Origin: Oryzomonas sagensis
GTDB taxonomy: Bacteria > Desulfobacterota > Desulfuromonadia > Geobacterales > Pseudopelobacteraceae
Length of the DNA: 64,000 nucleotides
Assembly: GCF_008802355.1 (NCBI RefSeq)
Contig: NZ_VZRA01000002.1
Location: 155,641-219,640, forward strand
Direction of reading: 5' to 3'
The position numbers were made by a program, and so were the translations under genes. The notes beneath the pieces were generated by a model, which was given only the letters and a program-made list of their open reading frames with translations, did not search any database and was not told where the DNA came from. Shown here piece by piece: positions 1-64,000 of the stretch; within the stretch, counting starts at the first letter, position 1, and each line of letters opens with the position of its first letter.

Positions 1-1507
1 GCAGCGGGTGAGTATCGCCCGGGCGCTCATGAACGGGGGCGACGTCATCCTGGCCGACGAGCCGACCGGTGCCCTGGACAGCAAAAGCGGCCAGGAGATG
101 ATGAACATCCTCCACGAACTGCACGGCCGGGGCCACACCATCATCCTGGTCACCCACGACATGCAGGTGGCGGGCAACGCCGAGCGCATCATCGAGATCA
201 GCGACGGCGAGATCATCCGGGACCAGCCCAACCCGAAGGCACCGGCAAAGGATAAGGCCACCCTGCCGGAGAAACCCCTTGGGGAGGAGCCGGGCAACCC
301 GCTCCAGGCCCATTGGGGGCGGTTCGCCGAGGCGTTCAAGATGGCCCTCATCGCCATGGCCTCCCACCGGATGCGGACGCTCCTCACCATGCTGGGCATC
401 ATCATCGGCATCACCTCGGTGGTCTCGGTGGTGGCGCTGGGGCAGGGGGCGCGCCAGAAGGTGATCAACGACATCAGCTCCATGGGCACCAATGTCATCG
501 ATATCTATCCCGGCAACGATTGGGGGGACGAGGACGCCGGCAGCATCTACACCCTGGTCCCGGCCGATATGGAGGCGCTGAAGTCCCAGGTTTACGTGGA
601 CAGCGCCACGCCGGGCACCAGCGACAGCGAATTGGTGCGCTACCGCAACATCAAGGCCAGCGCCTCCATCAAAGGCGTCGGCGAACAGTACTTCCGCGTG
701 CGCGGCTACGAGATCGCGCAAGGTTCGGCGTTCGATGCCGAGGATGTGAAGCGGCAGGCCCAGGTGGTGGTGATCGACCAGAACACCAGCAAGAAGTTCT
801 TCGCCAAGGAGGACCCCATCGGCAAGATCCTCTTCCTCGGCGCGCTCCCCTGCCAGGTCATCGGGGTGACCAAGGAGAAGGAGAGTCCCTTCGGCAACAA
901 TCAGAACCTGGAACTCTGGATGCCCTACAGCGCCGCCATGAGCCGGCTTCTGGGGCAGACCTATTTCAGCTCCATCACCGTTCGGGTGCGGGAGGGGGTC
1001 TCCAACCAGATCGCCGAGCAGAGCATCATCAAGCTGCTCAAACAGCGCCACGGAACCAAGGACTTCTATACCAACAGCAGCGACAGCATCCTCAAAACCG
1101 TGAAGAAGACCACCGCCACCCTCACCCTGATGATCTCGGCCATTGCCGTGATCTCGCTCATCGTGGGGGGGATCGGGGTCATGAACATCATGCTGGTCTC
1201 GGTCACGGAGCGTACCCATGAGATCGGCATCCGCATGGCGGTGGGCGCCCGGCAGGATGACATCATGCAGCAGTTCCTCATCGAATCGGTGCTGGTCTGC
1301 CTCATCGGCGGCTCCATCGGCATCGTGCTTTCCTATGGCGTGGGGCTGGTCTTCCAGATGTTCGTCACGAGCTTTACCATGAAATTTTCCATCTTCTCCA
1401 TCGTTTCGGCATTTCTCTGTTCATCCCTGATCGGGGTCATGTTCGGCTTCCTGCCGGCGCGCAACGCCGCCCGGCTCGACCCGATCGAAGCGCTGGCACG
1501 GGAGTAA
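1..1507 (+). CDS. macB: MacB-type ABC transporter, ATPase-permease fusion (5' end outside window)
   Basis: This is the C-terminal ~500 residues of a MacB family efflux protein, the inner-membrane part of a tripartite MacA-MacB-TolC pump. The window opens inside the ABC signature (QRVSIARAL). Walker B (VILADEPTG) and the H-loop (VTHD) follow within the first ~55 residues. A first membrane helix lies near residues 115-140, then a ~230-residue periplasmic MacB_PCD domain, then three FtsX-type membrane helices, ending ARLDPIEALARE as is usual for the family. It lies 5 bp upstream of an outer-membrane factor gene, so the two are one operon; the MacA adaptor is expected upstream, outside the window. 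Substrate is unknown. Confidence 0.93.
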   Translation, partial: QRVSIARALMNGGDVILADEPTGALDSKSGQEMMNILHELHGRGHTIILVTHDMQVAGNAERIIEISDGEIIRDQPNPKAPAKDKATLPEKPLGEEPGNPLQAHWGRFAEAFKMALIAMASHRMRTLLTMLGIIIGITSVVSVVALGQGARQKVINDISSMGTNVIDIYPGNDWGDEDAGSIYTLVPADMEALKSQVYVDSATPGTSDSELVRYRNIKASASIKGVGEQYFRVRGYEIAQGSAFDAEDVKRQAQVVVIDQNTSKKFFAKEDPIGKILFLGALPCQVIGVTKEKESPFGNNQNLELWMPYSAAMSRLLGQTYFSSITVRVREGVSNQIAEQSIIKLLKQRHGTKDFYTNSSDSILKTVKKTTATLTLMISAIAVISLIVGGIGVMNIMLVSVTERTHEIGIRMAVGARQDDIMQQFLIESVLVCLIGGSIGIVLSYGVGLVFQMFVTSFTMKFSIFSIVSAFLCSSLIGVMFGFLPARNAARLDPIEALARE

Positions 1508-1512
1508 CGACC

Positions 1513-2907
1513 ATGATGATCCGATACCGGGCGCTCGCCCTGCTGCTCGCCGCCGTCCTGCTGACGGGAGGGTGCAGCCTGCTGCCCCGCAGCGACTATA
1601 CGCCCCCCCAGGTCAGCCTGCCCCGCCAGTGGCAGGGAGAGGCCACCACCGGCACGGCGGTAGCCGACGGGAAACAGTGGTGGAAGAGGTTCAACGATCC
1701 GCTGCTGAATGAGTTGATCGAGCGGGCGCTCACCACCAACAACGACCTGGCCGCGGCCGCCATCAAGGTCCGCCGGGCCCAGCTCACCGCCCGGCTGACC
1801 AACACCAACCTGACCCCCTCCGTAAGCGTTACGGGGAACAGCAGCATCAGCCGCGACCTGAAGAACCATGCCGACACCCAGACCCATAGCGTGACCGGGT
1901 CGCTCAGCTACGAGGTGGACCTGTGGGGGAGGCTTGACGCCACGCGGGACGCCAGCCGCTGGGAGGCCGAGGCCACGGAGGTGGACCGGCGGAGCACGGC
2001 CTTGTCGCTCATCGGCACCACGGCGGCGGATTACTGGCAGGTCGCCTACCTGAACCAGCTCATCACCCTCGGCGAGGCGAGCATCGCCTATGCGGAAAAG
2101 AGTCTGGAACAGGTGGAGGTGAAATACCGTGCCGGCGCCGTTTCCAGCCTGGACCTGGTCCAGGCCCGGCAGGCCGTGGCCACCCAGAAGGCCGACCTCG
2201 CCTCGCTCCTGCGCCAGCGGGCCGAGGCGCGCAACGCCCTGGCGATCCTGTTCGACCAGGCGCCGGAGAACAGCGTGCCTGAGCGCACGGCGTTGCCGGA
2301 CGGCCCGTTGCCGGCCGTGGCGGCAGGCCTGCCGGCCAGCCTGTTGGGCCAACGTCCCGATGTGCACGCCGCCGAGCTGCGCCTCAAGGAATACCTGGCA
2401 AACGTGGACAGCACCCGGGCCAGCTACTACCCGGCGCTCACCCTGACCGGCAGCCTGGGGAGCAGCAGCACCAGCTTGGCGAATGTGCTGCAGAACCCGG
2501 TCGCCGCCCTGGGCGCCGGCCTGACCCTGCCGTTTCTCCAGTGGAACACCATGCAGTTGAACGTGAAGATCTCGGAGACGCAGTACGAACAGGCGGTGGT
2601 CTCCTTCCGGCAGACCCTGTACGCCGCCCTGAGCGACGTGGAGAACGCCCTGGCGGGGCGCACCCAGTACGAAGCGGAGGGGAAACGGTTGGAAGAGGCG
2701 CTGGCGCTGGCGCAGCGGTCCGAGGAGTTGGCCGGAATCCGCTACCGCGCCGGCTATACCGCGGTGCAACTCTGGCTGGATGCCCAGGAGAGCCGGCGCA
2801 GCGCCGAGAAGAGCCTGGCGGCGAACCGCCTGAACCGGCTCAAGAACCTGATGACGCTTTATCAGGCCTTGGGCGGGGAAACGGGGACGGTCGCGCAGGG
2901 GCACTAG
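1513..2907 (+). CDS. Outer-membrane efflux lipoprotein (NodT/OprM-like TolC family)
   Basis: 464 residues. The N-terminus is a lipoprotein signal with lipobox LTGGC, followed by two OEP repeats rich in long amphipathic helices, typical of trimeric TolC-type channels. It starts 5 bp after the macB stop and should be co-transcribed with it, providing the outer-membrane exit duct of the same pump. Length fits the RND/Mac outer-membrane factor family (about 450-490 residues). Family assignment is secure; the exported compound cannot be told from sequence. Confidence 0.92.
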   Translation: MMIRYRALALLLAAVLLTGGCSLLPRSDYTPPQVSLPRQWQGEATTGTAVADGKQWWKRFNDPLLNELIERALTTNNDLAAAAIKVRRAQLTARLTNTNLTPSVSVTGNSSISRDLKNHADTQTHSVTGSLSYEVDLWGRLDATRDASRWEAEATEVDRRSTALSLIGTTAADYWQVAYLNQLITLGEASIAYAEKSLEQVEVKYRAGAVSSLDLVQARQAVATQKADLASLLRQRAEARNALAILFDQAPENSVPERTALPDGPLPAVAAGLPASLLGQRPDVHAAELRLKEYLANVDSTRASYYPALTLTGSLGSSSTSLANVLQNPVAALGAGLTLPFLQWNTMQLNVKISETQYEQAVVSFRQTLYAALSDVENALAGRTQYEAEGKRLEEALALAQRSEELAGIRYRAGYTAVQLWLDAQESRRSAEKSLAANRLNRLKNLMTLYQALGGETGTVAQGH

Positions 2908-2979
2908 ACCTGGAGAATACCGGTCCACGAAAAGCACGAACGTCGATAAGGAGAGCAACTGTCAAAACGTCACAGGCTC

Positions 2980-3098
2980 TCTCTCACAAAGTTCACGGAG
3001 GCACCGAGAAAAGCTGTAAAACATTTTTGGTAAAGCCATCATCAAGAGCGTTGATTTTCACGTGCCTTGTCTCTGGTGTCCTCCGTGCCTCTGTGAGC
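2980..3098. repeat. Diverged copy of the CACAGAGACAC inverted-repeat element
   Basis: Imperfect inverted repeat: the left arm around CTCACAAAGTTCACGGAGG is answered by the right arm CTCCGTGCCTCTGTGAG, with ~60 bp between them. It is a degenerate relative of the better preserved copies at 11011-11131 and 40098-40196. It fills the gap between two convergent genes and no coding is seen in it. Confidence 0.55.
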
Positions 3099-3146
3099 GG
3101 GTGGGAGAACAGCTTTTATTAAACTGCAGCACATGCCTTTTCCAGG

Positions 3147-5567
3147 TTACATCTCCCGTAGAGCCTCCCTCAGCGCCGATAACCGGTAGGGTTTCTGGAT
3201 GAAGCCCGCCAGCCCCTTGCCCGCAAACTTCTGGGTAACCTCCTGCTCATTGTAGCCGCTGGACATGATCACCTTGACATCGGGCCTTATACGCCTGAGC
3301 TCGCGGAAACACTGCTCGCCGTTCATGTGCGGCATGGTCAGGTCGAGAAGGACGAAGGCGATGTCGGGGATCTCTTTGAAGAGGGCTACCGCCTCCCTGC
3401 CGTCCCTGGCGGTGGTGGTGCTGAAACCCAGCTCTTCAAGCAGTTCCGACCCGATGCCGAGGATGGTCTCATCGTCATCCACGAGCAGGACCTTTCCCTC
3501 ACCATGCCAGTCGTCTCGGCTGCTGTCGTGACCGGCCGGTTCGGCAGGGCGGCTGGCGGCAGGCAGCAGAATCTTGAAGGTGGTCCCTCTGCCCGGCTCG
3601 GTGTAGATTTTGATGGCGCCCTTGTGGCCCCGCAGAATGCCGAGGACGGCGGCCATGCCGAGGCCGCGGCCGGTAAACTTGGTGGTGAAAAAGGGGTCGA
3701 AGATCTTGGCGAGGGTCTCTTTGTCCATGCCGCAGCCGGTGTCGGCAATTTCCAGGTAGACATAGGGCCCTTCGGTGATGTCTTCATCGAGCCACGTGTC
3801 TTTTAAATAACCGGCATCACAGTCCATGCAACCGGTGGTGACGGCGATGACGCCGCTTGTATCGCCGATGGCTTCGGAGGCGTTGATAATCAGGTTCATG
3901 ATTATCTGGCGCATCTGGGTAGTGTCGGCCTCCACGAGCGGCAGGTCCTTGGCGAGGTTGAGACGTAATAGGGCGTTCTTGGAGATGGATACCTCAAGCA
4001 TGTGCAGCATCTCCGTCAGAAGGGAATTCACGTTGATGTGCTCGACAACGAATTTTCCCTTGCCCGAGTAGGCGAGCATTTGCTTGGCGAGGTCGGCCGC
4101 CTGGGCGGCGGCATTCTCTATCCGGTGCAGATTCTCGACGGCGGGGGATTCGGTGGTGATGCGCATCAAGGCCAGATCGGCATTGCCCATGATGGTCATC
4201 AGGATGTTGTTGAAGTCGTGGGCGATGCCGCCGGCCAATACCCCCAGGCTCTCGAGTTTCTGGGCGTGGAGGAGTTGCTGTTCCAACTTCAGACGCTCGC
4301 TTTCCACCCTTTTCCGGTCCTCGATGTTTCTCGATATGGCTATGATTCCCTTGATATGGGGGTTGGAAAGCTGGTTGCAGGCGCACCATTCCACCCAGGT
4401 GTAGCTGCCATCCTTGTTCCTGTACCGGTACTGCACGTTTGCGATCTTCTCCGGGTTTTTCAGGAGTTCGTTGAAGACGTGATCGACGCGCTCCCGGTCT
4501 TCCGGGTGGGCGAGATCAAGGGGCGTAAGCCCCAACATATCGTCTTGAGTATACCCGTGAATTCGTTCGGCCGAGGGCGAGTTGTATGCAAAAGCTCCAT
4601 CTTTACCGATAATACTGATGATGTCGGGTGACAGGGACATAATGCTGCGGAAGCGCTCCTCGCTCCCCGAGAGTTCCCGGGTTTTATTGGAAACGGCTCT
4701 CTTCAGCAACCTCAACCACACCAGCAGCCCGGCCACGAGGGCGGCAATCACCAGGGCCGAATAGCCCACATATCGGACGTACGGCGAAGCGCTTATGGGT
4801 ATCCCCAGCCATTTTTTATCGATGGCGCGGTATTCGGCAGGCGTGATGTCGGCAAAACCTTTCTCGACCACGGCCAGCAGATTGTTCCGGCCCTTGGGCA
4901 CCGCACGGTGAAACTCGCCGCTGTAAAGCGGTGCCGTCTCCCGAAACTGATCCTGTATCCCCATTTTGTTCAAATGATATAAAGCCGGCGGGCGGTCGAC
5001 GGTAAATACCTTCACCTTGCCGTCATGGGCCGCCTCAATGATCTTCTCGTAACTGGGGTATTCCACGATGTTGGTGACGCCATGTTTCCTGAGAACGTCA
5101 AGGACATTGCCGCCGGCCTTGGCGGCAACCATGAATCCCCTGGCGTCGTCAGGCCCGCTGATGCCGGAGATATCCTTGTGGAAAAACAGCGGTACGGGGA
5201 TAACCGCGTAGGGCTTGGTAAAGTCATATATTTTCTCGCGCTTCTCGTTGCGGAAGATCGTATCGATCACATCGAACTCGCCCGCGTCCATTCTGCGTTG
5301 GGCATCGCTCCAGTCGGTTCCGGTCAGTTCAACATGGATTCCGGTTCTCTTCTCCCAAAGGTGCCACTGGTCAACGGTAATGCCTTTCAATTGCCCCTGG
5401 TCGCCTTTGAAGACATACGGCGGGTAATTGTTGTCCATGACAACGCGGATTGATGCGGGGGAGGCGGCGGAATTCCGCTGGGATGAGGCAATGCAGGTGG
5501 AAGCGGCAAGCAAAAAGGTTGATAATGCAAAGAATCGCAGCACGTAAGACGCAATGGGGATGATCAT
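3147..5567 (-). CDS. Hybrid sensor histidine kinase with periplasmic solute-binding domain, PAS and receiver
   Basis: About 806 residues. Order: signal/TM segment; family-3 solute-binding domain (roughly residues 40-260, starting IRVVMDNNYPPYVF); a second TM helix (~265-290); PAS domain; HisKA with H-box GIAHDFNN; HATPase with G-boxes (GCGMDKE, GRGLGMA); C-terminal receiver with phosphoacceptor Asp in VLLDLTMPHMNG. It should sense a small periplasmic ligand, probably amino-acid-like, and pass phosphate to its own receiver. The ATG at 5567 is preferred because it follows AGGAGG and begins the hydrophobic signal; upstream in-frame codons have no such support. No separate response regulator lies next to it, so its partner is unknown. 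Confidence 0.88.
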   Translation of the reverse strand: MIIPIASYVLRFFALSTFLLAASTCIASSQRNSAASPASIRVVMDNNYPPYVFKGDQGQLKGITVDQWHLWEKRTGIHVELTGTDWSDAQRRMDAGEFDVIDTIFRNEKREKIYDFTKPYAVIPVPLFFHKDISGISGPDDARGFMVAAKAGGNVLDVLRKHGVTNIVEYPSYEKIIEAAHDGKVKVFTVDRPPALYHLNKMGIQDQFRETAPLYSGEFHRAVPKGRNNLLAVVEKGFADITPAEYRAIDKKWLGIPISASPYVRYVGYSALVIAALVAGLLVWLRLLKRAVSNKTRELSGSEERFRSIMSLSPDIISIIGKDGAFAYNSPSAERIHGYTQDDMLGLTPLDLAHPEDRERVDHVFNELLKNPEKIANVQYRYRNKDGSYTWVEWCACNQLSNPHIKGIIAISRNIEDRKRVESERLKLEQQLLHAQKLESLGVLAGGIAHDFNNILMTIMGNADLALMRITTESPAVENLHRIENAAAQAADLAKQMLAYSGKGKFVVEHINVNSLLTEMLHMLEVSISKNALLRLNLAKDLPLVEADTTQMRQIIMNLIINASEAIGDTSGVIAVTTGCMDCDAGYLKDTWLDEDITEGPYVYLEIADTGCGMDKETLAKIFDPFFTTKFTGRGLGMAAVLGILRGHKGAIKIYTEPGRGTTFKILLPAASRPAEPAGHDSSRDDWHGEGKVLLVDDDETILGIGSELLEELGFSTTTARDGREAVALFKEIPDIAFVLLDLTMPHMNGEQCFRELRRIRPDVKVIMSSGYNEQEVTQKFAGKGLAGFIQKPYRLSALREALREM

Positions 5568-5798
5568 GGAGTTCACACGCCTCCTGGAGAATGTCGTTGC
5601 ATGGCATGATTCCGGGTCGTTACGCTCAAAACGCGCCATATCTCGACAGGGTGGACAAACCGGCACCATTTTGTCTGCCGCTGTCGACAAACATTACCCC
5701 AGTGAGCGAAAAAATAACAATAATTTAATAATAAGACGGCCGTTGGGGGGCAAAGCAACAGGACACAGAGGAGATGACGGAGCCCATGCCCTCCGTGA

Positions 5799-6605
5799 TC
5801 AGCGCTGGACGAATGCGAAGCTGCCCCCCAGGGCGGTGTAGGCGTCCATCATCCTGCCCAGCCCCTTCTTCTCCGCATCCGTGATCGCCCGCACCCGCTC
5901 GTCCGATTTCCCGATACAGGTGAGCGTCGCCTTGCGTGCCTTGATCAGGGCGCGCATGGCGTCGTAGGAGAGTTGATCCACCGGGGTGTCGAAATATTCG
6001 GCCACCTTGCCGGGGGACTTCTCCTGCTTGATGGCCGTGGCCGGTATGGTGAAGGTCTTGGCGTCCGCCTTGATCCTGAAGGCGGTTATGTCCAGAGCCC
6101 GTTTGCCCACGGACTGGATGCAGAACTTGGGCCAGACGCTCCCGGACACCTCCACCAGGTAGAGGAAAAGCCCTTCGCTGAATCTGTCCCGAGGGGTTGA
6201 TTCATCCAGATAGCGCAAGGGGCTCTGGGTCGTGTCCGCCTCTTTCCTGATGCCGGGCAATTTGCGGGCGCGGGGGTTGGAGGCCAGCAGCTTCCGCAAC
6301 TCCTCGTATTCCGCCGAGTCTTTGGGCGCCTTGCTCAGTTGCAGGTGCGCCGTGGAGTAGTCCCCCTGGCTCACCGCATCGCGGACGGCATCCGTGACCG
6401 ATTTGGAGGTGGCCTTGGATATGATGTCCGCCTTTTCCGACTCGGAGACGATGACCGCAGGTTCTTTCTTCTTGTCGGACTGGAGCGTCGAAGAGTCGCC
6501 TTTGAAAAAATGGTTGAGGGCGAAGAACAGGAGGGGGGACAGGAGTACGATGCCGACAAAGATGATCGTGTAGCGGGTTTCCTCGGGCAGCGGTTTCTTG
6601 AACAT
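5799..6605 (-). CDS. Membrane-anchored periplasmic protein of unknown function
   Basis: 268 residues. A short basic N-terminus is followed by one strongly hydrophobic segment (about residues 13-32, YTIIFVGIVLLSPLLFFAL), then a lysine- and serine-rich linker and a globular domain of ~150 residues, probably on the outside of the inner membrane. No catalytic motif is recognised. The start at 6605 is supported by AAGGAA a few bases upstream. It is tandem with, but well separated from, its neighbours, so probably monocistronic. Confidence 0.7.
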   Translation of the reverse strand: MFKKPLPEETRYTIIFVGIVLLSPLLFFALNHFFKGDSSTLQSDKKKEPAVIVSESEKADIISKATSKSVTDAVRDAVSQGDYSTAHLQLSKAPKDSAEYEELRKLLASNPRARKLPGIRKEADTTQSPLRYLDESTPRDRFSEGLFLYLVEVSGSVWPKFCIQSVGKRALDITAFRIKADAKTFTIPATAIKQEKSPGKVAEYFDTPVDQLSYDAMRALIKARKATLTCIGKSDERVRAITDAEKKGLGRMMDAYTALGGSFAFVQR

Positions 6606-6821
6606 TACCGGTTCCTTCTTTGCGGAAGATGGTCACACGTTCAACTGGTTATACGCTTAATGAAAAAAATATCCAGAGGAATGGGGGAGGGGAGGGACGG
6701 TCCCGGCAGGCTCAAAGACCTTCTCCAATCTTGCGGAGCGCCTCGTTGGCCGCCCCCCCCAGCCTTTGGCCGGGGGGGAAATAATCGGGATGGGGCCGCC
6801 TTCCCGGAGGGGGGCAGCCCG

Positions 6822-8063
6822 TCAGGAAAGCAGGTGCACGAAGAGGCCGCTCCGCAGTTTGGGCTCGAACCAGGTGGATTTGGGGGGCATGATCCGGTCC
6901 TGGTCGGCCAGTTCGATCAGCTCGCGGATCGAGGTCGGGTAGAGGGAGAAGGCCACGGCGTACTCGCCCGAATCCACCAGCTTCACCAGTTCATCGTTTC
7001 CCCTGATGCCGCCGACAAAATGGATGCGTTTGTCGGTGCGGGGATTGCCGATGCCCAGGATGGGGTCGAGCAGGCGGTCCTGGAGAATCGACACGTCCAG
7101 GCGGCCGACCGTGTCCGACTCGTCCACGATGGTGTCGCGGGCGTGGAGTTGATACCAGCGGCCATCCAGATACATGCCGAACTGATGGCGCTCGCACGGT
7201 ATGACCGGCACCGGGGAAGGGAGGAGCGTGAAAGCCTCCTCCACCCGGGCCAGGAATTCGGCCGCAGTCCGGCCGTTCAAATCCTTGACGGCACGATTGT
7301 AAGGCATGATGTTGAGCTGGGTTTCGGGGAAGATGACGGTGAGGAAGACGTTGTACTCCTCCCGGCCGGTATGGCCCGGATTCTTCTCCCGGCGCAGTTC
7401 GCGCACCCGGCCGGCAGCGGCGCTGCGGTGATGGCCATCGGCCACGTACAGGCGGGGAATGGCGGCGAACAGGCCGGTCAGCCGGCCGATGAGCGTCTGG
7501 TCGGCGACGATCCAGAGGGTGTGGCTCACGCCGTCGTCGGTGGTGAAATCGTATTCGGGGGGCGCGGCCGTAATCCCCGAGATGATGGTCTCGATCTCTG
7601 CGCTGGAGCGGGAGAGGTAGAAGACCGGCTCGTCGTTGGCGTCCAGGCAGTCGATGTGCCTGACCCGGTCATCCTCCTTGTCGGCCCTGGTGAGCTCGTG
7701 CTTCTTGATGACGCCGGACTGATAGTCGTCCACGCTGGTGCAGACCACCAGACCGGTCTGGGTGATCTCCCCCATACGCTGGCGGTAGACGTAGAAGCAT
7801 TCCCGGTCGTCCTGGACCAGGATGCCGCGCCGGATGAATTCTGCCAGGTTTTTCCTTCCCTGCACATAGACCGGCTCGTCGTGAGGGTCGGTCCCGGCGG
7901 CAAGGTCGATCTCGGGCCGGGAGACGTGCAGGAAACTGGCGGGGTTGCCGGCCGCCATCTGGCGGGCCTCTGCCACGTTCATTACGTCATAGGGGAGGGC
8001 CGCTACCTTGTCGGCCAGATCTTTGGGGGGGCGCAGTGCCCGGAACGGTTTGATGAATGCCAT
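6822..8063 (-). CDS. DUF1015 family protein
   Basis: 413 residues, the normal length for DUF1015. The N-terminus (IKPFRALRPPKDLADKVAALPYDV) and the internal segment YVADGHHRSAAA are hallmarks of this widespread cytosolic family. The DGHHR block resembles a nucleotide- or metal-binding site, but the biochemical function is unsettled. The start follows GAGG with an 8-base spacer. No operon partner is evident. Confidence 0.85.
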   Translation of the reverse strand: MAFIKPFRALRPPKDLADKVAALPYDVMNVAEARQMAAGNPASFLHVSRPEIDLAAGTDPHDEPVYVQGRKNLAEFIRRGILVQDDRECFYVYRQRMGEITQTGLVVCTSVDDYQSGVIKKHELTRADKEDDRVRHIDCLDANDEPVFYLSRSSAEIETIISGITAAPPEYDFTTDDGVSHTLWIVADQTLIGRLTGLFAAIPRLYVADGHHRSAAAGRVRELRREKNPGHTGREEYNVFLTVIFPETQLNIMPYNRAVKDLNGRTAAEFLARVEEAFTLLPSPVPVIPCERHQFGMYLDGRWYQLHARDTIVDESDTVGRLDVSILQDRLLDPILGIGNPRTDKRIHFVGGIRGNDELVKLVDSGEYAVAFSLYPTSIRELIELADQDRIMPPKSTWFEPKLRSGLFVHLLS

Positions 8064-8098
8064 GGTAAAACCTCGTGGTCGTAGTCTGAATCAGTGAT

Positions 8099-8200
8099 CC
8101 CCTCACCCGGCCTTCGGCCACCCTCTCCCCGTGGAAGAGGGCAGAGGGATATTCCTTCTCCCGGCGGGAGAAGGTGCCCCAAAGGGGCGGATGAGGGGGC
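8099..8200. repeat. Intergenic CCCTCACCC/CTCTCCC-type hairpin repeat
   Basis: GC-rich sequence with nested hairpins (CCGGCCTTCGGCC; TTCTCCCGGCGGGAGAA) and the CCCTCACCC...CTCTCCCC pattern seen between genes in many bacterial genomes. It is non-coding and lies between the DUF1015 gene and the NlpC/P60 gene. Only one copy is in this window, so its repeat nature rests on general knowledge. Confidence 0.5.
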
Positions 8201-8232
8201 TTTCGGCTTGCTGCTGAAAGCTTGTTCTGAGC

Positions 8233-9102
8233 CTATTGAAAATACCGGCGTGCGCCGATAAAGTGCCGCTCGAAATAACTTTCGTCAACAGCGGATACCT
8301 TGATGTCCTCGCCGCGGCGGGGGGCGTGCACGAACCTGCCGCTCCCCACGTAGATACCCACGTGGCTGATGCTGTCGGCCGATGAGCCGAAAAAGAGCAA
8401 ATCCCCATCCCGCAGGTCATCCTTCGCTACCTGGTCGCCGGCCTTGAACTGGTCGCGGGAGGTCCGGGGAATGCTGAGGCCGCACAGGTTGTAGACCGCC
8501 CGCACAAAGCCGCTGCAATCCATGCCGTCCACCACGTTTTCCCCACCCCAGCGGTAGGGGATGCCCACGAAACGTTCGGCGGTGCGGGCGGCGATGGCCC
8601 CCATGTCCCGGTCGCCCCGCGCCGGCCTCGGCTGGGCGCTCTCCGCCATCTTGCCGGTCCGGGCCGTACCCTTGTCCCACGCCGTTTTGGAACCATCGGT
8701 GGAACGGGGCGAGGTGATCTCTTCCCCCACCGGTTTCTGCCACCCCGCTCCCCGGGGGCGGGCAAAGACGATCTCGTTGGGGGGGGCGATATAGTAGCCG
8801 CCGATCAGCCGGTCCGCCACCAGCCGTTTGGCCGCGGCGCGGGCCTTGTCCTTCGTGGCGAAGTCGCCGAAACGCACGGCATAGATACCGTTGTCCTTGC
8901 GGAAGTAAAAGGCCTCGATCCCCTTTTTCTGGAGGGTGTCGGTAAAACGCTCGGCATTCTTGACGTCGGCGAAGGCGCCCATCTGGATGGCGAAGCCCAG
9001 GCGGTCGAGCCCCGATGGCGAGGCCGCGTGCCCGCAACCCGGGCTGGAAAGGAGTACGATGGCGAATAAGGCGATGATGGCTGGTTTGCTGGTAGAGAAC
9101 AT
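8233..9102 (-). CDS. SPOR domain plus NlpC/P60 cell-wall hydrolase
   Basis: 289 residues, exported. A signal peptide ends near CGHAA (a weak lipobox-like SPGC is also present). A SPOR domain follows at about residues 35-105 (FAIQMGAFADVKNAERF), binding denuded peptidoglycan. The C-terminal NlpC/P60 domain (about 175-289) carries the catalytic Cys in DCSGF and His in SHVGIYVG, so it should be an active peptidoglycan endopeptidase acting on stem peptides. The order SPOR-then-NlpC is less common than the reverse. The ribosome site is weak. It is divergent from the FlaG-like gene. Confidence 0.88.
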   Translation of the reverse strand: MFSTSKPAIIALFAIVLLSSPGCGHAASPSGLDRLGFAIQMGAFADVKNAERFTDTLQKKGIEAFYFRKDNGIYAVRFGDFATKDKARAAAKRLVADRLIGGYYIAPPNEIVFARPRGAGWQKPVGEEITSPRSTDGSKTAWDKGTARTGKMAESAQPRPARGDRDMGAIAARTAERFVGIPYRWGGENVVDGMDCSGFVRAVYNLCGLSIPRTSRDQFKAGDQVAKDDLRDGDLLFFGSSADSISHVGIYVGSGRFVHAPRRGEDIKVSAVDESYFERHFIGARRYFQ

Positions 9103-9284
9103 GGCTCGAAGATGTCTTTGTTGTGACGTGATGAAAAGGGTCGAATGGAACTAGTATCCATAATTGACCACAGGGAGTAAAGAACTTTTTGTCCCGGTCG
9201 CCCGGCATGCTTGTCCCGATGCGGGAGACTCTCCCCCGTGGCCCTGTCAAGTAATGTCGCGCTTTGGGGAAAAAATAATTGCAG

Positions 9285-9336
9285 TTGCAAATTGCCTGAA
9301 ATATCATATAATAACAAACATTGACAAAAGTTTGTT
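9285..9336 (+). promoter_or_regulatory. Sigma-70 promoter and downstream inverted repeat for the FlaG-like gene
   Basis: TTGCAA (9285-9290), 16-bp spacer, TATAAT (9307-9312). Just downstream is an inverted repeat AACAAAC-N10-GTTTGTT (9313-9336) overlapping the expected start of transcription, a position suited to a repressor or an RNA hairpin. Confidence 0.55.
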
Positions 9337-9369
9337 TATGTGCCCTTGCCCTGAAGAGAGGGAAATACC

Positions 9370-9768
9370 ATGACGACATATCCGATAACAACAGGGGGAA
9401 CGGCGGCGGCAACGGACACCGCGATGGTTGTGAACCCGGTGTCCGGCGGCGCCGAGGCGGCCAATCCGACGACGGATAGCCTGGCGGTCACCCCGGAGGC
9501 GAAAGCCGCCGCGGCTGATACGGTAACCCTGCTGGGCAAGGACCGGTCCCAAGCCCAAGCCGCCATGAAAGACACCTCAGGGGGCAAGAGCAACAAAATC
9601 GGCAGCCGGATCGGAGCGGTGCTCTTTACCTACAACTCGAAAGGCGACCTGCGCATCAGGTTCATGGACAGCACCAACACCCTGGTGTACCAGACGCCGC
9701 CGGTGATGATGGCGCGCATGATGGACCTCATGTTGCACGCCGGTTCATCGGTAAGCGCCCTGGTCTAG
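9370..9768 (+). CDS. FlaG-like protein
   Basis: 132 residues. A low-complexity Ala/Thr-rich N-terminal half is followed by a C-terminal domain reading LRIRFMDSTNTLVYQTPP then MMARMMDLML. This matches the layout of FlaG proteins, whose conserved part is a short beta segment ending in an (I/V)xQxPP motif. FlaG influences flagellar filament length, but no flagellar gene lies nearby, so a flagellar role is inference from similarity. There is no signal peptide. It has its own promoter and a terminator straight after the stop. Confidence 0.6.
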   Translation: MTTYPITTGGTAAATDTAMVVNPVSGGAEAANPTTDSLAVTPEAKAAAADTVTLLGKDRSQAQAAMKDTSGGKSNKIGSRIGAVLFTYNSKGDLRIRFMDSTNTLVYQTPPVMMARMMDLMLHAGSSVSALV

Positions 9769-9792
9769 ATTCCGCCTGTCATAAAAGTACCT

Positions 9793-9833
9793 AAAAAGCC
9801 GTTCTCCGGTCACCCCGGCAGAACGGCTTTTTT
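9793..9833. terminator. Bidirectional rho-independent terminator
   Basis: AAAAAGCCGTTCT stem paired with AGAACGGCTTTTTT around a CCGGT..CCGG interior. The A-tract and T-tract let it serve both the FlaG-like gene (+) and prfB (-), which converge here. Confidence 0.85.
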
Positions 9834-9852
9834 GCGTCGGCAGGCCGGCGTG

Positions 9853-10972
9853 CTAGTCCACATCGGCCGTCTGGCGGCGCACCCCCATGAGGTAGGCCAC
9901 CACGAAATCGTCCAGGGCCCCGTCCAGCACCGCGTCCGGGTTGCCCGATTCCACGCCGGTCCGCAGGTCCTTGACCATCTTGTAGGGATGCAGCACGTAG
10001 GAGCGGATCTGGCTCCCCCAGCCGATCTCCTTCTTCTCCGCGGCGATCTCCGAGGCCTTGGCGTTTCGCTCCTCAACCTCCCGCTCGTACAACTTGGCCC
10101 GCAGCACCTTCATGGCCGTGGCCCGGTTGAGGATCTGGCTCCGCTCGCTCTGGCAGGCCACCACGATGCCGGTGGGCAGGTGGGTGATGCGCACGGCCGA
10201 GTCGGTGGTGTTGACGTGCTGACCGCCGGAGCCGCTGGAGCGGTAGGTGTCCACCCGCAGGTCCGAGTCGGAGATCTTGATGCTGATATCCTCCTCCTCG
10301 ATCTCGGGAAAGGCGTAGACCGAGGCAAAAGAGGTGTGGCGGCGGGCGTTGCTGTCGAAGGGGGAGATGCGCACCAGGCGGTGGATGCCCGCCTCGGCCT
10401 TGAGGTGGCCGTAGGCATACTCGCCGCTGACGCTGAAGGTGGCGGATTTGATGCCCGCTTCGTCCCCGGCCTGGTAGTCGGTGATGGCGGTCTTCCACCC
10501 CCTCTTCTCACAGTAGCGCAGGTACATGCGCAGCAGCATCTCGGCCCAGTCCTGGGATTCCGTCCCGCCGGCCCCGGGGTTGATGGAGATGAAACAGGAG
10601 TTGCGGTCATGGGGGCCGGAGAGCATGCGCTGAAATTCGGCCGCCTCGACACCCTGCTGGAGGAGGTTGTTCATCTCCCTGACCTCGGCAAGGGTCGCCT
10701 CGTCCTGGGCCTCTTCGCCCAACTCGATCATTACCCGCACGTCGTCCAACTGCCGGGCGAGGGTATCCCAGCTCTGGAGGAGCTTTTCCAGGGCGGTGCG
10801 CTTGCGGAGGACCTCCTGGGATTTGTCGAGGGCATCCCAGAAGCCGGGTACCGCAATCTGCGCTTCGATCTCCTGGAGCGCTTCCCGCTTGTCATCTATG
10901 TCAAAGAGACCCCCGAAGTTTGGCGATCCGTTCCTCAAAGTCCTGCATTTTTGCCACTTCTTCACGAAACAT
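9853..10972 (-). CDS. prfB: Peptide chain release factor 2 with programmed +1 frameshift
   Basis: RF2 releases nascent protein at UGA and UAA. Tripeptide anticodon SPF (RISPFDSNARR) and catalytic GGQ (SGSGGQHVN) are present. The gene is read in two frames: 23 codons from the ATG at 10972 (MFREEVAKMQDF...LRGSL) run into an in-frame TGA at 10901-10903, and the rest continues in the +1 frame as FDIDDKREALQE. The slip site CTT-TGA-C is preceded by a Shine-Dalgarno-like GGGGG. This is the classical RF2 autoregulatory frameshift, not an error. AAGGAG sits 9 bases before the start. It is last in a minus-strand run after lnt. Confidence 0.95.
10900..10915 (-). promoter_or_regulatory. prfB programmed frameshift site
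   Basis: On the minus strand CGGGGGTCTCTTTGAC: an internal anti-anti-SD GGGGG, the slippery CTT codon, the UGA stop and the following C that makes termination poor. Low RF2 favours the shift, giving autogenous control. Confidence 0.93.
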
Positions 10973-11010
10973 GTTCTCGTACTCCTTGATGGTTAGTAAA
11001 AAGTAAATCC

Positions 11011-11131
11011 GCCACAGAGACACAGAGACACGGAGGTCCACAGAGAAAGGCAGAAAAACTATTGGGTCAAACCTCTCGGTTCCGTGTGGGCCTTGCCCTT
11101 GGTTTTCTGTGTGTCTCTGTGTCTCTGTGGC
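11011..11131. repeat. CACAGAGACAC inverted-repeat element, best copy
   Basis: Perfect 21-bp inverted arms (11011-11031 and 11111-11131) built from GCCACAGAGACAC units, separated by 79 bp. It lies between prfB and lnt and is non-coding. Related copies are at 40098-40196 and, diverged, 2980-3098. Confidence 0.85.
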
Positions 11132-11142
11132 AGAAGTTAGGG

Positions 11143-12714
11143 TTACCCTGAAATCTGCGTTTTCCTTTTTTGCCTGAACCGGGCCAACAGGACTACGCCC
11201 AAGGTAAGCATAGCACAGAACCAGGCCGGCGAGTCGCCTATTTTCAGATACAGAGAGTCGCCGCTCCCCGGCTGGATTTCGCCGGTGCACACCTCCTCCT
11301 GGAAGATGGTGCTCATGGCGCGGATGTGGCCGTTCTGGTCGATAATGGCGCTGATGCCGGTGTTTGCGGCCCGGATCAGCGGCGTCCGGGTCTCCACGGC
11401 GCGGAACACCGCGATGGAAAAGTGCTGGTAGGGAGCCGATGAACGGCCGTACCAGGCATCGTTGGTGATGTTCACCAGGATGCGGGCGCCGTTATTCACA
11501 TATTCCCGGGCCAGCTCGGGAAAGACCCCTTCGTAACAGACCAGAAGGCCCGCCCGGGTCTTGCCCACATCCAACGGAGCGGCCTGCTCGCCGGGGGAGA
11601 AGTCGCCGATCCCCACCACCAGCTTGCTGACGAAGGGGAGTAGACGTTTGAGCGGCACATATTCCCCAAAGGGGACCAGGTGCAGTTTGTCCCCCCTGGC
11701 GCCGGTTTCGCCGTTGGGAGCAACGACGAAGGCGCTGTTGAGGAAGGTGCGGGTGCCGTTACGCAGTTCGTGGGCCGGGCTGCCGAAGAGCACGTAGGCG
11801 TTGATCTCACGCGCCAGGGAGCGGATCCGCTCCGCCTGCCGGAATTCGTCCTGGAAGAAGAACGGTGCGGCGCTTTCCGGCCAGACCACCAGGTCGACCC
11901 CTCCACGTGCGGCCTCGCGGGTGAGCCGCTCGTAGATATCCATGGTCTGTCCCTGAAAGGCCGGGCTCCATTTCACATCCTGATCGATGTTCCCCTGGAT
12001 CAGGGCCACCCTGAGGGGCGATGCGGCGCTTTTTTCCTCTCCGTTCAGACGGCTGAAGCCGTAGAAAAGGGTGGCGGCGAACAGGAACAGGAGCAACAGG
12101 GCGCTTTTGGCGGGATAGGGGACGTTCGCCCCGGAAACCGCCCGCAGCACCCGGTAGAGGACCACATTGGTCAGCACGATCAACAGGGTGATGCCGTAGA
12201 CGCCGCTTAAGTCCGCAATCTGGATCAGCGGCAGGATGCGGTACTGGGAGTGCCCCAGCATGGCCCAGGGAAAGCCGGTGAGCAGAAAGGAGCGGAGAAA
12301 GTCCAGGGCCACCCAGGCCACCGGCAGGGTGAAGACCAGTTTGACCCTCCCCAGTTCCCCATAGCGGGCGATCAGGGTGGCCAGCCCGTAAAACAGGGCC
12401 AGCCAGGCCGCCAGGGCGAGGTAGAGCGGAATGCTGACCGCCCAGGGGAGATGGCCGAAGTGGGTGACGACGATATTGATCCAGTAGAGGATGAGGATGT
12501 AGGCGGCCAGACCGCAGGTAAAGCCCAGGCGAAAGGCCTGGCGCAGGGACGCCCCTTCCAGGGAGATCAACAGCGGTATCAGGGCGATCCAGGCCAGGAA
12601 GGACAATCCGGCCGTGGGAAAGGAAAGGGCGATCAGGACCCCGGAGGCGATGGCAAAGAGCCCCGGCCGGTCGAGGACCGCTGCCAGTTGGGTACGCAGG
12701 GATGAAGGTCTCAC
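11143..12714 (-). CDS. lnt: Apolipoprotein N-acyltransferase
   Basis: 523 residues. Lnt adds the third acyl chain to lipoproteins at the inner membrane. About eight N-terminal hydrophobic segments precede a nitrilase-like domain with the catalytic triad visible: Glu in VVWPESAAP, Lys in GDKLHLVPFGEY, Cys in GLLVCYEGVFPE. The GTG start overlaps the corC stop by four bases (GTGA), so translation is coupled. Its substrates include the many lipoproteins encoded in this window. Confidence 0.95.
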   Translation of the reverse strand: MRPSSLRTQLAAVLDRPGLFAIASGVLIALSFPTAGLSFLAWIALIPLLISLEGASLRQAFRLGFTCGLAAYILILYWINIVVTHFGHLPWAVSIPLYLALAAWLALFYGLATLIARYGELGRVKLVFTLPVAWVALDFLRSFLLTGFPWAMLGHSQYRILPLIQIADLSGVYGITLLIVLTNVVLYRVLRAVSGANVPYPAKSALLLLFLFAATLFYGFSRLNGEEKSAASPLRVALIQGNIDQDVKWSPAFQGQTMDIYERLTREAARGGVDLVVWPESAAPFFFQDEFRQAERIRSLAREINAYVLFGSPAHELRNGTRTFLNSAFVVAPNGETGARGDKLHLVPFGEYVPLKRLLPFVSKLVVGIGDFSPGEQAAPLDVGKTRAGLLVCYEGVFPELAREYVNNGARILVNITNDAWYGRSSAPYQHFSIAVFRAVETRTPLIRAANTGISAIIDQNGHIRAMSTIFQEEVCTGEIQPGSGDSLYLKIGDSPAWFCAMLTLGVVLLARFRQKRKTQISG

Positions 12715-13568
12715 TCGTCACCCTGCGCTTTACCGGCAATTGCGTCCAGACGTGCGATGCGGACCTGTTTTACCTTGCGCTCGTCGGCGTCCAGAATGGT
12801 CAGGTGCAGGCCGGACCCCTCCATGGTGTCGCCGACGGCGGGGATCTTGCCGGTCAGATGGAAGATCAGGCCGCCCACGGTGTCGAACTTGTCCCGTTCG
12901 ATCTCCACGTCGAAGTGGTCTTCCAGATCCTCCACCGGCATGCGGGCGTCGGCGGTGATGGAACCGTCGCTGTTGGCGGTGAAGAGCGCCTCTTCCCGGT
13001 CATACTCGTCCTGGATGTCGCCCACGATCTGTTCCAGCAGGTCTTCGATGGTGATCAGCCCCGAGGTGCCGCCGTATTCGTCGATGACGATGGCCAGATG
13101 GACCCGTTTGCGCCTGAATTCCTGGAGCAGCTCTTCCAGATCCTTGGTCTCGGGGATAAAGTAGGGGGGGCGTATGATGGCGCGTACCTGGAGTTGCTCC
13201 TGGCCGTTATCCCAGAATTTAAGCAGGTCCTTGGCGTAGAGCAGGCCGATGATGTTGTCGGTGGTGTTCTCGTAGACCGGGATGCGGGAGTGGCCGCAGG
13301 CGATGATGGTTTCCAGCATCTCGGGGATGCCGGCCTCAATGTTGACGCAGGCCATATCGGTACGGGGCACCATGATCTCGCGCACCACCGTCGTGCGCAG
13401 CGAGAAGATGGAGCGGATCATCTCGCTCTCCTCCTCGTTGACCAGCCCCTCCTCCTCGGTGGCCTCGATAAAATCGTGGATCTCCTCTTCGGTGATCTTT
13501 TTGCGTCCGGTCACGAACCGGCTCACCAATTCGATAAAACCGGACCTTTTACTGCCGCCCTCTTCCAA
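12711..13568 (-). CDS. corC: CorC/HlyC family CBS-domain protein
   Basis: 285 residues. A tandem CBS pair (about 65-185, VPRTDMACVNIEAGIPEML...) is followed by a CorC_HlyC domain (about 200-280) with the GLI-x-EDLLEQIVGDI linker. It has no N-terminal membrane domain, so it is the soluble short form linked to Mg/Co efflux or envelope integrity. It starts at a TTG preceded by AAAGGAGG. It overlaps lnt by four bases, as in the common ybeX-lnt arrangement. Confidence 0.9.
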   Translation of the reverse strand: MEEGGSKRSGFIELVSRFVTGRKKITEEEIHDFIEATEEEGLVNEEESEMIRSIFSLRTTVVREIMVPRTDMACVNIEAGIPEMLETIIACGHSRIPVYENTTDNIIGLLYAKDLLKFWDNGQEQLQVRAIIRPPYFIPETKDLEELLQEFRRKRVHLAIVIDEYGGTSGLITIEDLLEQIVGDIQDEYDREEALFTANSDGSITADARMPVEDLEDHFDVEIERDKFDTVGGLIFHLTGKIPAVGDTMEGSGLHLTILDADERKVKQVRIARLDAIAGKAQGDE

Positions 13569-13582
13569 TGCTCTTTCCTCCT

Positions 13583-14215
13583 TTATGATCCAAGAAACTT
13601 AAATACGTAGAGAACGATAAGCGTGAGCCCCGCCCCGAGGCATGAACCCGCCACCACCTCGCCCATGGTGTGGATGCGCATGAACAGCCGCGAGTGGCTG
13701 ACCATGAGCGCCAACGCGACGGACAAGAGGGAGGTGAGCGGGTCCCGGGAGTTGAGCGATGCCGCCGTGGCGATGGAGAAGGCGATGGCCGCATGGCCGC
13801 TGGGGGCCCCGCCGTGCAGGGGGCTCCCCTTGCCGAGCAGGCCCTTGAGCATGATCACGACGATCGTGACGATCAGGATCGAGACCATGGTACCGATATC
13901 CGAGGGTGCACCGAACATTGCAAGGACCTCCCCGTAGAGCGGCAGGATGTATTTGGCCAGGATCAGGTAGCCCATGATGGCGGCCCCGCAGGCGGCGACC
14001 AGGACCGCTCCGGCCGCGGTATCCTTTGCTATTTTCGCCAAATGGTTGTAGCCGGGCGAAACCAGGTCCACCACCGCCTCCACCGCCGTGTTGATCAGTT
14101 CCGCGAAGAGCACGAACAGGATCGACAGCGCCAGCAGGGCGAATTCCAGGGGATTCACCCTGAGGAAAAGCGCCACAAGGAGCACCACCCCGGCGGAGAT
14201 GAAGTGATTGCGCAT
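13583..14215 (-). CDS. Diacylglycerol/undecaprenol kinase-PAP2 phosphatase fusion (start uncertain)
   Basis: At least 210 residues, integral membrane. The N-terminal half is DgkA-like (ELINTAVEAVVDLVSPGYNHLAKIAKDTAAGAV). The C-terminal half is a PAP2 phosphatase with GAPSGHAA and SHSRLFMRIHT (catalytic His and Arg). It may recycle lipid or undecaprenyl carriers. The conserved first helix of DgkA (VNCAIAGIIHAARTEKH) is encoded in frame upstream of the only ATG at 14215, yet no ATG, GTG or TTG exists between there and the in-frame stop at 14333-14335. Either a rare start (GTA, ATC or ATT) near the ybeY stop is used, or a base is wrong. The coordinates given are the minimal ATG form. Confidence 0.8.
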   Translation of the reverse strand: MRNHFISAGVVLLVALFLRVNPLEFALLALSILFVLFAELINTAVEAVVDLVSPGYNHLAKIAKDTAAGAVLVAACGAAIMGYLILAKYILPLYGEVLAMFGAPSDIGTMVSILIVTIVVIMLKGLLGKGSPLHGGAPSGHAAIAFSIATAASLNSRDPLTSLLSVALALMVSHSRLFMRIHTMGEVVAGSCLGAGLTLIVLYVFKFLGS

Positions 14216-14289
14216 GTGCTTTTCAGTGCGGGCCGCGTGGATGATGCCCGCGATGGCACAGTTGACCGAATCGATGAACCGGTCGGGTT

Positions 14290-14751
14290 TTACGGGTTCA
14301 GGAACCCTTCCTTCTTCAGAAGATTGAATAATTCACTCTCCTTTTTTTCCATCCTGGCCGCTTCGGCCTCGCCGCTCCGTTCGTGGTCATAGCCGCGCAG
14401 GTGCAGGATGCCGTGCAGCAGCAGAAAGCAGATCCGATCGAAGGTTTCCATCTCACCCTCCTCGGCCTCCCGGGCAGCGGTGTCGGCCGAGATGACTACA
14501 TCTCCCAGGGCATGGGGCGCGATGCCGGCGTATTCCCCCTCCTGGAGGGAGAAGGAGATGACGTTGGTGGGACGGTCCTTCGCCAGGTATTCCCGGTTGA
14601 TGATGCGGATGGCGCGGTCGCCGACGATGGAGACGGACAACTCGGTCTCGTCAGAACATGCCAAGGCGCTTAAGATCCTCTCCGCCACCTTTCTTAGGCG
14701 GGTCGCCATGATCCGGTGTCGTCTCTGGCGGTTGTTCAACTGTATCAGCAC
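14290..14751 (-). CDS. ybeY: Endoribonuclease YbeY
   Basis: 153 residues. YbeY is a Zn-dependent RNase for 16S rRNA maturation and ribosome quality control. The metal-binding motif HGILHLRGYDH is intact, as is NVISFSL. The GTG start at 14751 is chosen because it follows GGAG by 9 bases and gives the family N-terminus LIQLNNRQRR; a longer form from 14832 would add an unconserved extension deep inside pgpH. Even so, it overlaps the pgpH 3' end by about 100 bp in another frame. Confidence 0.9.
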   Translation of the reverse strand: MLIQLNNRQRRHRIMATRLRKVAERILSALACSDETELSVSIVGDRAIRIINREYLAKDRPTNVISFSLQEGEYAGIAPHALGDVVISADTAAREAEEGEMETFDRICFLLLHGILHLRGYDHERSGEAEAARMEKKESELFNLLKKEGFLNP

Positions 14752-17107
14752 TTGCTTGGTCTCCGTTTCCCGGCTTGCCGTGCTCGCCGGAGCTGGTTTT
14801 ATGCTCGGCCTTCTTTTGGCCGCTGTTTCCACCCTTGTAGACCGGTTCGGGATAATCGATCCGGTGGTGGAAGATGCCGTTCAGGATGCGGTTGAAGCTT
14901 TTGGCGATCTCGTGGAGGTTTTTGAGGGTCAGTTCGCACTCCTCAAGCTGGCCGTCCATGAAGATATTGTTGATGATCTTCTGCACCATCCCCTGGATGC
15001 GGTCCGGGGTGGGATTGACGAGGGTGCGGGAGGCCGCCTCCACGCAGTCGGCCAGCATGACGATGCCGGCTTCCCTGGTTTGGGGTTTGGGGCCGGGGTA
15101 GCGGAAATCCTTGTCCTCCACCGTCTGGCCGGTCGCCTCGGCCTGGGTCCTGGCCCGGTCGTAGAAGAATTTGATCAACCCGGTGCCGTGGTGCTGGCGG
15201 ATGATGTCGGTGATCGGCTGCCCCAGGTGCCGCTCCCGGGCCAGTTCGGCCCCCTCCTTGATATGGGAGATCAGGATCAGGGCGCTCATGCTGGGGGTCA
15301 GCTTGTCGTGGCGATTCTCTTCGCCCCCCAGGTTCTCGATGAAGTAGAGCGGCTTGGAGATCTTGCCGATGTCGTGGTAATAGGCGGCCACCCGTGCCAG
15401 CAGGGGATTGGCGCTGATGGACTCGGCGGCGGACTCCACCAGATTGCCCACCACCACGCTGTGGTGATAGGTGCCCGGGGCCCGCACCATCAGATCCCGC
15501 AGGAGTGGGGAATTGAGGTTGGCCAGTTCCAGGAGCTTGATGTCGGTGGTGTAATGGAACAGCGTCTCGATGAGCGGGATGAAGCCGGAAACGAGGCCGG
15601 CGCTCAATACGCCGCTCACCAGGGCGAAGAAAACCACATAGATCGTCTGCATGCTGAACAGGGTGGCGCTGGAGGTCTGAAAGGAGAGGGCCATGGCCAG
15701 GTTGACCACCGACACCTTCAGGCCGGCGGTGTAGATGGTGCTCCGGTCCGAGCACTGGCGCACCCCGTGGGCACCCACGATGCTCCCCAGCATGGTATAG
15801 ATCACCACCGTCATGTTGCCGTCGAACATGATCCCCAGGAGGGGGGCCAGGATGGCGCAATAGACCAGGGCCACCTCGGAGTTGATGAAGATGCGCACGA
15901 TCATGGGCCCGGCGGCAAAGGGGAACAGGTAGAAGAACGAGGCGGTGTCGATGTCCGGGAAGACCGGGCCGATATTGTGGGTGATCAGGATCGCGATCTT
16001 GAAGAGCAGGAAGCTGCCGATAATCAAGAGCGATATGGTCAGGATGTCCTTATTGGTCGGATTGAACTTGCGGATGTTCTTCAAGGCGAAACGGTAGGGG
16101 AAATAGAACAGCACCACGATCAGGGTGAAGATGCCGATGGCCGAATAGATACGGCTGCCGCCCCGGTTCTCCTGGAAGATCGCTTGCAGCTTGTGGGTTT
16201 GCTCGGGGCTGATCCGCTCCCCGACCCGGACGATCATCTCCCCCTTCTGGACCTTGAAGAGCACCGGCCTGACCGATTCCGTGGCCGCCTTGGCCCGGGC
16301 CTCCGACGCCTCGCGGTTGTAGAACAGGTTCGGCAGGAGGATGCGGGCGATCACGCGGGCGATGGCGCTCCCGTCGGTACGGTCGTTCTGGCCGGAAAAC
16401 TGCCAGGAAGTCACCAGTCTGCGGGCCTCCCGAATCTCGGTGTACTCCAGGGCCACGTCGCTGTCCTCGACGAGTTGGCCGTTGTCGTCGATCAGCTCCA
16501 AGCCCCTTCTGGTGTCGGTCTGAAAGGCCTTGCCGTCGAGGACGATCCGGCGGCGGTACAGTTCGTTCACCATGCGGGCGGCATCCGCCAGAAAAACCTT
16601 GTCCGAGGCGATATGGGTGAAGGCGTGGATATCCGCTGCGCTCAGTTCCGTGTCCAAAAGCGGCGTCAGCAGGGTCCGCCATTCGTGCGTACTCTTCTGG
16701 CTCTTGGCCGTACGCTCCTTGCGGACCGCGCCCACCACCTGCTCGAGTTTGCCGATGATGTAGGAGGGGACGCGGTCGCTGACGTTGTAGACCACCGGCG
16801 CGCTGTTGCCGGCCTCTTTGCGGCGCTGCTCGGTCAGGGCGTGATCTTCCACCAGATAGTCCTGGGGGGCGCGGATATCGGAGGTGGCGATGTCGCCCGG
16901 CTTGAATTCGGCCGAGTGGAACCGCTGGCCGGGGAGCAGGATGAGGGTCAGCAGGAGGGCGGTCGTAACAAGGAGGATAAACCTGTTCCGACGGGCTGTC
17001 AGTGGGTTGGAGAACCTTTTTACGACCACGTCCAGGAGGTTCGATCCCAGTTTGCTCAGGTAGGTCAGCGTATGTTGGCCCTGATTATCGGCAGGTTGGT
17101 CAGGCAT
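14651..17107 (-). CDS. pgpH: PgpH-like 7TM HD-domain phosphodiesterase
   Basis: 818 residues. One N-terminal TM helix (about 42-62), a large extracytoplasmic 7TMR-HDED domain, a cluster of seven TM helices (about 305-490) and a cytosolic HD domain with TYHHSVVVG and YYHDIGKISKP. In Firmicutes this family hydrolyses c-di-AMP; in this lineage the substrate is less certain. The C-terminal 60 residues are Lys/Gly-rich and probably disordered. It begins the pgpH-ybeY-dgkA-corC-lnt-prfB run, with a strong promoter 70 bp upstream. Confidence 0.9.
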   Translation of the reverse strand: MPDQPADNQGQHTLTYLSKLGSNLLDVVVKRFSNPLTARRNRFILLVTTALLLTLILLPGQRFHSAEFKPGDIATSDIRAPQDYLVEDHALTEQRRKEAGNSAPVVYNVSDRVPSYIIGKLEQVVGAVRKERTAKSQKSTHEWRTLLTPLLDTELSAADIHAFTHIASDKVFLADAARMVNELYRRRIVLDGKAFQTDTRRGLELIDDNGQLVEDSDVALEYTEIREARRLVTSWQFSGQNDRTDGSAIARVIARILLPNLFYNREASEARAKAATESVRPVLFKVQKGEMIVRVGERISPEQTHKLQAIFQENRGGSRIYSAIGIFTLIVVLFYFPYRFALKNIRKFNPTNKDILTISLLIIGSFLLFKIAILITHNIGPVFPDIDTASFFYLFPFAAGPMIVRIFINSEVALVYCAILAPLLGIMFDGNMTVVIYTMLGSIVGAHGVRQCSDRSTIYTAGLKVSVVNLAMALSFQTSSATLFSMQTIYVVFFALVSGVLSAGLVSGFIPLIETLFHYTTDIKLLELANLNSPLLRDLMVRAPGTYHHSVVVGNLVESAAESISANPLLARVAAYYHDIGKISKPLYFIENLGGEENRHDKLTPSMSALILISHIKEGAELARERHLGQPITDIIRQHHGTGLIKFFYDRARTQAEATGQTVEDKDFRYPGPKPQTREAGIVMLADCVEAASRTLVNPTPDRIQGMVQKIINNIFMDGQLEECELTLKNLHEIAKSFNRILNGIFHHRIDYPEPVYKGGNSGQKKAEHKTSSGEHGKPGNGDQASADTVEQPPETTPDHGDPPKKGGGEDLKRLGMF

Positions 17108-17175
17108 AGGGGGTCATCGGTCCGGCTGGCCCCACTCTGGGGTCCATGCAATATAAGTATTTGAAATAAGATTTA

Positions 17176-17204
17176 AATATACCCTGCATGGGCCACAGTG
17201 TCAA
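17176..17204 (-). promoter_or_regulatory. Sigma-70 promoter for the pgpH operon
   Basis: On the minus strand TTGACA (17199-17204), 17-bp spacer, TATATT (17176-17181): near-consensus and correctly placed upstream of pgpH. Confidence 0.8.
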
Positions 17205-17239
17205 TATAGCTCTTATTAAGAGGGGATTCGGCCCGATTT

Positions 17240-17521
17240 TCACACCTCGCTGATATCGGATGCCACGATCTCCACGTCCGGCCATCCCTCGTAGACCCAC
17301 TCCTCGATCCGCTCCAGCACCTGCCGGGCAATGACCTTGTCCGGGCTGACCGTTACGAAGGCCAGCACTGCCGCTCCGGGTGCGTCCTGGCGGTCGACCT
17401 CGGCGCAGGCGGTATTGAAACGGTTGCGGCAGCGCCCCAGGATGCTCTTGACGATGCCCCGCTTCTCCTTGAGGGAGCGGGCGGGCAGGTCCAGGTGGAG
17501 TTCGAGACAGAAGATGAACAT
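17240..17521 (-). CDS. DUF503 (YlxP-like) protein
   Basis: 93 residues with the family signature LDLPARSLKEKRGIVKSILGR near the N-terminus. These small proteins are often coded near ribosome or translation genes; the function is unknown. It ends 130 bp before pgpH and lies 10 bp after the zinc-ribbon gene, with which it is probably co-transcribed. Confidence 0.82.
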   Translation of the reverse strand: MFIFCLELHLDLPARSLKEKRGIVKSILGRCRNRFNTACAEVDRQDAPGAAVLAFVTVSPDKVIARQVLERIEEWVYEGWPDVEIVASDISEV

Positions 17522-17531
17522 GGGGCTGGCT

Positions 17532-17819
17532 TCAGTCCTCCTTCAAGAGCGCCCGGCACTTGGGGCAGCGGCGCAGTTGGCACAGGGATGAATAGAATGC
17601 CTGGGCCAGGGACGCCTCGCATTGGGGGCAACGGAAAACATTCCGGGCGACGAGGATGATCACGGCCAGAGAGGCGAACTTCAGCAGGTTGGATCGATTG
17701 GCGTTCTGGTCGCCCGGCACGGCGGTCAGGCGAAAGACGATGGCGAGGACGACCATGGCCGCCATCAGCACGAGGTAGAGGGTCTTCCTCTTTTGGTACT
17801 TGCTTTGTATCGCATCCAT
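17532..17819 (-). CDS. Small membrane protein with C-terminal zinc ribbon
   Basis: 95 residues. Two hydrophobic segments (about 14-33 and 46-61) are followed by CPQC...CPKC, a likely four-Cys zinc site on the cytosolic side. No known family is recognised. The spacing suggests an operon with the DUF503 gene. Confidence 0.68.
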   Translation of the reverse strand: MDAIQSKYQKRKTLYLVLMAAMVVLAIVFRLTAVPGDQNANRSNLLKFASLAVIILVARNVFRCPQCEASLAQAFYSSLCQLRRCPKCRALLKED

Positions 17820-17998
17820 CGGGGCGTATCTCCATCTCTCGTACCTGGCAAACCACTGTGCATCTATCTAGCAGACTTCGATGCGCCTGCAAACGTTTTT
17901 ATCACAACGTGGTCGCAACAGAGGGAAAGACGGAGGCCGCCGGTTGGATGCAATTGTGCCGTCGGCCGGAGTCTCACGCCGGGCGGGCATGCGGGGCA

Positions 17999-18403
17999 CT
18001 ACCTTTTAGAGGCAATGATCTCGTGCCAGTTGTCCCGGTTGAGCTCGACCAGAATGGTCTTGGCGCCGGCGTATTCGGGAGAATCTATCTCGATGGTGTA
18101 GTCGTCGCGGGAAAACGGCCCCGCCAGGCTGAAATTGCCGATATGGTCCGTGTCGGCACTTGATACGACCGCCGCTTGCGTTTTTCTCTTGAGTACGACA
18201 CGCACGCCGCTGATGGGGGTAACGCGGTCCTCCCGCAAGACCGTGCCGCTTATGAGGGTCGGCTTGATTGCCGCTGCCGTCGCATTGCTCGCGGGGCTGT
18301 GGGGGGCGTTCTGCCTGAGGGCGTCGTCGCCCTTACCGATGCAGCCGCTCAACGATATGCAGGAGATGCCGAAAAGTGTGGCGATAATGAATTTTCCGAA
18401 CAT
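17999..18403 (-). CDS. Lipoprotein with carboxypeptidase-regulatory-like (beta-sandwich) domain
   Basis: 134 residues. A signal peptide with lipobox LSGC (Cys ~21), a short linker, then a domain starting ISGTVLREDRVTPISGVRVVLK, the typical opening of CarboxypepD_reg/SpaA-like folds. It is probably anchored in the outer membrane or periplasm. It lies ~200 nt downstream of copy A of the twin-palindrome promoter, giving a long leader. Function unknown. Confidence 0.75.
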   Translation of the reverse strand: MFGKFIIATLFGISCISLSGCIGKGDDALRQNAPHSPASNATAAAIKPTLISGTVLREDRVTPISGVRVVLKRKTQAAVVSSADTDHIGNFSLAGPFSRDDYTIEIDSPEYAGAKTILVELNRDNWHEIIASKR

Positions 18404-18610
18404 GATGCTTCCCCTTGTCCCCCGGCCGGATTCGTCTCTTCCCGGATGACACGCTCGTATGCAGCTTGACTGCTCTCCTGCGCCATTCTCCTCGATGCTT
18501 AAAGCCCATCCGGTGACGTCTCCGGGAATTCCTCAATTCGACGACGCGGCTGTGTGCAGAAGGATGGGGGCGATCTGCTGGGATTGCTATCTTCATTAGA
18601 ATATATACCC

Positions 18611-18699
18611 CTCTTGCTCGGAGGTAAAGTATATTTCAATAGCAATTTCAGTATGTTAAAAAAATTAACATTTTTTGCGAGGTGTTAAAAAAAATAACA
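18611..18699 (-). promoter_or_regulatory. Twin-palindrome promoter, copy A
   Basis: Palindrome 1 TGTTAAAAAAATTAACA at 18654-18670, palindrome 2 TGTTAAAAAAAATAACA at 18683-18699 (29 bp apart). On the minus strand, TTGAAA (18634-18639) lies 14 bp from palindrome 1, and a second TTGAAA-like box lies one helical turn up. The -10 position (18611-18616, CAAGAG) is the weakest of the four copies. It faces the lipoprotein gene ending at 17999. Confidence 0.75.
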
Positions 18700-19083
18700 C
18701 TCCCGGAGTATTTTCAAACTTGCCGTAATTGCGCGATAAATATATATTATAGTCCCTCATGGCGTCCTTGTTTGTATCATTTTGACGCACTACCGCATCA
18801 CGGGGTTCTGGGGATGGCGGATAACGACGGCAAACCCCTGCGACATTTTTTGCAGGCGGGTACATTAGTTGACTCAAATAATATGCGTGATTTCGCTGCG
18901 TTGGCTATCTGCCGGGCACAACAGGGTAATATCAGTCGCAGGCGTATACGATATACCAATCATATAATATGCCGAAATGATTTACTAAAATAGTTTAGAG
19001 CGTTTGGCGCGTAGCTTGCTAACCGCAATGGGCACCAAGGGACCAATAGCGTCGTAATTATCATAAAACTGCGGGAGGTCGAG
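18700..19083. other. AT-rich intergenic region
   Basis: About 380 bp with lower GC than its surroundings, upstream of the chemoreceptor gene. No convincing gene, structured RNA or strong promoter was found; GGGAGG at the 3' end is the ribosome site of the chemoreceptor. Confidence 0.5.
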
Positions 19084-20730
19084 ATGAGCGTGTGGGCGGA
19101 TATGAAGGTAAAGGCGAAGATCATGACGCTAGTGCTGGCGAGCTGTGCCGCGCTGCTGCTGGTGGGGGGCTTCGGGGTGGTGAACATGTCCAGCATGAAC
19201 GGCGACGAGGCGGCGCTCAAGGACGGCATGCAGCAGACCGCGCTGCTTCAGGACCTGAAAAACTGCTTCCTGGCCATGCGGCTGGATGTGGTCTATATGC
19301 TGGCGCTCAGGGATGCGGAGCAGATCGCCGAAAAGGGCAAGGACTTCTCCGTCCAGATCGAGAGCGTCCGGACCAAGCTGGGAACCTACGAGAAGAGTGC
19401 CATCAGCGCCAAGGAAAGGGAAGAGCTTGGGGCCTTCCGGCAGGGATTCGAGGCCTATGCCGTGGAAGGGACCAAGCTGGCCGCGATGGCCAAGGCGGCC
19501 CACGCCTCGGGCGATGCGGCGGCCATCGGGGCGGCCCTGGCTTTTGCCACCGACAAGGTGGCGCCCCTGTACGACAAGCCGGCCCAGACCATCGCCGATA
19601 TGGTGACGTCCAACGTCAGGGAGGGCGAAGATACCTACCGGCACAGCAGCGATACCTTCCGGCGTATCCGGCTGGTGCTGCTGGCGGTGGTGGCCCTGGT
19701 GGCGGCGGTCTCCCTCCTGGGGGGTAGCCTGATCGCCAACTCCGTATCACGTCCGCTCCAGGCGGTCCTTGGCACCCTCCGGGAGGTGGCCGGGGGCAAC
19801 CTGATCGTCCGTTCCCCCATCGCCAGCGAGGACGAGATGGGGATGCTGGCCCGGGAGGTGAACGGCACCGCCGAGAAGCTGCACACGATCATCTCCATGG
19901 TGGCGGGGAACAGCGCCCAGGTGGCTTCCGCGGCGGCCGAGCTGCACGCCACCGCCGCCGAGATGGCCACCGGGGCCGAGCAGATGGCGGCCCAGGCCGG
20001 CACCGTGGCCACGGCCAGCGAGGAGATGTCCGCCACCAGCGGCGACATCGCCCAGAACTGTCACCATGCGGCATCGGGCGCGCTCCACTCCAGCCAGGCC
20101 GCCGAGAACGGCGCGGGCGTCGTGGAGAACACCGTCCAGGTCATGGGACGCATCGCCAGCCGGGTGATGGACACGGCCAAGACCGTGGAGAGCCTGGGGG
20201 CGCGCAGCGACCAGATCGGCGAGATCGTGGGGACCATCGAGGACATTGCGGACCAGACCAACCTTTTGGCCCTGAACGCGGCCATCGAGGCGGCCCGTGC
20301 CGGCGAGCAGGGGCGCGGCTTCGCCGTGGTCGCCGACGAGGTGCGGGCGCTGGCGGAGCGGACCACCAAGGCGACCCGCGAGATCGGCGAGATGATCAAG
20401 GCGATCCAGGGCGAGACCAAGGGCGCGGTGGGGGCCATGGAAGAGGGGGTCAGGGAGGTGGAGAGCGGCACCAGCGAGGCGGCCAAATCGGGCGCGGCGT
20501 TGCAGTCGATCCTGGAGCAGATCAACGCGGTGAACATGCAGGTAAGCCAGATCGCCACGGCGGCCGAGGAGCAGACGGCGACGACCAGCGAGATCAGCAG
20601 CAACATCCAGCAGATCAACGAGGTGGTGCAGCATACGGCCCGGGGGGCCAGCGAGTCGGTCATCGCCGCCAACCAACTTTCCACCCTGGCCGAGGAGTTG
20701 CAACGGCTGGTGGGGCAGTTCAAGCTGTAA
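19084..20730 (+). CDS. Methyl-accepting chemotaxis protein
   Basis: 548 residues. TM1 (about 13-33), a periplasmic four-helix-bundle sensor of ~155 residues, TM2 (about 195-217), HAMP, then a long cytoplasmic coiled coil with the signalling tip [26 protein letters not shown]. It signals to CheA/CheW. No pentapeptide tether is seen at the C-terminus. The start follows GGGAGG. The ligand is unknown. No other che genes are nearby. Confidence 0.93.
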
Positions 20731-20751
20731 GCGAGTCGCAAGACAGGGTGG

Positions 20752-20795
20752 CAAATGGGACGTATAGGTCGTATGTGACTTATACGTCCCATTTG
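20752..20795. repeat. GTCCCATA-family hairpin, metH upstream copy
   Basis: Perfect 15-bp inverted arms CAAATGGGACGTATA / TATACGTCCCATTTG with a 14-base loop, between the chemoreceptor stop and metH. It may end the upstream transcript. Confidence 0.75.
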
Positions 20796-20837
20796 TGTTA
20801 TAACGTCTCCTTATAACTCAGTTTGAAGGAGCCCCGC

Positions 20838-23800
20838 ATGTCCCACCCGATCATCTCCGCCCTTGGCGAACGCATCCTGGTCTTGGACGGCGCCATGGGC
20901 ACCCAGCTCCAGGAACGCAGCCTCACGGCCGACGATTTCGGCGGCCCCGCCTATGAGGGGTGCAACGAGCACCTGACGTTCACCCGCCCCGACGTGATCA
21001 GTGCCATCCACCGGGATTACCTGGCGGCCGGGGCCGATATCGTGGAGACCAACACCTTCGGCGCCACCGGCATCGTCCTGGCCGAGTACGGCCTCGACGG
21101 CCAGGCCTTCGAACTGAACCGCCGGGCCGCCCAACTGGCCCGTGCCGCCTGCGACGCCGCGGCCACGGCCGCGAAACCGCGCTGGGTGGCCGGTTCCATG
21201 GGACCCACCACCCGCACCATCTCCGTCACCGGCGGGGTGACCTTTGCGCAGCTGGTGGAGGCGTTCCGCGTGCAGGCCCTGGGACTGCTGGCCGGAGGGG
21301 TCGACCTGCTGCTCCTGGAGACGGCCCAGGACACCCTCAACATCAAGGCCGGCGCCGAGGGGATACGCCGGGCGTTCGGGGAGCAGGGCCGCCGGGTGCC
21401 GCTGATGATCTCCGGCACCATCGAGGCCAGCGGGACCACCCTGGCCGGCCAGGGGGCCGAGGCGCTCTACGCCAGCCTGGCCCACCTGGAGGATCATCTG
21501 GGCATGATCAGCATCGGGCTGAACTGCGCCACCGGCCCGGAGTTCATGGCCGACCACCTGCGGGCCCTGGCCGAACTGGCCGCCTGCCATGTGTCGGTCT
21601 ATCCCAACGCCGGGCTGCCGGACGAGCATGGCCGGTACGCCGAGACCCCCGCGTCCCTGGCCCACAAGCTGGCCCGGTTCGTGGACGAAGGATGGCTCAA
21701 CATCGTCGGCGGCTGCTGCGGCACCACCCCGGCCCACATCGAGGCCATCGCCCGGATGGTGGCGGGCAAAGCGCCCCGCCGCCCCGGGCAGGGACGCAGC
21801 CGGGTCATCGCCGGGATTGAGCCGTTGTTCGTGGAGGAGGACGTGCGGCCGGTGCTGGTGGGGGAACGGACCAACGTCATCGGTTCGCGCCGGTTCAAGA
21901 ACCTGATCGTCGCCGAACAGTTCGAGGAGGGGAGCGAGATCGCCCGGGCCCAGGTCAAGGGGGGCGCCCAGGTGATCGACGTCTGCGTGGCCAACCCGGA
22001 TAGGGACGAGGCGGCCGACCTGGAGCGGCTGCTCCGCTTCCTCCCCCGCAAGGTGCGGGTGCCGGTCATGGTCGACAGCACCGATGCCCGGGTGATGGAG
22101 CTGGCCCTGCAACGCCTCCAGGGGAAGTCCATCCTCAACTCCATCAATCTGGAGGACGGGGAGGAGCGCTTCGCCCGGGTGGCGCCCCTGCTGCAGCGCT
22201 ACGGCGGCGCCGTGGTGGTGGGGTGCATCGACGAAGACCCGCAGCACGGCATGGCGGTCACGAGCAAGCGCAAGCTGGAGATCGCCCGGCGCTCCCACGA
22301 CCTCCTGGTGGGGCGCTACGGCCTGCGCCCCGAGGACCTGATCTTCGACCCCCTGGTCTTCCCCGTGGGGACCGGGGACGAGAACTACATCGGCTCGGCC
22401 CGGGAGACCATCGAGGGGGTGCGCCTGATCACCGAGGCCTTCCCCCGGTGCGGCACCATCCTGGGGATCTCCAACGTCTCCTTCGGCCTCCCCCCGGCCG
22501 GGCGCGAGGTGTTGAACTCGGTCTTCCTGCACCACTGCGTCAAGGCCGGCCTGACCTATGCCATCGTCAACACCGAGAAGCTGGAACGCTACGCCGGTAT
22601 TCCCCCCGAGGAACTGGCATTGGCGGAAGACCTGCTCTTCTGGCGCGGCAGCGACCCGGTGGCCGCCTTTGCCGCCCATTTCCGCCAGCCGGCCGCCGCA
22701 CCCACGGTGCCGGCCGCAGCCCTGCCGTTGGACGAACGCCTCCCCCGCTATATCGTGGAGGGGAGCAAGGACGGCCTGGCAGCGGACCTGGATGAGGCCC
22801 TGGGGCGGGGCGACAAGCCGCTGGACATCATCAACGGGCCGCTCATGGCCGGCATGGCCGAGGTGGGGCGGCTGTTCAACGACAACCAGATGATCGTGGC
22901 CGAGGTGCTCCAGTCGGCGGAATCCATGAAGAGCGCGGTGGCGCATCTGGAACCGCATCTGGAAAAGGGGGACAGCGCCGCCAAGGGGAAACTGCTTTTG
23001 GCCACGGTCAAGGGGGACGTGCACGACATCGGCAAGAACCTGGTGGAGATCATCCTGGGCAACAACGGCTTTCAGGTGGTCAACCTGGGGATCAAGGTGC
23101 CGCCGGAGGAGCTGATCGCCGCGGCGCGGCGGGAAAAACCCGATTTCATCGGCCTCTCGGGACTCTTGGTCAAGAGCGCCCAGCAGATGGCCGTCACCGC
23201 CGCCGACCTGAAGGCGGCCGGGATCGCCGCCCCCCTGCTGGTGGGCGGGGCGGCCCTGTCCCGGCGCTTCGCCGACAACCGCATCGCCGCGGAGTACGGC
23301 GGGCCGGTGCTCTACGCCAAGGACGCCATGCAGGGGCTGGATCTGGCCAACCGGCTGAGCGACCCGGCCCTGCGCCCCGCGCTGTTCCAGGAGCTGGGGC
23401 AGCGCCAGGAGGAATCGCGCCGCGAGGCCGCCGCCCGTCCGGCGGCCGCCCCGGCGGCCCCGTCCACCCTCCGCTCGGCCACGGCCGTGGATGGCCCGCT
23501 CCCGGCGGTCCCGGATTTCCAGGAACACATCCTCCGGGAGATCCCCCTGGACCACGTGCTCCCCTACATCAACCGCCAGATGCTCTACAGCAAGCACCTG
23601 GGGCTGATCGGCGCGCTGGATAAGCTTCTGGCCGCCCGGGACGAGAAGGCGCTCAAGCTGCACGCCGAGGTGCAGGAGGCCATCGACCTGGTGCGGGAAC
23701 AGGGGCTGATCCGCCCCCACGCCCTGTACCGCTTCTACCCGGCCGCCGGGGAGGGGAACGACCTGATCCTCTACGACCCGGCAGGGTCCGGGGCGGAGGT

Positions 23801-24299
23801 CATGCGCTTCACCTTCCCTCGCCAGCCGGGGGAGGAACACCTCTGTCTGGCCGACTACGTGCGCCCCGTGACCAGCGGGGAGCGGGACAGCGTGGCCCTG
23901 TTCGTCACCACCGCCGGCGCTGGGGTCCGTCGACAGGCTGAAATATGGAAGGGGGAGGGGTTGTACCTGAAGTCGCACCTGGTGCAGGCGCTGGCGCTGG
24001 AGATGGCCGAATGCACGGCCGAGTTCGTCCACCGGCGCATCCGGGACGCCTGGGGGATTCCCGACGACCCGGCCCTGTCCGTAGCCCAAATCATGGACGG
24101 CGGCTACCGCGGCATCCGGGTCTCCCCCGGCTACGCCTCGTGTCCCGAGATGGCCGACCAGGAGAAGATCTTCGCCCTGCTCCACCCCGAACGGATCGGC
24201 ATGCAGTTGACCGAGGGGCACATGATGGACCCGGAGGCGAGCGTCTCGGCCCTGGTGTTCCATCATCCCCAGGCGCGGTATTTTACCATCGGGCGGTGA
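20838..24299 (+). CDS. metH: Cobalamin-dependent methionine synthase
   Basis: 1153 residues, full length. Order: homocysteine-binding barrel with zinc Cys in VGGCCGTTP (about 1-310); pterin-binding barrel (RTNVIGSRRFKNLI, about 345-600); B12 cap and Rossmann domain with the cobalt-ligand motif DVHDIGKN (about 640-870); C-terminal reactivation domain binding S-adenosylmethionine (about 900-1153). It makes methionine from homocysteine and methyl-tetrahydrofolate. ATG at 20838 follows GAAGGAG by 6 bases. No B12 or SAM riboswitch is seen upstream. It is flanked on both sides by related hairpins. Confidence 0.96.
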   Translation: MSHPIISALGERILVLDGAMGTQLQERSLTADDFGGPAYEGCNEHLTFTRPDVISAIHRDYLAAGADIVETNTFGATGIVLAEYGLDGQAFELNRRAAQLARAACDAAATAAKPRWVAGSMGPTTRTISVTGGVTFAQLVEAFRVQALGLLAGGVDLLLLETAQDTLNIKAGAEGIRRAFGEQGRRVPLMISGTIEASGTTLAGQGAEALYASLAHLEDHLGMISIGLNCATGPEFMADHLRALAELAACHVSVYPNAGLPDEHGRYAETPASLAHKLARFVDEGWLNIVGGCCGTTPAHIEAIARMVAGKAPRRPGQGRSRVIAGIEPLFVEEDVRPVLVGERTNVIGSRRFKNLIVAEQFEEGSEIARAQVKGGAQVIDVCVANPDRDEAADLERLLRFLPRKVRVPVMVDSTDARVMELALQRLQGKSILNSINLEDGEERFARVAPLLQRYGGAVVVGCIDEDPQHGMAVTSKRKLEIARRSHDLLVGRYGLRPEDLIFDPLVFPVGTGDENYIGSARETIEGVRLITEAFPRCGTILGISNVSFGLPPAGREVLNSVFLHHCVKAGLTYAIVNTEKLERYAGIPPEELALAEDLLFWRGSDPVAAFAAHFRQPAAAPTVPAAALPLDERLPRYIVEGSKDGLAADLDEALGRGDKPLDIINGPLMAGMAEVGRLFNDNQMIVAEVLQSAESMKSAVAHLEPHLEKGDSAAKGKLLLATVKGDVHDIGKNLVEIILGNNGFQVVNLGIKVPPEELIAAARREKPDFIGLSGLLVKSAQQMAVTAADLKAAGIAAPLLVGGAALSRRFADNRIAAEYGGPVLYAKDAMQGLDLANRLSDPALRPALFQELGQRQEESRREAAARPAAAPAAPSTLRSATAVDGPLPAVPDFQEHILREIPLDHVLPYINRQMLYSKHLGLIGALDKLLAARDEKALKLHAEVQEAIDLVREQGLIRPHALYRFYPAAGEGNDLILYDPAGSGAEVMRFTFPRQPGEEHLCLADYVRPVTSGERDSVALFVTTAGAGVRRQAEIWKGEGLYLKSHLVQALALEMAECTAEFVHRRIRDAWGIPDDPALSVAQIMDGGYRGIRVSPGYASCPEMADQEKIFALLHPERIGMQLTEGHMMDPEASVSALVFHHPQARYFTIGR

Positions 24300-24315
24300 A
24301 GCGGGGGGAAATCGG

Positions 24316-24400
24316 ATAGGACTTATGGGACTTATAAGACTTTTATAGGTCCCATAGGTCCCATAAGTCCCATAAGTCCCATAAGTCTTATAAGTCCTAT
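24316..24400. repeat. GTCCCATAAG tandem/inverted repeat
   Basis: Several tandem copies of a TCCCATAAG-like 9-mer, the whole also forming a long inverted repeat that begins ATAGGACTTAT and ends ATAAGTCCTAT. It sits between convergent metH and the outer-membrane protein gene, consistent with a transcription-ending or REP-like role. Confidence 0.8.
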
Positions 24401-24415
24401 TTCAAGCATCTCCCC

Positions 24416-25066
24416 TCAAAACCCCACCCGCACCCCGAGCACGACGCTGTGGTTGTAATAATCCATCCTGAAATCCGTCCCGTCGGCCTCCCGGAGCTTG
24501 GGGCGGACCGTGCCGAAAAAGCGGTACCCCAGATCCAGGTTCAGCCGGTCGGTCAGGGCGAAATCGACCCCCAGCCCCGCCTGGTAGGCAAAGGCGAAGG
24601 CCGCGTCGTCGCTCAGGGCCCCGCCGGTCACCCGCAGGTCCGAGGCCTCGATGCGGGCGGCCCCCAGGCCGAGCCCCAGGTAGGGGGACCAGGACCGGTC
24701 GCCGAACAGGGTGCCGTAAAAGTTGACCAGCAGGCTGTCCGCCGTGACGCTGCCGCTCGCGGTCACGCTCCCATCGGCAAATTTGGCCTTGTCGAGTCGG
24801 TTGCCGCGGTGGCTGTATTCCAGTTCGATGCGCCCCTCGCCCGCGCTGTTGCCCGGCTCGAAGTCCCACCCCAGGACGGCGCTGCCCATGAGGCCCGGGG
24901 CGAATTTGAGGCTGAAGTCCCCCTGGCTGTCGGAGCCCTTGGCGGACATCAGGGCGTTGCCCCCCAGGAAGACCCCCGCATAGGGGCCCGCGTGCTGCGC
25001 CCAGGCCGAGCCGCACGCCAGCAGCGGCAGGCCCAGGGCGATGATCATCCGGCAGATTCGTTTCAT
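24416..25066 (-). CDS. Outer-membrane beta-barrel protein (opacity/OmpA-barrel type)
   Basis: 216 residues. Signal peptide cleaved after GSAWA, then alternating amphipathic strands (GAVFLGG-like, LGLGLGAARIEA, LNLDLGYRFFGT) and a C-terminal strand VVLGVRVGF ending in Phe, as recognised by the BAM machinery. Probably an eight-stranded barrel. Function unknown. It lies 35 bp downstream of the Ig-like lipoprotein gene on the same strand, so they may be one operon. Confidence 0.85.
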   Translation of the reverse strand: MKRICRMIIALGLPLLACGSAWAQHAGPYAGVFLGGNALMSAKGSDSQGDFSLKFAPGLMGSAVLGWDFEPGNSAGEGRIELEYSHRGNRLDKAKFADGSVTASGSVTADSLLVNFYGTLFGDRSWSPYLGLGLGAARIEASDLRVTGGALSDDAAFAFAYQAGLGVDFALTDRLNLDLGYRFFGTVRPKLREADGTDFRMDYYNHSVVLGVRVGF

Positions 25067-25101
25067 ATGGTTCCTTCCTTCGTAACTGGTGGTATCGGAC
25101 G

Positions 25102-26805
25102 CTAGGGCACCTTGACCGTCACGGTCGGGGCGGTAATGCCGCCGAAGGTGGCGGTGAGGGTCGCCGTGCCGCTATCGACTCCCATGATCTGCCCCGGCAG
25201 CTGCTGGCTGTCGGCCGGGATGGCCACGTTGGCGTCGGAGGTCGTCCAGACCGTGTCCTTGGTCACGTCCGCGGTGGTGTTGTCGCTGTAGGTGACCGTG
25301 GCGGTGAAGGATGTGGCGGTGCCGATGGCCAGGGTCGTGGTGGTGCTGCCCGGGGTGATGGCCAGGCTTTTGGGGGTCTTGGCCGTGGCCGTGACGGTCG
25401 CCGTGATGGTCGTGCCGCCGTAGGTGGCGGTGACGGTGGCGGTGCCGGCGGCCACGGCGGTGACCTGGCCGCTTGCCAGCCCGGCGGTGCCGACCGTGGC
25501 GACGGAGGTGGCGTTGGAGCTCCAGGCGGCGCTGTCGGTCACGTCCTGGGACGTGCCGTCGTTAAAGATTGCGGTCAGGGCGAAGCGGCCGGTGGACCCC
25601 TTGGTCAGGCCGAGGCTGGCCGGGGCGATTGCCAGGTGATTGAGCGACGGGGCGGTGACCGTCACGGTGGCGGTCCTGCGCAGGGAGGCGGAGTCTGCCG
25701 TAATGGTGACGGCGCCGCTCGCCAGGGCGCTTGCCCACATCACATTGCCCGACGGCGCGGTCAGCGTGGCGCGGCTCGTGAAGTCCACCGTCCAGGTGAG
25801 CGCCCCGGTGATGTCGCGCGTCGTGCCGTTGCTGAAGACGCCGGTGGCGCTGATGCGCCCCATGGTTCCCTTGACGAGGGTCTGGCTGTTCGGGGAGATG
25901 CTGAAGCTCGTCAGGGTGCCCCCCGTCACCGTGAGGGTGGTTGTCCCGCGGACGCTGCCCAGGGCGGCGCTGATGGTGGTGGTGCCGGGGGCGGAGGTGA
26001 CGGTCGTCCCGGCGGTGGGGGCGGGCGCCGTGTTGGTGTTGGACGAGCCCCAGGCGACCTGACCGGTGATGTCGCCGGTGGTTCCGTCCGAATAGGTGCC
26101 GGTGGCCGTAAAGGTCGTTTTGGTCAGGGAGAGGACCGAGGGGGTGCCCGGCGAGACCGCAATGGATTGCAGCACCGGGGCGGTGGCGGTGAGGAGCGCC
26201 GTGCCGCTGATGCCGCCGAAGGTGGCGCTGATGGTCGTGGTGCCGGCGGCCAGGGCGGTGGCCAGCCCCTTGGTGTCGTCGGCCGCGTCGCTGACGGACG
26301 CCACGGTGGCGTCGCTGGAGGCCCAGGCGGCGTCGAAGGTCAGATCCTGCCTGCTGCCGTCCGAGAAGGTGCCGGCGGCCGCAAACTGCGTGGTCAACCC
26401 CTTGGCCAGGGTCGGAGCGGCGGGGGTGACGGTGATGGCGGTGGCGGTGGCCGCACTCACGTTCATGGTGTAGGTGGCCGACACGCCCCCCATGGTGGCG
26501 GTCAGGACGGCGCCGCCCGCCCCCTTGCCGGTCACCCGGCTCGGGTTGGCCGTGGTCGCGAAGGCGGCCACGGTGGGCGTATCGCTGGTCCAGGTCACCT
26601 TGTCGCTGATGTCGCGGGTGAACAGGCCCGAGTAATTGCCCGTGGCTTTGAGCTTGGTGGAGGTGTTCAGGGCGATGGTGGAGTAATCCGCCGTGATCGT
26701 GATGGCGGTGAGGGGGGTGATATCGTTCTCCCGGGTCGCGGCCCCATCCCAACCGCAGCCGGACAGCAGTACCATAAGAAAACCTGACCAGAGCAGGTTG
26801 CGCAT
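25102..26805 (-). CDS. Surface lipoprotein with six bacterial Ig-like (Big_2) repeats
   Basis: 567 residues. Lipobox LLSGC, then six tandem Ig-like repeats of ~85 residues, each with the pattern T/SxTKLxATGxYSDGxTxDVTxxVxWSSSxxxVA. Nothing but the repeats is present, so it is a rod-like adhesin or structural protein rather than an enzyme. ATG at 26805 directly begins the lipoprotein signal. Adjacent to a beta-barrel gene (24416-25066), it may be its surface partner. Confidence 0.85.
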   Translation of the reverse strand: MRNLLWSGFLMVLLSGCGWDGAATRENDITPLTAITITADYSTIALNTSTKLKATGNYSGLFTRDISDKVTWTSDTPTVAAFATTANPSRVTGKGAGGAVLTATMGGVSATYTMNVSAATATAITVTPAAPTLAKGLTTQFAAAGTFSDGSRQDLTFDAAWASSDATVASVSDAADDTKGLATALAAGTTTISATFGGISGTALLTATAPVLQSIAVSPGTPSVLSLTKTTFTATGTYSDGTTGDITGQVAWGSSNTNTAPAPTAGTTVTSAPGTTTISAALGSVRGTTTLTVTGGTLTSFSISPNSQTLVKGTMGRISATGVFSNGTTRDITGALTWTVDFTSRATLTAPSGNVMWASALASGAVTITADSASLRRTATVTVTAPSLNHLAIAPASLGLTKGSTGRFALTAIFNDGTSQDVTDSAAWSSNATSVATVGTAGLASGQVTAVAAGTATVTATYGGTTITATVTATAKTPKSLAITPGSTTTTLAIGTATSFTATVTYSDNTTADVTKDTVWTTSDANVAIPADSQQLPGQIMGVDSGTATLTATFGGITAPTVTVKVP

Positions 26806-27126
26806 ATACTTCCTCCCCAAATAGGTGTGAACCGCGTGATCGATGGAACTCTTATCCCGGTCCGCCGGGACGGAGGGAACAGAGTAAGCCGAAATCGCCG
26901 GTTTGGCAATGGCGGCGTGCGGCCCTGCCCGGCCTTTTTCTGCCCGGCTCCCGACGAACAGCCGGAAACAGCCCCGCATCTGTTGTGATATCCGGCAATG
27001 ATAGCATATTTTATCGCATGCTTTGTCCGGCAGGGAGGCCGCCATGTCGCCGCAGGCCGGGCAATGAAAAGGGGCGGTCCGTGTATGGGGCCGCCCCTTT
27101 TTTCATCGTCTGGCCGCACCGCGCGG
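26806..27126. other. Intergenic region with terminator
   Basis: Upstream region of the Ig-like lipoprotein gene. The only clear element is the terminator at 27067-27103; no gene is seen. Confidence 0.5.
27067..27103. terminator. Bidirectional rho-independent terminator
   Basis: AAAAGGGGCGG / CCGCCCCTTTTTT stem just after the stop of the HDOD-GGDEF gene (minus strand). Confidence 0.85.
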
Positions 27127-28614
27127 CTATGCCACGTGGACGCGGTTCTTGCCGGTTTTCTTGGCCATGTACAGGGCCGCGTCCGCCTTGTTGAAGATGA
27201 CCCTCTTGTCCCAATCCCCATGGTCGGAGCGGTAGCTGGTCACGCCGACGCTGATGGTGGCGGCGATACTCCCGGCCGAAGCCTCTATGGAGCGCCTGAT
27301 CTGCTCGGCAACGATGCCGGCCCGGGAGGCGTCCGTTTCCGGCAGGATGATGCCGAATTCGTCGCCCCCCAGGCGGGCAAAGATATCGGTGGCCCGCACC
27401 TTTTTCTGCACCAGCCTGCTGACGTTGACCAGCACCTGGCTCCCCACGAGATGCCCGTGGGTGTCGTTGATCTCCTTGAGCTGATCCAGGTCGAACAGGA
27501 CGAGGGAAAATTCCCGGCCGTAGCGCTGGGATCTGCTGATTTCCTGCCCCAGGGCCTCCTGGAAGAAACGGTAGTTGTACGCCTGGGTCAGGTCGTCCTT
27601 GTAGGCCAGCTCCCGGTGCCGTTCGTTGCTCTCATGGAGTTCCTGGGCCAGGGCCTCGGCCTTTTCCCGCGCCTGTTTCAATTCCAGCATCATCAGCTCG
27701 TAGGAATGGTACATTGCGCCCAGTTCCTCGTTGGCTTCCTGCAGGATCTGGGAGAGCGGCTTCACGGTCGCGCCGTTGATGCCGAAGGCGACGAACATCT
27801 CCCCGCTCTTGCGGGCGACCTCCTCGATCAGGCTGTCGGCGGCATGCTCCTCGAAGCCCAGGCCCGCGGTGAGCAGCTGTTTGGCCCGGGTAATCCTGGC
27901 GACGTCGTGGCTGTCGTTGTAGAAGCACGAAAGGACGTTGGCGGCCTCCAGTATGTCGATGGTCAGGCGATACTGTTGCGGCGCGTCGTCGCCGCAGTGG
28001 TGATGCCGTATGGGGAGGCAGATCTCTTCGGGGAAGTTCCAGCTCTTGAACAGTTCCGCGCCCGCCGTCTGATGGTCGAATCCGAAGAGGTCGCGCTCCA
28101 GGCGGTGCAGCGGGGTGCGCCCGTCCAGGGCGGCCCTGGAGAGCTGCCGGTAGTCCTGGGGCCGCCAGTTGCGCATGAGCAGGGCGCCGATGTCCTGGAG
28201 CAGGGCGATGAGGAACAGGTCGCCGCCCGAACCGGCAAGGGCGGTGGCAATCTGTTCGGCAGCCACGGCCGAGGTCAGGGAGCGCCGCCAGAAGAGGTCG
28301 ATGTCGAACGTGCCGTCTCCCTCCACCTGGAACTCGCTGTACACGACAAAGGAGAGGGCGATGATCTTGACGATATTCACCCCCAGGATGGCGACCGCCT
28401 TTTCGACGCTGGTAACCGAACCGGAGAGGTTGTAGTAGGGGGTATTGGCAACCTTCAGGAGTTTGGCGGTCAGGGAGGGGTCCGCGCCGATGATGTGGGC
28501 CAGGTCCTGAAAGGTGAAATCGTCCTCGCGCACCAGATCGAGAATATTGATGCAAATCAAGGGAGGCGAAGGAAGCCTGGTCTTTCCCGTGATCACGGTT
28601 TGAATCGAATCCAA
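27127..28614 (-). CDS. HDOD-GGDEF diguanylate cyclase
   Basis: About 495 residues. The N-terminal HDOD domain (about 10-210, IICINILDLVREDDFTFQDL) lacks a catalytic HD pair, as is normal for HDOD. A coiled-coil linker leads to a GGDEF domain with an intact active site (RLGGDEFGIILPET), so it should make c-di-GMP. Cytosolic. The TTG at 28614 follows GAGGA by 6 bases; another TTG at 28638 is possible but lacks a ribosome site. No operon partner. Confidence 0.88.
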   Translation of the reverse strand: MDSIQTVITGKTRLPSPPLICINILDLVREDDFTFQDLAHIIGADPSLTAKLLKVANTPYYNLSGSVTSVEKAVAILGVNIVKIIALSFVVYSEFQVEGDGTFDIDLFWRRSLTSAVAAEQIATALAGSGGDLFLIALLQDIGALLMRNWRPQDYRQLSRAALDGRTPLHRLERDLFGFDHQTAGAELFKSWNFPEEICLPIRHHHCGDDAPQQYRLTIDILEAANVLSCFYNDSHDVARITRAKQLLTAGLGFEEHAADSLIEEVARKSGEMFVAFGINGATVKPLSQILQEANEELGAMYHSYELMMLELKQAREKAEALAQELHESNERHRELAYKDDLTQAYNYRFFQEALGQEISRSQRYGREFSLVLFDLDQLKEINDTHGHLVGSQVLVNVSRLVQKKVRATDIFARLGGDEFGIILPETDASRAGIVAEQIRRSIEASAGSIAATISVGVTSYRSDHGDWDKRVIFNKADAALYMAKKTGKNRVHVA

Positions 28615-28941
28615 TCTCTTGTTCCTCGTTTTCTGCAAGGGGACAGTGCTATTCGTCCGATGAGCAATCGCCGCGATTCATTCCCGGCAGCCCTCTCCGA
28701 ATGGCGAACGCCTCGACCATCTCCCCCGCTGTAACAACTCCCGTTCCCGTCGTCACATCGCTGCTTTGCTTCCGTTCCCTGGAATGCGCCTCCGCCTGGG
28801 GATACGTGCCGGGGATACTCCCGCCTCGCCACGGCCCGCACACCAGCATCGGTAAATCCGTTATACATAGCAAAAAGATCGCGGGGTTGTCCATCAATTT
28901 CGGGATTCGAACCGTAATTCTTCAGAGCGTGCCGTGCCGTC
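28615..28941. other. Intergenic region
   Basis: Space between two minus-strand genes. No further gene, hairpin or strong promoter was recognised. Confidence 0.4.
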
Positions 28942-29301
28942 CTATTCCCGGGGCTTTGGCGCCATCATCTCCCTGGCGCGGCGTTTGGCCTCGTCCAGTT
29001 CCGCCGGGGTGAGCATGGCGTTGCGCATGGCGCCGAAGCGCGGGCCGATGCGGTCGTTGAGGAAGCGGAACAGGGGCGATTTCTCCTCCAGTTCCGCCTT
29101 CATGAAGCGGACGCAGCCGCGGCATTCGGGATTGCTCACCACGTGCCTGCGGGCGTCGATCCCGTGGCAGAGGGACAAGAGGCGCATGCCCCACACCAAC
29201 GGCTCCCGGACCAGGCGGAACCACCAATGCTTTCCATAGCAGCGCCGGACAAGCAGCAGCGCGCAGTTTTTGCAGACAACGGGAGATGGTTCCTGGGGCA
29301 T
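28942..29301 (-). CDS. Cys-containing hypothetical protein next to arsS
   Basis: 119 residues, no signal peptide. CKNC near residue 10 and PECRGC near residue 58 could hold a metal or an Fe-S cluster. It starts 36 bp after arsS on the same strand, so it is likely co-transcribed and may work with it. Family not recognised. Confidence 0.65.
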   Translation of the reverse strand: MPQEPSPVVCKNCALLLVRRCYGKHWWFRLVREPLVWGMRLLSLCHGIDARRHVVSNPECRGCVRFMKAELEEKSPLFRFLNDRIGPRFGAMRNAMLTPAELDEAKRRAREMMAPKPRE

Positions 29302-29337
29302 GATCGTAGCTTCTCTCTTGGTGGCGTCGGGGTCGCG

Positions 29338-30297
<960 letters not shown>

Positions 30298-30617
30298 ACG
30301 ATTGCCTCCCGGGCAGCGACCCGCTTCGCGCTGCCCTGTATGATGGCCGGTACTGTACCACGCGGACGATTGCGCATGCAACTGTGCTGAATCAGCCGGC
30401 AACGGCAGGCATGACCGGCTGGAATGAAGCGGACCGCATGCTCGGAAGCCGGGGCGATTGCGTTTTCGTTTGATGATCGGTTATGGTTATTCATGTGAAG
30501 GCGAAAGGGGCGGGGGAGATGCCGTAAATACCGGAGGGGGGAGAAAAAGCCGGCATGTGATCCTGGAACGGCATGCGCCACCGTCACCGGGGGTCTGGGG
30601 GAAAACGGGGAGAGGGG

Positions 30618-31094
30618 CTACTTCGTCCCCCCCTGCTGCAGCCGTTTCTCGATCTGCTGCACCCGGGGATTGGTGAGCAGCTTCAGGAACGCGGGGTTGT
30701 TCATCAGGGCGCCGTAATCCCCGGCCTGGACCGCGCGCAGCACCGCCGGGTCGCTCAACAGCGCCTGCATCTGCGGGTCGTCTTGCAGTTGGCGGATGAG
30801 CGCCATGCTCCCTTCGTCATTCTGCAACCGCCCCTTCACCTCCTCCATCCGGTCGGCGACGGAACCGCCCTCCGTGGTGCCCTGCCGGGTGGCGGGGGAG
30901 GAGACGGCTGCTGCGGGGCCGCTCCCGCTTCCCGTGACGTCGATCCCCAGGGGGGTGGCGCTTTTCCGGTAGGGTGCCGGGATCTCGGCGCGGGATTCGG
31001 AGAAGTGGACGGTTCCCTCCCGATCGGTCCATTCATAGGTTTCCGCCTGGGCGGCGGACGCCGCCAGCAGCAAAATGATAAGGAGTCTTTTCAT
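30618..31094 (-). CDS. Exported DUF4124-domain protein
   Basis: 158 residues. Signal peptide ending SAAQA, then the DUF4124 opening TYEWTDREGTVHFSESRAEIP. A disordered Ser/Gly linker leads to a helical tail with a repeated (L-x2-DP-x-VL / NP-x-FLKLL) pattern like STI1 repeats. Periplasmic; function unknown. Start chosen at the signal peptide with AGGAA 5 bases upstream. Confidence 0.78.
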   Translation of the reverse strand: MKRLLIILLLAASAAQAETYEWTDREGTVHFSESRAEIPAPYRKSATPLGIDVTGSGSGPAAAVSSPATRQGTTEGGSVADRMEEVKGRLQNDEGSMALIRQLQDDPQMQALLSDPAVLRAVQAGDYGALMNNPAFLKLLTNPRVQQIEKRLQQGGTK

Positions 31095-31149
31095 GCCGGT
31101 TCCTGTCGTCTGCGGATGCCTCGCGGCGCTGCGTGGCGGGTGCCGGTAC

Positions 31150-31455
31150 TCATCGGTCCTTGTTTTCCGGGACAATCGAAGGGTCCGCGCCGATCAAGTC
31201 GGCGGTTGTGAACGCCTCTTCCAGCAGGTACGTGAGGTGCTCGATCTCCCCCGGAGAATAGACCGTGGTTCCGGCCTCAAGAGCCGTCTTCAGGCGCGCG
31301 ATCTTTTCGACGATATGGTAGTAACTCCGGCCGGTGCAGTTGCTGATATCCAACAGGCACAGGTCCTTGCCGGCCCCGGGTCCGGGCGCCTGCTCGGCAA
31401 AAGCGGCGGAAGCGGCACCCAGGGTGATCGCAATGATGATGGGTGCGAGTCTCAT
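31150..31455 (-). CDS. Small secreted protein, paralogue of 47950-48228
   Basis: 101 residues. Signal peptide ending AAFA; mature part begins GAGKDLCLLDISNCTG, then helices with KIARLKTALEAG and YSPGEIEHL. The same layout (GEGKDLALLNTTGCD, then RIAMLQKEL, YTKDEVRQLEAK) occurs in the protein at 47950-48228, so they form a small family. Function unknown; periplasmic. Confidence 0.72.
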   Translation of the reverse strand: MRLAPIIIAITLGAASAAFAEQAPGPGAGKDLCLLDISNCTGRSYYHIVEKIARLKTALEAGTTVYSPGEIEHLTYLLEEAFTTADLIGADPSIVPENKDR

Positions 31456-31611
31456 GTCAGTTTCCTCTCTGGGAGATTTGCCCGGCACGCGCTCCGCCGC
31501 GTCCCGGCAACGGCGGGGGAGGCAAACAGGTATACCCTCCGGGCGGTCGGCATGCCCCTTGTCGGTGGGTTTGTGAAGGCGCGGGTAGCGGCTCTCCCGC
31601 CAAAGGTCTTG

Positions 31612-32049
31612 TCATGCGCCGCCTTGGGAGGGGAGGGGGGCCGGTGCGGCCGGGACGTTGGCGGCGAGATAGCCGGCCAGTTCCCGGTCTGTCACGAGGA
31701 TGTGCTGCATCAGCCACTCCTTCAGAAAGATCACGATCTCAAGGTTGTGCAGCGGCTCGCGTGCGTGCAGCCGGCTCTGCAGGTCGCTGATATGGCGAAA
31801 GAAGTGGCCGTGCTGTTCCAGGTGGGACGCCTGGGACGGATAGCCGCACTGGCGCATCAGGTCCGCTTCGGTCCTGAAATGGTAGGTGGCGTAATCGAGA
31901 AGCTCGTCCACGATACGCACCATGCCGTGGCTGTCGTTCAACTGAATGGCGTCGTAGGCCGCGTTGATGAGGCTCACCAACCGCTGGTGGTGTTCGTTCA
32001 TAACCCCTGATTCAAGGTTGAAACTGGTCTCCCAGGTGCAAAGGGGCAT
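31612..32049 (-). CDS. Bacteriohaemerythrin
   Basis: 145 residues of the haemerythrin fold. Di-iron ligands are visible: H in NEHHQRL, H and E in YHFRTEADLM, HxxxH in HLEQHGHFF, and H/D in QHILVTDREL. It binds O2 reversibly, and in anaerobes serves as an O2 buffer or sensor. ATG at 32049 begins MPLCTWETSF, close to the family N-terminus. It carries a short Ala/Pro tail. Cytosolic. Confidence 0.9.
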   Translation of the reverse strand: MPLCTWETSFNLESGVMNEHHQRLVSLINAAYDAIQLNDSHGMVRIVDELLDYATYHFRTEADLMRQCGYPSQASHLEQHGHFFRHISDLQSRLHAREPLHNLEIVIFLKEWLMQHILVTDRELAGYLAANVPAAPAPLPSQGGA

Positions 32050-32191
32050 AGGCTTCCGTTCCGTTCCGGTTCCGTTTGGCGTCACAGGCGATGGGTTGAA
32101 TTATAATAGCACTGCATGGATATTTCAACCGAATACCCGATAGCGGCGTATGTCAGGGGGGATGGGGTGACCATCCCCCCCATTCCGTGCC

Positions 32192-32392
32192 TCATTGTCC
32201 CGGGATCGACGGCTCCCCATGGGGCGCCGAATGGGTTCCGTACCCCGCTTCCCTGCTATCCCGTTGCCCCTCGTTCTCCCGCTTTTCCAGGGTGACCTGT
32301 CCCAGCTTCCAGTAGAATACGAACAGGACGCAAACCATCGCCACCCCTATGACCGCAAGTTCCAACCCCGATTTGAGCGTAATAAAATCCAC
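32192..32392 (-). CDS. Small single-pass membrane protein, OadG-like N-terminus
   Basis: 66 residues. GTG start with AAGGAGG six bases upstream. One TM helix (about 9-29) in the pattern SGLELAVIGVAMVCVLFVF, like the gamma subunit of sodium-pumping decarboxylases, followed by a charged tail. No alpha or beta subunit is nearby, so a decarboxylase role is doubtful. Confidence 0.6.
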   Translation of the reverse strand: MDFITLKSGLELAVIGVAMVCVLFVFYWKLGQVTLEKRENEGQRDSREAGYGTHSAPHGEPSIPGQ

Positions 32393-32775
32393 GGTGCGCC
32401 TCCTTTTTGGGTTCCGCCCGGTTGCCTGAGCGTGGGGGAAGCTTATACCCGGAATGTTCCGGCACGGTCCTGGCCCGGTTACAATGGGGCAAAAAGTCGG
32501 CCCGCACCCAAGGGAAGCGGGGCCGATGGCCCTGGAGTGCGTACTCCCGGCCGCTGGTGGGCGCCAAGGCCGGACCGACGCGGAACCCGTCGCTGCCGCT
32601 TGCTCTTTTTTTGCACATTTCAGCCCCTCTTATCCCTTGTGATTATTCGAAAAATGGTATAAAGAGTACTCCCATCCGGGTATGGTGTTGTTTGCCGGAT
32701 CGATGCGGCCGGAAGCGCCCTTCCGGCGTCGGCTGTTCGACGTTCGTTTGTCACCATGACGGCACGGGACTCTTA
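32393..32775. other. Divergent intergenic region
   Basis: Lies between the small membrane protein (-) and the EAL gene (+). It has short GC-rich hairpins (for example around 32700-32735) but no gene that can be supported. Confidence 0.4.
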
Positions 32776-34203
32776 ATGCACGATGCGAGCAGGACGCGGC
32801 GGCAGCTCCAAAGAGAGATAGACGCCTTGCGCGGCCGGGTTGTTCTCCTGGAGGAAACGGTGACGAAGATGCGCCACCGGGGCGAAAGCCACGGTGCGGC
32901 GTCTTTGACGGACCGTCTGACCGGTTTGCCGAACCGGTCCATGTTCTACGATACCCTGAACAACGCCCTTTCCTCAGCCAAAGAGAGCGGCGGCAAGCTT
33001 GCCGTCATCTTCTTTGCCCTCGATCGTTTCAAACTCATCAACGATACCCTCGGCCAGTTCGTGGGGGACGCGCTCCTGCGGGAGACGGCCGTCCGCCTCG
33101 ACGCCTGCCTCGCGCCCCGCGACACCCTCTGCCGGCCGGGGCGGAACGAGTTCTTGCTGCTCCTGCCCGGCATGGGCTGCCGGGACGACGTCATGCAGGT
33201 CGTGGCGGACGTTTTCGACGCCATGGCGGATTCCTTCCTGTTGGCGGACCAGGAGCTTGTCATCAACGCCAACATGGGGATCTGCCTCTACCCGGAAGGG
33301 GGGGGCAGCGCCGACGCCCTGATCAGAAACGCCTATGCGGCCCTCCTGAAGGCCAAGGATTCCGGGAAAAACACCCACCGCTTCTTTTCCCCGCAAAGTT
33401 ACGAATCGGAATTCGGCCGGCTCCTGTTGGAGAACGACCTGCGCCGGGCCGTCAATCGCCAGGATTTTTCCCTGCACTACCAGCCCCAGGTGGACCTGCA
33501 GGGGGGCCGGGTCGTGGGGGTGGAGGCCCTGGCGCGCTGGGAGCACCAGACCCTGGGGAACATCTCCCCGGACCAGTTCATCCCGCTCGCCGAGGGTATC
33601 GGCATGATGGCGCCCCTGGGGGAATGGGTGCTCCGAACCGCCTGCGAGCACCATCTCGCCTGCAGCAGTTCCGGCTGCCAGCCGGTCAGGTATGCGGTCA
33701 ACCTTTCCCCCACCCAACTCCACTCCGGCAACCTGGTGCCCTGGATCTTCTCGGTCCTTGAAGAAACCGGACTGGACCCTAACTTTCTGGAGCTGGAGAT
33801 AACGGAAGGCGCTCTCCTGAAGAACAGCGAGGCCACGGTGGCGGCTTTCAACACCCTGCACGCCGAGGGGGTGCATATCGCCATCGACGATTTCGGCACC
33901 GGCTACTCCAGCCTTGCCTACCTGAGCCAGTTCCCCATCAGCAAGCTGAAGATCGACAAGACCTTCACCAGCGCGGTCACCACGGATGAGAAGTCCGCCG
34001 CCATCTCCCGGGCGATCATCTCCCTGGCCCACAGCCTCGACATGCGGGTCATGGCCGAAGGGGTCGAGACCCGGGAGCAGTTGGACTACCTGCGGGACCT
34101 GGAATGCGACGAGATCCAGGGGTACCTGGTATCGTGCCCGCTGCCCGCCGACGAGACCATGCAGTTTCTGGCACGGCACTCCCTGTCCGAATTTCCCCTG
34201 TAA
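32776..34203 (+). CDS. c-di-GMP phosphodiesterase with degenerate GGDEF and intact EAL
   Basis: 475 residues, cytosolic. A short coiled coil (about 1-40) precedes the GGDEF domain, in which the active site reads GRNEF instead of GGDEF, so cyclase activity is probably lost. The EAL domain keeps the signature GVEALARWE, the ExTE motif and DDFGTGYSSLAYLSQFP plus KIDKTF, so it should hydrolyse c-di-GMP. The dead GGDEF may bind GTP as an allosteric site. The ribosome site is weak. Confidence 0.87.
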   Translation: MHDASRTRRQLQREIDALRGRVVLLEETVTKMRHRGESHGAASLTDRLTGLPNRSMFYDTLNNALSSAKESGGKLAVIFFALDRFKLINDTLGQFVGDALLRETAVRLDACLAPRDTLCRPGRNEFLLLLPGMGCRDDVMQVVADVFDAMADSFLLADQELVINANMGICLYPEGGGSADALIRNAYAALLKAKDSGKNTHRFFSPQSYESEFGRLLLENDLRRAVNRQDFSLHYQPQVDLQGGRVVGVEALARWEHQTLGNISPDQFIPLAEGIGMMAPLGEWVLRTACEHHLACSSSGCQPVRYAVNLSPTQLHSGNLVPWIFSVLEETGLDPNFLELEITEGALLKNSEATVAAFNTLHAEGVHIAIDDFGTGYSSLAYLSQFPISKLKIDKTFTSAVTTDEKSAAISRAIISLAHSLDMRVMAEGVETREQLDYLRDLECDEIQGYLVSCPLPADETMQFLARHSLSEFPL

Positions 34204-34373
34204 CGAACCGTTCGACCTCCCGGCAGGAAAAACCTCGCAACGGCGGTTTTGCCACAGGGCCGCAAAGGCGCAGGGCACAGCGCGGCGTTTCTTCGGAAAA
34301 GGCGTTGATTTTGTCGTCCCGGTTGCGTGGCGCATGCCTTTCCCCGGTTGCCGTATCGTGGGGCCTGCCGATA

Positions 34374-34565
34374 TCAGGAGGGTTCGACGTCCCGCAGTTC
34401 CACCCGCAGGGGGGCCGAATCCCAGGTGACGTGGGGGTAGAGGGATTTGTCGAGGCGGAGGTAGGTCCCGTCGAGCCCCGAAGGGGCCCACCAGCATTCC
34501 TTGCCCCGTTTGGGCAGTTCGCAGAAGAGGTACAGGTCGTTATTCTGGTCTCTGGCGATGTACAT
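34374..34565 (-). CDS. Small hypothetical protein
   Basis: 63 residues with GGGAGA six bases before the ATG. It is rich in aromatic residues and beta-prone (MYIARDQNNDLYLFCELPKR), with a WW pair. Cytosolic; function unknown. It converges with the EAL gene. Confidence 0.6.
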   Translation of the reverse strand: MYIARDQNNDLYLFCELPKRGKECWWAPSGLDGTYLRLDKSLYPHVTWDSAPLRVELRDVEPS

Positions 34566-34888
34566 GGCAATTCTCCCGGTTGCGTCGTGATGGCGTGCCC
34601 CCCGACAGTAGCAAGCTTTGACCCGATGCTCAAGGAAAAGCGCCACGGGGGCAATCGCCCCGGCCGTCGTTTCATGGGGTGGCCATCGCCGGCTTTCCCC
34701 TTTCCGGGGCCGGGACAAAGCGAGCCCACCGGGCTGATCCGGTGGGCTCTGCAGCTGCAAACGGCCGTGATCCCCGGCCCGGGCCGCCATAACCGGCAGG
34801 GGGAAACTGATACCTTGAGGCATGCAATGTTTCGGCACGTCCCCCTCCCGTGGCGGGAAGGGGGACGTGCCCGGTTGCTGCACGCCGG
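34566..34888. other. Intergenic region with hairpins
   Basis: A hairpin AGCCCACCGG / CCGGTGGGCT at about 34721-34747 could end the Tim44-like transcript (minus strand). A second hairpin, GTCCCCCTCCC / GGGAAGGGGGAC, lies near 34839-34866. No gene. Confidence 0.45.
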
Positions 34889-35848
34889 CTATGCCTGGTT
34901 GATCGCCGACAACCGCCACGGGTTGGCGCCCACCGCCCGGGTGAAGGTCCAGAATTCCTCGAATTTGACCGGCTCCGCCGTGCTGCCGGACACCACCGCG
35001 CCGGTCGTCTCGTCGGTGGTATAGTCGAGCAGGTTCGCATAGATCGAAGCGGTGATATAGTCCTGTCCCGCCTCCTGCCACGCCTCGGCGATCCGCACCT
35101 CCCTGACGGCGATATTCTCCAGCCGGTTGATCTGCTTGTCCCGCAGCAACCGGTCCAGGTCCGTCTGGAAGATCCCCCGCATCTCGTCGGTCAGAAGCCC
35201 CGCCACCGGCGACAGACCGCGATTCATCCACGCCCCCTGGATCTTGAAGAAGGTATCCATGGCCGCATCGGTGAAGCGGTTCTCGTCGAACGAGGGGTCC
35301 ATCCGGCGGATATGGGACAGACCGGCCCCCACATCGTCCGTTGCCGGCTGAGTGCCCAGCTGCGCAGTGGGCAGGGGGATCACCGTTCCGCCCCCATACC
35401 CCCCCTGCCCGGAGAAGGTGGCCGCGCTATCGGCCCGCTTTTTTTTTATAGAGCGGTAGATGAGATAGCCGACCCCCGCCAGGAGGGCGATCTGCACTAG
35501 GCCCATGCCTCCGCCGCCCATGCCGCCGACCCCCGATCCCGCCCCGGCAAAGCTGCTGAACAACATGCTGCCCAGCATGCCCCCGGCGAGGCCGCCGGCC
35601 ATGCTCCGCAGGAACCCGCCCCCCTGGGGTTGCTGGAAGGCGCCGGGCGCGGGCGCGGCCTGCTGCCGCGACGGGCCGCCGTAGCTGGACGAGGGGGAGG
35701 GGCTGGCGGAACGGGAATAGCTGCGCGAACCGCCGCCGAAAGAGCGGCCGCCGCCGGCCCGGGCGTCGGCGTTGAATTCGAATGCGGTGATGCTCAGGAA
35801 CAGTATGGCCGCCATAATGGCGCCCGCCTTGACAAGATGTTTCTTCAT
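34889..35848 (-). CDS. Tim44-like domain membrane protein
   Basis: 319 residues. Signal/TM segment (about 5-25), a Gly/Ser-rich disordered stretch (GGGRSFGGGSRSYS...), a Gly-rich membrane segment (AGGLAGGMLGSMLF), a second TM (about 125-145, MGLVQIALLAGVGYLIY) and a C-terminal Tim44/MBA1-like domain (about 185-315) beginning FDENRFTDAAMDTFFKIQGAW. Bacterial Tim44-like proteins have no settled role. The gene follows the RHH gene by 34 bp and should share its manganese-riboswitch leader. Confidence 0.85.
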   Translation of the reverse strand: MKKHLVKAGAIMAAILFLSITAFEFNADARAGGGRSFGGGSRSYSRSASPSPSSSYGGPSRQQAAPAPGAFQQPQGGGFLRSMAGGLAGGMLGSMLFSSFAGAGSGVGGMGGGGMGLVQIALLAGVGYLIYRSIKKKRADSAATFSGQGGYGGGTVIPLPTAQLGTQPATDDVGAGLSHIRRMDPSFDENRFTDAAMDTFFKIQGAWMNRGLSPVAGLLTDEMRGIFQTDLDRLLRDKQINRLENIAVREVRIAEAWQEAGQDYITASIYANLLDYTTDETTGAVVSGSTAEPVKFEEFWTFTRAVGANPWRLSAINQA

Positions 35849-35882
35849 TCTGCTCTCCTTATCTGGGTTGCTGTTTCCGTGG

Positions 35883-36116
35883 TCAATCCAGGCACAGTTT
35901 GCGCCGGTTCTGGCTCCACAGGGCAATCGCCTCTCTCATGATCTCGGAAATGTTCTTGGACGTGGACTTTGTCAGCTTTTCCAGCGCCCTCTTCTCGTCG
36001 TCGTTGATGCGCAGTGAAATGATATTCTGCAGTTGCTCGGTCTTCTCCTTTTTCTTTTTCAGACTCCTTTTGGACGGTTGCGGCTCCCTGGTAACGGCAT
36101 TCCTTGGGTATGGCAT
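35883..36116 (-). CDS. Ribbon-helix-helix DNA-binding protein
   Basis: 77 residues. A basic N-terminal tail (KRSLKKKKEK) precedes a ribbon-helix-helix fold: NIISLRINDDEKRALEKL then NISEIMREAIALW. Such proteins are repressors binding as dimers of dimers. ATG at 36116 follows AAGGAG by 6 bases. First gene after the manganese riboswitch; it might autoregulate or control the Tim44-like gene. Confidence 0.82.
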   Translation of the reverse strand: MPYPRNAVTREPQPSKRSLKKKKEKTEQLQNIISLRINDDEKRALEKLTKSTSKNISEIMREAIALWSQNRRKLCLD

Positions 36117-36320
36117 GATTTTCTCCTTTGCAGGGTAGTCTCCGCCGGGGAAACTCCGGGGGAAAACGAGGGTAAACGTGCCGGCAGCTTCGGGCCGTCG
36201 GCGACTCGGACCGTCTTCTTGGCGTGGCGGATGGCATGGGACGGCGGGAAGGGTGCGGGGTGATTGCGGGCAGATCGTGGGTGCATGATACCTCCGGCGT
36301 TTCAGTCTGCGCCGGGGTAA

Positions 36321-36371
36321 ATAAAAAAAGACCTTTACCCACGGCATAGGAATACAGTGGATAAAGGTCTT
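36321..36371 (-). terminator. Riboswitch expression-platform terminator
   Basis: On the minus strand AAGACCTTTATCCAC pairs with GTGGGTAAAGGTCTT (14 of 15 pairs), followed by a U-tract. The left strand of this stem contains the 3' strand of aptamer helix P1, so terminator and aptamer exclude each other. Confidence 0.88.
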
Positions 36372-36469
36372 GCTGGCGATGGATATCGTTCCCGGTCCGA
36401 GCCTCGCGGCTGTGTTGACGAACCCGGGATCAACCATGTCTCCGGTTGATAGCTACTCCCCTTTATGAG
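36361..36469 (-). promoter_or_regulatory. Manganese-sensing yybP-ykoY riboswitch
   Basis: Read on the minus strand, the leader has the hallmark blocks of this class in order: GGGGAGTAGC after the P1 strand ATAAAGG (36460-36466), a hairpin ATCAACC/GGTTGAT, GTCAACACA, and GCAAGACC followed by the P1 partner CCTTTAT (36361-36367). Transcription should start at about 36469, right at the aptamer. Mn2+ binding is expected to hold P1 and block the terminator, turning expression on. Downstream genes are the RHH and Tim44-like proteins rather than a known Mn exporter. Confidence 0.88.
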
Positions 36470-36475
36470 GAGCGC

Positions 36476-36504
36476 AGTGTACGGGCGCTGCCGTTCCGTG
36501 TCAA
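36476..36504 (-). promoter_or_regulatory. Sigma-70 promoter of the riboswitch operon
   Basis: Minus strand: TTGACA (36499-36504), 17-bp spacer, TACACT (36476-36481). Its start site falls a few bases before the aptamer. Confidence 0.85.
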
Positions 36505-36593
36505 GCTATTTTTATCTGGCGCCGTTTTGGGGGACGAATTGCGTATCACGCCGCGCCCTCTCCATTGCTGCGCGTGGCGCCTCCGCAGGCCCC

Positions 36594-37148
36594 TCAATGC
36601 GGGGGCGCCGACGTACTGCTGCCGCTGGCGCTGCCGGTGCTGGCGTTGCCAGTGCCAGTGCCGTTGCTGCTGGGGAGACTGGGGCCGGTGCCGGTATCGG
36701 GGCTGGGACCCGCGCCGGTGCCGTTGCTGTTGATTATGCTGTAGGAGGATATGCCAATGGTTCCCGCTCCCGTAACCGTGGCAAAGGATACGGTTGCTAT
36801 GGGGCCGCTGCCGGAGAACGCCCTGTTACTGATCATGGCGATCCTGATGGTGCCGGGGGTGAGCGTGTTGGCCACCAGCATCGCCCCGGAGATGAACGTA
36901 CCCTGGGTCACGGTAGGGGATGACATGTTTGCTTTGTCGTAACTGAGGGTCAGTTCAATACCGGCAGTGTCGCTCAGATTGTCGCCCCGGATGACATAGA
37001 TACCGTTTCCCGAAGGGACGATGGATAGATGGCTGGCAGTCTGGTTGCCACTCGTAGGGGCGCTATCCCCGCTGCCGCACGCGGCAAGAAGGCACGCCGC
37101 GCCCACGGCCATGAGAACGCTCCTTATCCTCGTAACGATCTTGCCCAT
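36594..37148 (-). CDS. Cohesin-like lipoprotein 1
   Basis: 184 residues. Lipobox LLAAC, then a beta-sandwich with the cohesin-type pattern GIYVIRGDNLSDTAGIELTLSYD...GPIATVSFATV, followed by a ~45-residue Ser/Gly/Thr tail that is probably disordered. ATG at 37148 follows GGGGGG. It is a paralogue of 37448-37936 but has a different promoter: the twin-palindrome type. It may be an outer-membrane or surface protein; binding partner unknown. Confidence 0.78.
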   Translation of the reverse strand: MGKIVTRIRSVLMAVGAACLLAACGSGDSAPTSGNQTASHLSIVPSGNGIYVIRGDNLSDTAGIELTLSYDKANMSSPTVTQGTFISGAMLVANTLTPGTIRIAMISNRAFSGSGPIATVSFATVTGAGTIGISSYSIINSNGTGAGPSPDTGTGPSLPSSNGTGTGNASTGSASGSSTSAPPH

Positions 37149-37250
37149 CGATACCCCCCATGATACTGCCATTGCTGAATGCTGCCTGTTCTCCGCCGCG
37201 CCTCATTCAAAATGTGCCGCAAATGTGCACTTCATAAAGAGCTGGTACCG

Positions 37251-37338
37251 GTTGTATCCCAGAAAAATACATATTTCAACTGTAATTTCAATATGTTAAA
37301 AAAATTAACACTTTCCTCGGATGGTAAAAAAAATAACA
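37251..37338 (-). promoter_or_regulatory. Twin-palindrome promoter, copy B
   Basis: Palindromes at 37294-37310 (TGTTAAAAAAATTAACA) and 37322-37338 (TGGTAAAAAAAATAACA). Minus strand TTGAAA at 37274-37279, 17-bp spacer, TACAAC at 37251-37256. Gap from palindrome 1 to -35 is 14 bp. It drives cohesin-like lipoprotein 1. Confidence 0.82.
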
Positions 37339-37375
37339 CAAAGCGTCATTGTTTATTCAACATACTGATTTCACA

Positions 37376-37405
37376 CAAAAAAAACACCCGGATCGTCTCC
37401 GGGTG
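37376..37405 (-). terminator. Rho-independent terminator (CACCCGG family)
   Basis: CACCCGG-atcgtct-CCGGGTG with an A-tract on the plus strand (U-tract in the minus-strand RNA), straight after the stop of cohesin-like lipoprotein 2. Confidence 0.85.
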
Positions 37406-37447
37406 CCTTTAGTCCTCTCATTTTGGCACATTGTGCAAGCTGCCGGT

Positions 37448-37936
37448 TCAGGGCACCGCCGCGCCGCTGCCGTCGATCAATTCCACCGAGGCCAGGGAGG
37501 CGTTTCCCGTGCCGTTGACCGTTGCAAAGGAGACGGCGGCGATCTCGCCGTTGCCCGACAGTGCCGTATTGCTCACGATGGCGAGCTTTATGGTCCCGGC
37601 GTACTGGGTGTTGGTCGCCATGACCGAACCGGCGACGAGCCCCCCCTGGGTTACGGTGGGGGCCGCCAGCACCGAACTGTCGTAATTGATGGTCAGGGCT
37701 ATGCCGGCAACCCCGTTCATGTTGTTCCCCTGGATGATCAACCCGCCGTCGCCGGAAGGGACCAGGGACACGAATGCGCTCTTGCTGACGGCGGTGCTGG
37801 ATTGGGAGGCGCTGCCGGTGGCCGTCGATGCCGCATCCCCGCCGTTTCCGCACCCCCACAGCGCGGCCGCCATGCCCAGCAGCGCCACGATCTGAAGCCA
37901 TTTTCCCCTTCTGTTGCCGTTACCTCTCATGTCCAT
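37448..37936 (-). CDS. Cohesin-like lipoprotein 2
   Basis: 162 residues. Lipobox LWGC, linker, then a domain parallel to lipoprotein 1: GGLIIQGNNMNGVAGIALTINYDSS and GEIAAVSFATVNGTG. It lacks the long Ser/Gly tail of the paralogue. Tandem duplication is likely. It is driven by its own promoter with a CRP-like box rather than twin palindromes. Confidence 0.78.
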   Translation of the reverse strand: MDMRGNGNRRGKWLQIVALLGMAAALWGCGNGGDAASTATGSASQSSTAVSKSAFVSLVPSGDGGLIIQGNNMNGVAGIALTINYDSSVLAAPTVTQGGLVAGSVMATNTQYAGTIKLAIVSNTALSGNGEIAAVSFATVNGTGNASLASVELIDGSGAAVP

Positions 37937-37995
37937 TGTTCCGATTCTTTCCTTTCTGTCGTGTGCCGGAGCTATGCCGTACCTGCAATACGGGC

Positions 37996-38060
37996 ACTAT
38001 AGCGAATTGCGGGAAAAGATGTAAAGGAGTTTATTTGTCTTGTTTGTGATGCACATCACC
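37996..38060 (-). promoter_or_regulatory. Promoter with CRP/FNR-family box
   Basis: Minus strand: TTTACA (38020-38025), 18-bp spacer, TATAGT (37996-38001). Upstream at 38045-38060 is TGTGA-N6-TCACC, one base from the CRP/HcpR consensus, centred about 63 bp before the expected start, a class I activator position. It faces cohesin-like lipoprotein 2. Confidence 0.6.
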
Positions 38061-38246
38061 GTAAGCCGGTAAAGAGGGATCGGTTGCAGGGCCATGAACG
38101 GGGTCGTTTTGTGAAAATAATGTGAATTTGCCCTGGGATTGAAAAACGGGCATAGCATTCGATTTACCTGCTGCGGTATACTGCCGATAAGGACCAGCAG
38201 GCAGCGAAAAGCCGTATGTCGGCGGCACGGAGTTTGGGCGCGCCCC

Positions 38247-38688
38247 ATGCAGCCGTACCCCTACGTCATAACCATCTCCTCGGAAAAGGGAGGGGGCGGC
38301 AAGACCACCCTGGCCTGCAACCTGGCCGTGTACCTGCGGGCCCTGCGGGAGAGTCTGCCGGTCACCATCCTCTCCTTCGACAATCACTTCACCATCGACC
38401 GCATGTTCGCGCTGGAGGGGCAGAAACTGCACGGCACGGTCCGCGAGATGCTGGAGGGACAGCCGGCCGGCGCCCTGGCGCACACCGGCCAGTACGGGGT
38501 CGGCTATATCCCTTCCTCCACCGCCGAACGGCTCACCCCCCTGCTGGAACGCTTCCGGGACCCCCGGACCCTGGCCGGCGGTGCACCCGGTCGATCCCGA
38601 GCACCCCGAAGCGGTCCTGGAGGAAGAGCGCTGCCGCGCCGTGCACCACGTGCAGGGCCTCATCCACGGCATGGCCGGGCAGTTCTGA
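38247..38688 (+). pseudogene. Decayed ParA/MinD-like ATPase
   Basis: The N-terminal ~110 residues are a good ParA start with the deviant Walker A KGGGGKTT. After DPRTLAG the frame breaks, and the C-terminal ~35 residues (VHPVDPEHPEAVLEEERCRA...) continue in another frame to a TGA at 38688. The middle of the protein, about 100 residues including later ATPase motifs, is missing. So this is an internal deletion plus frameshift; a functional ATPase is not expected. A small ParB is not present. Confidence 0.75.
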
Positions 38689-38774
38689 ACGTCGTCGGGC
38701 AGGAAAAATAATCCTTGACCAGGGCGATCATCCGCGCTAACTTTTCGACAGTTATCGAAGTTTATGGAGCAGGC

Positions 38775-39065
38775 ATGGACATCAAGCAGGCGGCAAAGAT
38801 ATTCAAGGCCCTTTCCCATCCCAACCGGCTGGAGATCTATCTCAGCATTGTCAAGGGTGAGCAGGGGAGTTTCAAGACCGAGGCGTGCGAATGCGGCGTG
38901 GCGGAGCTGATCGCGACGCTGAAGATCGGCGCGCCCACGGTCTCCCATCACCTGAAGGAGCTGGCCAATGCGGGGCTCATCACCACCGAGCGCCAGGGGA
39001 AGTTCCTGGTGGCCCGCCCGCTGCCCGAGACCTGGGCAGAGGTGAAACGATTCCTGCCGGAGTAG
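38775..39065 (+). CDS. ArsR-family winged-helix regulator
   Basis: 96 residues. The HTH reads CGVAELIATLKIGAPTVSHHLKELANAGLI. A Cys pair (ACEC, about residues 36-39) lies just before the recognition region, where metal- or redox-sensing ArsR proteins often have ligands. GGAG is 5 bases before the ATG. It is upstream of, and in the same direction as, an SDR gene it may control. Confidence 0.85.
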   Translation: MDIKQAAKIFKALSHPNRLEIYLSIVKGEQGSFKTEACECGVAELIATLKIGAPTVSHHLKELANAGLITTERQGKFLVARPLPETWAEVKRFLPE

Positions 39066-39202
39066 GGACAGCGCGTTTGCACGAGGGTAGGGAGCCTGGC
39101 AGCGGGCTTTTTATTTTGCTGATAAATTCGATAGATGTGAAATTGTATAAGTGTGGAATGGTTGTGGGAGACGTCACCACAGCGCAAGGGAGGAGGCCAG
39201 AC

Positions 39203-40063
39203 ATGAAGAACACCATCTTGATCACCGGATGCTCGTCCGGTTTCGGCAGGGCCACCGCCCGCCTGTTCGCCTGGGAGGGGTGGAACGTGGTCGCCACCAT
39301 GCGCCGCCCGGAGGAGGAACGGGACCTGGCCGCGCTTCCCAACGTGCTGGTCACGCGGCTGGACGTGCAGGACCCCGCGACTATCGCGTCTGCCATCGAG
39401 GCCGGGATCGCCCGCTTCGGCCGCATCGACGCCCTGGTCAACAACGCCGGCTTCGGCCTCTTCGGCCTGTTCGAGGCGACGCCCCCGGAAAAGGTCGCCG
39501 AGCAGTTCGACGTGAACGTCTTCGGGGTGATGGCGGTCACCCGCGCCATCCTCCCCCACTTCCGCGCCAACAAGGGGGGGCTGATCCTCAACGTCAGTTC
39601 GGGGGCCGGGGTGTTCACCCTGCCCATGCTCTCCCTGTACTGCGCCAGCAAGTTCGCCCTGGAGGGGTTCAGCGAGGCGCTTTCCTATGAACTGGCCTCC
39701 CAGAGCATCGTGGTGAAGATCGTCGAGCCGGGGGGAGTCCTCAGCACCAACTTCGGCCGGCGCAGCGGCGCCGAGGCCGCCCGCAACGCCGCGCTGCCCG
39801 ACTATGCCCCCTTTGTCGCCCGGACCCAGAAGGCCTTCGCCGGCTTGCGCGCCGCGCGGCTGGCCACGGAGGATCACGTGGCCCAGGTCATCTTCGATGC
39901 CGCCACCGACGGCACGGGCCGGTTGCGCTACGTGGCCACCGAGGATATCGAGACCCTGGTCATGGCCCGGCGGGAGGCCGGCGAGCAGTCGTACATGGCC
40001 CTCATGCGGCGCCGCTTCGGGGGCGGGGCAGTGCCGTGCGGGAAAGATCCGGAAGAACGTTGA
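39203..40063 (+). CDS. Short-chain dehydrogenase/reductase
   Basis: 286 residues. N-terminal Rossmann motif TGCSSGFG, NNAG, catalytic Ser in NVSSGAG, and YCASK. A classical SDR with an extended C-terminus; substrate unknown. Strong ribosome site GGGAGGAGG. It lies 137 bp after the ArsR-type gene. Confidence 0.9.
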   Translation: MKNTILITGCSSGFGRATARLFAWEGWNVVATMRRPEEERDLAALPNVLVTRLDVQDPATIASAIEAGIARFGRIDALVNNAGFGLFGLFEATPPEKVAEQFDVNVFGVMAVTRAILPHFRANKGGLILNVSSGAGVFTLPMLSLYCASKFALEGFSEALSYELASQSIVVKIVEPGGVLSTNFGRRSGAEAARNAALPDYAPFVARTQKAFAGLRAARLATEDHVAQVIFDAATDGTGRLRYVATEDIETLVMARREAGEQSYMALMRRRFGGGAVPCGKDPEER

Positions 40064-40097
40064 ATCTTTGAACGATAGTCGCGCCAAAACCGAGAAC

Positions 40098-40196
40098 CTG
40101 CCGCAGAGACACAGAGACACGGAGAACATCAAAGTCACAGGCTGTTTTTTACATGGTTGTTTCTTTGTTTTTGACGTTCTCTGTGTCTCTGTGGCA
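40098..40196. repeat. CACAGAGACAC inverted-repeat element
   Basis: Arms CTGCCGCAGAGACACAGAGA and TCTCTGTGTCTCTGTGGCAG pair with one mismatch over 20 bp around a ~58-bp core. Between two plus-strand genes; non-coding. Confidence 0.82.
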
Positions 40197-40243
40197 GATG
40201 TTCTTGTGTTGTGAAGAGTTATCATAACGATGGGAGAAATGGG

Positions 40244-40918
40244 ATGAGCGGTATGCGGGTGCTGATGTTCGGCGCCACCGGCATGGTGGGGCAGGGGGTG
40301 CTGCGGGAATGCCTCCTGGATAGCGGGGTGACCTTCGTGCAGGCTGTGGGGAGAACGCCGACCGGTCTGGCGAACGCGAAGCTGCGGGACCTGACCCACC
40401 CGGACCTGTGGCACTACGGGGCGATCGAGGGGGAATTGACCGGGTTCGACGCCTGCTTCTTCTGCCTGGGCACGTCGTCGGCCGGCAAGGGTGAGGAGGA
40501 GTATACCCGCGTTACCTACGACCTGACCATGGCCGCCGCCCAAGCCCTGGCGCGGCTCAACCCCCACATGACCTTCGTCTATGTCTCCGGCGCCGGGGCC
40601 GACGGTTCGGAACAGGGGCGGGTCATGTGGGCGCGGGTGCGGGGGAGGCTCGAAAACGCCCTCCGGCGCCTCCCCTTCCGCAGGGTCTACATCTTCCGCC
40701 CCGGTGTGATCCAGCCGTTGCACGGCATCCAATCCAAGACGAAGAGCTACCGCCTGCTCTACCGCCTGTTGGGGCCGGTGCTGCCGCTGCTGCGCCGGGC
40801 CTTCCCCGGCCGCATCACCACCACCGAACGGATCGGGCGCGCCATGCTCCGGGTCGCGCGCTACGGGGCGGACAAGCAGATCCTGGAAGCACGGGACCTG
40901 GAGGAGCTGTCGGCCTGA
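40244..40918 (+). CDS. NAD(P)-binding atypical SDR / epimerase-like protein
   Basis: 224 residues. Rossmann motif GATGMVGQG at the N-terminus; later FVYVSGAGADGS and RPGVIQPLHG, typical of the small NAD(P)H-binding SDR group (YwnB/HTATIP2-like). No classical YxxxK. The start was chosen at the ATG just before GMRVLMFGATG, with GGGAGA upstream. Substrate unknown. Confidence 0.85.
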   Translation: MSGMRVLMFGATGMVGQGVLRECLLDSGVTFVQAVGRTPTGLANAKLRDLTHPDLWHYGAIEGELTGFDACFFCLGTSSAGKGEEEYTRVTYDLTMAAAQALARLNPHMTFVYVSGAGADGSEQGRVMWARVRGRLENALRRLPFRRVYIFRPGVIQPLHGIQSKTKSYRLLYRLLGPVLPLLRRAFPGRITTTERIGRAMLRVARYGADKQILEARDLEELSA

Positions 40919-40963
40919 GTGCACCTTTCTCTCCGGGGCTCCGGGCGGAACCGCCGGTGCGGT

Positions 40964-41470
40964 TCATATCTTCCTGCTGTCGTAGGCCCAGTGGAGCAGC
41001 GCCTGGCGCTGCTTTCTCCGGCAGGCCAGGTGCCCCTCGGGGCAGTTCTTGCGCAGCTGGGCGATATGCCGCGCCATGGCCCGCCACCGCCTGATCTGCC
41101 GCTCGTCGTCGGAGCACCTGCGGCCCAGGTAGTAGCGGCAGTACCACTGGAACCACCCCCGCGGGTCGTCGCTGTGAATCCACCCCTTTTCCCGCCAATA
41201 GGAGAGCGGCTTCGAGGCGTTGACGCCGAAGAAGTTCAATTCGGGCACATGGCGCTCGTGGCAGAGCCGGGCGTTGGCGAACCACTCCTCGGGGAACTCG
41301 CCCCTGCAGTCGGTCAGGTACTTCCCCCCGAAGACCCCCAGTTCCAGCATCTCCCGCGGTGTCAACTCGGGCCGGAAGTCGGGATGGAAGTTCTCCCCCG
41401 CCGGTTCCGTCAGGTAATAGACGTAATCCGTCTGCATCAGGTCGTTGACGCATATGCGTATCTTTTTCAT
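40964..41470 (-). CDS. Conserved hypothetical protein
   Basis: 168 residues, soluble, rich in Trp/Tyr and Arg. Notable stretches are YVYYLTEPAGENFHPDF, GVFGGKYLTDCRGEFP and GWFQWYCRYYLGRR. It gives the impression of a tightly conserved family seen in diverse bacteria, but no function is known to me. It converges with the preceding gene. Confidence 0.75.
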   Translation of the reverse strand: MKKIRICVNDLMQTDYVYYLTEPAGENFHPDFRPELTPREMLELGVFGGKYLTDCRGEFPEEWFANARLCHERHVPELNFFGVNASKPLSYWREKGWIHSDDPRGWFQWYCRYYLGRRCSDDERQIRRWRAMARHIAQLRKNCPEGHLACRRKQRQALLHWAYDSRKI

Positions 41471-41547
41471 AGGGTCACCGGGAGGCCGCTTCGGTTGTCC
41501 GGCGGCCTTGCGAGGCTATCGGGTTCCTGAATTTGCACGATCACACG

Positions 41548-41577
41548 AAAAAGGCACCCGGATCATCTCCGGGTGCC
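41548..41577 (-). terminator. Rho-independent terminator (CACCCGG family)
   Basis: GGCACCCGG-atcatct-CCGGGTGCC with U-tract in the minus direction, after the 63-residue gene; nearly the same hairpin as at 37376-37405. Confidence 0.85.
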
Positions 41578-41614
41578 CTCCTGTTACGTTACTGCGCGAA
41601 CATCACCGGTCCCG

Positions 41615-41806
41615 CTACGCCTCCCCGCGGGTGGGGCTGCACAAGATCCGTTCCGCGGCCTCCAGATCCTCCGCGGCTGCCATGATCTCCCTCTGGTGCG
41701 ACCTTTCCGGTGGAATCCCCTGGGGATATGCGATGCCCCTCTCTTTCAAAAGGTCCACCAGCCGGTTTGCCTCTGCGTTGCCCATGGAGTCGAAAAAGCG
41801 TGCCAT
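41615..41806 (-). CDS. Small hypothetical protein
   Basis: 63 residues, helical, cytosolic (FFDSMGNAEANRLVDLLKERG...). GGGGG lies 6 bases before the ATG, and its own terminator follows. Function unknown. Confidence 0.6.
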   Translation of the reverse strand: MARFFDSMGNAEANRLVDLLKERGIAYPQGIPPERSHQREIMAAAEDLEAAERILCSPTRGEA

Positions 41807-42135
41807 ATACTACCCCCGTTTCCCATGATTCCTCATGAACGTTACCTGCACGCCTCGTGTCCGCACCTCTTTTCGTCCCTGAATCGGCACAGCGCCCCAC
41901 GAGCGGCCCCGCGCCATCTTCTTTGAACCTCCGATCCTTCTGCGGCCCGGGCAGATGGGCACCATAGCCTGATCTGCCTTGGAAGGCAACCCCCCTCCGT
42001 GTTGCGGTGTTACGTATAGAATTCATTAATAAAATGTTTCTCTACTTGTACCCCATAACGGCACTATTTGCAATCGCAATTCTTTTTTTGACCGGTCGGC
42101 ATTCGTTCAAAATTGTATGGTGTCGCCTTTTGTTT
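41807..42135. other. Left edge of the AT-rich patch
   Basis: GC falls sharply at about 41995. No gene is seen before the transposase remnant; its upstream reading frame (42007-42135) shows no transposase homology. Confidence 0.5.
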
Positions 42136-42363
42136 TCCACAAGCTACGTTGAACGCCAAAACCTGACCATGCGTATGTGCATGAGGCGCTTTACACGCCT
42201 TACCAACGGCTTCAGCAAAAAGATCGAAAACCATTTCTTTGCTACGACCCTTTATTTCATGTATTATAATTTCGGTAGGATTCACAAGACGCTGCGGGTT
42301 ACACCGGCGATGGAGGCGGGAGTGACTGACCACGTTGGACGGTGGAGGAAATTGCAGCTCTGA
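42136..42363 (+). pseudogene. 3' remnant of an IS1-like DDE transposase
   Basis: The last ~75 codons match the C-terminal end of IS1-type transposases: SYVERQNLTMRM (with the catalytic Glu), RRFTRLTNGFSKK, YNFGRIHKTLRVTPAMEAG. The N-terminal part with the zinc finger and catalytic Asp residues is missing, and no terminal inverted repeats were found. It is dead and marks past insertion. Confidence 0.82.
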
Positions 42364-42371
42364 TATAATGA

Positions 42372-42413
42372 TTGACAAAGCAGAGGTCATTAGCTAGAAT
42401 TGATTCAAATCAA
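42372..42413 (+). promoter_or_regulatory. Consensus promoter overlapped by an FNR-type box
   Basis: TTGACA (42372-42377), 17-bp spacer, TAGAAT (42395-42400). TTGATTCAAATCAA (42400-42413) fits TTGAT-N4-ATCAA and is centred on the expected start site, a repressing position. Confidence 0.65.
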
Positions 42414-42468
42414 GCGTAACTATTTGTTTTTTTACATCATACACGATTTTAGGCGGAGGAGGTGTATT

Positions 42469-42501
42469 ATGTTAATTTCAAAAGAGTGGCCGACTGTTTG
42501 A
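42469..42501 (+). CDS. Ten-codon ORF (MLISKEWPTV) with strong ribosome site
   Basis: ATG preceded by GGAGGAGG at an 8-base spacing; stop TGA at 42499-42501. Together with the promoter at 42372-42400 and the terminator at 42514-42545 it makes a complete ~140-nt transcription unit. It could be a leader peptide, a tiny functional peptide or an sRNA that carries an incidental ORF. It shows no membrane segment. Confidence 0.4.
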   Translation: MLISKEWPTV

Positions 42502-42513
42502 CTTGGCACAGGT

Positions 42514-42545
42514 AAAGGCGACCCCAAATTAGGGTCGCCTTTTTA
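42514..42545. terminator. Bidirectional rho-independent terminator
   Basis: AAAGGCGACCC / GGGTCGCCTTTTT stem. It ends the short plus-strand unit and also lies at the 3' end of the DUF4760-like gene. Confidence 0.88.
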
Positions 42546-42547
42546 TT

Positions 42548-43249
42548 TTAGCCAGTCTTGTCTCTTTCCACTGCGTGCTTTTCCGCCCTGTATTTTCTTT
42601 TAAAATCATCCCCGAGAGTTTTAATATTCAGCCATATTCTTCCTTGGCTTGATGGATACATATCTTCGTTAAAATGAGCAATATATGGTCCAAAAAGATT
42701 GGCAACTTTGATTAAATTGCTAGCCATTAAATCGGCAACCACTTCCCTGTCATAAATTCCTTGATGCACTCCTGATGCAATACCCTCGTAAAGATTTAGA
42801 TACTCTTTAATTGCATCTGTTAACTCTAATTTGTCCGGGTTTAATTCAAGTTTATCAGTTTTATCACAACGAGAAAATTTGCCATCTGCATTTTTTTTAC
42901 ATATTTTTTCATGTATTTCGTCTTTTGTGATAGGGCAATTTTCGTCTCTTAAATAATAGCCAAAAGCATCGTTTAATATTTTGGCGTGGGGTTTTGTCTT
43001 GTCCCTAAACGCGTTTAAATCGCTTTGCGCAGCGTGCCGTCTATTCCAGTCATGAACTTTAATACTTTGCAAAACTGCAACTAAGATAGACGTTGATGTC
43101 GCAGAAAATCCAAAAAACATCAAAATATCTCTATTTTCTTTAAAGAAACCAGAAAAATACAGAATCGCACCGACCGCAATAATAACCAATGCGGAAAGAG
43201 AGATGGCATGGCGGAAACATTTAAGATTCACCTTTTTAAAGCCAAGCAT
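42548..43249 (-). CDS. Two-TM protein, DUF4760-like
   Basis: 233 residues. TM helices near residues 16-34 and 41-63, then a cytosolic helical domain with EYLNLYEGIASGVHQGIYDREVVADLM, which resembles DUF4760. Low GC and Lys/Asn-rich codon use contrast with the neighbours, indicating transfer. Location between an IS remnant and a tRNA gene suits a small genomic islet. Function unknown; a defence role is possible but not shown. Confidence 0.68.
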   Translation of the reverse strand: MLGFKKVNLKCFRHAISLSALVIIAVGAILYFSGFFKENRDILMFFGFSATSTSILVAVLQSIKVHDWNRRHAAQSDLNAFRDKTKPHAKILNDAFGYYLRDENCPITKDEIHEKICKKNADGKFSRCDKTDKLELNPDKLELTDAIKEYLNLYEGIASGVHQGIYDREVVADLMASNLIKVANLFGPYIAHFNEDMYPSSQGRIWLNIKTLGDDFKRKYRAEKHAVERDKTG

Positions 43250-43470
43250 AGCTTAACCGTTGCCCATTCAGGTTATTTAAGTGCTTCTCTATATTTCGGG
43301 GGGAGTATACATTATGTGGGCATCGAAATCAAGATAAGTGGCACGACTCATTAACCACCCAAGCAGAATATTCAAACTGACCCACTACCTGCTATTCATT
43401 GACTTTGTGGGGAGGTTGCTGTACAAACGATTGCAACGACAGTGAACAAGCTTGTCGCCAGTACCCGGAC

Positions 43471-43545
43471 AATCCCATCGTCTAGTGGTTAGGACGCTGG
43501 CCTCTCACGCCGGTAACAGGGGTTCAAATCCCCTTGGGATTACCA
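43471..43545 (+). tRNA. tRNA-Glu (anticodon CTC)
   Basis: 75 nt with encoded CCA. Acceptor AATCCCA / TGGGATT, D-arm GTCTAGTGGTTAGGAC, anticodon loop CCTCTCA (CTC), T-arm GGGGTTCAAATCCCC. A terminator follows. No repeat of its 3' end was found nearby. Confidence 0.96.
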
Positions 43546-43580
43546 TTTTCACCACACAGTCGTCTTCTTTCGATACTTCA

Positions 43581-43612
43581 AAGGCTTACGGATTTTTCCG
43601 CAAGCCTTTTTT
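43581..43612 (+). terminator. tRNA terminator
   Basis: AAGGCTTACGG / CCGCAAGCCTTTTTT hairpin 36 bp after the tRNA. Confidence 0.85.
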
Positions 43613-43793
43613 GTTTTCTACGGCAGGTGCCCCCTGCGCGTGCCCTGGTCCCGTGATTACTCCCTTGACAGGCGGCGACTCTCAGGTAAATTTAAAAGAA
43701 TACCCTGGGCCGTGGGGCGCGGTTTGCCCTCTCCGTGGGGGAAGCCCGAATAACCCATCCGGCAGGGGCCGGCCAACCATAAGGATGCGCTTG

Positions 43794-45662
43794 ATGTTTC
43801 CCCGATCCCACTCCACAATCCGTTACCAGTTGACGCGCCTGGTGGCCACCTGCGTCGTGCCGGTCTGGCTGGCCGCCGCTTTTCTGGTGTTTTACGCCTA
43901 CTCGGCAAAGCGCGACCACCTGAACAGCACCATGCTGGAAGCCGCGCGGGCCATGACCATGGGAGTTGACCGCGAATTGGCCAGCGTCGAGGCCGCTCTC
44001 AGGGGGCTGGCCACGTCCCCGGCCTTTGCCGCCGGCGATTTCGCGGCCATCCATCGCCAGACCCGGGAGTTGGCGGCCGCCTATCCCGGCGCCGACATTA
44101 TCGTGGCCGACGCCACCGGGCAGCAGTTGGTCAATTCCTACCGCCCCTACGGCACCCCCTTGCCCAGGCGCAAGAATGCCGAAACCGTGGCCCGTATCTT
44201 TCAGTCCGGGAAGCCGCTGGTGAGCGATCTGTTCTACGGCGCCGTCACCCGGCGGCCGCTCATCGGGATCGATGTCCCGGTATTCCGCGACGGCAGGGTC
44301 GTCTACGACCTGGCCATGACCTTTCCCTCGGACCGCCTGGCATCGATTCTGACGGCCCTGAAGCTCCCCCCGGAGTGGTACGGCTCGATCCTGGACAGCA
44401 GGCGGGTGGTGGCCGCCAAGACGCAGAGCCCGGAGCGGGGCGTCGGGGTCCACGTGACCCCGGCTCTGAACCGGGCCATGGCACGGGCCATGGAGGGCAC
44501 CGCGGAGATCGTCAATCTGGAGGGGAGGCCGGTATTCGCCACCTTCTGCCGGTCGGCCATGTCCAACTGGACCGTGGCGATAGCGGTGCCCAAAGCGGCC
44601 GTCATGACGGAGCTCTACCGCTGGACCGCCTGGGCGGTGGGCGGCGCGGCCGTTATCTCGCTCGTGGGCATCATCTTCGGCCTCGGCATGGCCCGGAAAA
44701 TCGCCCAAAACATCCAGGCCCTGGTGCACCCCGCCCTGGCCATCGGCCGCGGCGAGCTCGTGCCCGCCATCGATGGCCTCTCCGTCAAGGAGACCGGGGA
44801 CGTGGCCGCAGCCCTGGTGCAGGCGTCCGAACTGCTCCAGCGCCGGGCACGGGAGCGGGACGAGGCGGAGCAACTCCTGTCCCGGACCATGGAATTGCTG
44901 CACCAGGAAACGGCGGGGCGCCTGCGGGCCACGGAGGAACTCCTGGAGAAGGAGCGGATGTTCATCCAGCAGAGCCGCCAGGCGGCCATGGGGGAGATGA
45001 TCGGCAATATCGCCCACCAGTGGCGCCAGCCGCTCAATACGCTCGGGCTGACGATCCAGCAGTTGCAACTGTCCTACGACCTGGGAGAATTCTCGCGGGA
45101 ACTGCTGAACCATAATGTCGCAAGTTCCATGGAGCTGATCCAGCACATGTCCCGAACCATCGACGATTTCAGGGACTACTTCAGGCCGGAGAAGGAAAAG
45201 GCCCCGTTCAACGTGCGCGAGGCGATCGACACCACCTTGTCGCTCCTGGAGGGGAGCCTGCTCTACCCCCACATCGCCATCGCCGTCGTCGCGGAGGACG
45301 ACGCCGTCATCTACGGCTATTGGAACGAGTTCGCCCAGGTGTTCCTCAATATCCTGACCAACGCCCGGGACGTCATGATAGAGCGGGAGATCGCCAACCC
45401 CAGGGTCACGATCACCATCCGCAACGCAAACGGCGCCACGGTGGTCACCATCGCCGACAACGGGGGCGGCGTGCCCGAGGAGATCATGGCACGGATCTTC
45501 GATCCCTACTTCACCACCAAGGGGCCGCACCAGGGGACCGGGGTGGGCCTGTTCATGTCCCGGTCCATCATCGAGAAGAATATGGGGGGGGAACTGACCG
45601 TGCGCAACACCGATGAAGGCGCGGAGTTCAGGATCGAGGTCCCTGGCGGAGCCCCGGCCTGA
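43794..45662 (+). CDS. Membrane sensor histidine kinase
   Basis: 622 residues. TM1 (about 18-38), a double-Cache-like extracytoplasmic sensor (about 45-275), TM2 (about 280-305), HAMP-like segment and coiled coil, then an H-box of the type GNIAHQWRQPLN and a HATPase with DNGGGVP and GTGVGLFMS. No receiver. The frame is open upstream through the tRNA gene, but translation is placed at the ATG at 43794, which follows AAGG by 9 bases. An alternative is 43785. Partner regulator not adjacent. Confidence 0.88.
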   Translation: MFPRSHSTIRYQLTRLVATCVVPVWLAAAFLVFYAYSAKRDHLNSTMLEAARAMTMGVDRELASVEAALRGLATSPAFAAGDFAAIHRQTRELAAAYPGADIIVADATGQQLVNSYRPYGTPLPRRKNAETVARIFQSGKPLVSDLFYGAVTRRPLIGIDVPVFRDGRVVYDLAMTFPSDRLASILTALKLPPEWYGSILDSRRVVAAKTQSPERGVGVHVTPALNRAMARAMEGTAEIVNLEGRPVFATFCRSAMSNWTVAIAVPKAAVMTELYRWTAWAVGGAAVISLVGIIFGLGMARKIAQNIQALVHPALAIGRGELVPAIDGLSVKETGDVAAALVQASELLQRRARERDEAEQLLSRTMELLHQETAGRLRATEELLEKERMFIQQSRQAAMGEMIGNIAHQWRQPLNTLGLTIQQLQLSYDLGEFSRELLNHNVASSMELIQHMSRTIDDFRDYFRPEKEKAPFNVREAIDTTLSLLEGSLLYPHIAIAVVAEDDAVIYGYWNEFAQVFLNILTNARDVMIEREIANPRVTITIRNANGATVVTIADNGGGVPEEIMARIFDPYFTTKGPHQGTGVGLFMSRSIIEKNMGGELTVRNTDEGAEFRIEVPGGAPA

Positions 45663-45745
45663 GCCGCCCGGCGTTGACGGAAGGGCGTGGGGGATGGTAG
45701 GATGCGGCCAGGGCATCCCCCATCACACCAACGCAAGGAGCTAAG

Positions 45746-46177
45746 ATGAAACGACTGATCAGTGCAGCGATTGCCACCATGCTTGCGGTTCCGGCCTTTG
45801 CCGGGGCCAACGATGCCATCGACAGGGCCGCCCGGGAGAAGGGCGCCGTGAAGACCGCCTCCGGCATGGTCTACCAATCCCTCAGGGAAGGGAAGGGCGC
45901 GTCGCCCCAGGCCTCCAGCACCGTGGAGGTCAACTACCGCGGCACCCTGACCAACGGCAAGGAGTTCGACAGCTCCTACAAACGCAACCAGTCCATCAGC
46001 TTCCCTCTCACCGGGGTCATCCCCTGCTGGACCGAAGGGGTGCAGAAGATGAAGGTGGGCGGCAAGGCCAGGCTGGTCTGCCCCCCCGAACTGGCCTACG
46101 GCTCCCGCGGGGCCGGCAGCGCCGTCCCCCCCAACGCCACCCTGATCTTCGAGGTGGAACTGCTCAACATCAGGTAG
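45746..46177 (+). CDS. Exported FKBP-type peptidyl-prolyl isomerase
   Basis: 143 residues. Signal peptide ending PAFA, short linker, then a full FKBP domain (VNYRGTLTNGKEFDSSY, GVIPCWTEGVQKMKVGGKARLVCPPELAYG, NATLIFEVELL). A periplasmic foldase. AAGGAG upstream. It lacks the N-terminal dimerisation helix of FkpA/Mip. Confidence 0.92.
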   Translation: MKRLISAAIATMLAVPAFAGANDAIDRAAREKGAVKTASGMVYQSLREGKGASPQASSTVEVNYRGTLTNGKEFDSSYKRNQSISFPLTGVIPCWTEGVQKMKVGGKARLVCPPELAYGSRGAGSAVPPNATLIFEVELLNIR

Positions 46178-46186
46178 TTTTTTTGC

Positions 46187-46222
46187 ATGGGTCCCATGAG
46201 TCCCAGGACTTATGGGACCCAT
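46187..46222. repeat. GTCCCATA-family hairpin between convergent genes
   Basis: ATGGGTCCCATGAGTCC / GGACTTATGGGACCCAT, one G-T pair, tight loop, at the 3' ends of the FKBP and SDR genes. A related partial sequence (GGGACGTAGAGGACGTATACG) lies at about 47047-47068. Confidence 0.75.
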
Positions 46223-46254
46223 GGGACGTATAACCGGCTTCTTTTTTCCTCTCC

Positions 46255-47007
46255 TCAGAGATAAATTCCCCCCGAGACCTCCACCCGCTGGCCGTTGATC
46301 CAGCGGCAATCGTCGGACACGAGCGCGGCCACCGCGCCGCCGATGTCGTCCGGCAGACCGACCCGCCCCAGGGCGGTCTGGGACGCGATCATCCGGTTGG
46401 CGTCGGCATTGTCCCGCACCATGCCTCCGCCGAAATCGGTCTCGATGGCGCCCGGGGCGACCGTGTTCACGGAGATTCCGCGCGGCCCCAACTCCTGGGC
46501 CTGGTAGCGGGTCAGCACCTCGACGGCCCCTTTCATGGCGGCGTAGGCGGCAAAGCCGGGGAGCGCGAACCGGGCCAGCCCCGACGAGACGTTCACGATC
46601 CGGCCGCCGTCCTTGATGAGCGGCAGGAGCCGCTGGGTCAGGAAGAAGGCCCCTTTGAAATGGATGTTCATCAGCAGGTCGAACTGCTCCTCGGTCGTCT
46701 CCGCAAAGGGGGCGTTGATGCCGATCCCGGCGTTATTGACCAGGAAGTCGAAGTCGCCGCGCCCCCATGTTTCCGCCAGGGCCGCCCCGACCCGCTCCCC
46801 AAAGCCGGGAAAGCTCTTGTGATCCGCCACGTCCAGGGGGAGGGCTACGGCCTTGCGGCCGGCCCCCTCTATCCGGGCGACGACCTCTGCGGCCTCCGTT
46901 TTCTTGCTGTTGTAGGTGATGATGGCGTCATGCCCCTTGGCGGCCAGGTGCAGGGAGATGCTCTTGCCCAGGCCGCGGCTGGCGCCGGTTATCAGTGCGA
47001 TGCTCAT
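46255..47007 (-). CDS. Short-chain dehydrogenase/reductase (FabG-like)
   Basis: 250 residues, classical SDR: GASRGLGKS, NNAGIG, NVSSGLA and YAAMK active site; C-terminal INGQRVEVSGG typical of FabG-like enzymes. Cofactor is probably NADP from the R after TYNSKK. Substrate unknown. Confidence 0.9.
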   Translation of the reverse strand: MSIALITGASRGLGKSISLHLAAKGHDAIITYNSKKTEAAEVVARIEGAGRKAVALPLDVADHKSFPGFGERVGAALAETWGRGDFDFLVNNAGIGINAPFAETTEEQFDLLMNIHFKGAFFLTQRLLPLIKDGGRIVNVSSGLARFALPGFAAYAAMKGAVEVLTRYQAQELGPRGISVNTVAPGAIETDFGGGMVRDNADANRMIASQTALGRVGLPDDIGGAVAALVSDDCRWINGQRVEVSGGIYL

Positions 47008-47094
47008 GGTTGGTTCCTTTCTGCTGGTAGTGGTTGCAGGTTTCATGGGACGTAGAGGACGTATACGCCCTTTTTTGTTGTGCCGCTCTCTTTA

Positions 47095-47751
47095 TTATTG
47101 CCGCTCCGGAGCCTCGGGATACCCCACGGACTGGACCAGGGTGATCTTTTGCCGGCCGGTGAGCTTCAGGGCGGCCCCCAGTGCCGTTCGGTCCACCGAG
47201 GCCCGCACCACCGTGGCCAACCCTTCCGAGGCGCAGAAGAGGTAGACGTTCTGGCTGATGAACCCGGTGTCGGCGCCCGAATAGAACGCCTGCTCCTCCG
47301 GGGCGGTCACCCCGGCCATCTTGCCGCTGTCCGCCACATACACCAGGTTGAGCGGTACCGTGGCCGCGTAGGCCTGGGTCCCGGCCAGCTTGCGGAAATC
47401 CCCCCTGGCCACCATGCGCAGGCTATTGGCCTTGGCGTCGTAGCGATAGGCCCCCTCGGGGACCACGGCGTACACCTCCACCTCCTGCCAGTTTCTGGCC
47501 GAGGGGGCGGTGCGTTTCCCGGAGCCGGGGCGGTTGATGCCGGCCGCAGCCCACAGCAGGTCGGACAGGAGTTGGGGCGGCAGTTTCTTCCCGGCAAAGG
47601 TGCGGGTCGACTGGCGGGCCCTCAGCGCCTGCAGGAGCGGCTTGCCCCCCTCCATGCGCGGCGCGGGCAGGGAGATGTCCCCCGTATCCAGCGCTCCGGC
47701 CGTGGACGCAACCGCCAGCATCACCATGACAACCAGAGACATGATCTTCAT
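47095..47751 (-). CDS. Exported SagB/ThcOx-type nitroreductase
   Basis: 218 residues. Signal peptide ending AGALD, then a nitroreductase fold beginning ARQSTRTFAGKKLPPQLLSDLLWAAAGINR, the SagB/ThcOx subgroup opening. It should bind FMN. Export of a flavoenzyme is notable. ATG at 47751 with AGGAGG upstream. Role unknown. Confidence 0.85.
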   Translation of the reverse strand: MKIMSLVVMVMLAVASTAGALDTGDISLPAPRMEGGKPLLQALRARQSTRTFAGKKLPPQLLSDLLWAAAGINRPGSGKRTAPSARNWQEVEVYAVVPEGAYRYDAKANSLRMVARGDFRKLAGTQAYAATVPLNLVYVADSGKMAGVTAPEEQAFYSGADTGFISQNVYLFCASEGLATVVRASVDRTALGAALKLTGRQKITLVQSVGYPEAPERQ

Positions 47752-47881
47752 CCTGTGGCCACCTCCTGTTTTTTCTGTCGCAGGTTTTATTATACTACAC
47801 TCTGCCGGCATTCCGTATGCCCGTGAGTTTATTTTGCCGAAGGCCATGTCCTCCGTCATGCCGTCGATGGCCGCTTGGAAT

Positions 47882-47929
47882 AAAAAAACGGATCAAAGCA
47901 CACCATGAGGTGAGCCCTGATCCGCTTTT
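47882..47929 (-). terminator. Rho-independent terminator
   Basis: GCGGATCA / TGATCCG stem with U-tract in the minus direction, after the small secreted protein gene. Confidence 0.8.
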
Positions 47930-47949
47930 GCCGTCATGGCAACGGGACG

Positions 47950-48228
47950 CTAGTAGCCCAAGGTGTTCAATACGGTCCTGCAGGCAGCCACCTTGGCCTC
48001 GAGCTGTCGTACTTCATCCTTTGTGTAGGGTGCGGGCTTTTTCCCCAACTCCTTTTGCAACATCGCAATCCGCTCGTAGACGTTGTCGTTTTTGATGGCG
48101 TCATCGCACCCTGTGGTATTCAACAGGGCGAGGTCCTTGCCCTCGCCGCTCCCGGTATCGTCCGCCGCGGATGCCGCCATGGGGATTGCCAGGGCCGCCG
48201 CGACGCACAGCATAATGATCCTCTTCAT
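47950..48228 (-). CDS. Small secreted protein, paralogue of 31150-31455
   Basis: 92 residues. Signal peptide ending AASA; mature part GEGKDLALLNTTGCDDAI, helices around MLQKELGKK and YTKDEVRQLEAKVAACRTVL. Two or three Cys might form a disulfide or bind haem or metal. AAGGAG upstream. Function unknown; see the paralogue for comparison. Confidence 0.72.
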   Translation of the reverse strand: MKRIIMLCVAAALAIPMAASAADDTGSGEGKDLALLNTTGCDDAIKNDNVYERIAMLQKELGKKPAPYTKDEVRQLEAKVAACRTVLNTLGY

Positions 48229-48350
48229 ACTCGTTCTCCTTATCCTTGATGGGGTGTCGTGTTTACCCTCTCATGGTCAAGATTGCCACAATCGTGCCAA
48301 TAATTATTATCAGTTATATCGAATAGTTACTGATCAAGGAAGAGCCGTTA

Positions 48351-48416
48351 TGGCAATATGTTGTTAAGCCGTTTGTCGTATATTGCGAATATTGATGAAA
48401 TGGCAATATATTGCGA
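48351..48416. promoter_or_regulatory. Cluster of GCAATAT half-sites
   Basis: Perfect palindrome GCAATATATTGC (48403-48414) plus TGGCAATATGTTG (48351-48363) and GTATATTGCGA (48378-48388), upstream of the small secreted protein. Looks like a multi-site operator. The rest of the 366-bp gap (48229-48594) holds a GTCCC hairpin and no gene. Confidence 0.45.
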
Positions 48417-48522
48417 TACCGGATGCCGGGGGATTCGCGGCGTACCGGGAGGTGGGGATAGGCGGCAGCCGCGAGACGACGGCCGCCGCGAGACGACGGC
48501 CGCTCGGAGAGAGGATGACATA

Positions 48523-48569
48523 GGTCCCCTACGTCCTCCTGGTTATATGATCCCAGGACGTAGGGGACC
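48523..48569. repeat. GTCCCC-family hairpin
   Basis: Perfect 15-bp arms GGTCCCCTACGTCCT / AGGACGTAGGGGACC with a 17-base loop, just after the stop of the kinase gene on the minus strand. Confidence 0.75.
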
Positions 48570-48594
48570 CATGGGAGTTATGGGAATCCCCCCC

Positions 48595-50241
48595 TCAGCG
48601 GGTTGCGCGGGACGGCTCCCCCTGGGCGCCGCGCTTTTCGAACACGGCGGTGAACCAGAAGGTCGAACCCTGCCCCTCGACGCTCTCGACACCCATGGTT
48701 CCGCCCATCATCTCCGCAAACTGCCGGGAGAGGGCCAGCCCCAGCCCGGTGCCGCCGTATCTGCGGGTGGTGGAGCTGTCCACCTGGGTGAAGGGCTCAA
48801 AGATCTGGTCCAGCTTGTCGGCCGGTATGCCGATGCCGCTGTCGCGCACCAGGAAGCGCAGGGTGACGCTGCGCCGGTCTTCCGTATCCTTGGAGATGTG
48901 CAGGGATACGGAGCCGTGGTGCGTGAACTTGACGGCGTTGCCCACCAGGTTGGTGATGATCTGGCGCAGGCGGCCCGGGTCCCCCTTCAGCGACAACGGG
49001 ACATCCGGGTCGATCTCCGCGGCAAGTTTCAGCCCCTTGGTGCGCGCTTCCACGGCAAGGAGGTCCATGGTCCCGGCCACGGTCGCCCGGAGGTTGAACT
49101 CCTCGGTTTTCAGTTCGATCTTGCGGGCCTCGATCTTGGAGAGATCGAGCACGTCGTTGACCATGGTGAGGAGGCAGAGGCCCGATTCCCTGACCACCTC
49201 GGCATACTCCCGCTGTTCCGGGTCGAGCTTCGTGTCCAGCAGCATGCCGGTGACGCCGATGATGCCGTTCATGGGGGTGCGGATCTCGTGGCTCATGTTG
49301 GCGAGGAACTGCCCCTTTGCCAGGCTGGCGGCCTCGGCCGCCTTCTTTGCCTGCCGCAGAAACTCCTCCGTCTGTTTGCGCTCGGTGACGTCCCGGATTC
49401 GCATGATGGTCCTGACGACACCCGCCGAGTCGCTGAAACGGCTTAGGGAAACGTCGCCGGGGAAGCGGCTCCCGTCCCTTCTGGTGAAGTTCAACTCGCC
49501 GTTGAACTGTCCGGTGTGGGCCTTGACCGCGAGGGCCTCCCTGTTGGGCCCGTCCCCGGGGTCCATGATGGCGTCCCTGCCGACGGCCAGGAATTCCTCC
49601 CGGGTCATGCCGAAAAGGTCGCACGCCGCCGGGTTCGCGGAGATGACGGCCCCATCGGGCATGGTCACCACCAGGGCGTCCCGGCTCTGCTCGAACAGGA
49701 GCCGGTGCCGCTCTTCGCTCTCGGCCAGGGCCAGGCTGGCTTTGCGCAGGGCTTGCAGGGGATAGGTGCGCAGCAGGTAGAACACCACCAGGGCAAAGAC
49801 CGTGGAACCGGCGGCCAGGAAGACGGTGGCGCACCAGAGGGGGACCAGGGAGCGGGAGGTGGTGAGGCGGGCCACGACCGTTCCGGCGTCGTAGATGTCA
49901 TGGACGCCGGAGATGCGCGGCGGCGGCACGGTTATGGCGTTCCGGGCGATGACCTCGCCCCGGGTGTCGGTGATGACCCGCTCCTCGTCCATGCCATGGT
50001 CCAGGCGGCGGTCGAGCATCTCCGAGAGCCGGAGATCCTCGAAGCGCCACATGGTCGGGTTCTTTTTCACGATGTCCGTCACGGCGCCGGCGTTCAGCTC
50101 GTTCTGGGCATCGATGGTGCCGCGCAGGTACTGGTATGAAATGGCGAAATAGGCGACCGGCACCAACAGCGCGATGAGGAGCGAGACGGCCGCGGCCGTC
50201 ACAAGGGAGATGTGCCGTATGGAGAGGTCGATCCTATTCAT
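48595..50241 (-). CDS. PAS-containing membrane histidine kinase
   Basis: 548 residues. TM1 (about 13-35), ~95-residue extracytoplasmic segment, TM2 (about 137-160), PAS (about 180-290), HisKA with H-box MSHEIRTPMN, HATPase with DSGIGIP and GTGLGLALS. No receiver. Its start overlaps the end of the PstS-like binding-protein gene by 8 bp, so the two are translationally coupled and probably form a sensing pair. Confidence 0.9.
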   Translation of the reverse strand: MNRIDLSIRHISLVTAAAVSLLIALLVPVAYFAISYQYLRGTIDAQNELNAGAVTDIVKKNPTMWRFEDLRLSEMLDRRLDHGMDEERVITDTRGEVIARNAITVPPPRISGVHDIYDAGTVVARLTTSRSLVPLWCATVFLAAGSTVFALVVFYLLRTYPLQALRKASLALAESEERHRLLFEQSRDALVVTMPDGAVISANPAACDLFGMTREEFLAVGRDAIMDPGDGPNREALAVKAHTGQFNGELNFTRRDGSRFPGDVSLSRFSDSAGVVRTIMRIRDVTERKQTEEFLRQAKKAAEAASLAKGQFLANMSHEIRTPMNGIIGVTGMLLDTKLDPEQREYAEVVRESGLCLLTMVNDVLDLSKIEARKIELKTEEFNLRATVAGTMDLLAVEARTKGLKLAAEIDPDVPLSLKGDPGRLRQIITNLVGNAVKFTHHGSVSLHISKDTEDRRSVTLRFLVRDSGIGIPADKLDQIFEPFTQVDSSTTRRYGGTGLGLALSRQFAEMMGGTMGVESVEGQGSTFWFTAVFEKRGAQGEPSRATR

Positions 50242-51076
50242 ACGCCGCTGGTCTGGCCGTGACCAGAACGCCGGCCTTCCTGGCGATGGCCCGCCCTTGG
50301 GGGGAATGGACGAAATTGAGGAATCTCCGCACGGCGGGCGGTGGGTCGGGGCGGGTGACGAAGTTGACCTCCTTGGCGAGGGGGTAGGCGCCGCTGGCTA
50401 CCGCCCGGGGTGACGGTTTGACCCCGTTCAGGGAGAGGGTGACGAGGGGGAGCTGGTTCACCAGGACGCTGGTCAGCCCGGTCACCCCCAGGGCCCCGGG
50501 GGTTCTTGCGACGGTCTGGTACGCATCCGCGTCGGTGACCGCGACGAGCATCCCCGGCCGTGCCAGGGCCGCGCTCATGGCGCTCTCCATGCCGGGGGAA
50601 AGGGCGCGCATGATCCGGGTGTCGATGTCCTCGCGGGGGCGGAGCACCAGCCGGATGGCTTCGCCGTTGCGCCACCTGTAGGTCTTGCCGGCATAAATCT
50701 GTTCCAACTCCCTGGTGGTGATGGTGGTAACGGGGCACCCCTTCTCGGCGACGATGGCCAGGGGGGTCCTGCCGTAGGGCGTTGCCCGCGCCCCCTTCGC
50801 CGCTTCCTCCGGCTTGAGCGCCCTGGCGCTCAGCGCCAGGTCCAGGGAACCGGCCAGGAGCGCCTTGATGGCGCCGGAACTCCCCAGCGGGGGGGCCATC
50901 TCGAGGCGGACATCGTGGTCGATCTTCCCGTACGCCTGGATGAGCGGCTTCATCATGTCGAGGCAACTGCCGGAACCGTTGACGCGTATGGTCTCGCCGG
51001 CCGGGCAGATGTGTGCCGCGGCACCGGAGGCCATGAGAAAACAGACACACGAAATGAGTGCTTTGATCCACTGCAT
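50234..51076 (-). CDS. PstS-like periplasmic substrate-binding protein
   Basis: 280 residues. Signal peptide ending ASGAAA, then the phosphate/oxyanion-binding fold: TIRVNGSGSCLDMMKPL, SSGAIKALLAGSLDLALSAR, LGVTGL, YPLAKEVNFV near the end. No transport genes are nearby; instead it overlaps a sensor kinase. Best read as a ligand receptor that presents an oxyanion or similar ligand to the kinase. Confidence 0.85.
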   Translation of the reverse strand: MQWIKALISCVCFLMASGAAAHICPAGETIRVNGSGSCLDMMKPLIQAYGKIDHDVRLEMAPPLGSSGAIKALLAGSLDLALSARALKPEEAAKGARATPYGRTPLAIVAEKGCPVTTITTRELEQIYAGKTYRWRNGEAIRLVLRPREDIDTRIMRALSPGMESAMSAALARPGMLVAVTDADAYQTVARTPGALGVTGLTSVLVNQLPLVTLSLNGVKPSPRAVASGAYPLAKEVNFVTRPDPPPAVRRFLNFVHSPQGRAIARKAGVLVTARPAAYE

Positions 51077-51275
51077 AGGCCGAACTCCCCGGCTCGCAGG
51101 TTACGGACGGCTGCTGTGCCGATCCCCGTGCGGCTCCTTGAGCGTAGATAACGGCAGTGGGAAATTCTCATTAACTATATCACGACACGGTATCGCCTGC
51201 AATGGGGTGATGGCTGCCCGGTCCATGCCCCACCCAGGGAGGCGGATGTGACCGGACAGGACTCCCGGCCGGCCT

Positions 51276-51303
51276 TTGACAAATCGCGGGCACATGGTAC
51301 ACT
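51276..51303 (+). promoter_or_regulatory. Sigma-70 promoter for the UspA gene
   Basis: TTGACA (51276-51281), 16-bp spacer, TACACT (51298-51303). The resulting leader would be ~170 nt, without a recognised structured RNA. The 404-bp gap 51077-51480 has no gene. Confidence 0.7.
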
Positions 51304-51480
51304 GCATACAGGTGGTCTTGAATGGTAATGTGATGAATTATCAATAATAACACGGTACTGGTGCCTTGGATGCCAGGGGGGAGCGTTTGTTCGAAGGGCT
51401 TTTTTGCGGACAGGTCCCGCGGCTGGCGTCCCCGGCACGCCCGGCACCGGTAGACCCGTTGTAACGCGAGGAGGCGGCAT

Positions 51481-51930
51481 ATGAAACGATTCGACAAAAT
51501 AATGATGGCAACCGATTTTTCCGACAACTCCGATTACGCATTCGACTACGCCCTCGCCCTGGCCAGGGAGTTCAACGCAGAGTTGACCATCGTGCATGTG
51601 ATCAACGAGCCGGCCGACCTGCGCGGGATTTATGTCCCCCAGGCGACCTACGAGGAGCTTGAAAAAGAGATCAGCCAGGGCGCGAAGGAAATGATGGCGA
51701 AATTCTGCAGCAGCAAGCTGGCGGATTACGGCAATTACACGACCGCTATCGTCAGCGGCATCCCGTTCCAGGCAATCATTGCCAAGGCGAGCGAGATCGG
51801 CGCATCGCTGATCGTCATCGGGACCCACGGCCGCACCGGCCTTGAGCACCTCGTCTTCGGCAGCACGGCCGAGCGCGTTGTCCGGGCGGCGAAATGTCCG
51901 GTACTCAGCGTCAGGCTTCCGGTACAATAA
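51481..51930 (+). CDS. Universal stress protein
   Basis: 149 residues, one UspA domain. N-terminal IMMATDFSDNSDYAFDYAL and C-terminal ATP-binding loop GTHGRTGLEHLVFGSTAERVV (G-2x-G-9x-G-S/T), so it probably binds ATP. GAGGAGG upstream. Monocistronic with its own terminator. Confidence 0.93.
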   Translation: MKRFDKIMMATDFSDNSDYAFDYALALAREFNAELTIVHVINEPADLRGIYVPQATYEELEKEISQGAKEMMAKFCSSKLADYGNYTTAIVSGIPFQAIIAKASEIGASLIVIGTHGRTGLEHLVFGSTAERVVRAAKCPVLSVRLPVQ

Positions 51931-52013
51931 CAGCCCGCTTGCCCCGGCATGCCCTTCAAACCCCTGGGGGCGCCATCGCTTTTGCAGCCGCCGGATGCGA
52001 GGCAGTCTCTCTG

Positions 52014-52057
52014 CGGCCCCGGCCGCCCCATCGTCAGGGGAGGCCGGGGCCGTTTTT
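52014..52057 (+). terminator. Rho-independent terminator of the UspA gene
   Basis: CGGCCCCGGCC / GGCCGGGGCCG stem followed by TTTTT. Confidence 0.88.
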
Positions 52058-52065
52058 GCCGTTGC

Positions 52066-52560
52066 CTAGGGGGCCGTGACGATCCTGGTGAAGAGATAGT
52101 CGTTGTCCGCCACCGGCGTATGGCAGCCGAAGCACTCCCTGACGAACCCGGCGTCCTTGCCGTAGGGCCTCAACTCATTCCCCAGAAATCGGGCATAGCC
52201 CCATCCCCCGGTCTCCTTGTACTTCGCGGCATCCTTCACCATGAACTCCACCTGGGCGAACGCCCCCGGCACGGTCGCTACCGGGAAGGAGGGATGTTTC
52301 TCCGCTTTCCAGGCCACCTTGGCCAGCACGCTGCCGTCCGGGAGCGGCTTCGTGCCGGCGCGCAACGCCGCGACGGCGACCTCGTTGCCGGTGACGATGC
52401 GGATGTGCCCCTTGTCCTCCCGATAGGAGGGGGCGACGACCTTCCAGGTCAGGTAGTCGGGATACAGGGCAATGCCGTTGGGAGCCACCGGCCTGTCCGC
52501 GGCGCTCCCGGAGCCTGCCGCTGCGAGCAGAACTGCACAAGCCACAACGATTCTCAGCAT
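52066..52560 (-). CDS. Cytochrome P460-family protein
   Basis: 164 residues. Signal peptide ending GSA, body typical of P460 (ALYPDYLTWKVVAPSYRED, HIRIVTGN), haem-binding CFGCHTPV near the C-terminus. Periplasmic c-type haem protein; family members oxidise hydroxylamine or handle NO, but many, including those of this short form, have no known reaction. Confidence 0.88.
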   Translation of the reverse strand: MLRIVVACAVLLAAAGSGSAADRPVAPNGIALYPDYLTWKVVAPSYREDKGHIRIVTGNEVAVAALRAGTKPLPDGSVLAKVAWKAEKHPSFPVATVPGAFAQVEFMVKDAAKYKETGGWGYARFLGNELRPYGKDAGFVRECFGCHTPVADNDYLFTRIVTAP

Positions 52561-52675
52561 ACTCTCCCCCCTTGTGGGCGAAAGCGCGTCCGGCGCCTCC
52601 ACCGGTGATGGAACACTCGTGCAAATCATAGCAGGGAATCGGTTGTTGGCAATGGGGGGGCGGGGGGGTAACGGA

Positions 52676-52709
52676 AACGAAAGAGGCACCCGGATCGCCT
52701 CCAGGTGCC
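52676..52709 (-). terminator. Terminator hairpin (CACCCGG family), weaker
   Basis: GGCACCCGG-atcgcc-TCCAGGTGCC with one mismatch and a short A-rich flank; lies downstream of the chemoreceptor (minus strand). Confidence 0.6.
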
Positions 52710-52813
52710 TCCGCCTATGCCGTTTGACAGCGAAGCGCCGGTTCTGCTCCGCCCCTTCCCTGTTTGTTACCGCGGCTGCTATCGCTGCCGCACCCACAGC
52801 GCCCCTCTGCCCA

Positions 52814-54808
52814 TCACGCGCACGTCTTTTCCAGTTCGCCGAGGATGTCGAGCAGGACGGTGGAGTTGTCCACCATCTCCTGGCACAGCTCGGCCGCCTT
52901 GTCGCGGTCGCCGGCGTTGTGCGCCATGACGGCGGCACGGCCCAGTTCGTGGACCCTGGCATGGGGCTGGACAATGCTCTTGAAGGTCGGGAGATGGCCG
53001 CAATGCTCGCTGCCCGTGGTGTCGTACCATGTGCCGAAGGCGCAGCCGTGGTGGTCCGGCAGGGTGGAGGGGTCGGTTTTTGCCGCACCGTCCAGGTGTG
53101 CCCGGATCTTGCCCACAAAGATCATGTGGGCGCTCTTGGCCTTGTTGATGATGAGGGAATTGCTCTCTTCGATCTTGAAGGCACCGATGGCGTCCATCAG
53201 GGCCGCTGAAAGACTGGTGAGCTTGTTGGCTTCGGCGGTGATGTCCCGCGATTCGTTGGAGGTCGCGTGGGCGATCTCGGTGACATTCATGATATTGTGG
53301 GACACCTCGGTGGTGGTTGCGGTTTGCTCTTCGGCGGCCGTGGCGATCTGATTGACCTGTTGGGTTACCACATCGATGCGCTGGAGGATGTGCTGCAACG
53401 CCTCTCCCGATTGGGCCGCGCCCTTGCTGCCCCGCTCCACCTCGGCCACCCCCTCTTCCATGGCCGCCACCGCCGACGTGGTCTCCTCCTGGATGGACTT
53501 GATCATCTCGCCGATCTCGCGGGTCGCCCGGGTGGTCCGTTCGGCCAGAGCCCTGACCTCGTCGGCGACCACGGCAAAGCCGCGCCCCTGTTCCCCGGCC
53601 CGGGCGGCCTCGATGGCCGCGTTCAGCGCCAACAGGTTCGTCTGGTCGGCGATGTCCTCGATGGTGCCGATGATCTCGCCGATCTGGTTGGAGCGGCGTC
53701 CCAACTCCTCGACGATCTGTGCCGAGCCCTTGACCCGTTCGGCGATCCGCGCCATTCCCGTTACCGTCCCATCCACCACATCGGCCCCCGCGACAGCCAC
53801 CTCGCTGGCGCCTTGGCCTTCCTGCGCCGCATCGTTGCAGTTGCGGGCTATGTCGGACGACGTCGCCGCCATCTCCTCGCTGGCGGTGGCGATGGTTGTG
53901 GACTGGCTGGCGAGGGTCTCGGAGTTCCGCGCCAGGCCGTCGGCCAGCTTGTGGACGCGGTTGGCGGCGACCGATACCTGGATGCTGCTCACCGAGACCT
54001 TGCCGATCGTATCGGCCAGTTTCTGGGCCATATCGTCCACTTCGCGCGCCAGTACGCCCATTTCATCGTGGGAATCGAGGCCCGAGCGGGCCTTCAGGTC
54101 CCCGGAGGCGACGGTGGAAAGCACCTGGATAACCCTGGCCAGCGGCCGGGTGATGGAGCGGAAGATCGTGAAGCCGAACAGGAGCGCAACGGCGATGCAC
54201 AGGAGGCTCATGACGGCCATGCCCCCCTCGATCTTCCTGGCGCGCTCCGTGTCGGCATTGGTCATCTCCCGTGCCGCCTTCACCTCGGTCTCGACGATCT
54301 TGGCAATCGCAGCGGCCGGTTTTTCATAGAGCGGCGCTGTCGATGTTACGGCAAAGTCAACGACCGCCTCATGCCCCTTGCCGCCGTTGGCCGCCGACTC
54401 AATGGCCTGTTTCGCCAATTTTTCCCCCTGGAGCAGGTACGCCTCAAAGCCGTCGCCGAACTGCTTCAGCAGATCCTTCTCCTGGTCCGGCATCTTTGTT
54501 TCGCCGAGTTTTTTGATCCCCTCGCGGATCGCGCCCACCTGTTTGAGCATATCGGCCCGTTTGTCTTCCAACTGATGGGTATCGGTAAGGGACAGCATGT
54601 AGACCAGATCCAGGCGGATGGTAAGAAAATTCTTCACCAGGCTGTCCGCGACAGCAACCTGGTTGAGACCCTCATTGGCTTCCACGATGCCGCCGGACGT
54701 ATCGCGGATGCCGTAAAGGCCCAGACCCGCCACCACGGCCACCGCCACACACGTCACAATGGTTAAAAATACCAGCTTTGTTTTTACCTTCAGGTCCGAC
54801 CACTTCAT
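52814..54808 (-). CDS. Methyl-accepting chemotaxis protein with C-terminal CZB domain
   Basis: 664 residues. TM1 (about 11-31), helical periplasmic sensor, TM2 (about 190-212), HAMP, signalling tip [26 protein letters not shown], then a chemoreceptor zinc-binding domain (about 555-664) with [24 protein letters not shown], and later His residues that bind Zn. CZB domains sense zinc or hypochlorous acid at the conserved Cys. The ATG at 54808 starts [11 protein letters not shown]; upstream codons are unsupported. Related in sensor layout to the receptor at 19084. Confidence 0.93.
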
Positions 54809-54918
54809 GTTTTTCCTCCCCCCGGCTTCGTGTCGCATTTCTCTTCGGGCATGCCGTGAATAAAAAATAGGCATGTTTAATTTGAAAACCGTGATAAATA
54901 CATTAATCTATATGAATT

Positions 54919-55010
54919 GTCAAACAACTTGGGGATAGGCGAAAGCGGCATGGGATGGGGACACTGCGGTTGATGTTTGAGAAGCCGTAAAGTCGTCAAA
55001 CAACTTGGGG
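54919..55010 (-). promoter_or_regulatory. Direct repeat upstream of the CZB chemoreceptor
   Basis: GTCAAACAACTTGGGG occurs at 54919-54934 and again at 54995-55010. On the minus strand the proximal copy contains TTGACA, which with a 17-bp spacer gives TATTTA, a possible promoter. The rest of 54809-55146 has no gene. Confidence 0.45.
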
Positions 55011-55146
55011 GACGGGTGAGGGGGTAACATGGCGCAGAGGGACAGCTATGGCACAGGGAAAAGAAACCGCGCTGCCGTTATCGCCTGCGTGCTACACGTC
55101 GAATCCGGCACGAAGAACCGGCCGGAGTTTCCGCGGCCCCCGCGCC

Positions 55147-55311
55147 TCAGCCCTGGCTGTCCCGCAACTCCTTGATCACCTCGATGATCTCGCCCCGGTC
55201 CAGGATGCCCTTCTTCTCCAGGACCGTTATCAGGGCCAGCATCTCGTAGCTGTGGGAGACCACGAGCTCCTCCAGGGAGAGCGTCCGTTCGTTATCGTGC
55301 CTGTCCGTCAT
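55147..55311 (-). CDS. Small helical protein coupled to haemerythrin
   Basis: 54 residues: MTDRHDNERTL then LEELVVSHSYEMLALITVLE, KKGILDRGEIIEVIKELRD. AAAGGAG lies 5 bases before the ATG. The gene overlaps the haemerythrin 3' end by 20 bp, which points to coupled translation. No known motif; codon use and the ribosome site support it as real. Confidence 0.68.
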   Translation of the reverse strand: MTDRHDNERTLSLEELVVSHSYEMLALITVLEKKGILDRGEIIEVIKELRDSQG

Positions 55312-55723
55312 GGTGGCTCCTTTGCGCCGGTCGTTTCTGCTTGAATGAATACTTCTTGTCTTCCGTCATGACATGGTCGATGAGCCACTTCCACAGGTGC
55401 AGCACGATCTCCTTGGATACCACCACCTCATTTGCCGCGTGGGCATGGCGGTACCTGTCTATCCTGGCGGCAAAAGCCCTGTGCTGGACGATGTGCTGTT
55501 CGATGCCGCCGTATTCCAAGACCTTCATATGCTGTTCTTCCGCATGGAAGTGATCCGCGCTGTAGGATAGCAACTCCTCGATGATCGCACCCAGGGGGGC
55601 GGCTTCATCCTTCTTCAGGCAGGTGTCGTAGAGCCTGTTGAATATGCCGAACAGGTTTTTGTGATGGTTATCCAACTCTTCATCGGCTACGGAATACGTG
55701 CTGTTCCAGGTGAAATGCTCCAT
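55292..55723 (-). CDS. Bacteriohaemerythrin
   Basis: 143 residues. Di-iron ligands visible: NHHKNLF, DHFHAEEQHM, EQHIVQHRAF, and the C-terminal H..D pair in LIDHVMTEDK. Basic tail at the C-terminus. O2 binding is expected. Second haemerythrin of the window, about 23 kb from the first. Confidence 0.9.
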   Translation of the reverse strand: MEHFTWNSTYSVADEELDNHHKNLFGIFNRLYDTCLKKDEAAPLGAIIEELLSYSADHFHAEEQHMKVLEYGGIEQHIVQHRAFAARIDRYRHAHAANEVVVSKEIVLHLWKWLIDHVMTEDKKYSFKQKRPAQRSHHDGQAR

Positions 55724-55797
55724 GTACTCCTACTCCCGTTATGTCTCCGGTTGCTCGGCCGCTCTGGCGGCGTTACCGTTTTCCCGATGGTTTACCT

Positions 55798-55828
55798 AAA
55801 AAAACGCCCATTGTGTAAACGATGGGCG
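55798..55828 (-). terminator. Rho-independent terminator
   Basis: CGCCCAT / ATGGGCG with an A-tract on the plus strand, downstream of the outer-membrane protein gene. Confidence 0.83.
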
Positions 55829-55915
55829 ATTGTGCTATGGCCGGGCCATCTTTGTCAACGGATTACCTGACCGGCCTTCGGGACCGGCAGGCCCTCTGTC
55901 GTCTGCGGGGCCGCG

Positions 55916-56533
55916 TCAGTTGAAGAAATACCGTACCCCGAAGGTCATGGAGAAGCTGTCGGGATCAAACTCGCCGACCTTGCCGCCCCCGGCCTTGATG
56001 TCGGCATTCGGGGCGATGACCCCTTTGAGTTCAGACGTCAGGGCCAGTTGGCGCATGACAAAATAGTCCACCCCCGCCTTGACGTGTATCCCTGCCACGG
56101 TGTCCACATCCAGGCCGTTGTTGGCCCCGTTGATCAGGATGTCCACCCCGGCGCCGACATAGGGAACCAGTTTCTTAACCGGGAGGTTGAGATAGCGGTA
56201 CTGCGCTCCCAGAGAGATGTTGGTGGTATCGAAATCCGTGCTCGTGTCCGTGCCGAAACCGGTATGGGTGATCTGGAATTCCGCCGCGAAATTATCGAGG
56301 ATACCGAAGATAAGACCGCCGCCGCCGATGAAGCCCGTATCCGTATGCCCCCTCCCGACCACAACGCCGGTGCTGACCGCCGCGTTGTCCGCCGGCACCA
56401 GAAAGCCTATTTCGCCGGTTATGCCGAGTCTCCCCTTGATGCTCTCCGCGCTATTCGTTTCCGCCGCCATGGCATTGGCGGTAACCAGGCTGCAAACCAA
56501 CACCAGACATGCCGCAATCGTTTTTGTTTTCAT
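55916..56533 (-). CDS. Outer-membrane beta-barrel protein
   Basis: 205 residues. Signal peptide ending AMAAE; strands such as TGFIGGGGLIFGIL, ISLGAQYRYLNL, LVPYVGAGVDIL; C-terminal strand FSMTFGVRYFFN. Likely eight-stranded barrel of the OmpW/Omp25 kind. Function unknown. Confidence 0.82.
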   Translation of the reverse strand: MKTKTIAACLVLVCSLVTANAMAAETNSAESIKGRLGITGEIGFLVPADNAAVSTGVVVGRGHTDTGFIGGGGLIFGILDNFAAEFQITHTGFGTDTSTDFDTTNISLGAQYRYLNLPVKKLVPYVGAGVDILINGANNGLDVDTVAGIHVKAGVDYFVMRQLALTSELKGVIAPNADIKAGGGKVGEFDPDSFSMTFGVRYFFN

Positions 56534-56962
56534 ACTCTTCCTCCCCTATCGTTTGTATGAAACCGGTGCATCCCACTCAACAATACCTTAAAATGCCCAC
56601 ATAGCAAATGAAGGGGCCCCATTTGAACTTGGAGGTCGCCTCGTGGAAGGCAGGGGAGGCCCGAGGCTGTTGGGGGGGGAGTGGCTGGTTGTGCGGGATA
56701 AAAATCAGGCGGTGGCGCGGGGATGGGGAAAGCCGTCAGGGGATGCCGTCACGTTTGACGTACCTGCCATATATGGCGGCTCCCTCGGGGCGGCAGGTTA
56801 TACGCCTGGCCGTATTTTTTCACGCTCCATCCGAAGAGGCGCAACGGAAAGGGATGGCCGCCCAATATCCCCTGCGGCGTTTTCATATGGTGGTACAATT
56901 AATAATGCCATTCCTGGACGATAATGACAGGACGTAGAGTGACACCATAAAGGAGAAACACC
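56534..56962. other. Intergenic region before the oxidoreductase
   Basis: Over 400 bp with no supportable gene. A possible extended -10 (TGGTACAAT near 56893) lies close to the 3' end and may drive the oxidoreductase. Confidence 0.4.
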
Positions 56963-57952
56963 ATGCCGAAGATCGTTCGCTTTTACGAAACAGGGGATGC
57001 CGGGGTGCTCAAGCTCGAAGATGCGCCTCTTGTGGAGCCGGGTGCGGGAGAGATTCGCCTGAAGGTTGCGGCCATCGGCCTGAACCGTGCCGAAGTCATG
57101 TTCCGCCAGGGACAGTACCTGGAGACGCCCAAGCTCCCCTCGCGGATCGGCTATGAAGCGGCGGGGATCGTGGACGCCGTGGGGCCGGGCGTCAGCGGCA
57201 TCAAGGTCGGGGACCGGGTAAGCACCATACCCTCCTTTTCCGTTGGCGACTACGGGGTCTACGGGGAAAGCGCCATCGTGCCGGCCTACGCGGCCGTCCC
57301 GTATCCGGGAGTTCTGACGCCGGTGGAGGGCGCGGCGATCTGGATGCAGTATCTCACCGCTTTCGGGGCGCTCGTGGAATTCGGCCGCTTGCAGAAAGGC
57401 GACAGCGTCGTGATCACCGCGGCGAGCAGCAGCGTGGGGTTGGCCGCGATTCAGGTCGCAAAGTACGTCGGGGCGACCGCCATCGCCGCCACGCGCGGCG
57501 CCGGGAAGAAGGATTTTCTTTTGGGGGCTGGGGCGCATCACGTCATCGTGACCGACGAAGAGGATCTGGTGGCGCGGGTGATGGCGATTACCGCCGGGAA
57601 AGGCGCAACCATGGTCTTTGATCCCGTGGCGGGGCCTCTGCTGGAAAAACTTGCCGACGCCGCCGCTCAGGGGGCGACGATCTTCGAATACGGGGCATTG
57701 TCGCCAGCGCCGACGCCCTTTCCCCTGTTCGCAGCCCTGGGCAAGGGGCTGGCGGTGCGGGGGTACACCCTGTTCGAGATCGTGAGGGAGCCGGAGATGC
57801 TGGCCCGCGGCAAAGAATTCGTCTCCAGAGGGCTCGAATCCGGCGCACTGAAACCGGTCATCGACCGCACGTTCCCGCTGGAAAACATTGTGGAGGCCCA
57901 CCGGTACATGGAATCCAACCTGCAACAGGGCAAGATCGTGGTGACGGTGTGA
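56963..57952 (+). CDS. Quinone-oxidoreductase-like medium-chain dehydrogenase
   Basis: 329 residues, MDR superfamily without structural zinc Cys. GroES-like half then a Rossmann fold with AASSSVGLAAIQVAKYVGA. Probably NADPH-dependent reduction of quinones or enals; substrate unknown. AAGGAG upstream. Monocistronic. Confidence 0.9.
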   Translation: MPKIVRFYETGDAGVLKLEDAPLVEPGAGEIRLKVAAIGLNRAEVMFRQGQYLETPKLPSRIGYEAAGIVDAVGPGVSGIKVGDRVSTIPSFSVGDYGVYGESAIVPAYAAVPYPGVLTPVEGAAIWMQYLTAFGALVEFGRLQKGDSVVITAASSSVGLAAIQVAKYVGATAIAATRGAGKKDFLLGAGAHHVIVTDEEDLVARVMAITAGKGATMVFDPVAGPLLEKLADAAAQGATIFEYGALSPAPTPFPLFAALGKGLAVRGYTLFEIVREPEMLARGKEFVSRGLESGALKPVIDRTFPLENIVEAHRYMESNLQQGKIVVTV

Positions 57953-58159
57953 CGTGAGCGTGGGGGCTTCCAGGATGCCATGCATGCCTTGGCAGCCTGG
58001 GAGCCCCGCCCCGTTTGTATTTCGGTGCTCTGAATAGCCCCGGCATTATTCCGATGCATCAAAACAATAACCCATAGGTTATTTAAAAAATAAGAGGGTA
58101 GGCATACGTGGATGAGACGTTAGGAGGGTAATGCCGGACACCTTATAGGACCTCGTGTG

Positions 58160-58525
58160 CTACAGAAACATCCGATAATCGGCTTTTAGAACCTTTGCCA
58201 GCCTCTGTGCGCGTTCCTTGCCGACAATTTTTTTCCCGTGTTCCATCTCGGAAATGTGGCGTTGCGGAATGCCGGTTGCCTCGGCAAGCTGCCGTTGCGT
58301 CATCCCTTCCCGTCCGCGATAACCGCGAATAAGCACGCCGGCCCTGTTGGTTGCGAGTTCGGGGAAAACCTCTTCAACCGTGTACTGCCGATCTTCATCA
58401 TCCGGGGAGAGATCAATAACATTCATCCGCTTTGCCAAATGACGCAAACGTGCAATCTGCTCGTGCCCGCCAACAAAACGGGCCTCTGCGTTCTCAGTAG
58501 GGCGCTTTTTCGTGAGTGCCTGCAT
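58160..58525 (-). CDS. XRE-type antitoxin
   Basis: 121 residues. C-terminal HTH (GMTQRQLAEATGIPQRHISEMEHGKK), N-terminal ~60 residues likely bind the toxin. It overlaps the toxin gene by 32 bp, in the toxin-first (HigBA-like) order. It should repress the promoter at 58779. Confidence 0.85.
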   Translation of the reverse strand: MQALTKKRPTENAEARFVGGHEQIARLRHLAKRMNVIDLSPDDEDRQYTVEEVFPELATNRAGVLIRGYRGREGMTQRQLAEATGIPQRHISEMEHGKKIVGKERAQRLAKVLKADYRMFL

Positions 58526-58772
58526 ACGTTACCTCCACTAACCTGATCTGCCTGTCCTTCTCTTCCCACACCACCACGTACGTTGGTCGCCCTTTTTTGA
58601 TATGGCAATGGTGCTCGGTGCCCGAAAGCTTGGAATAATTCGGCCAATCGCCGCGAACCGGCCCGGTCGCCTGGATATCGGCAACCAAGGTGGCAAGGTT
58701 GTCTTGCACGCTTCCCGGAAGCTTCTGTATCTGCTTACGGGCTTTCGAGGAAAATACGACCGTCCAGTCCAT
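58494..58772 (-). CDS. RelE/HigB-like toxin
   Basis: 92 residues: VVFSSKARKQIQKLP, HCHIKKGRPTYVVVWEE and IRLVEVTYAGTHEKAPY fit the RelE/ParE superfamily. It probably cleaves mRNA on the ribosome. No Shine-Dalgarno is visible and the predicted transcription start falls at the ATG, so the mRNA may be leaderless. Confidence 0.83.
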   Translation of the reverse strand: MDWTVVFSSKARKQIQKLPGSVQDNLATLVADIQATGPVRGDWPNYSKLSGTEHHCHIKKGRPTYVVVWEEKDRQIRLVEVTYAGTHEKAPY

Positions 58773-58778
58773 AGGGTA

Positions 58779-58807
58779 AAAATATACCTTTCACGGGTAT
58801 CAGTCAA
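58779..58807 (-). promoter_or_regulatory. Toxin-antitoxin promoter
   Basis: Minus strand TTGACT (58802-58807), 17-bp spacer, TATTTT (58779-58784). GGTATATTTTTACC-like symmetry over the -10 could be the antitoxin operator. Confidence 0.6.
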
Positions 58808-58903
58808 GCAGAGTTCTGCGCGTGGAATTCAGGCTTAAGAATCATATGCATATTGGATTTTTTCTGGTTTGGGATCAGGTCATTGGCACAACAAAATAAC
58901 CCC

Positions 58904-60163
58904 CTACGCAGCCCCCGGCTCCGCAACCGCTGCCTGCGCCGCGTGAAACGCCTCGCCGATCTTCCCTTCCAGGTTCAGCAGCACATTGCAGATTACCAGC
59001 CGGTCCAGATTGGAATCCAGGGTCAAAAGCGCTGTGGTGATGTGCAACAGCGAGATCGCCGCGCCGTGGCCCGGATCGGCCAGGCCGAGATTGCTGGGGC
59101 CGGAGAGGGACAGTTCCGATGTCTGGGGGAGCAGGCCGGCTTTGGACAGGAGCCCCCTGGGGCTGTCGGGCGCGCTCTGGCCGGCCGTTTTGTAATAGGG
59201 GCGCAGGTGGTCCGGGCCCACATCCGCCTCCAAATCGGCAAAGGTCGGGTCCTCCGTGCCCAACGCCGTGGCGGCCCAGCCGTAGTCGTTTTCATAGCTT
59301 GTGCCGTATTTTGCGACCAGGGCAAGGTAATTGTCCTTGAGGGCGGCGTACTCTCCCTCGTCCAGTTTCGGGCACCCCACCTCCCCGCAGTGGGCCTGAT
59401 ACCGTTGGGCCGCCCGGTACTCCATAATGTCGCCATGGTACAGATACCGCTCGGCAATGTCGTTGCCGTGGCTGCGCACCAACGCGGCGATGACCGCCAT
59501 TTCGCGCAGGGAACGCCACCGGGCGTGGGCGCCGTCGGCATAGCCGTTTTTCAGCAGGCAGATGATCTCCGCGCAGGTCCGGCACCCCTTGGCGTGGAGC
59601 CGTGTGAGGACATCGAAGACCAGATCGCCCTCTTTGGCGGCTTTCGGCCAATAGTAATCGTTGAAATTGTTTCCCGATTCCAGGGCGATGTCATAGAACA
59701 TCTCGAGCAGGTCGACGGCCGTGCCCCAGGTATGGTCCAGGTCGGCGCTGAACTGTTTGAGTTCCTTTCGGGCGTGTTTCTGATACTGCTTGAAATTCTT
59801 TTTCAAGGTGTCAAGGATGATATCCGCGACTTCCACCGCTATCTCGGGCAGGGAATGGGACAGGTTCTTGGCGATTTCTTCGAAAGCGTCGGCCAGGTCC
59901 TTTTTGTGGTCGATTTCGATGCGGACGCCGCTACTCTCAAATTCCGTCAAATCCTCGGGTAGTTCCAGGGCCTCGCTTTCGTCGAACTTGAAGGTGCCGA
60001 TATCCGCTTTGCTGGATATGACCTGTTCCAGTTCCTTGATCTGCTTGTTGCTGAGAACGAACCCCTGATCCCGGAATTTCTTCAAAAGGATATGAACGAT
60101 AACCCGTTCCTCGGAGAGGGTCTTTGCCAGGGTCGTTTCAAACAGGTCTTGCAGTGTGTTCAT
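58904..60163 (-). CDS. DUF5677-like protein
   Basis: 419 residues, soluble and mainly helical. The central part, LLKNGYADGAHARWRSLREMAVIAALVRSHG, resembles DUF5677 proteins, with conserved Arg and Glu. Function unknown. Start at 60163; a longer frame upstream runs into the regulatory motif and is rejected. It is preceded by copy C of the twin-palindrome promoter, its start site ~45 bp upstream. Confidence 0.75.
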   Translation of the reverse strand: MNTLQDLFETTLAKTLSEERVIVHILLKKFRDQGFVLSNKQIKELEQVISSKADIGTFKFDESEALELPEDLTEFESSGVRIEIDHKKDLADAFEEIAKNLSHSLPEIAVEVADIILDTLKKNFKQYQKHARKELKQFSADLDHTWGTAVDLLEMFYDIALESGNNFNDYYWPKAAKEGDLVFDVLTRLHAKGCRTCAEIICLLKNGYADGAHARWRSLREMAVIAALVRSHGNDIAERYLYHGDIMEYRAAQRYQAHCGEVGCPKLDEGEYAALKDNYLALVAKYGTSYENDYGWAATALGTEDPTFADLEADVGPDHLRPYYKTAGQSAPDSPRGLLSKAGLLPQTSELSLSGPSNLGLADPGHGAAISLLHITTALLTLDSNLDRLVICNVLLNLEGKIGEAFHAAQAAVAEPGAA

Positions 60164-60215
60164 TGTGGTTGCCTTTTGGTTGGGTGGGGGGTGTGGGTAA
60201 GCCACTCCCCATACC

Positions 60216-60304
60216 CTTCTACTCCCCGTAAACATACATTTCAATCGCAAAATCAATATGTTAAAAATATTAACACTCCTGAGAAAGTGTTAAAAAATTT
60301 AACA
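60216..60304 (-). promoter_or_regulatory. Twin-palindrome promoter, copy C
   Basis: Palindromes at 60259-60275 (TGTTAAAAATATTAACA) and 60288-60304 (TGTTAAAAAATTTAACA). Minus strand TTGAAA at 60239-60244, 17-bp spacer, TAGAAG at 60216-60221. Palindrome-to--35 gap 14 bp. It drives the DUF5677-like gene. Confidence 0.85.
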
Positions 60305-60342
60305 TAAAAACGCCTGCTCCCCATAACCTCCCGTTTATACAC

Positions 60343-60373
60343 AAAAAAGACGCCCGGAACTCGCCCGGACGCC
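60343..60373 (-). terminator. Rho-independent terminator
   Basis: GGCGTCCGG / CCGGGCGTC with G-U pairs and a U-tract in the minus direction, after the beta-barrel gene. Confidence 0.8.
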
Positions 60374-60422
60374 TCTGGTTGTGTCATTATGATACGGCCC
60401 CTGGTCAGTGGCACAGCAGCCG

Positions 60423-61022
60423 TCAGAAGCTGTAGCGGAAGCCCCCGGAGAAGCTGCTGTTCAGGTAGGAGAGGCTTACCCCGTCCTTTGAAAAATCGGA
60501 CCCGGCGCCCTGGAATTTGTACGAAAAATCGAGGGCTATATGCTGGTCCACCGCAATGGTCGTCCCGACGGCGATCTGGTAACCGAACACCGTATCGTCA
60601 TACTTGGTTCCCTGGACCTGCAGTTCGCCATCCAGCACGCCAAGCCCTGCGCCGACATAGGGCGTGAAGATCGTGCCTGTTTTGATGTCATAGTAGCCGT
60701 TCACCAGGTAGCTCATGACTTTGACATTCGTATCGTCCACCGAGAGGCTGCCGCCGGGTCCCGAGAGGTGGTCCACGTCGGCTTTCCGGTAGCCGAATTC
60801 AAATTCCAGCCTCACCGGGTCGAAATTATAGCCCGCATTGGCGCCAAAGCCATACCCGGAATTGTAGTTGGTCGTGGCCGTGACACTGCTGCCCGACACC
60901 TTCATGTCGGCATCGTGAAAGATGCTCACGCCGCCCGAGACCCCGAGGTAAGGCCCGGCCGCACAAGCCGACCCGGTCGTTGCCGCCAGAAACAATCCCA
61001 CCACCAATGCCTTGATTCTCAT
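60423..61022 (-). CDS. Outer-membrane beta-barrel (opacity/Msp-type)
   Basis: 199 residues. Signal peptide ending SACAA, strands such as PYLGVSGGVSIFHDAD, VRLEFEFGYRKADV, FTPYVGAGLGVL; last strand FSGGFRYSF ends in Phe. Eight-stranded barrel expected. Promoter is copy D of the twin-palindrome type, with a ~120-nt leader. Confidence 0.85.
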   Translation of the reverse strand: MRIKALVVGLFLAATTGSACAAGPYLGVSGGVSIFHDADMKVSGSSVTATTNYNSGYGFGANAGYNFDPVRLEFEFGYRKADVDHLSGPGGSLSVDDTNVKVMSYLVNGYYDIKTGTIFTPYVGAGLGVLDGELQVQGTKYDDTVFGYQIAVGTTIAVDQHIALDFSYKFQGAGSDFSKDGVSLSYLNSSFSGGFRYSF

Positions 61023-61150
61023 GCCAAAAACCTCCTTGGATTAAATACGCCCCCCTGTTCCTCGGCGGAACAGGGGGCGAACAACACATGACATAATAGA
61101 GCGGAGCTTCCCTGCGGAAACGGAACAGATCGCATCCGATCGATAGATCA

Positions 61151-61239
61151 CTTCTACGCCACGCTCCTGCACATTTCAATCATAATTTCAATATGTTAAA
61201 AAAATTAACACTATCCTGGGAGTGTTAAAAAAATTACCA
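61151..61239 (-). promoter_or_regulatory. Twin-palindrome promoter, copy D
   Basis: Palindromes at 61194-61210 (TGTTAAAAAAATTAACA) and 61223-61239 (TGTTAAAAAAATTACCA). Minus strand TTGAAA at 61174-61179, 17-bp spacer, TAGAAG at 61151-61156, the same hexamers as copy C. Gap 14 bp. It drives the beta-barrel gene. Confidence 0.87.
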
Positions 61240-61274
61240 TTTCGGCCATCTTTTGAACCCGCTGTTTTCACATT

Positions 61275-61303
61275 AAAAAAGGCCCCCGGAACACCCCGGG
61301 GAC
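61275..61303 (-). terminator. Rho-independent terminator
   Basis: GGTCCCCGGG / CCGGGGGCC stem with a U-tract in the minus direction, after the PilZ gene at 61347. Confidence 0.8.
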
Positions 61304-61346
61304 CTCTGCTTGTATCATTATGACACAACCGCGAACGACCGCCGGG

Positions 61347-61706
61347 CTACCCGGTTATGATGTCGGCCATGATGAATGTTTCCTGGATGACGGCATCGGG
61401 GTCCTCCATCTTCGAAGCGATAAGCTCCCGTAAATGGAAAAAGGACGGGAGGTTGATCTCATCGATCTTGAGCCCCAAGCCCTGTTCCTGCTCGTAGATC
61501 ACGGTGGCCGGGAATTGGAATTCCTTCTTCAGGCAACGCGCCTTTACATACACCTGCTGGTTGACGGGGAGCTTGACGGCGGTTTTTATAAACAGGCCCC
61601 GCAGGCTTATCTCCGTAACCTCGCCGGATATGGTCCGATCATGGCACTCGATGGTTGCCACTGCCGAGATTTCCACCCTCGTAAATTTTCTCGTGTTCAC
61701 GGTCAT
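61347..61706 (-). CDS. PilZ-domain protein
   Basis: 119 residues. RxxxR (RKFTR) at the N-terminus and the second motif EISLRG, with Glu where Asp or Asn is usual. Probably binds c-di-GMP, although the changed residue may weaken it. C-terminal helix after the barrel. Cytosolic. Confidence 0.83.
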   Translation of the reverse strand: MTVNTRKFTRVEISAVATIECHDRTISGEVTEISLRGLFIKTAVKLPVNQQVYVKARCLKKEFQFPATVIYEQEQGLGLKIDEINLPSFFHLRELIASKMEDPDAVIQETFIMADIITG

Positions 61707-61983
61707 GTCGCCTCACCTCACCCAGGAGTCTGAACGCTGTGTCTGTTTCCAACTGTTCACCATACCATGTCGAACAAAAATTCTCCAATGTCTTAATGCC
61801 GATAGGGGACAGGGGACGCCCCATCCCGCGGGAATACTTCGCCGGGGGAAAAAGGGGAGGGCGGATGGTCAGGGGCTGGCGGCGTCCGGACGTGCCTGCA
61901 GCAAAAAAAACGATACCCTGTCACGGGAACGGGAGTATACTAAAAAAATTGTAGTAAATACCGGATTTCAGAAGGAAACCACC

Positions 61984-62292
61984 ATGACCCAGATTACGGC
62001 AAACGGCGCTCAATCGTACAAGGAGCAACCGGACAGCATCGACAAACTGCTGGAGGCGCTGGACACCTACACCCTCGATCCGCGTTTCGAGCGGTACGCC
62101 GACAAGTTCATCTCGCAGGATCAGGAGACCGGCACAACGCGCTTCTTCGGCAGCTTCGTGGATGTACAGCGCGTGTTCGACCTGCGGACCGATGAGCGGG
62201 GCCTGGTCGACCGGTTGACCGCCGCCATTCAGAAAAACCGGTCGACGGATTTTTACAAGCAGGCGCGGGCGGCGCACGAGCGGCACCACTAG
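61984..62292 (+). CDS. Hypothetical protein
   Basis: 102 residues, soluble (QITANGAQSYKEQPDSIDKL..., FERYADKFISQDQETG). AGAAGGAAA upstream of the ATG. No family recognised. The 277-bp gap before it carries no gene. Confidence 0.65.
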   Translation: MTQITANGAQSYKEQPDSIDKLLEALDTYTLDPRFERYADKFISQDQETGTTRFFGSFVDVQRVFDLRTDERGLVDRLTAAIQKNRSTDFYKQARAAHERHH

Positions 62293-62505
62293 TTTCCCGT
62301 TCGGTTTAGTTCGTACCCGCATCGCTTCCCGCGACTGACCGCGCGGGGCACTGGCCCCATCGGTTTTATGGAAATTATCAGTCCCGTTTCCCCATTTCCT
62401 CCGCAATTTCCTCATGTGACCGGCAATTTTTCATTGAAAAGCGGGACGGTTTCAGGCCATAACAGGCCATGGGCGAGATGATGCGTGGGGAAAGGTGCGT
62501 GCACA

Positions 62506-62838
62506 ATGGCGTTGCCCGATAGGGAAGCGGCACGGGTGGAGGATCTCTTGGGCGCGTTCTGCCGGGCGCGGAGCGGCGCTGCGGTGACCCTTGCCTACCA
62601 GACCAGGGGGAACCGGGTGGCCCTGGTGGAGACCCGCCCCCTGTTCATCGACCCGAACATCATGAACAGCGTGAACGTGGCCCAGTTCGAATTCGACCCG
62701 GAGTCGCAGATTTGGACCCTGTACTGGTACGACCGGAAGAACCGGCGCCAGCCGTACCCCACGGGACGCAACCGGGATACCCTGGAAAAACTGGTCGCCG
62801 AGGTGGGGGCCGATCCCACCGGCATCTTCTGGGATTAG
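62506..62838 (+). CDS. DUF3024-like protein
   Basis: 110 residues. Contains FIDPNIMNSVNVAQFEFD, WTLYWYDRKNRRQPYP and the ending DPTGIFWD, the layout of DUF3024 (WxLYWxR ... GxFW). Cytosolic; function unknown. Confidence 0.7.
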   Translation: MALPDREAARVEDLLGAFCRARSGAAVTLAYQTRGNRVALVETRPLFIDPNIMNSVNVAQFEFDPESQIWTLYWYDRKNRRQPYPTGRNRDTLEKLVAEVGADPTGIFWD

Positions 62839-62927
62839 CCGGCGGCGGTCGGCGGCTTTTCTGCTCAAACGGCGTAGACGTGTGCCGGCAAAGGTAGTAG
62901 AATCATAGAAAAAAGGATGGCGGATGC

Positions 62928-63197
62928 ATGCAAGCGGAACGAACGGAACGGAGCGACAAACGCTTCGCCATTAAAACACCGTGCTTGCTGAACATCGGCG
63001 GTGCAAAGTACCGTTGCCTGATCGACAACCTCTCGACCACCGGGGCCTCGATCGAGATGGACGGCCCGGTTCGGGAGGGCATCAGGGTCGGGGAGATCGG
63101 TTCCCTGAAGGCACTCCTGTTGACCGCGGTCGAATACCGCTGCAAGGTCGTCAGGGTGGAAGGGGCGCATCTCGGCGTGCAGTTCCTGGATACCTGA
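62928..63197 (+). CDS. PilZ-domain protein
   Basis: 89 residues, a lone PilZ barrel: basic DKRFAIK at the N-terminus and DNLSTTGASIE (D/NxSxxG). The first motif is RFAIK rather than a strict RxxxR. Likely c-di-GMP effector. Followed by another PilZ gene. Confidence 0.82.
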   Translation: MQAERTERSDKRFAIKTPCLLNIGGAKYRCLIDNLSTTGASIEMDGPVREGIRVGEIGSLKALLLTAVEYRCKVVRVEGAHLGVQFLDT

Positions 63198-63462
63198 TCC
63201 GCGCTGAGCCCCTGGACCATCCCCCCCCCTCCGCCCATTACGCCGCCCGTCCCCCCACATGCGACCTTTTTGCTTCAGGTGCCCCGTTGTCTCTGCGACC
63301 CCGCGGCACCTGCCTTTCCGGGTATAGCCCGCGCACCTGCATGACCTTCCCGTAAGCGAAGAGATGCCGTAATTTTTGCCGCTCCCCGGCCCACGGAAAA
63401 ATGCCGGGAAAAATTGAATCATTTTGCTGGTATCTGAGACGTGGGGGCAATGAAACGGCAGG

Positions 63463-63528
63463 GGGTCGAAAAGAAATTTCGACCCAAAATCAACTATTTC
63501 CTGCAAAAAAAGTGTGGGATGCTATACT
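63463..63528 (+). promoter_or_regulatory. Palindrome and promoter before the last PilZ gene
   Basis: Perfect palindrome GGGTCGAAA-N5-TTTCGACCC (63463-63485). Downstream CTGCAA, 16-bp spacer and TATACT (63523-63528). The palindrome is centred ~61 bp before the expected start. The rest of the 63198-63576 gap has no gene. Confidence 0.6.
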
Positions 63529-63576
63529 TTCTCGCAAGAACGTTCCAGGCGGTTTTTGGGGAAAGCGACCGATCCC

Positions 63577-63870
63577 ATGGGCAGAATGGGCCAAAGGTTC
63601 AGGATCGAGGGCCATGCGAAATGCACCCTGCATTTTGCCGGTCTCGCCTATGCCGGCGAGGTCGAGAACATCTCCCTGAGCGGCGCCCTGGTCAATCTGG
63701 ACAACGCGATCCCGGACTGCGTGCATCCCGGCTGTAGGTGCGGCCTGACCCTGGGCGGCAGGCCGGACGCCTATCCCGTGAAGTACACCTGCCGCGTGGC
63801 CCGGCTCGGCAGCGCCATCGTGGGGGTGCAGATTCTCGAACTCACCTATGGGGGGGAAACCATGCACTGA
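63577..63870 (+). CDS. PilZ-domain protein
   Basis: 97 residues: QRFRIEGHAKC and ENISLSGALV (NxSxxG). Cys-rich for a PilZ (CVHPGCRCG). Start at MGRMGQRF preferred over an upstream ATG at 63514, which would place the promoter inside the gene. Probably c-di-GMP binding. Confidence 0.8.
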   Translation: MGRMGQRFRIEGHAKCTLHFAGLAYAGEVENISLSGALVNLDNAIPDCVHPGCRCGLTLGGRPDAYPVKYTCRVARLGSAIVGVQILELTYGGETMH

Positions 63871-64000
63871 GGGGGCTCGGTCCCCGTCCCCTGACGGCCC
63901 GCCAGAACGCGGCGCAGCGGGATTATGCGCTTACCAGGCTGAAGCGGGCGGCGGAGGGGGGAAAGGGGGGAAAGGGGGGAACGAAAAGCGAAGGGGCGGG
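63871..64000. other. G-rich window end
   Basis: Repeated GAAAGGGGGG runs near 63955-63980; no gene. Confidence 0.4.

Follow-up and report, generated by a model that had tools for sequence, protein, structure and literature searches.

A genus-specific repeat of Oryzomonas as a possible standing promoter for exchangeable genes

The main result of our analysis is a repeated block with putative terminator, operator and promoter parts in the paddy-soil bacterium Oryzomonas sagensis Red100 and its relatives. This block might be a genus-specific module that is likely controlled by an NtrC-type regulator and serves as a standing promoter for exchangeable genes, a reading to which we assign a probability of about 0.5. 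Bacteria must wire foreign genes into their regulation, and if the reading is true, a fixed control module outlasting the genes that are swapped behind it would be a simple answer to this problem, neither integron nor silencer, and genes on arrival would come under a single shared switch. Moreover, an uncharacterised radical-SAM peptide system would gain a predicted signalling output in a cultured species, consisting of a regulator, a DNA site and about 20 target sites.

Occurrence and anatomy of the block

The genome of O. sagensis comprises 3,609,742 bases, the number also printed in Table 2 of PMC7285026, and the genus Oryzomonas, represented here by six genomes (G000-G005, G000 being that of O. 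sagensis itself), is placed in the Geobacteraceae. The window, i.e. the whole stretch of 64,000 nucleotides that was analysed, corresponds to G000:C2:155641-219640. A preliminary description had named four near-identical blocks in it, each with two TGTTAA-N5-TTAACA palindromes 28-29 bp apart. All four are found at the positions given there and belong to one repeat family, the other three being 63-71% identical to the reference copy. The eight palindromes have 0-2 mismatches (shuffles expect 0.40, and 0 of 100 shuffles reach eight), and their start-to-start spacing is 29, 28, 29 and 29. The features are listed with their window positions.

61151..61156, minus strand: -10-like hexamer TAGAAG of the first block (sequence; family-wide 17-bp spacing)
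61174..61179, minus strand: -35-like hexamer TTGAAA of the first block (sequence; family spacing)
61194..61210, no strand: proximal palindrome TGTTAAAAAAATTAACA of the first block, 0 mismatches (pattern search)
61223..61239, no strand: distal palindrome of the first block, 1 mismatch (pattern search)
61275..61304, minus strand: terminator-like hairpin with T-run of the first block, upstream part of the conserved unit (sequence, hairpin energy)
61311..61327, no strand: left dyad TGTATCATTATGACACA (consensus TGTATCAAAATGATACA) of the first block, 2 mismatches, at -117
60426..61022, minus strand: OMP beta-barrel gene behind the first block, coding part (Pfam PF13505)
60216..60304, minus strand: second block with -10-like TAGAAG, TTGAAA and two perfect palindromes (sequence)
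60343..60373, minus strand: terminator-like hairpin of the second block (sequence, hairpin energy)
60380..60396, no strand: left dyad of the second block, 3 mismatches
58907..60163, minus strand: DUF5677 gene behind the second block, coding part (Pfam PF18928, E 2.4e-23)
37251..37338, minus strand: third block with -10-like TACAAC, distal palindrome with 2 mismatches (sequence)
36597..37172, minus strand: cohesin-like lipoprotein gene behind the third block (E 2.6e-4, under the Pfam cut-off)
18611..18699, minus strand: fourth block with degenerate -10 CAAGAG, without terminator, between divergent genes
18002..18403, minus strand: CarboxypepD_reg-type lipoprotein gene behind the fourth block (Pfam)

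The labels given earlier to the four downstream genes (lipoprotein, cohesin-like lipoprotein, DUF5677 and beta-barrel protein) agree with these assignments, the cohesin-like one staying under the Pfam cut-off. The copy at 18611 is deviant in its poor -10 box, the lack of a terminator and its divergent neighbours.

A search of the whole genome and of related genomes had been suggested in the preliminary description. With a sequence-only model of the block (R1; 65-bp core, built from 19 copies), it yields 20 copies at E ≤ 1e-9 in O. sagensis and 9 to 40 copies at E ≤ 0.01 in each of the six genus genomes. Among 277 genomes of the class, the block is present at E ≤ 1e-6 in all six genus genomes and absent at this threshold from the 271 others; single weak R1 matches (E 0.001-0.01) occur in 6 of 51 genomes outside the genus. 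Among the 80 stretches listed in a scan across named genomes, those above 30 bits come solely from Oryzomonas or from 'Geobacter sp. palsa_1151', which is probably G005. The block is genus-specific to Oryzomonas among the genomes searched. Perfect TGTTAA-N5-TTAACA sites number 19 in the O. sagensis genome, 13 inside blocks of the repeat family and six elsewhere, and the reversed control pattern is found 0 times. Among the papers searched, none combines TGTTAA and TTAACA with palindromes.

Read toward the controlled gene, the block consists of the dyad TGTATCAAAATGATACA, a terminator-like hairpin with a T-run and TGTGAAAACAG, followed by one or two 17-bp palindromes, TTGA, TTGAAA, 17 bp, TAGAAG and GGG, after which the conservation ends. 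The two-palindrome block of about 90 bp that was first described is present, but with dyad and terminator the conserved unit reaches about 90 bp further upstream, and the two-palindrome form is a minority (39 of 94 elements). These 94 elements come from four Oryzomonas genomes (G000, G002, G003, G004); 84 have both boxes and 10 have no recognisable boxes. The distance between TTGAAA and TAGAAG is 17 bp, as had been claimed, in 79 of the 84 copies (14, 15, 16, 16 and 23 bp in the others), a constancy toward which detection with a model of the block itself is biased, as it is toward strong boxes. The exact 14-bp gap that had been described between palindrome and TTGAAA holds for 30 of 31 double-palindrome copies, but in 50 of 53 single-palindrome copies the gap is 13 bp, and the two forms are therefore distinct subtypes. 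The start of the upstream TTGA box precedes TTGAAA by 12 nt in 28 of 31 doubles and by 11 nt in 45 of 53 singles, close to the second TTGAAA-like box reported 11 bp upstream. Within the 79 copies with 17-bp spacing, the information content is 1.3-2.0 bits at the box positions and below 1 bit at 11 of the 17 positions of the spacer, values biased toward strong boxes by the selection of copies for their boxes. The left dyad (at most 5 mismatches) occurs in 75 of the 94 copies, its usual distance upstream of the proximal palindrome being about 91 nt in singles and about 120 nt in doubles; it is missing in five G001 and six G005 copies (best match at least 7 mismatches). The regular spacing had been taken as an argument against chance or a mobile repeat. 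The block is a dispersed repeat family.

From these sequence features we infer the terminator and promoter roles of the block parts. In comparison with the housekeeping sigma consensus (-35 TTGACA, -10 TATAAT), TTGAAA agrees and a spacing of 16-17 bp is found in 81 of 84 copies. The -10-like TAGAAG retains T1, A2, A4 and A5 but not T6, and this lack of the final T counts against our explanation. If transcription began about 7 bp past the -10 box, the palindrome centres would lie near -57/-58 and -87, in line with the -58 and -87 estimated before. A hairpin with T-run is found in 48 of 64 elements whose upstream gene runs toward the block versus 14 of 30 others (p = 0.010, four genomes), and being intact more often behind a co-directional gene is as expected for a terminator.

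Palindromes outside the block and the candidate regulator

Behind the geopeptide radical SAM maturase gene of O. sagensis (TIGR04280, 653 bits, cut-off 400), a row of three palindromes with distances of 65 and 77 bp starts after 6 nt. This region is present in five of the six genus genomes searched and was not found in G001. In the five genomes all three palindromes are kept (0-1 mismatches, 1-2 in G005) and most of the remaining spacer is not. A similar triple, 66 and 55 bp apart, precedes a receiver-domain gene; G002 and G004 retain it, in G001 it has decayed, and only fragments were found in G003 and no match in G005. Behind this triple, at a distance of 85-87 bp, stands TGGCACGAGAGTTGAT in G000, G002 and G004, which comes close to a sigma-54 promoter, GA replacing GC, and is also seen in the G001 sequence. 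Among the papers searched, none mentions 'geopeptide'.

We scanned 26 palindrome-only loci in both directions for sigma-54 promoters, taking the best score within 350 bp (background 99th percentile 20). A score of at least 21 is reached in six of them, of which three are distinct (L018; L033 with its orthologs L222 and L223; L236 with L239), and 20 of the 26 do not reach it. The sites of L018, L033 and L239 end in GA and not in GC, and GG-N10-GC stands before a regulator gene in L267/L268. For 105 copies of the repeated block, the mean best score is 16.14 versus 16.24 for the background, and 6.7% of them reach the background's 95th percentile, hence nothing above background. One palindrome of G042 (L244:1970-1986) lies among DnaA-box-like sequences, possibly a replication origin.

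The palindrome-only sites beside the geopeptide radical-SAM gene point to the NtrC-type response regulator of that locus as the likely binder of the palindromes. The preliminary description had left the binding protein without a candidate, a statement now replaced by this specific one. The O. sagensis gene (C3:162113-163549) lies about 6 kb from the triple palindrome, in a cluster that also encodes a TonB receptor, an ABC-type binding protein and the maturase; the regulator itself (L260:8113-9546) has a REC domain, a sigma-54 AAA+ domain with GAFTGA and a Fis-type HTH (Pfam).

The distribution of palindromes and regulator is consistent with this assignment. Perfect palindromes number 19, 22 (G002), 44 (G003) and 29 in four Oryzomonas genomes, 10 in G039 and 8 in G042, and at most one in each of the other 51 of 57 genomes. 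G039 and G042 are two of the four genomes of genus g10, from another family of the order, and in both of them palindromes stand upstream of a response-regulator gene with a sigma-54 AAA+ domain (a Fis-type HTH match in one), with the GG-N10-GC sites TGGCGTGGTTATTGCA and TGGCGTGGATATTGCA between palindrome and gene. Among the matches listed for the 57 genomes, relatives of this regulator reach 74% in G042, 65-66% in five Oryzomonas genomes, 61% in G041 and G051, and at most 56% in others. Also among the matches listed, relatives of at least 65% occur in seven of 57 genomes, namely the six palindrome-rich ones and G005 (Fisher 1.9e-7 on [[6,0],[1,50]] for palindrome richness versus regulator presence, not corrected for relatedness). 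The helix motif, read in 11 genomes, is CRQTV in G000, G002, G003, G004, G005, G039 and G042, TRQTL in G041, GRHTL in G051, and SRPTL in G009 and G019. Six of the seven CRQTV genomes hold 8-44 perfect palindromes; in the other 50 genomes the maximum is one.

The two remaining genus genomes differ from this picture in different ways. G001 has no close regulator relative and no perfect palindrome, whereas G005 has a CRQTV regulator, with a different C-terminus, yet only one perfect palindrome. Block palindromes average 3.1 mismatches in G001 and 3.0 in G005 versus 0.75-1.1 elsewhere (p = 1.7e-5, 14 versus 108 copies), and the boxes TTGAAA and GTAGAAG show no significant deterioration in these two genomes (p = 0.20 and 0.73). 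Two histories would fit: an older promoter repeat gained its operators in the ancestor shared by the other four species, with G001 and G005 perhaps branching off before that, or the operators decayed in these two genomes. That G005 has the regulator but palindromes as poor as those of G001, which has no close regulator relative, counts against our explanation. The same applies to the GAFTGA motif of the regulator, given that in the repeated block sigma-54-like promoters do not exceed the background.

The regulator/palindrome profile leans on five genomes of one genus, which also counts against our explanation. The regulon might thus exist as described with another protein as binder, the match to the NtrC-type regulator coming from shared ancestry. 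The TetR-family gene of O. sagensis, which has a one-mismatch palindrome in its 5' region (L023:3209-3225) and is also carried by G002 and G004, would fit such a role. We consider this alternative unlikely, since G001 has neither a close regulator relative nor a perfect palindrome and within g10 G039 and G042 have both and G036 and G044 neither, and since in both families the gene cluster of the regulator itself has palindromes. TetR itself was rejected as binder: among the six genus genomes its close relatives are confined to G000, G002 and G004, and G003, without one, has 44 palindromes.

Short, mostly Cys-containing peptides are encoded at the regulator loci (L265:9997-10131; L266:3561-3650; L267:3122-3226; L260:14144-14224). 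They resemble precursor peptides for the maturase and adjoin the maturase gene where examined (L260, L265, L267). Matches to geopeptide precursors are strong only at L265, L266 and L267 and weak (E 0.7) at L260, with O. sagensis's own maturase. Geopeptide precursors at the blocks were therefore rejected, the strong matches being confined to these three among the loci examined.

Genes around the block and exchange of downstream DNA

In total, 122 elements were detected; the 17 below 30 bits were excluded from gene and synteny counts and retained in the between-genome comparison of palindrome mismatches. Genes were called by a simple script based on open reading frames and codon bias, errors included (it overlooked the DUF5677 gene, which was then entered manually). 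Of 101 called downstream genes, 86 are co-oriented and point away from the block (p = 2.8e-13), the median start lying 185 nt from the proximal palindrome, and upstream genes run toward the block in 71 of 105. Of the 101 downstream proteins, 10 from O. sagensis and 60 chosen from the rest, two of them added manually, were scanned. Among 60 of them 121 Pfam families were matched, the 25 listed including MCPs, diguanylate cyclase, caspase, protein kinase and LysE; the 25 listed of 141 PADLOC families (defence models; 60 proteins) include type I methyltransferase, SIR2, SngA and IetA. Judging from these matches, the genes behind the blocks have no function in common, and most blocks stand before genes that often differ between related species. 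The promoter with operators proposed in the preliminary description is thus favoured by near-constant spacing, conservation and the co-orientation of 86 of 101 genes. Ordinary promoters of fixed targets, however, are not supported, because the blocks form a dispersed repeat family with a terminator, the gene behind them changes and the functions are unrelated.

Comparison between species shows that as a rule the block keeps its place next to the upstream gene and the DNA behind it is replaced. Among pairs of blocks at least 85% identical (four genomes, flanks of at least 1 kb), both flanks are kept in 9, only the upstream flank in 17 and only the downstream flank in 3 (sign test 0.0026), the pairs not being independent and the 3 being an upper figure, as L028/L055 is syntenic on both sides in another comparison. 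With a threshold of 70% identity the numbers are 12, 20 and 8 (p = 0.036). The homology between orthologous blocks ends at the right edge in L016/L173 (+66), L024/L208 (+68), L031/L178 (+58) and window 60275/L209 (+69); in other pairs it stops at +38 to +49 or extends as far as about +89 to +187. Synteny in L027/L209 resumes after a segment of 2.65 kb in one species and 4.67 kb in the other. The opposite case also occurs: a DUF2726 gene and a large lipoprotein-like gene (73-79% identity) lie behind blocks in different surroundings across species. In 27 pairs of equal palindrome class and with conserved upstream flank, replacement of the downstream DNA makes no difference to the right half of the block, with 88% identity in the 15 pairs that show it and likewise in the 12 that kept this DNA, which argues that the promoter-like part belongs to the place and not to the gene. 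Chimeric blocks by crossover inside the block are suggested at one locus; since the right half is equally conserved, they are not general.

One might also regard the block primarily as a recombination site like integron attC/attI, with promoter-like boxes that are incidental. In at least seven pairs the interspecies homology stops at or just behind the right end (+58 to +69). Furthermore, G002 has a two-gene insertion, which we take to resemble the MqsR/MqsA toxin-antitoxin, exactly at the left edge of the block matching window 60275 (L209, about 15640-16520), and G003 and G004 have tandem copies at distances of 165-226 bp, without a called gene in between (L050:4550/4776; L051:6581/6746; L057:3341/3127). 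However, an integron integrase (TIGR02249) is over the cut-off in none of the six genus genomes, the break points are scattered (+38 up to about +187), and a clean empty site was not encountered, the block in L031/L178 being separated from the shared flank by about 48 bp of unrelated sequence. Together with the promoter-like boxes at fixed spacing, this makes a recombination site quite improbable, and ordinary recombination between homologous flanks or between repeats would be the default way of cassette exchange. Proteins encoded at L026:5301-6236 and L154:3281-4222, behind blocks or closing a variable segment, presumably resemble REP-associated transposases, and REP-like GTAGACCTGACCC repeats follow some blocks or close a variable segment.

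The acquired-looking genes downstream would also fit AT-rich palindromes that nucleate a xenogeneic silencer, e.g. a Ros/MucR protein, quieting acquired genes. MucR is described as an H-NS-like silencer in the part of the literature consulted, and a MucR-like gene lies beside one lone palindrome (L035). Such a silencer is nevertheless very unlikely: a MucR protein is present in 48 of 57 relatives, too widespread for a specific binder, whereas palindromes are abundant in six, and G002 has a 63% relative of the L035 MucR copy but 22 palindromes. Finally, a passive MITE-like intergenic repeat without regulatory role would account for the multi-copy dispersal and the 63-71% identity of the window copies, but is hardly tenable, considering that orthologous copies stay in place, that boxes and palindromes are better conserved between species than their surroundings, and that the downstream orientation is strongly biased.

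Proposed mechanism and closest known systems

In the module that we propose, the hairpin would end the upstream transcript and RNA polymerase would start from TTGAAA-N17-TAGAAG, about 7 bp downstream. The response regulator of the geopeptide locus would bind the palindromes at about -57/-58 and -87, most likely activating, although its role as an activator at the repeated block is a guess. At the palindrome-only sites (two or three palindromes, 55-77 bp apart), the regulator would be a classical enhancer protein acting on sigma-54 promoters, and in the second family an enhancer-type sigma-54 site would stand before the regulator's own gene. A wider picture, which we offer tentatively, is that about 20 or more ready-made expression sockets of terminator, operator and promoter are scattered along the Oryzomonas chromosome, so that arrivals, including defence genes, would at once be insulated from the upstream transcript, placed under the geopeptide-locus two-component system and pre-wired without an integron integrase.

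Integron gene cassettes are interchangeable genes behind a common promoter. Like these, the Oryzomonas blocks combine a constant control element with exchangeable genes behind it, some of defence type; unlike integrons, they are scattered over the genome, with no integrase above the cut-off and no precise recombination point seen. PrsK/PrsR control PEP-CTERM genes, with a two-component enhancer protein and many dispersed targets. The candidate is likewise a two-component enhancer-type protein with many dispersed predicted targets, but it scores 289.8 bits against a cut-off of 502.6 for NCBIfam PEP_resp_reg (companion name PEP_his_kin) and resides in a geopeptide radical-SAM locus.

With its REC domain, GAFTGA-bearing AAA+ sigma-54 domain and Fis-type HTH, the candidate resembles the NtrC family, and sigma-54-like promoters lie near some palindrome-only sites as in NtrC systems. 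The NtrC box of E. coli, as given in the part of PMC8743547 consulted, is a 17-bp palindrome site (TGCACCAnnnTGGTGCA), and the Oryzomonas site is also a 17-bp TG...CA palindrome that is often multiple; its half-site, however, is TGTTAA and not TGCACC (PMC8743547). Also unlike NtrC systems, most sites of the O. sagensis genome are part of the repeated block, which carries a -35/-10-like pair and no sigma-54-like promoter beyond background level.

In a relative, Geobacter metallireducens, 'global regulator binding sites' are described in the part of PMC2700814 consulted as multi-copy, intergenic and mostly paired, like the Oryzomonas blocks, with insertion sequences near some. Unlike the TGTTAA palindromes, these are short tandem repeats (GTTGCTYN, TCTCCGTS, MTYCTGA, CCYTC), and three of the four site classes are described there as unique to that species (PMC2700814).

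Rfam at gathering thresholds gave two tRNAs and nothing else for the window and eight loci. A tRNA gene lies at 43471-43542 of the window, and an open reading frame at 25102-27045 contains several internal repeats of 40-129 nt (families D2-D6).
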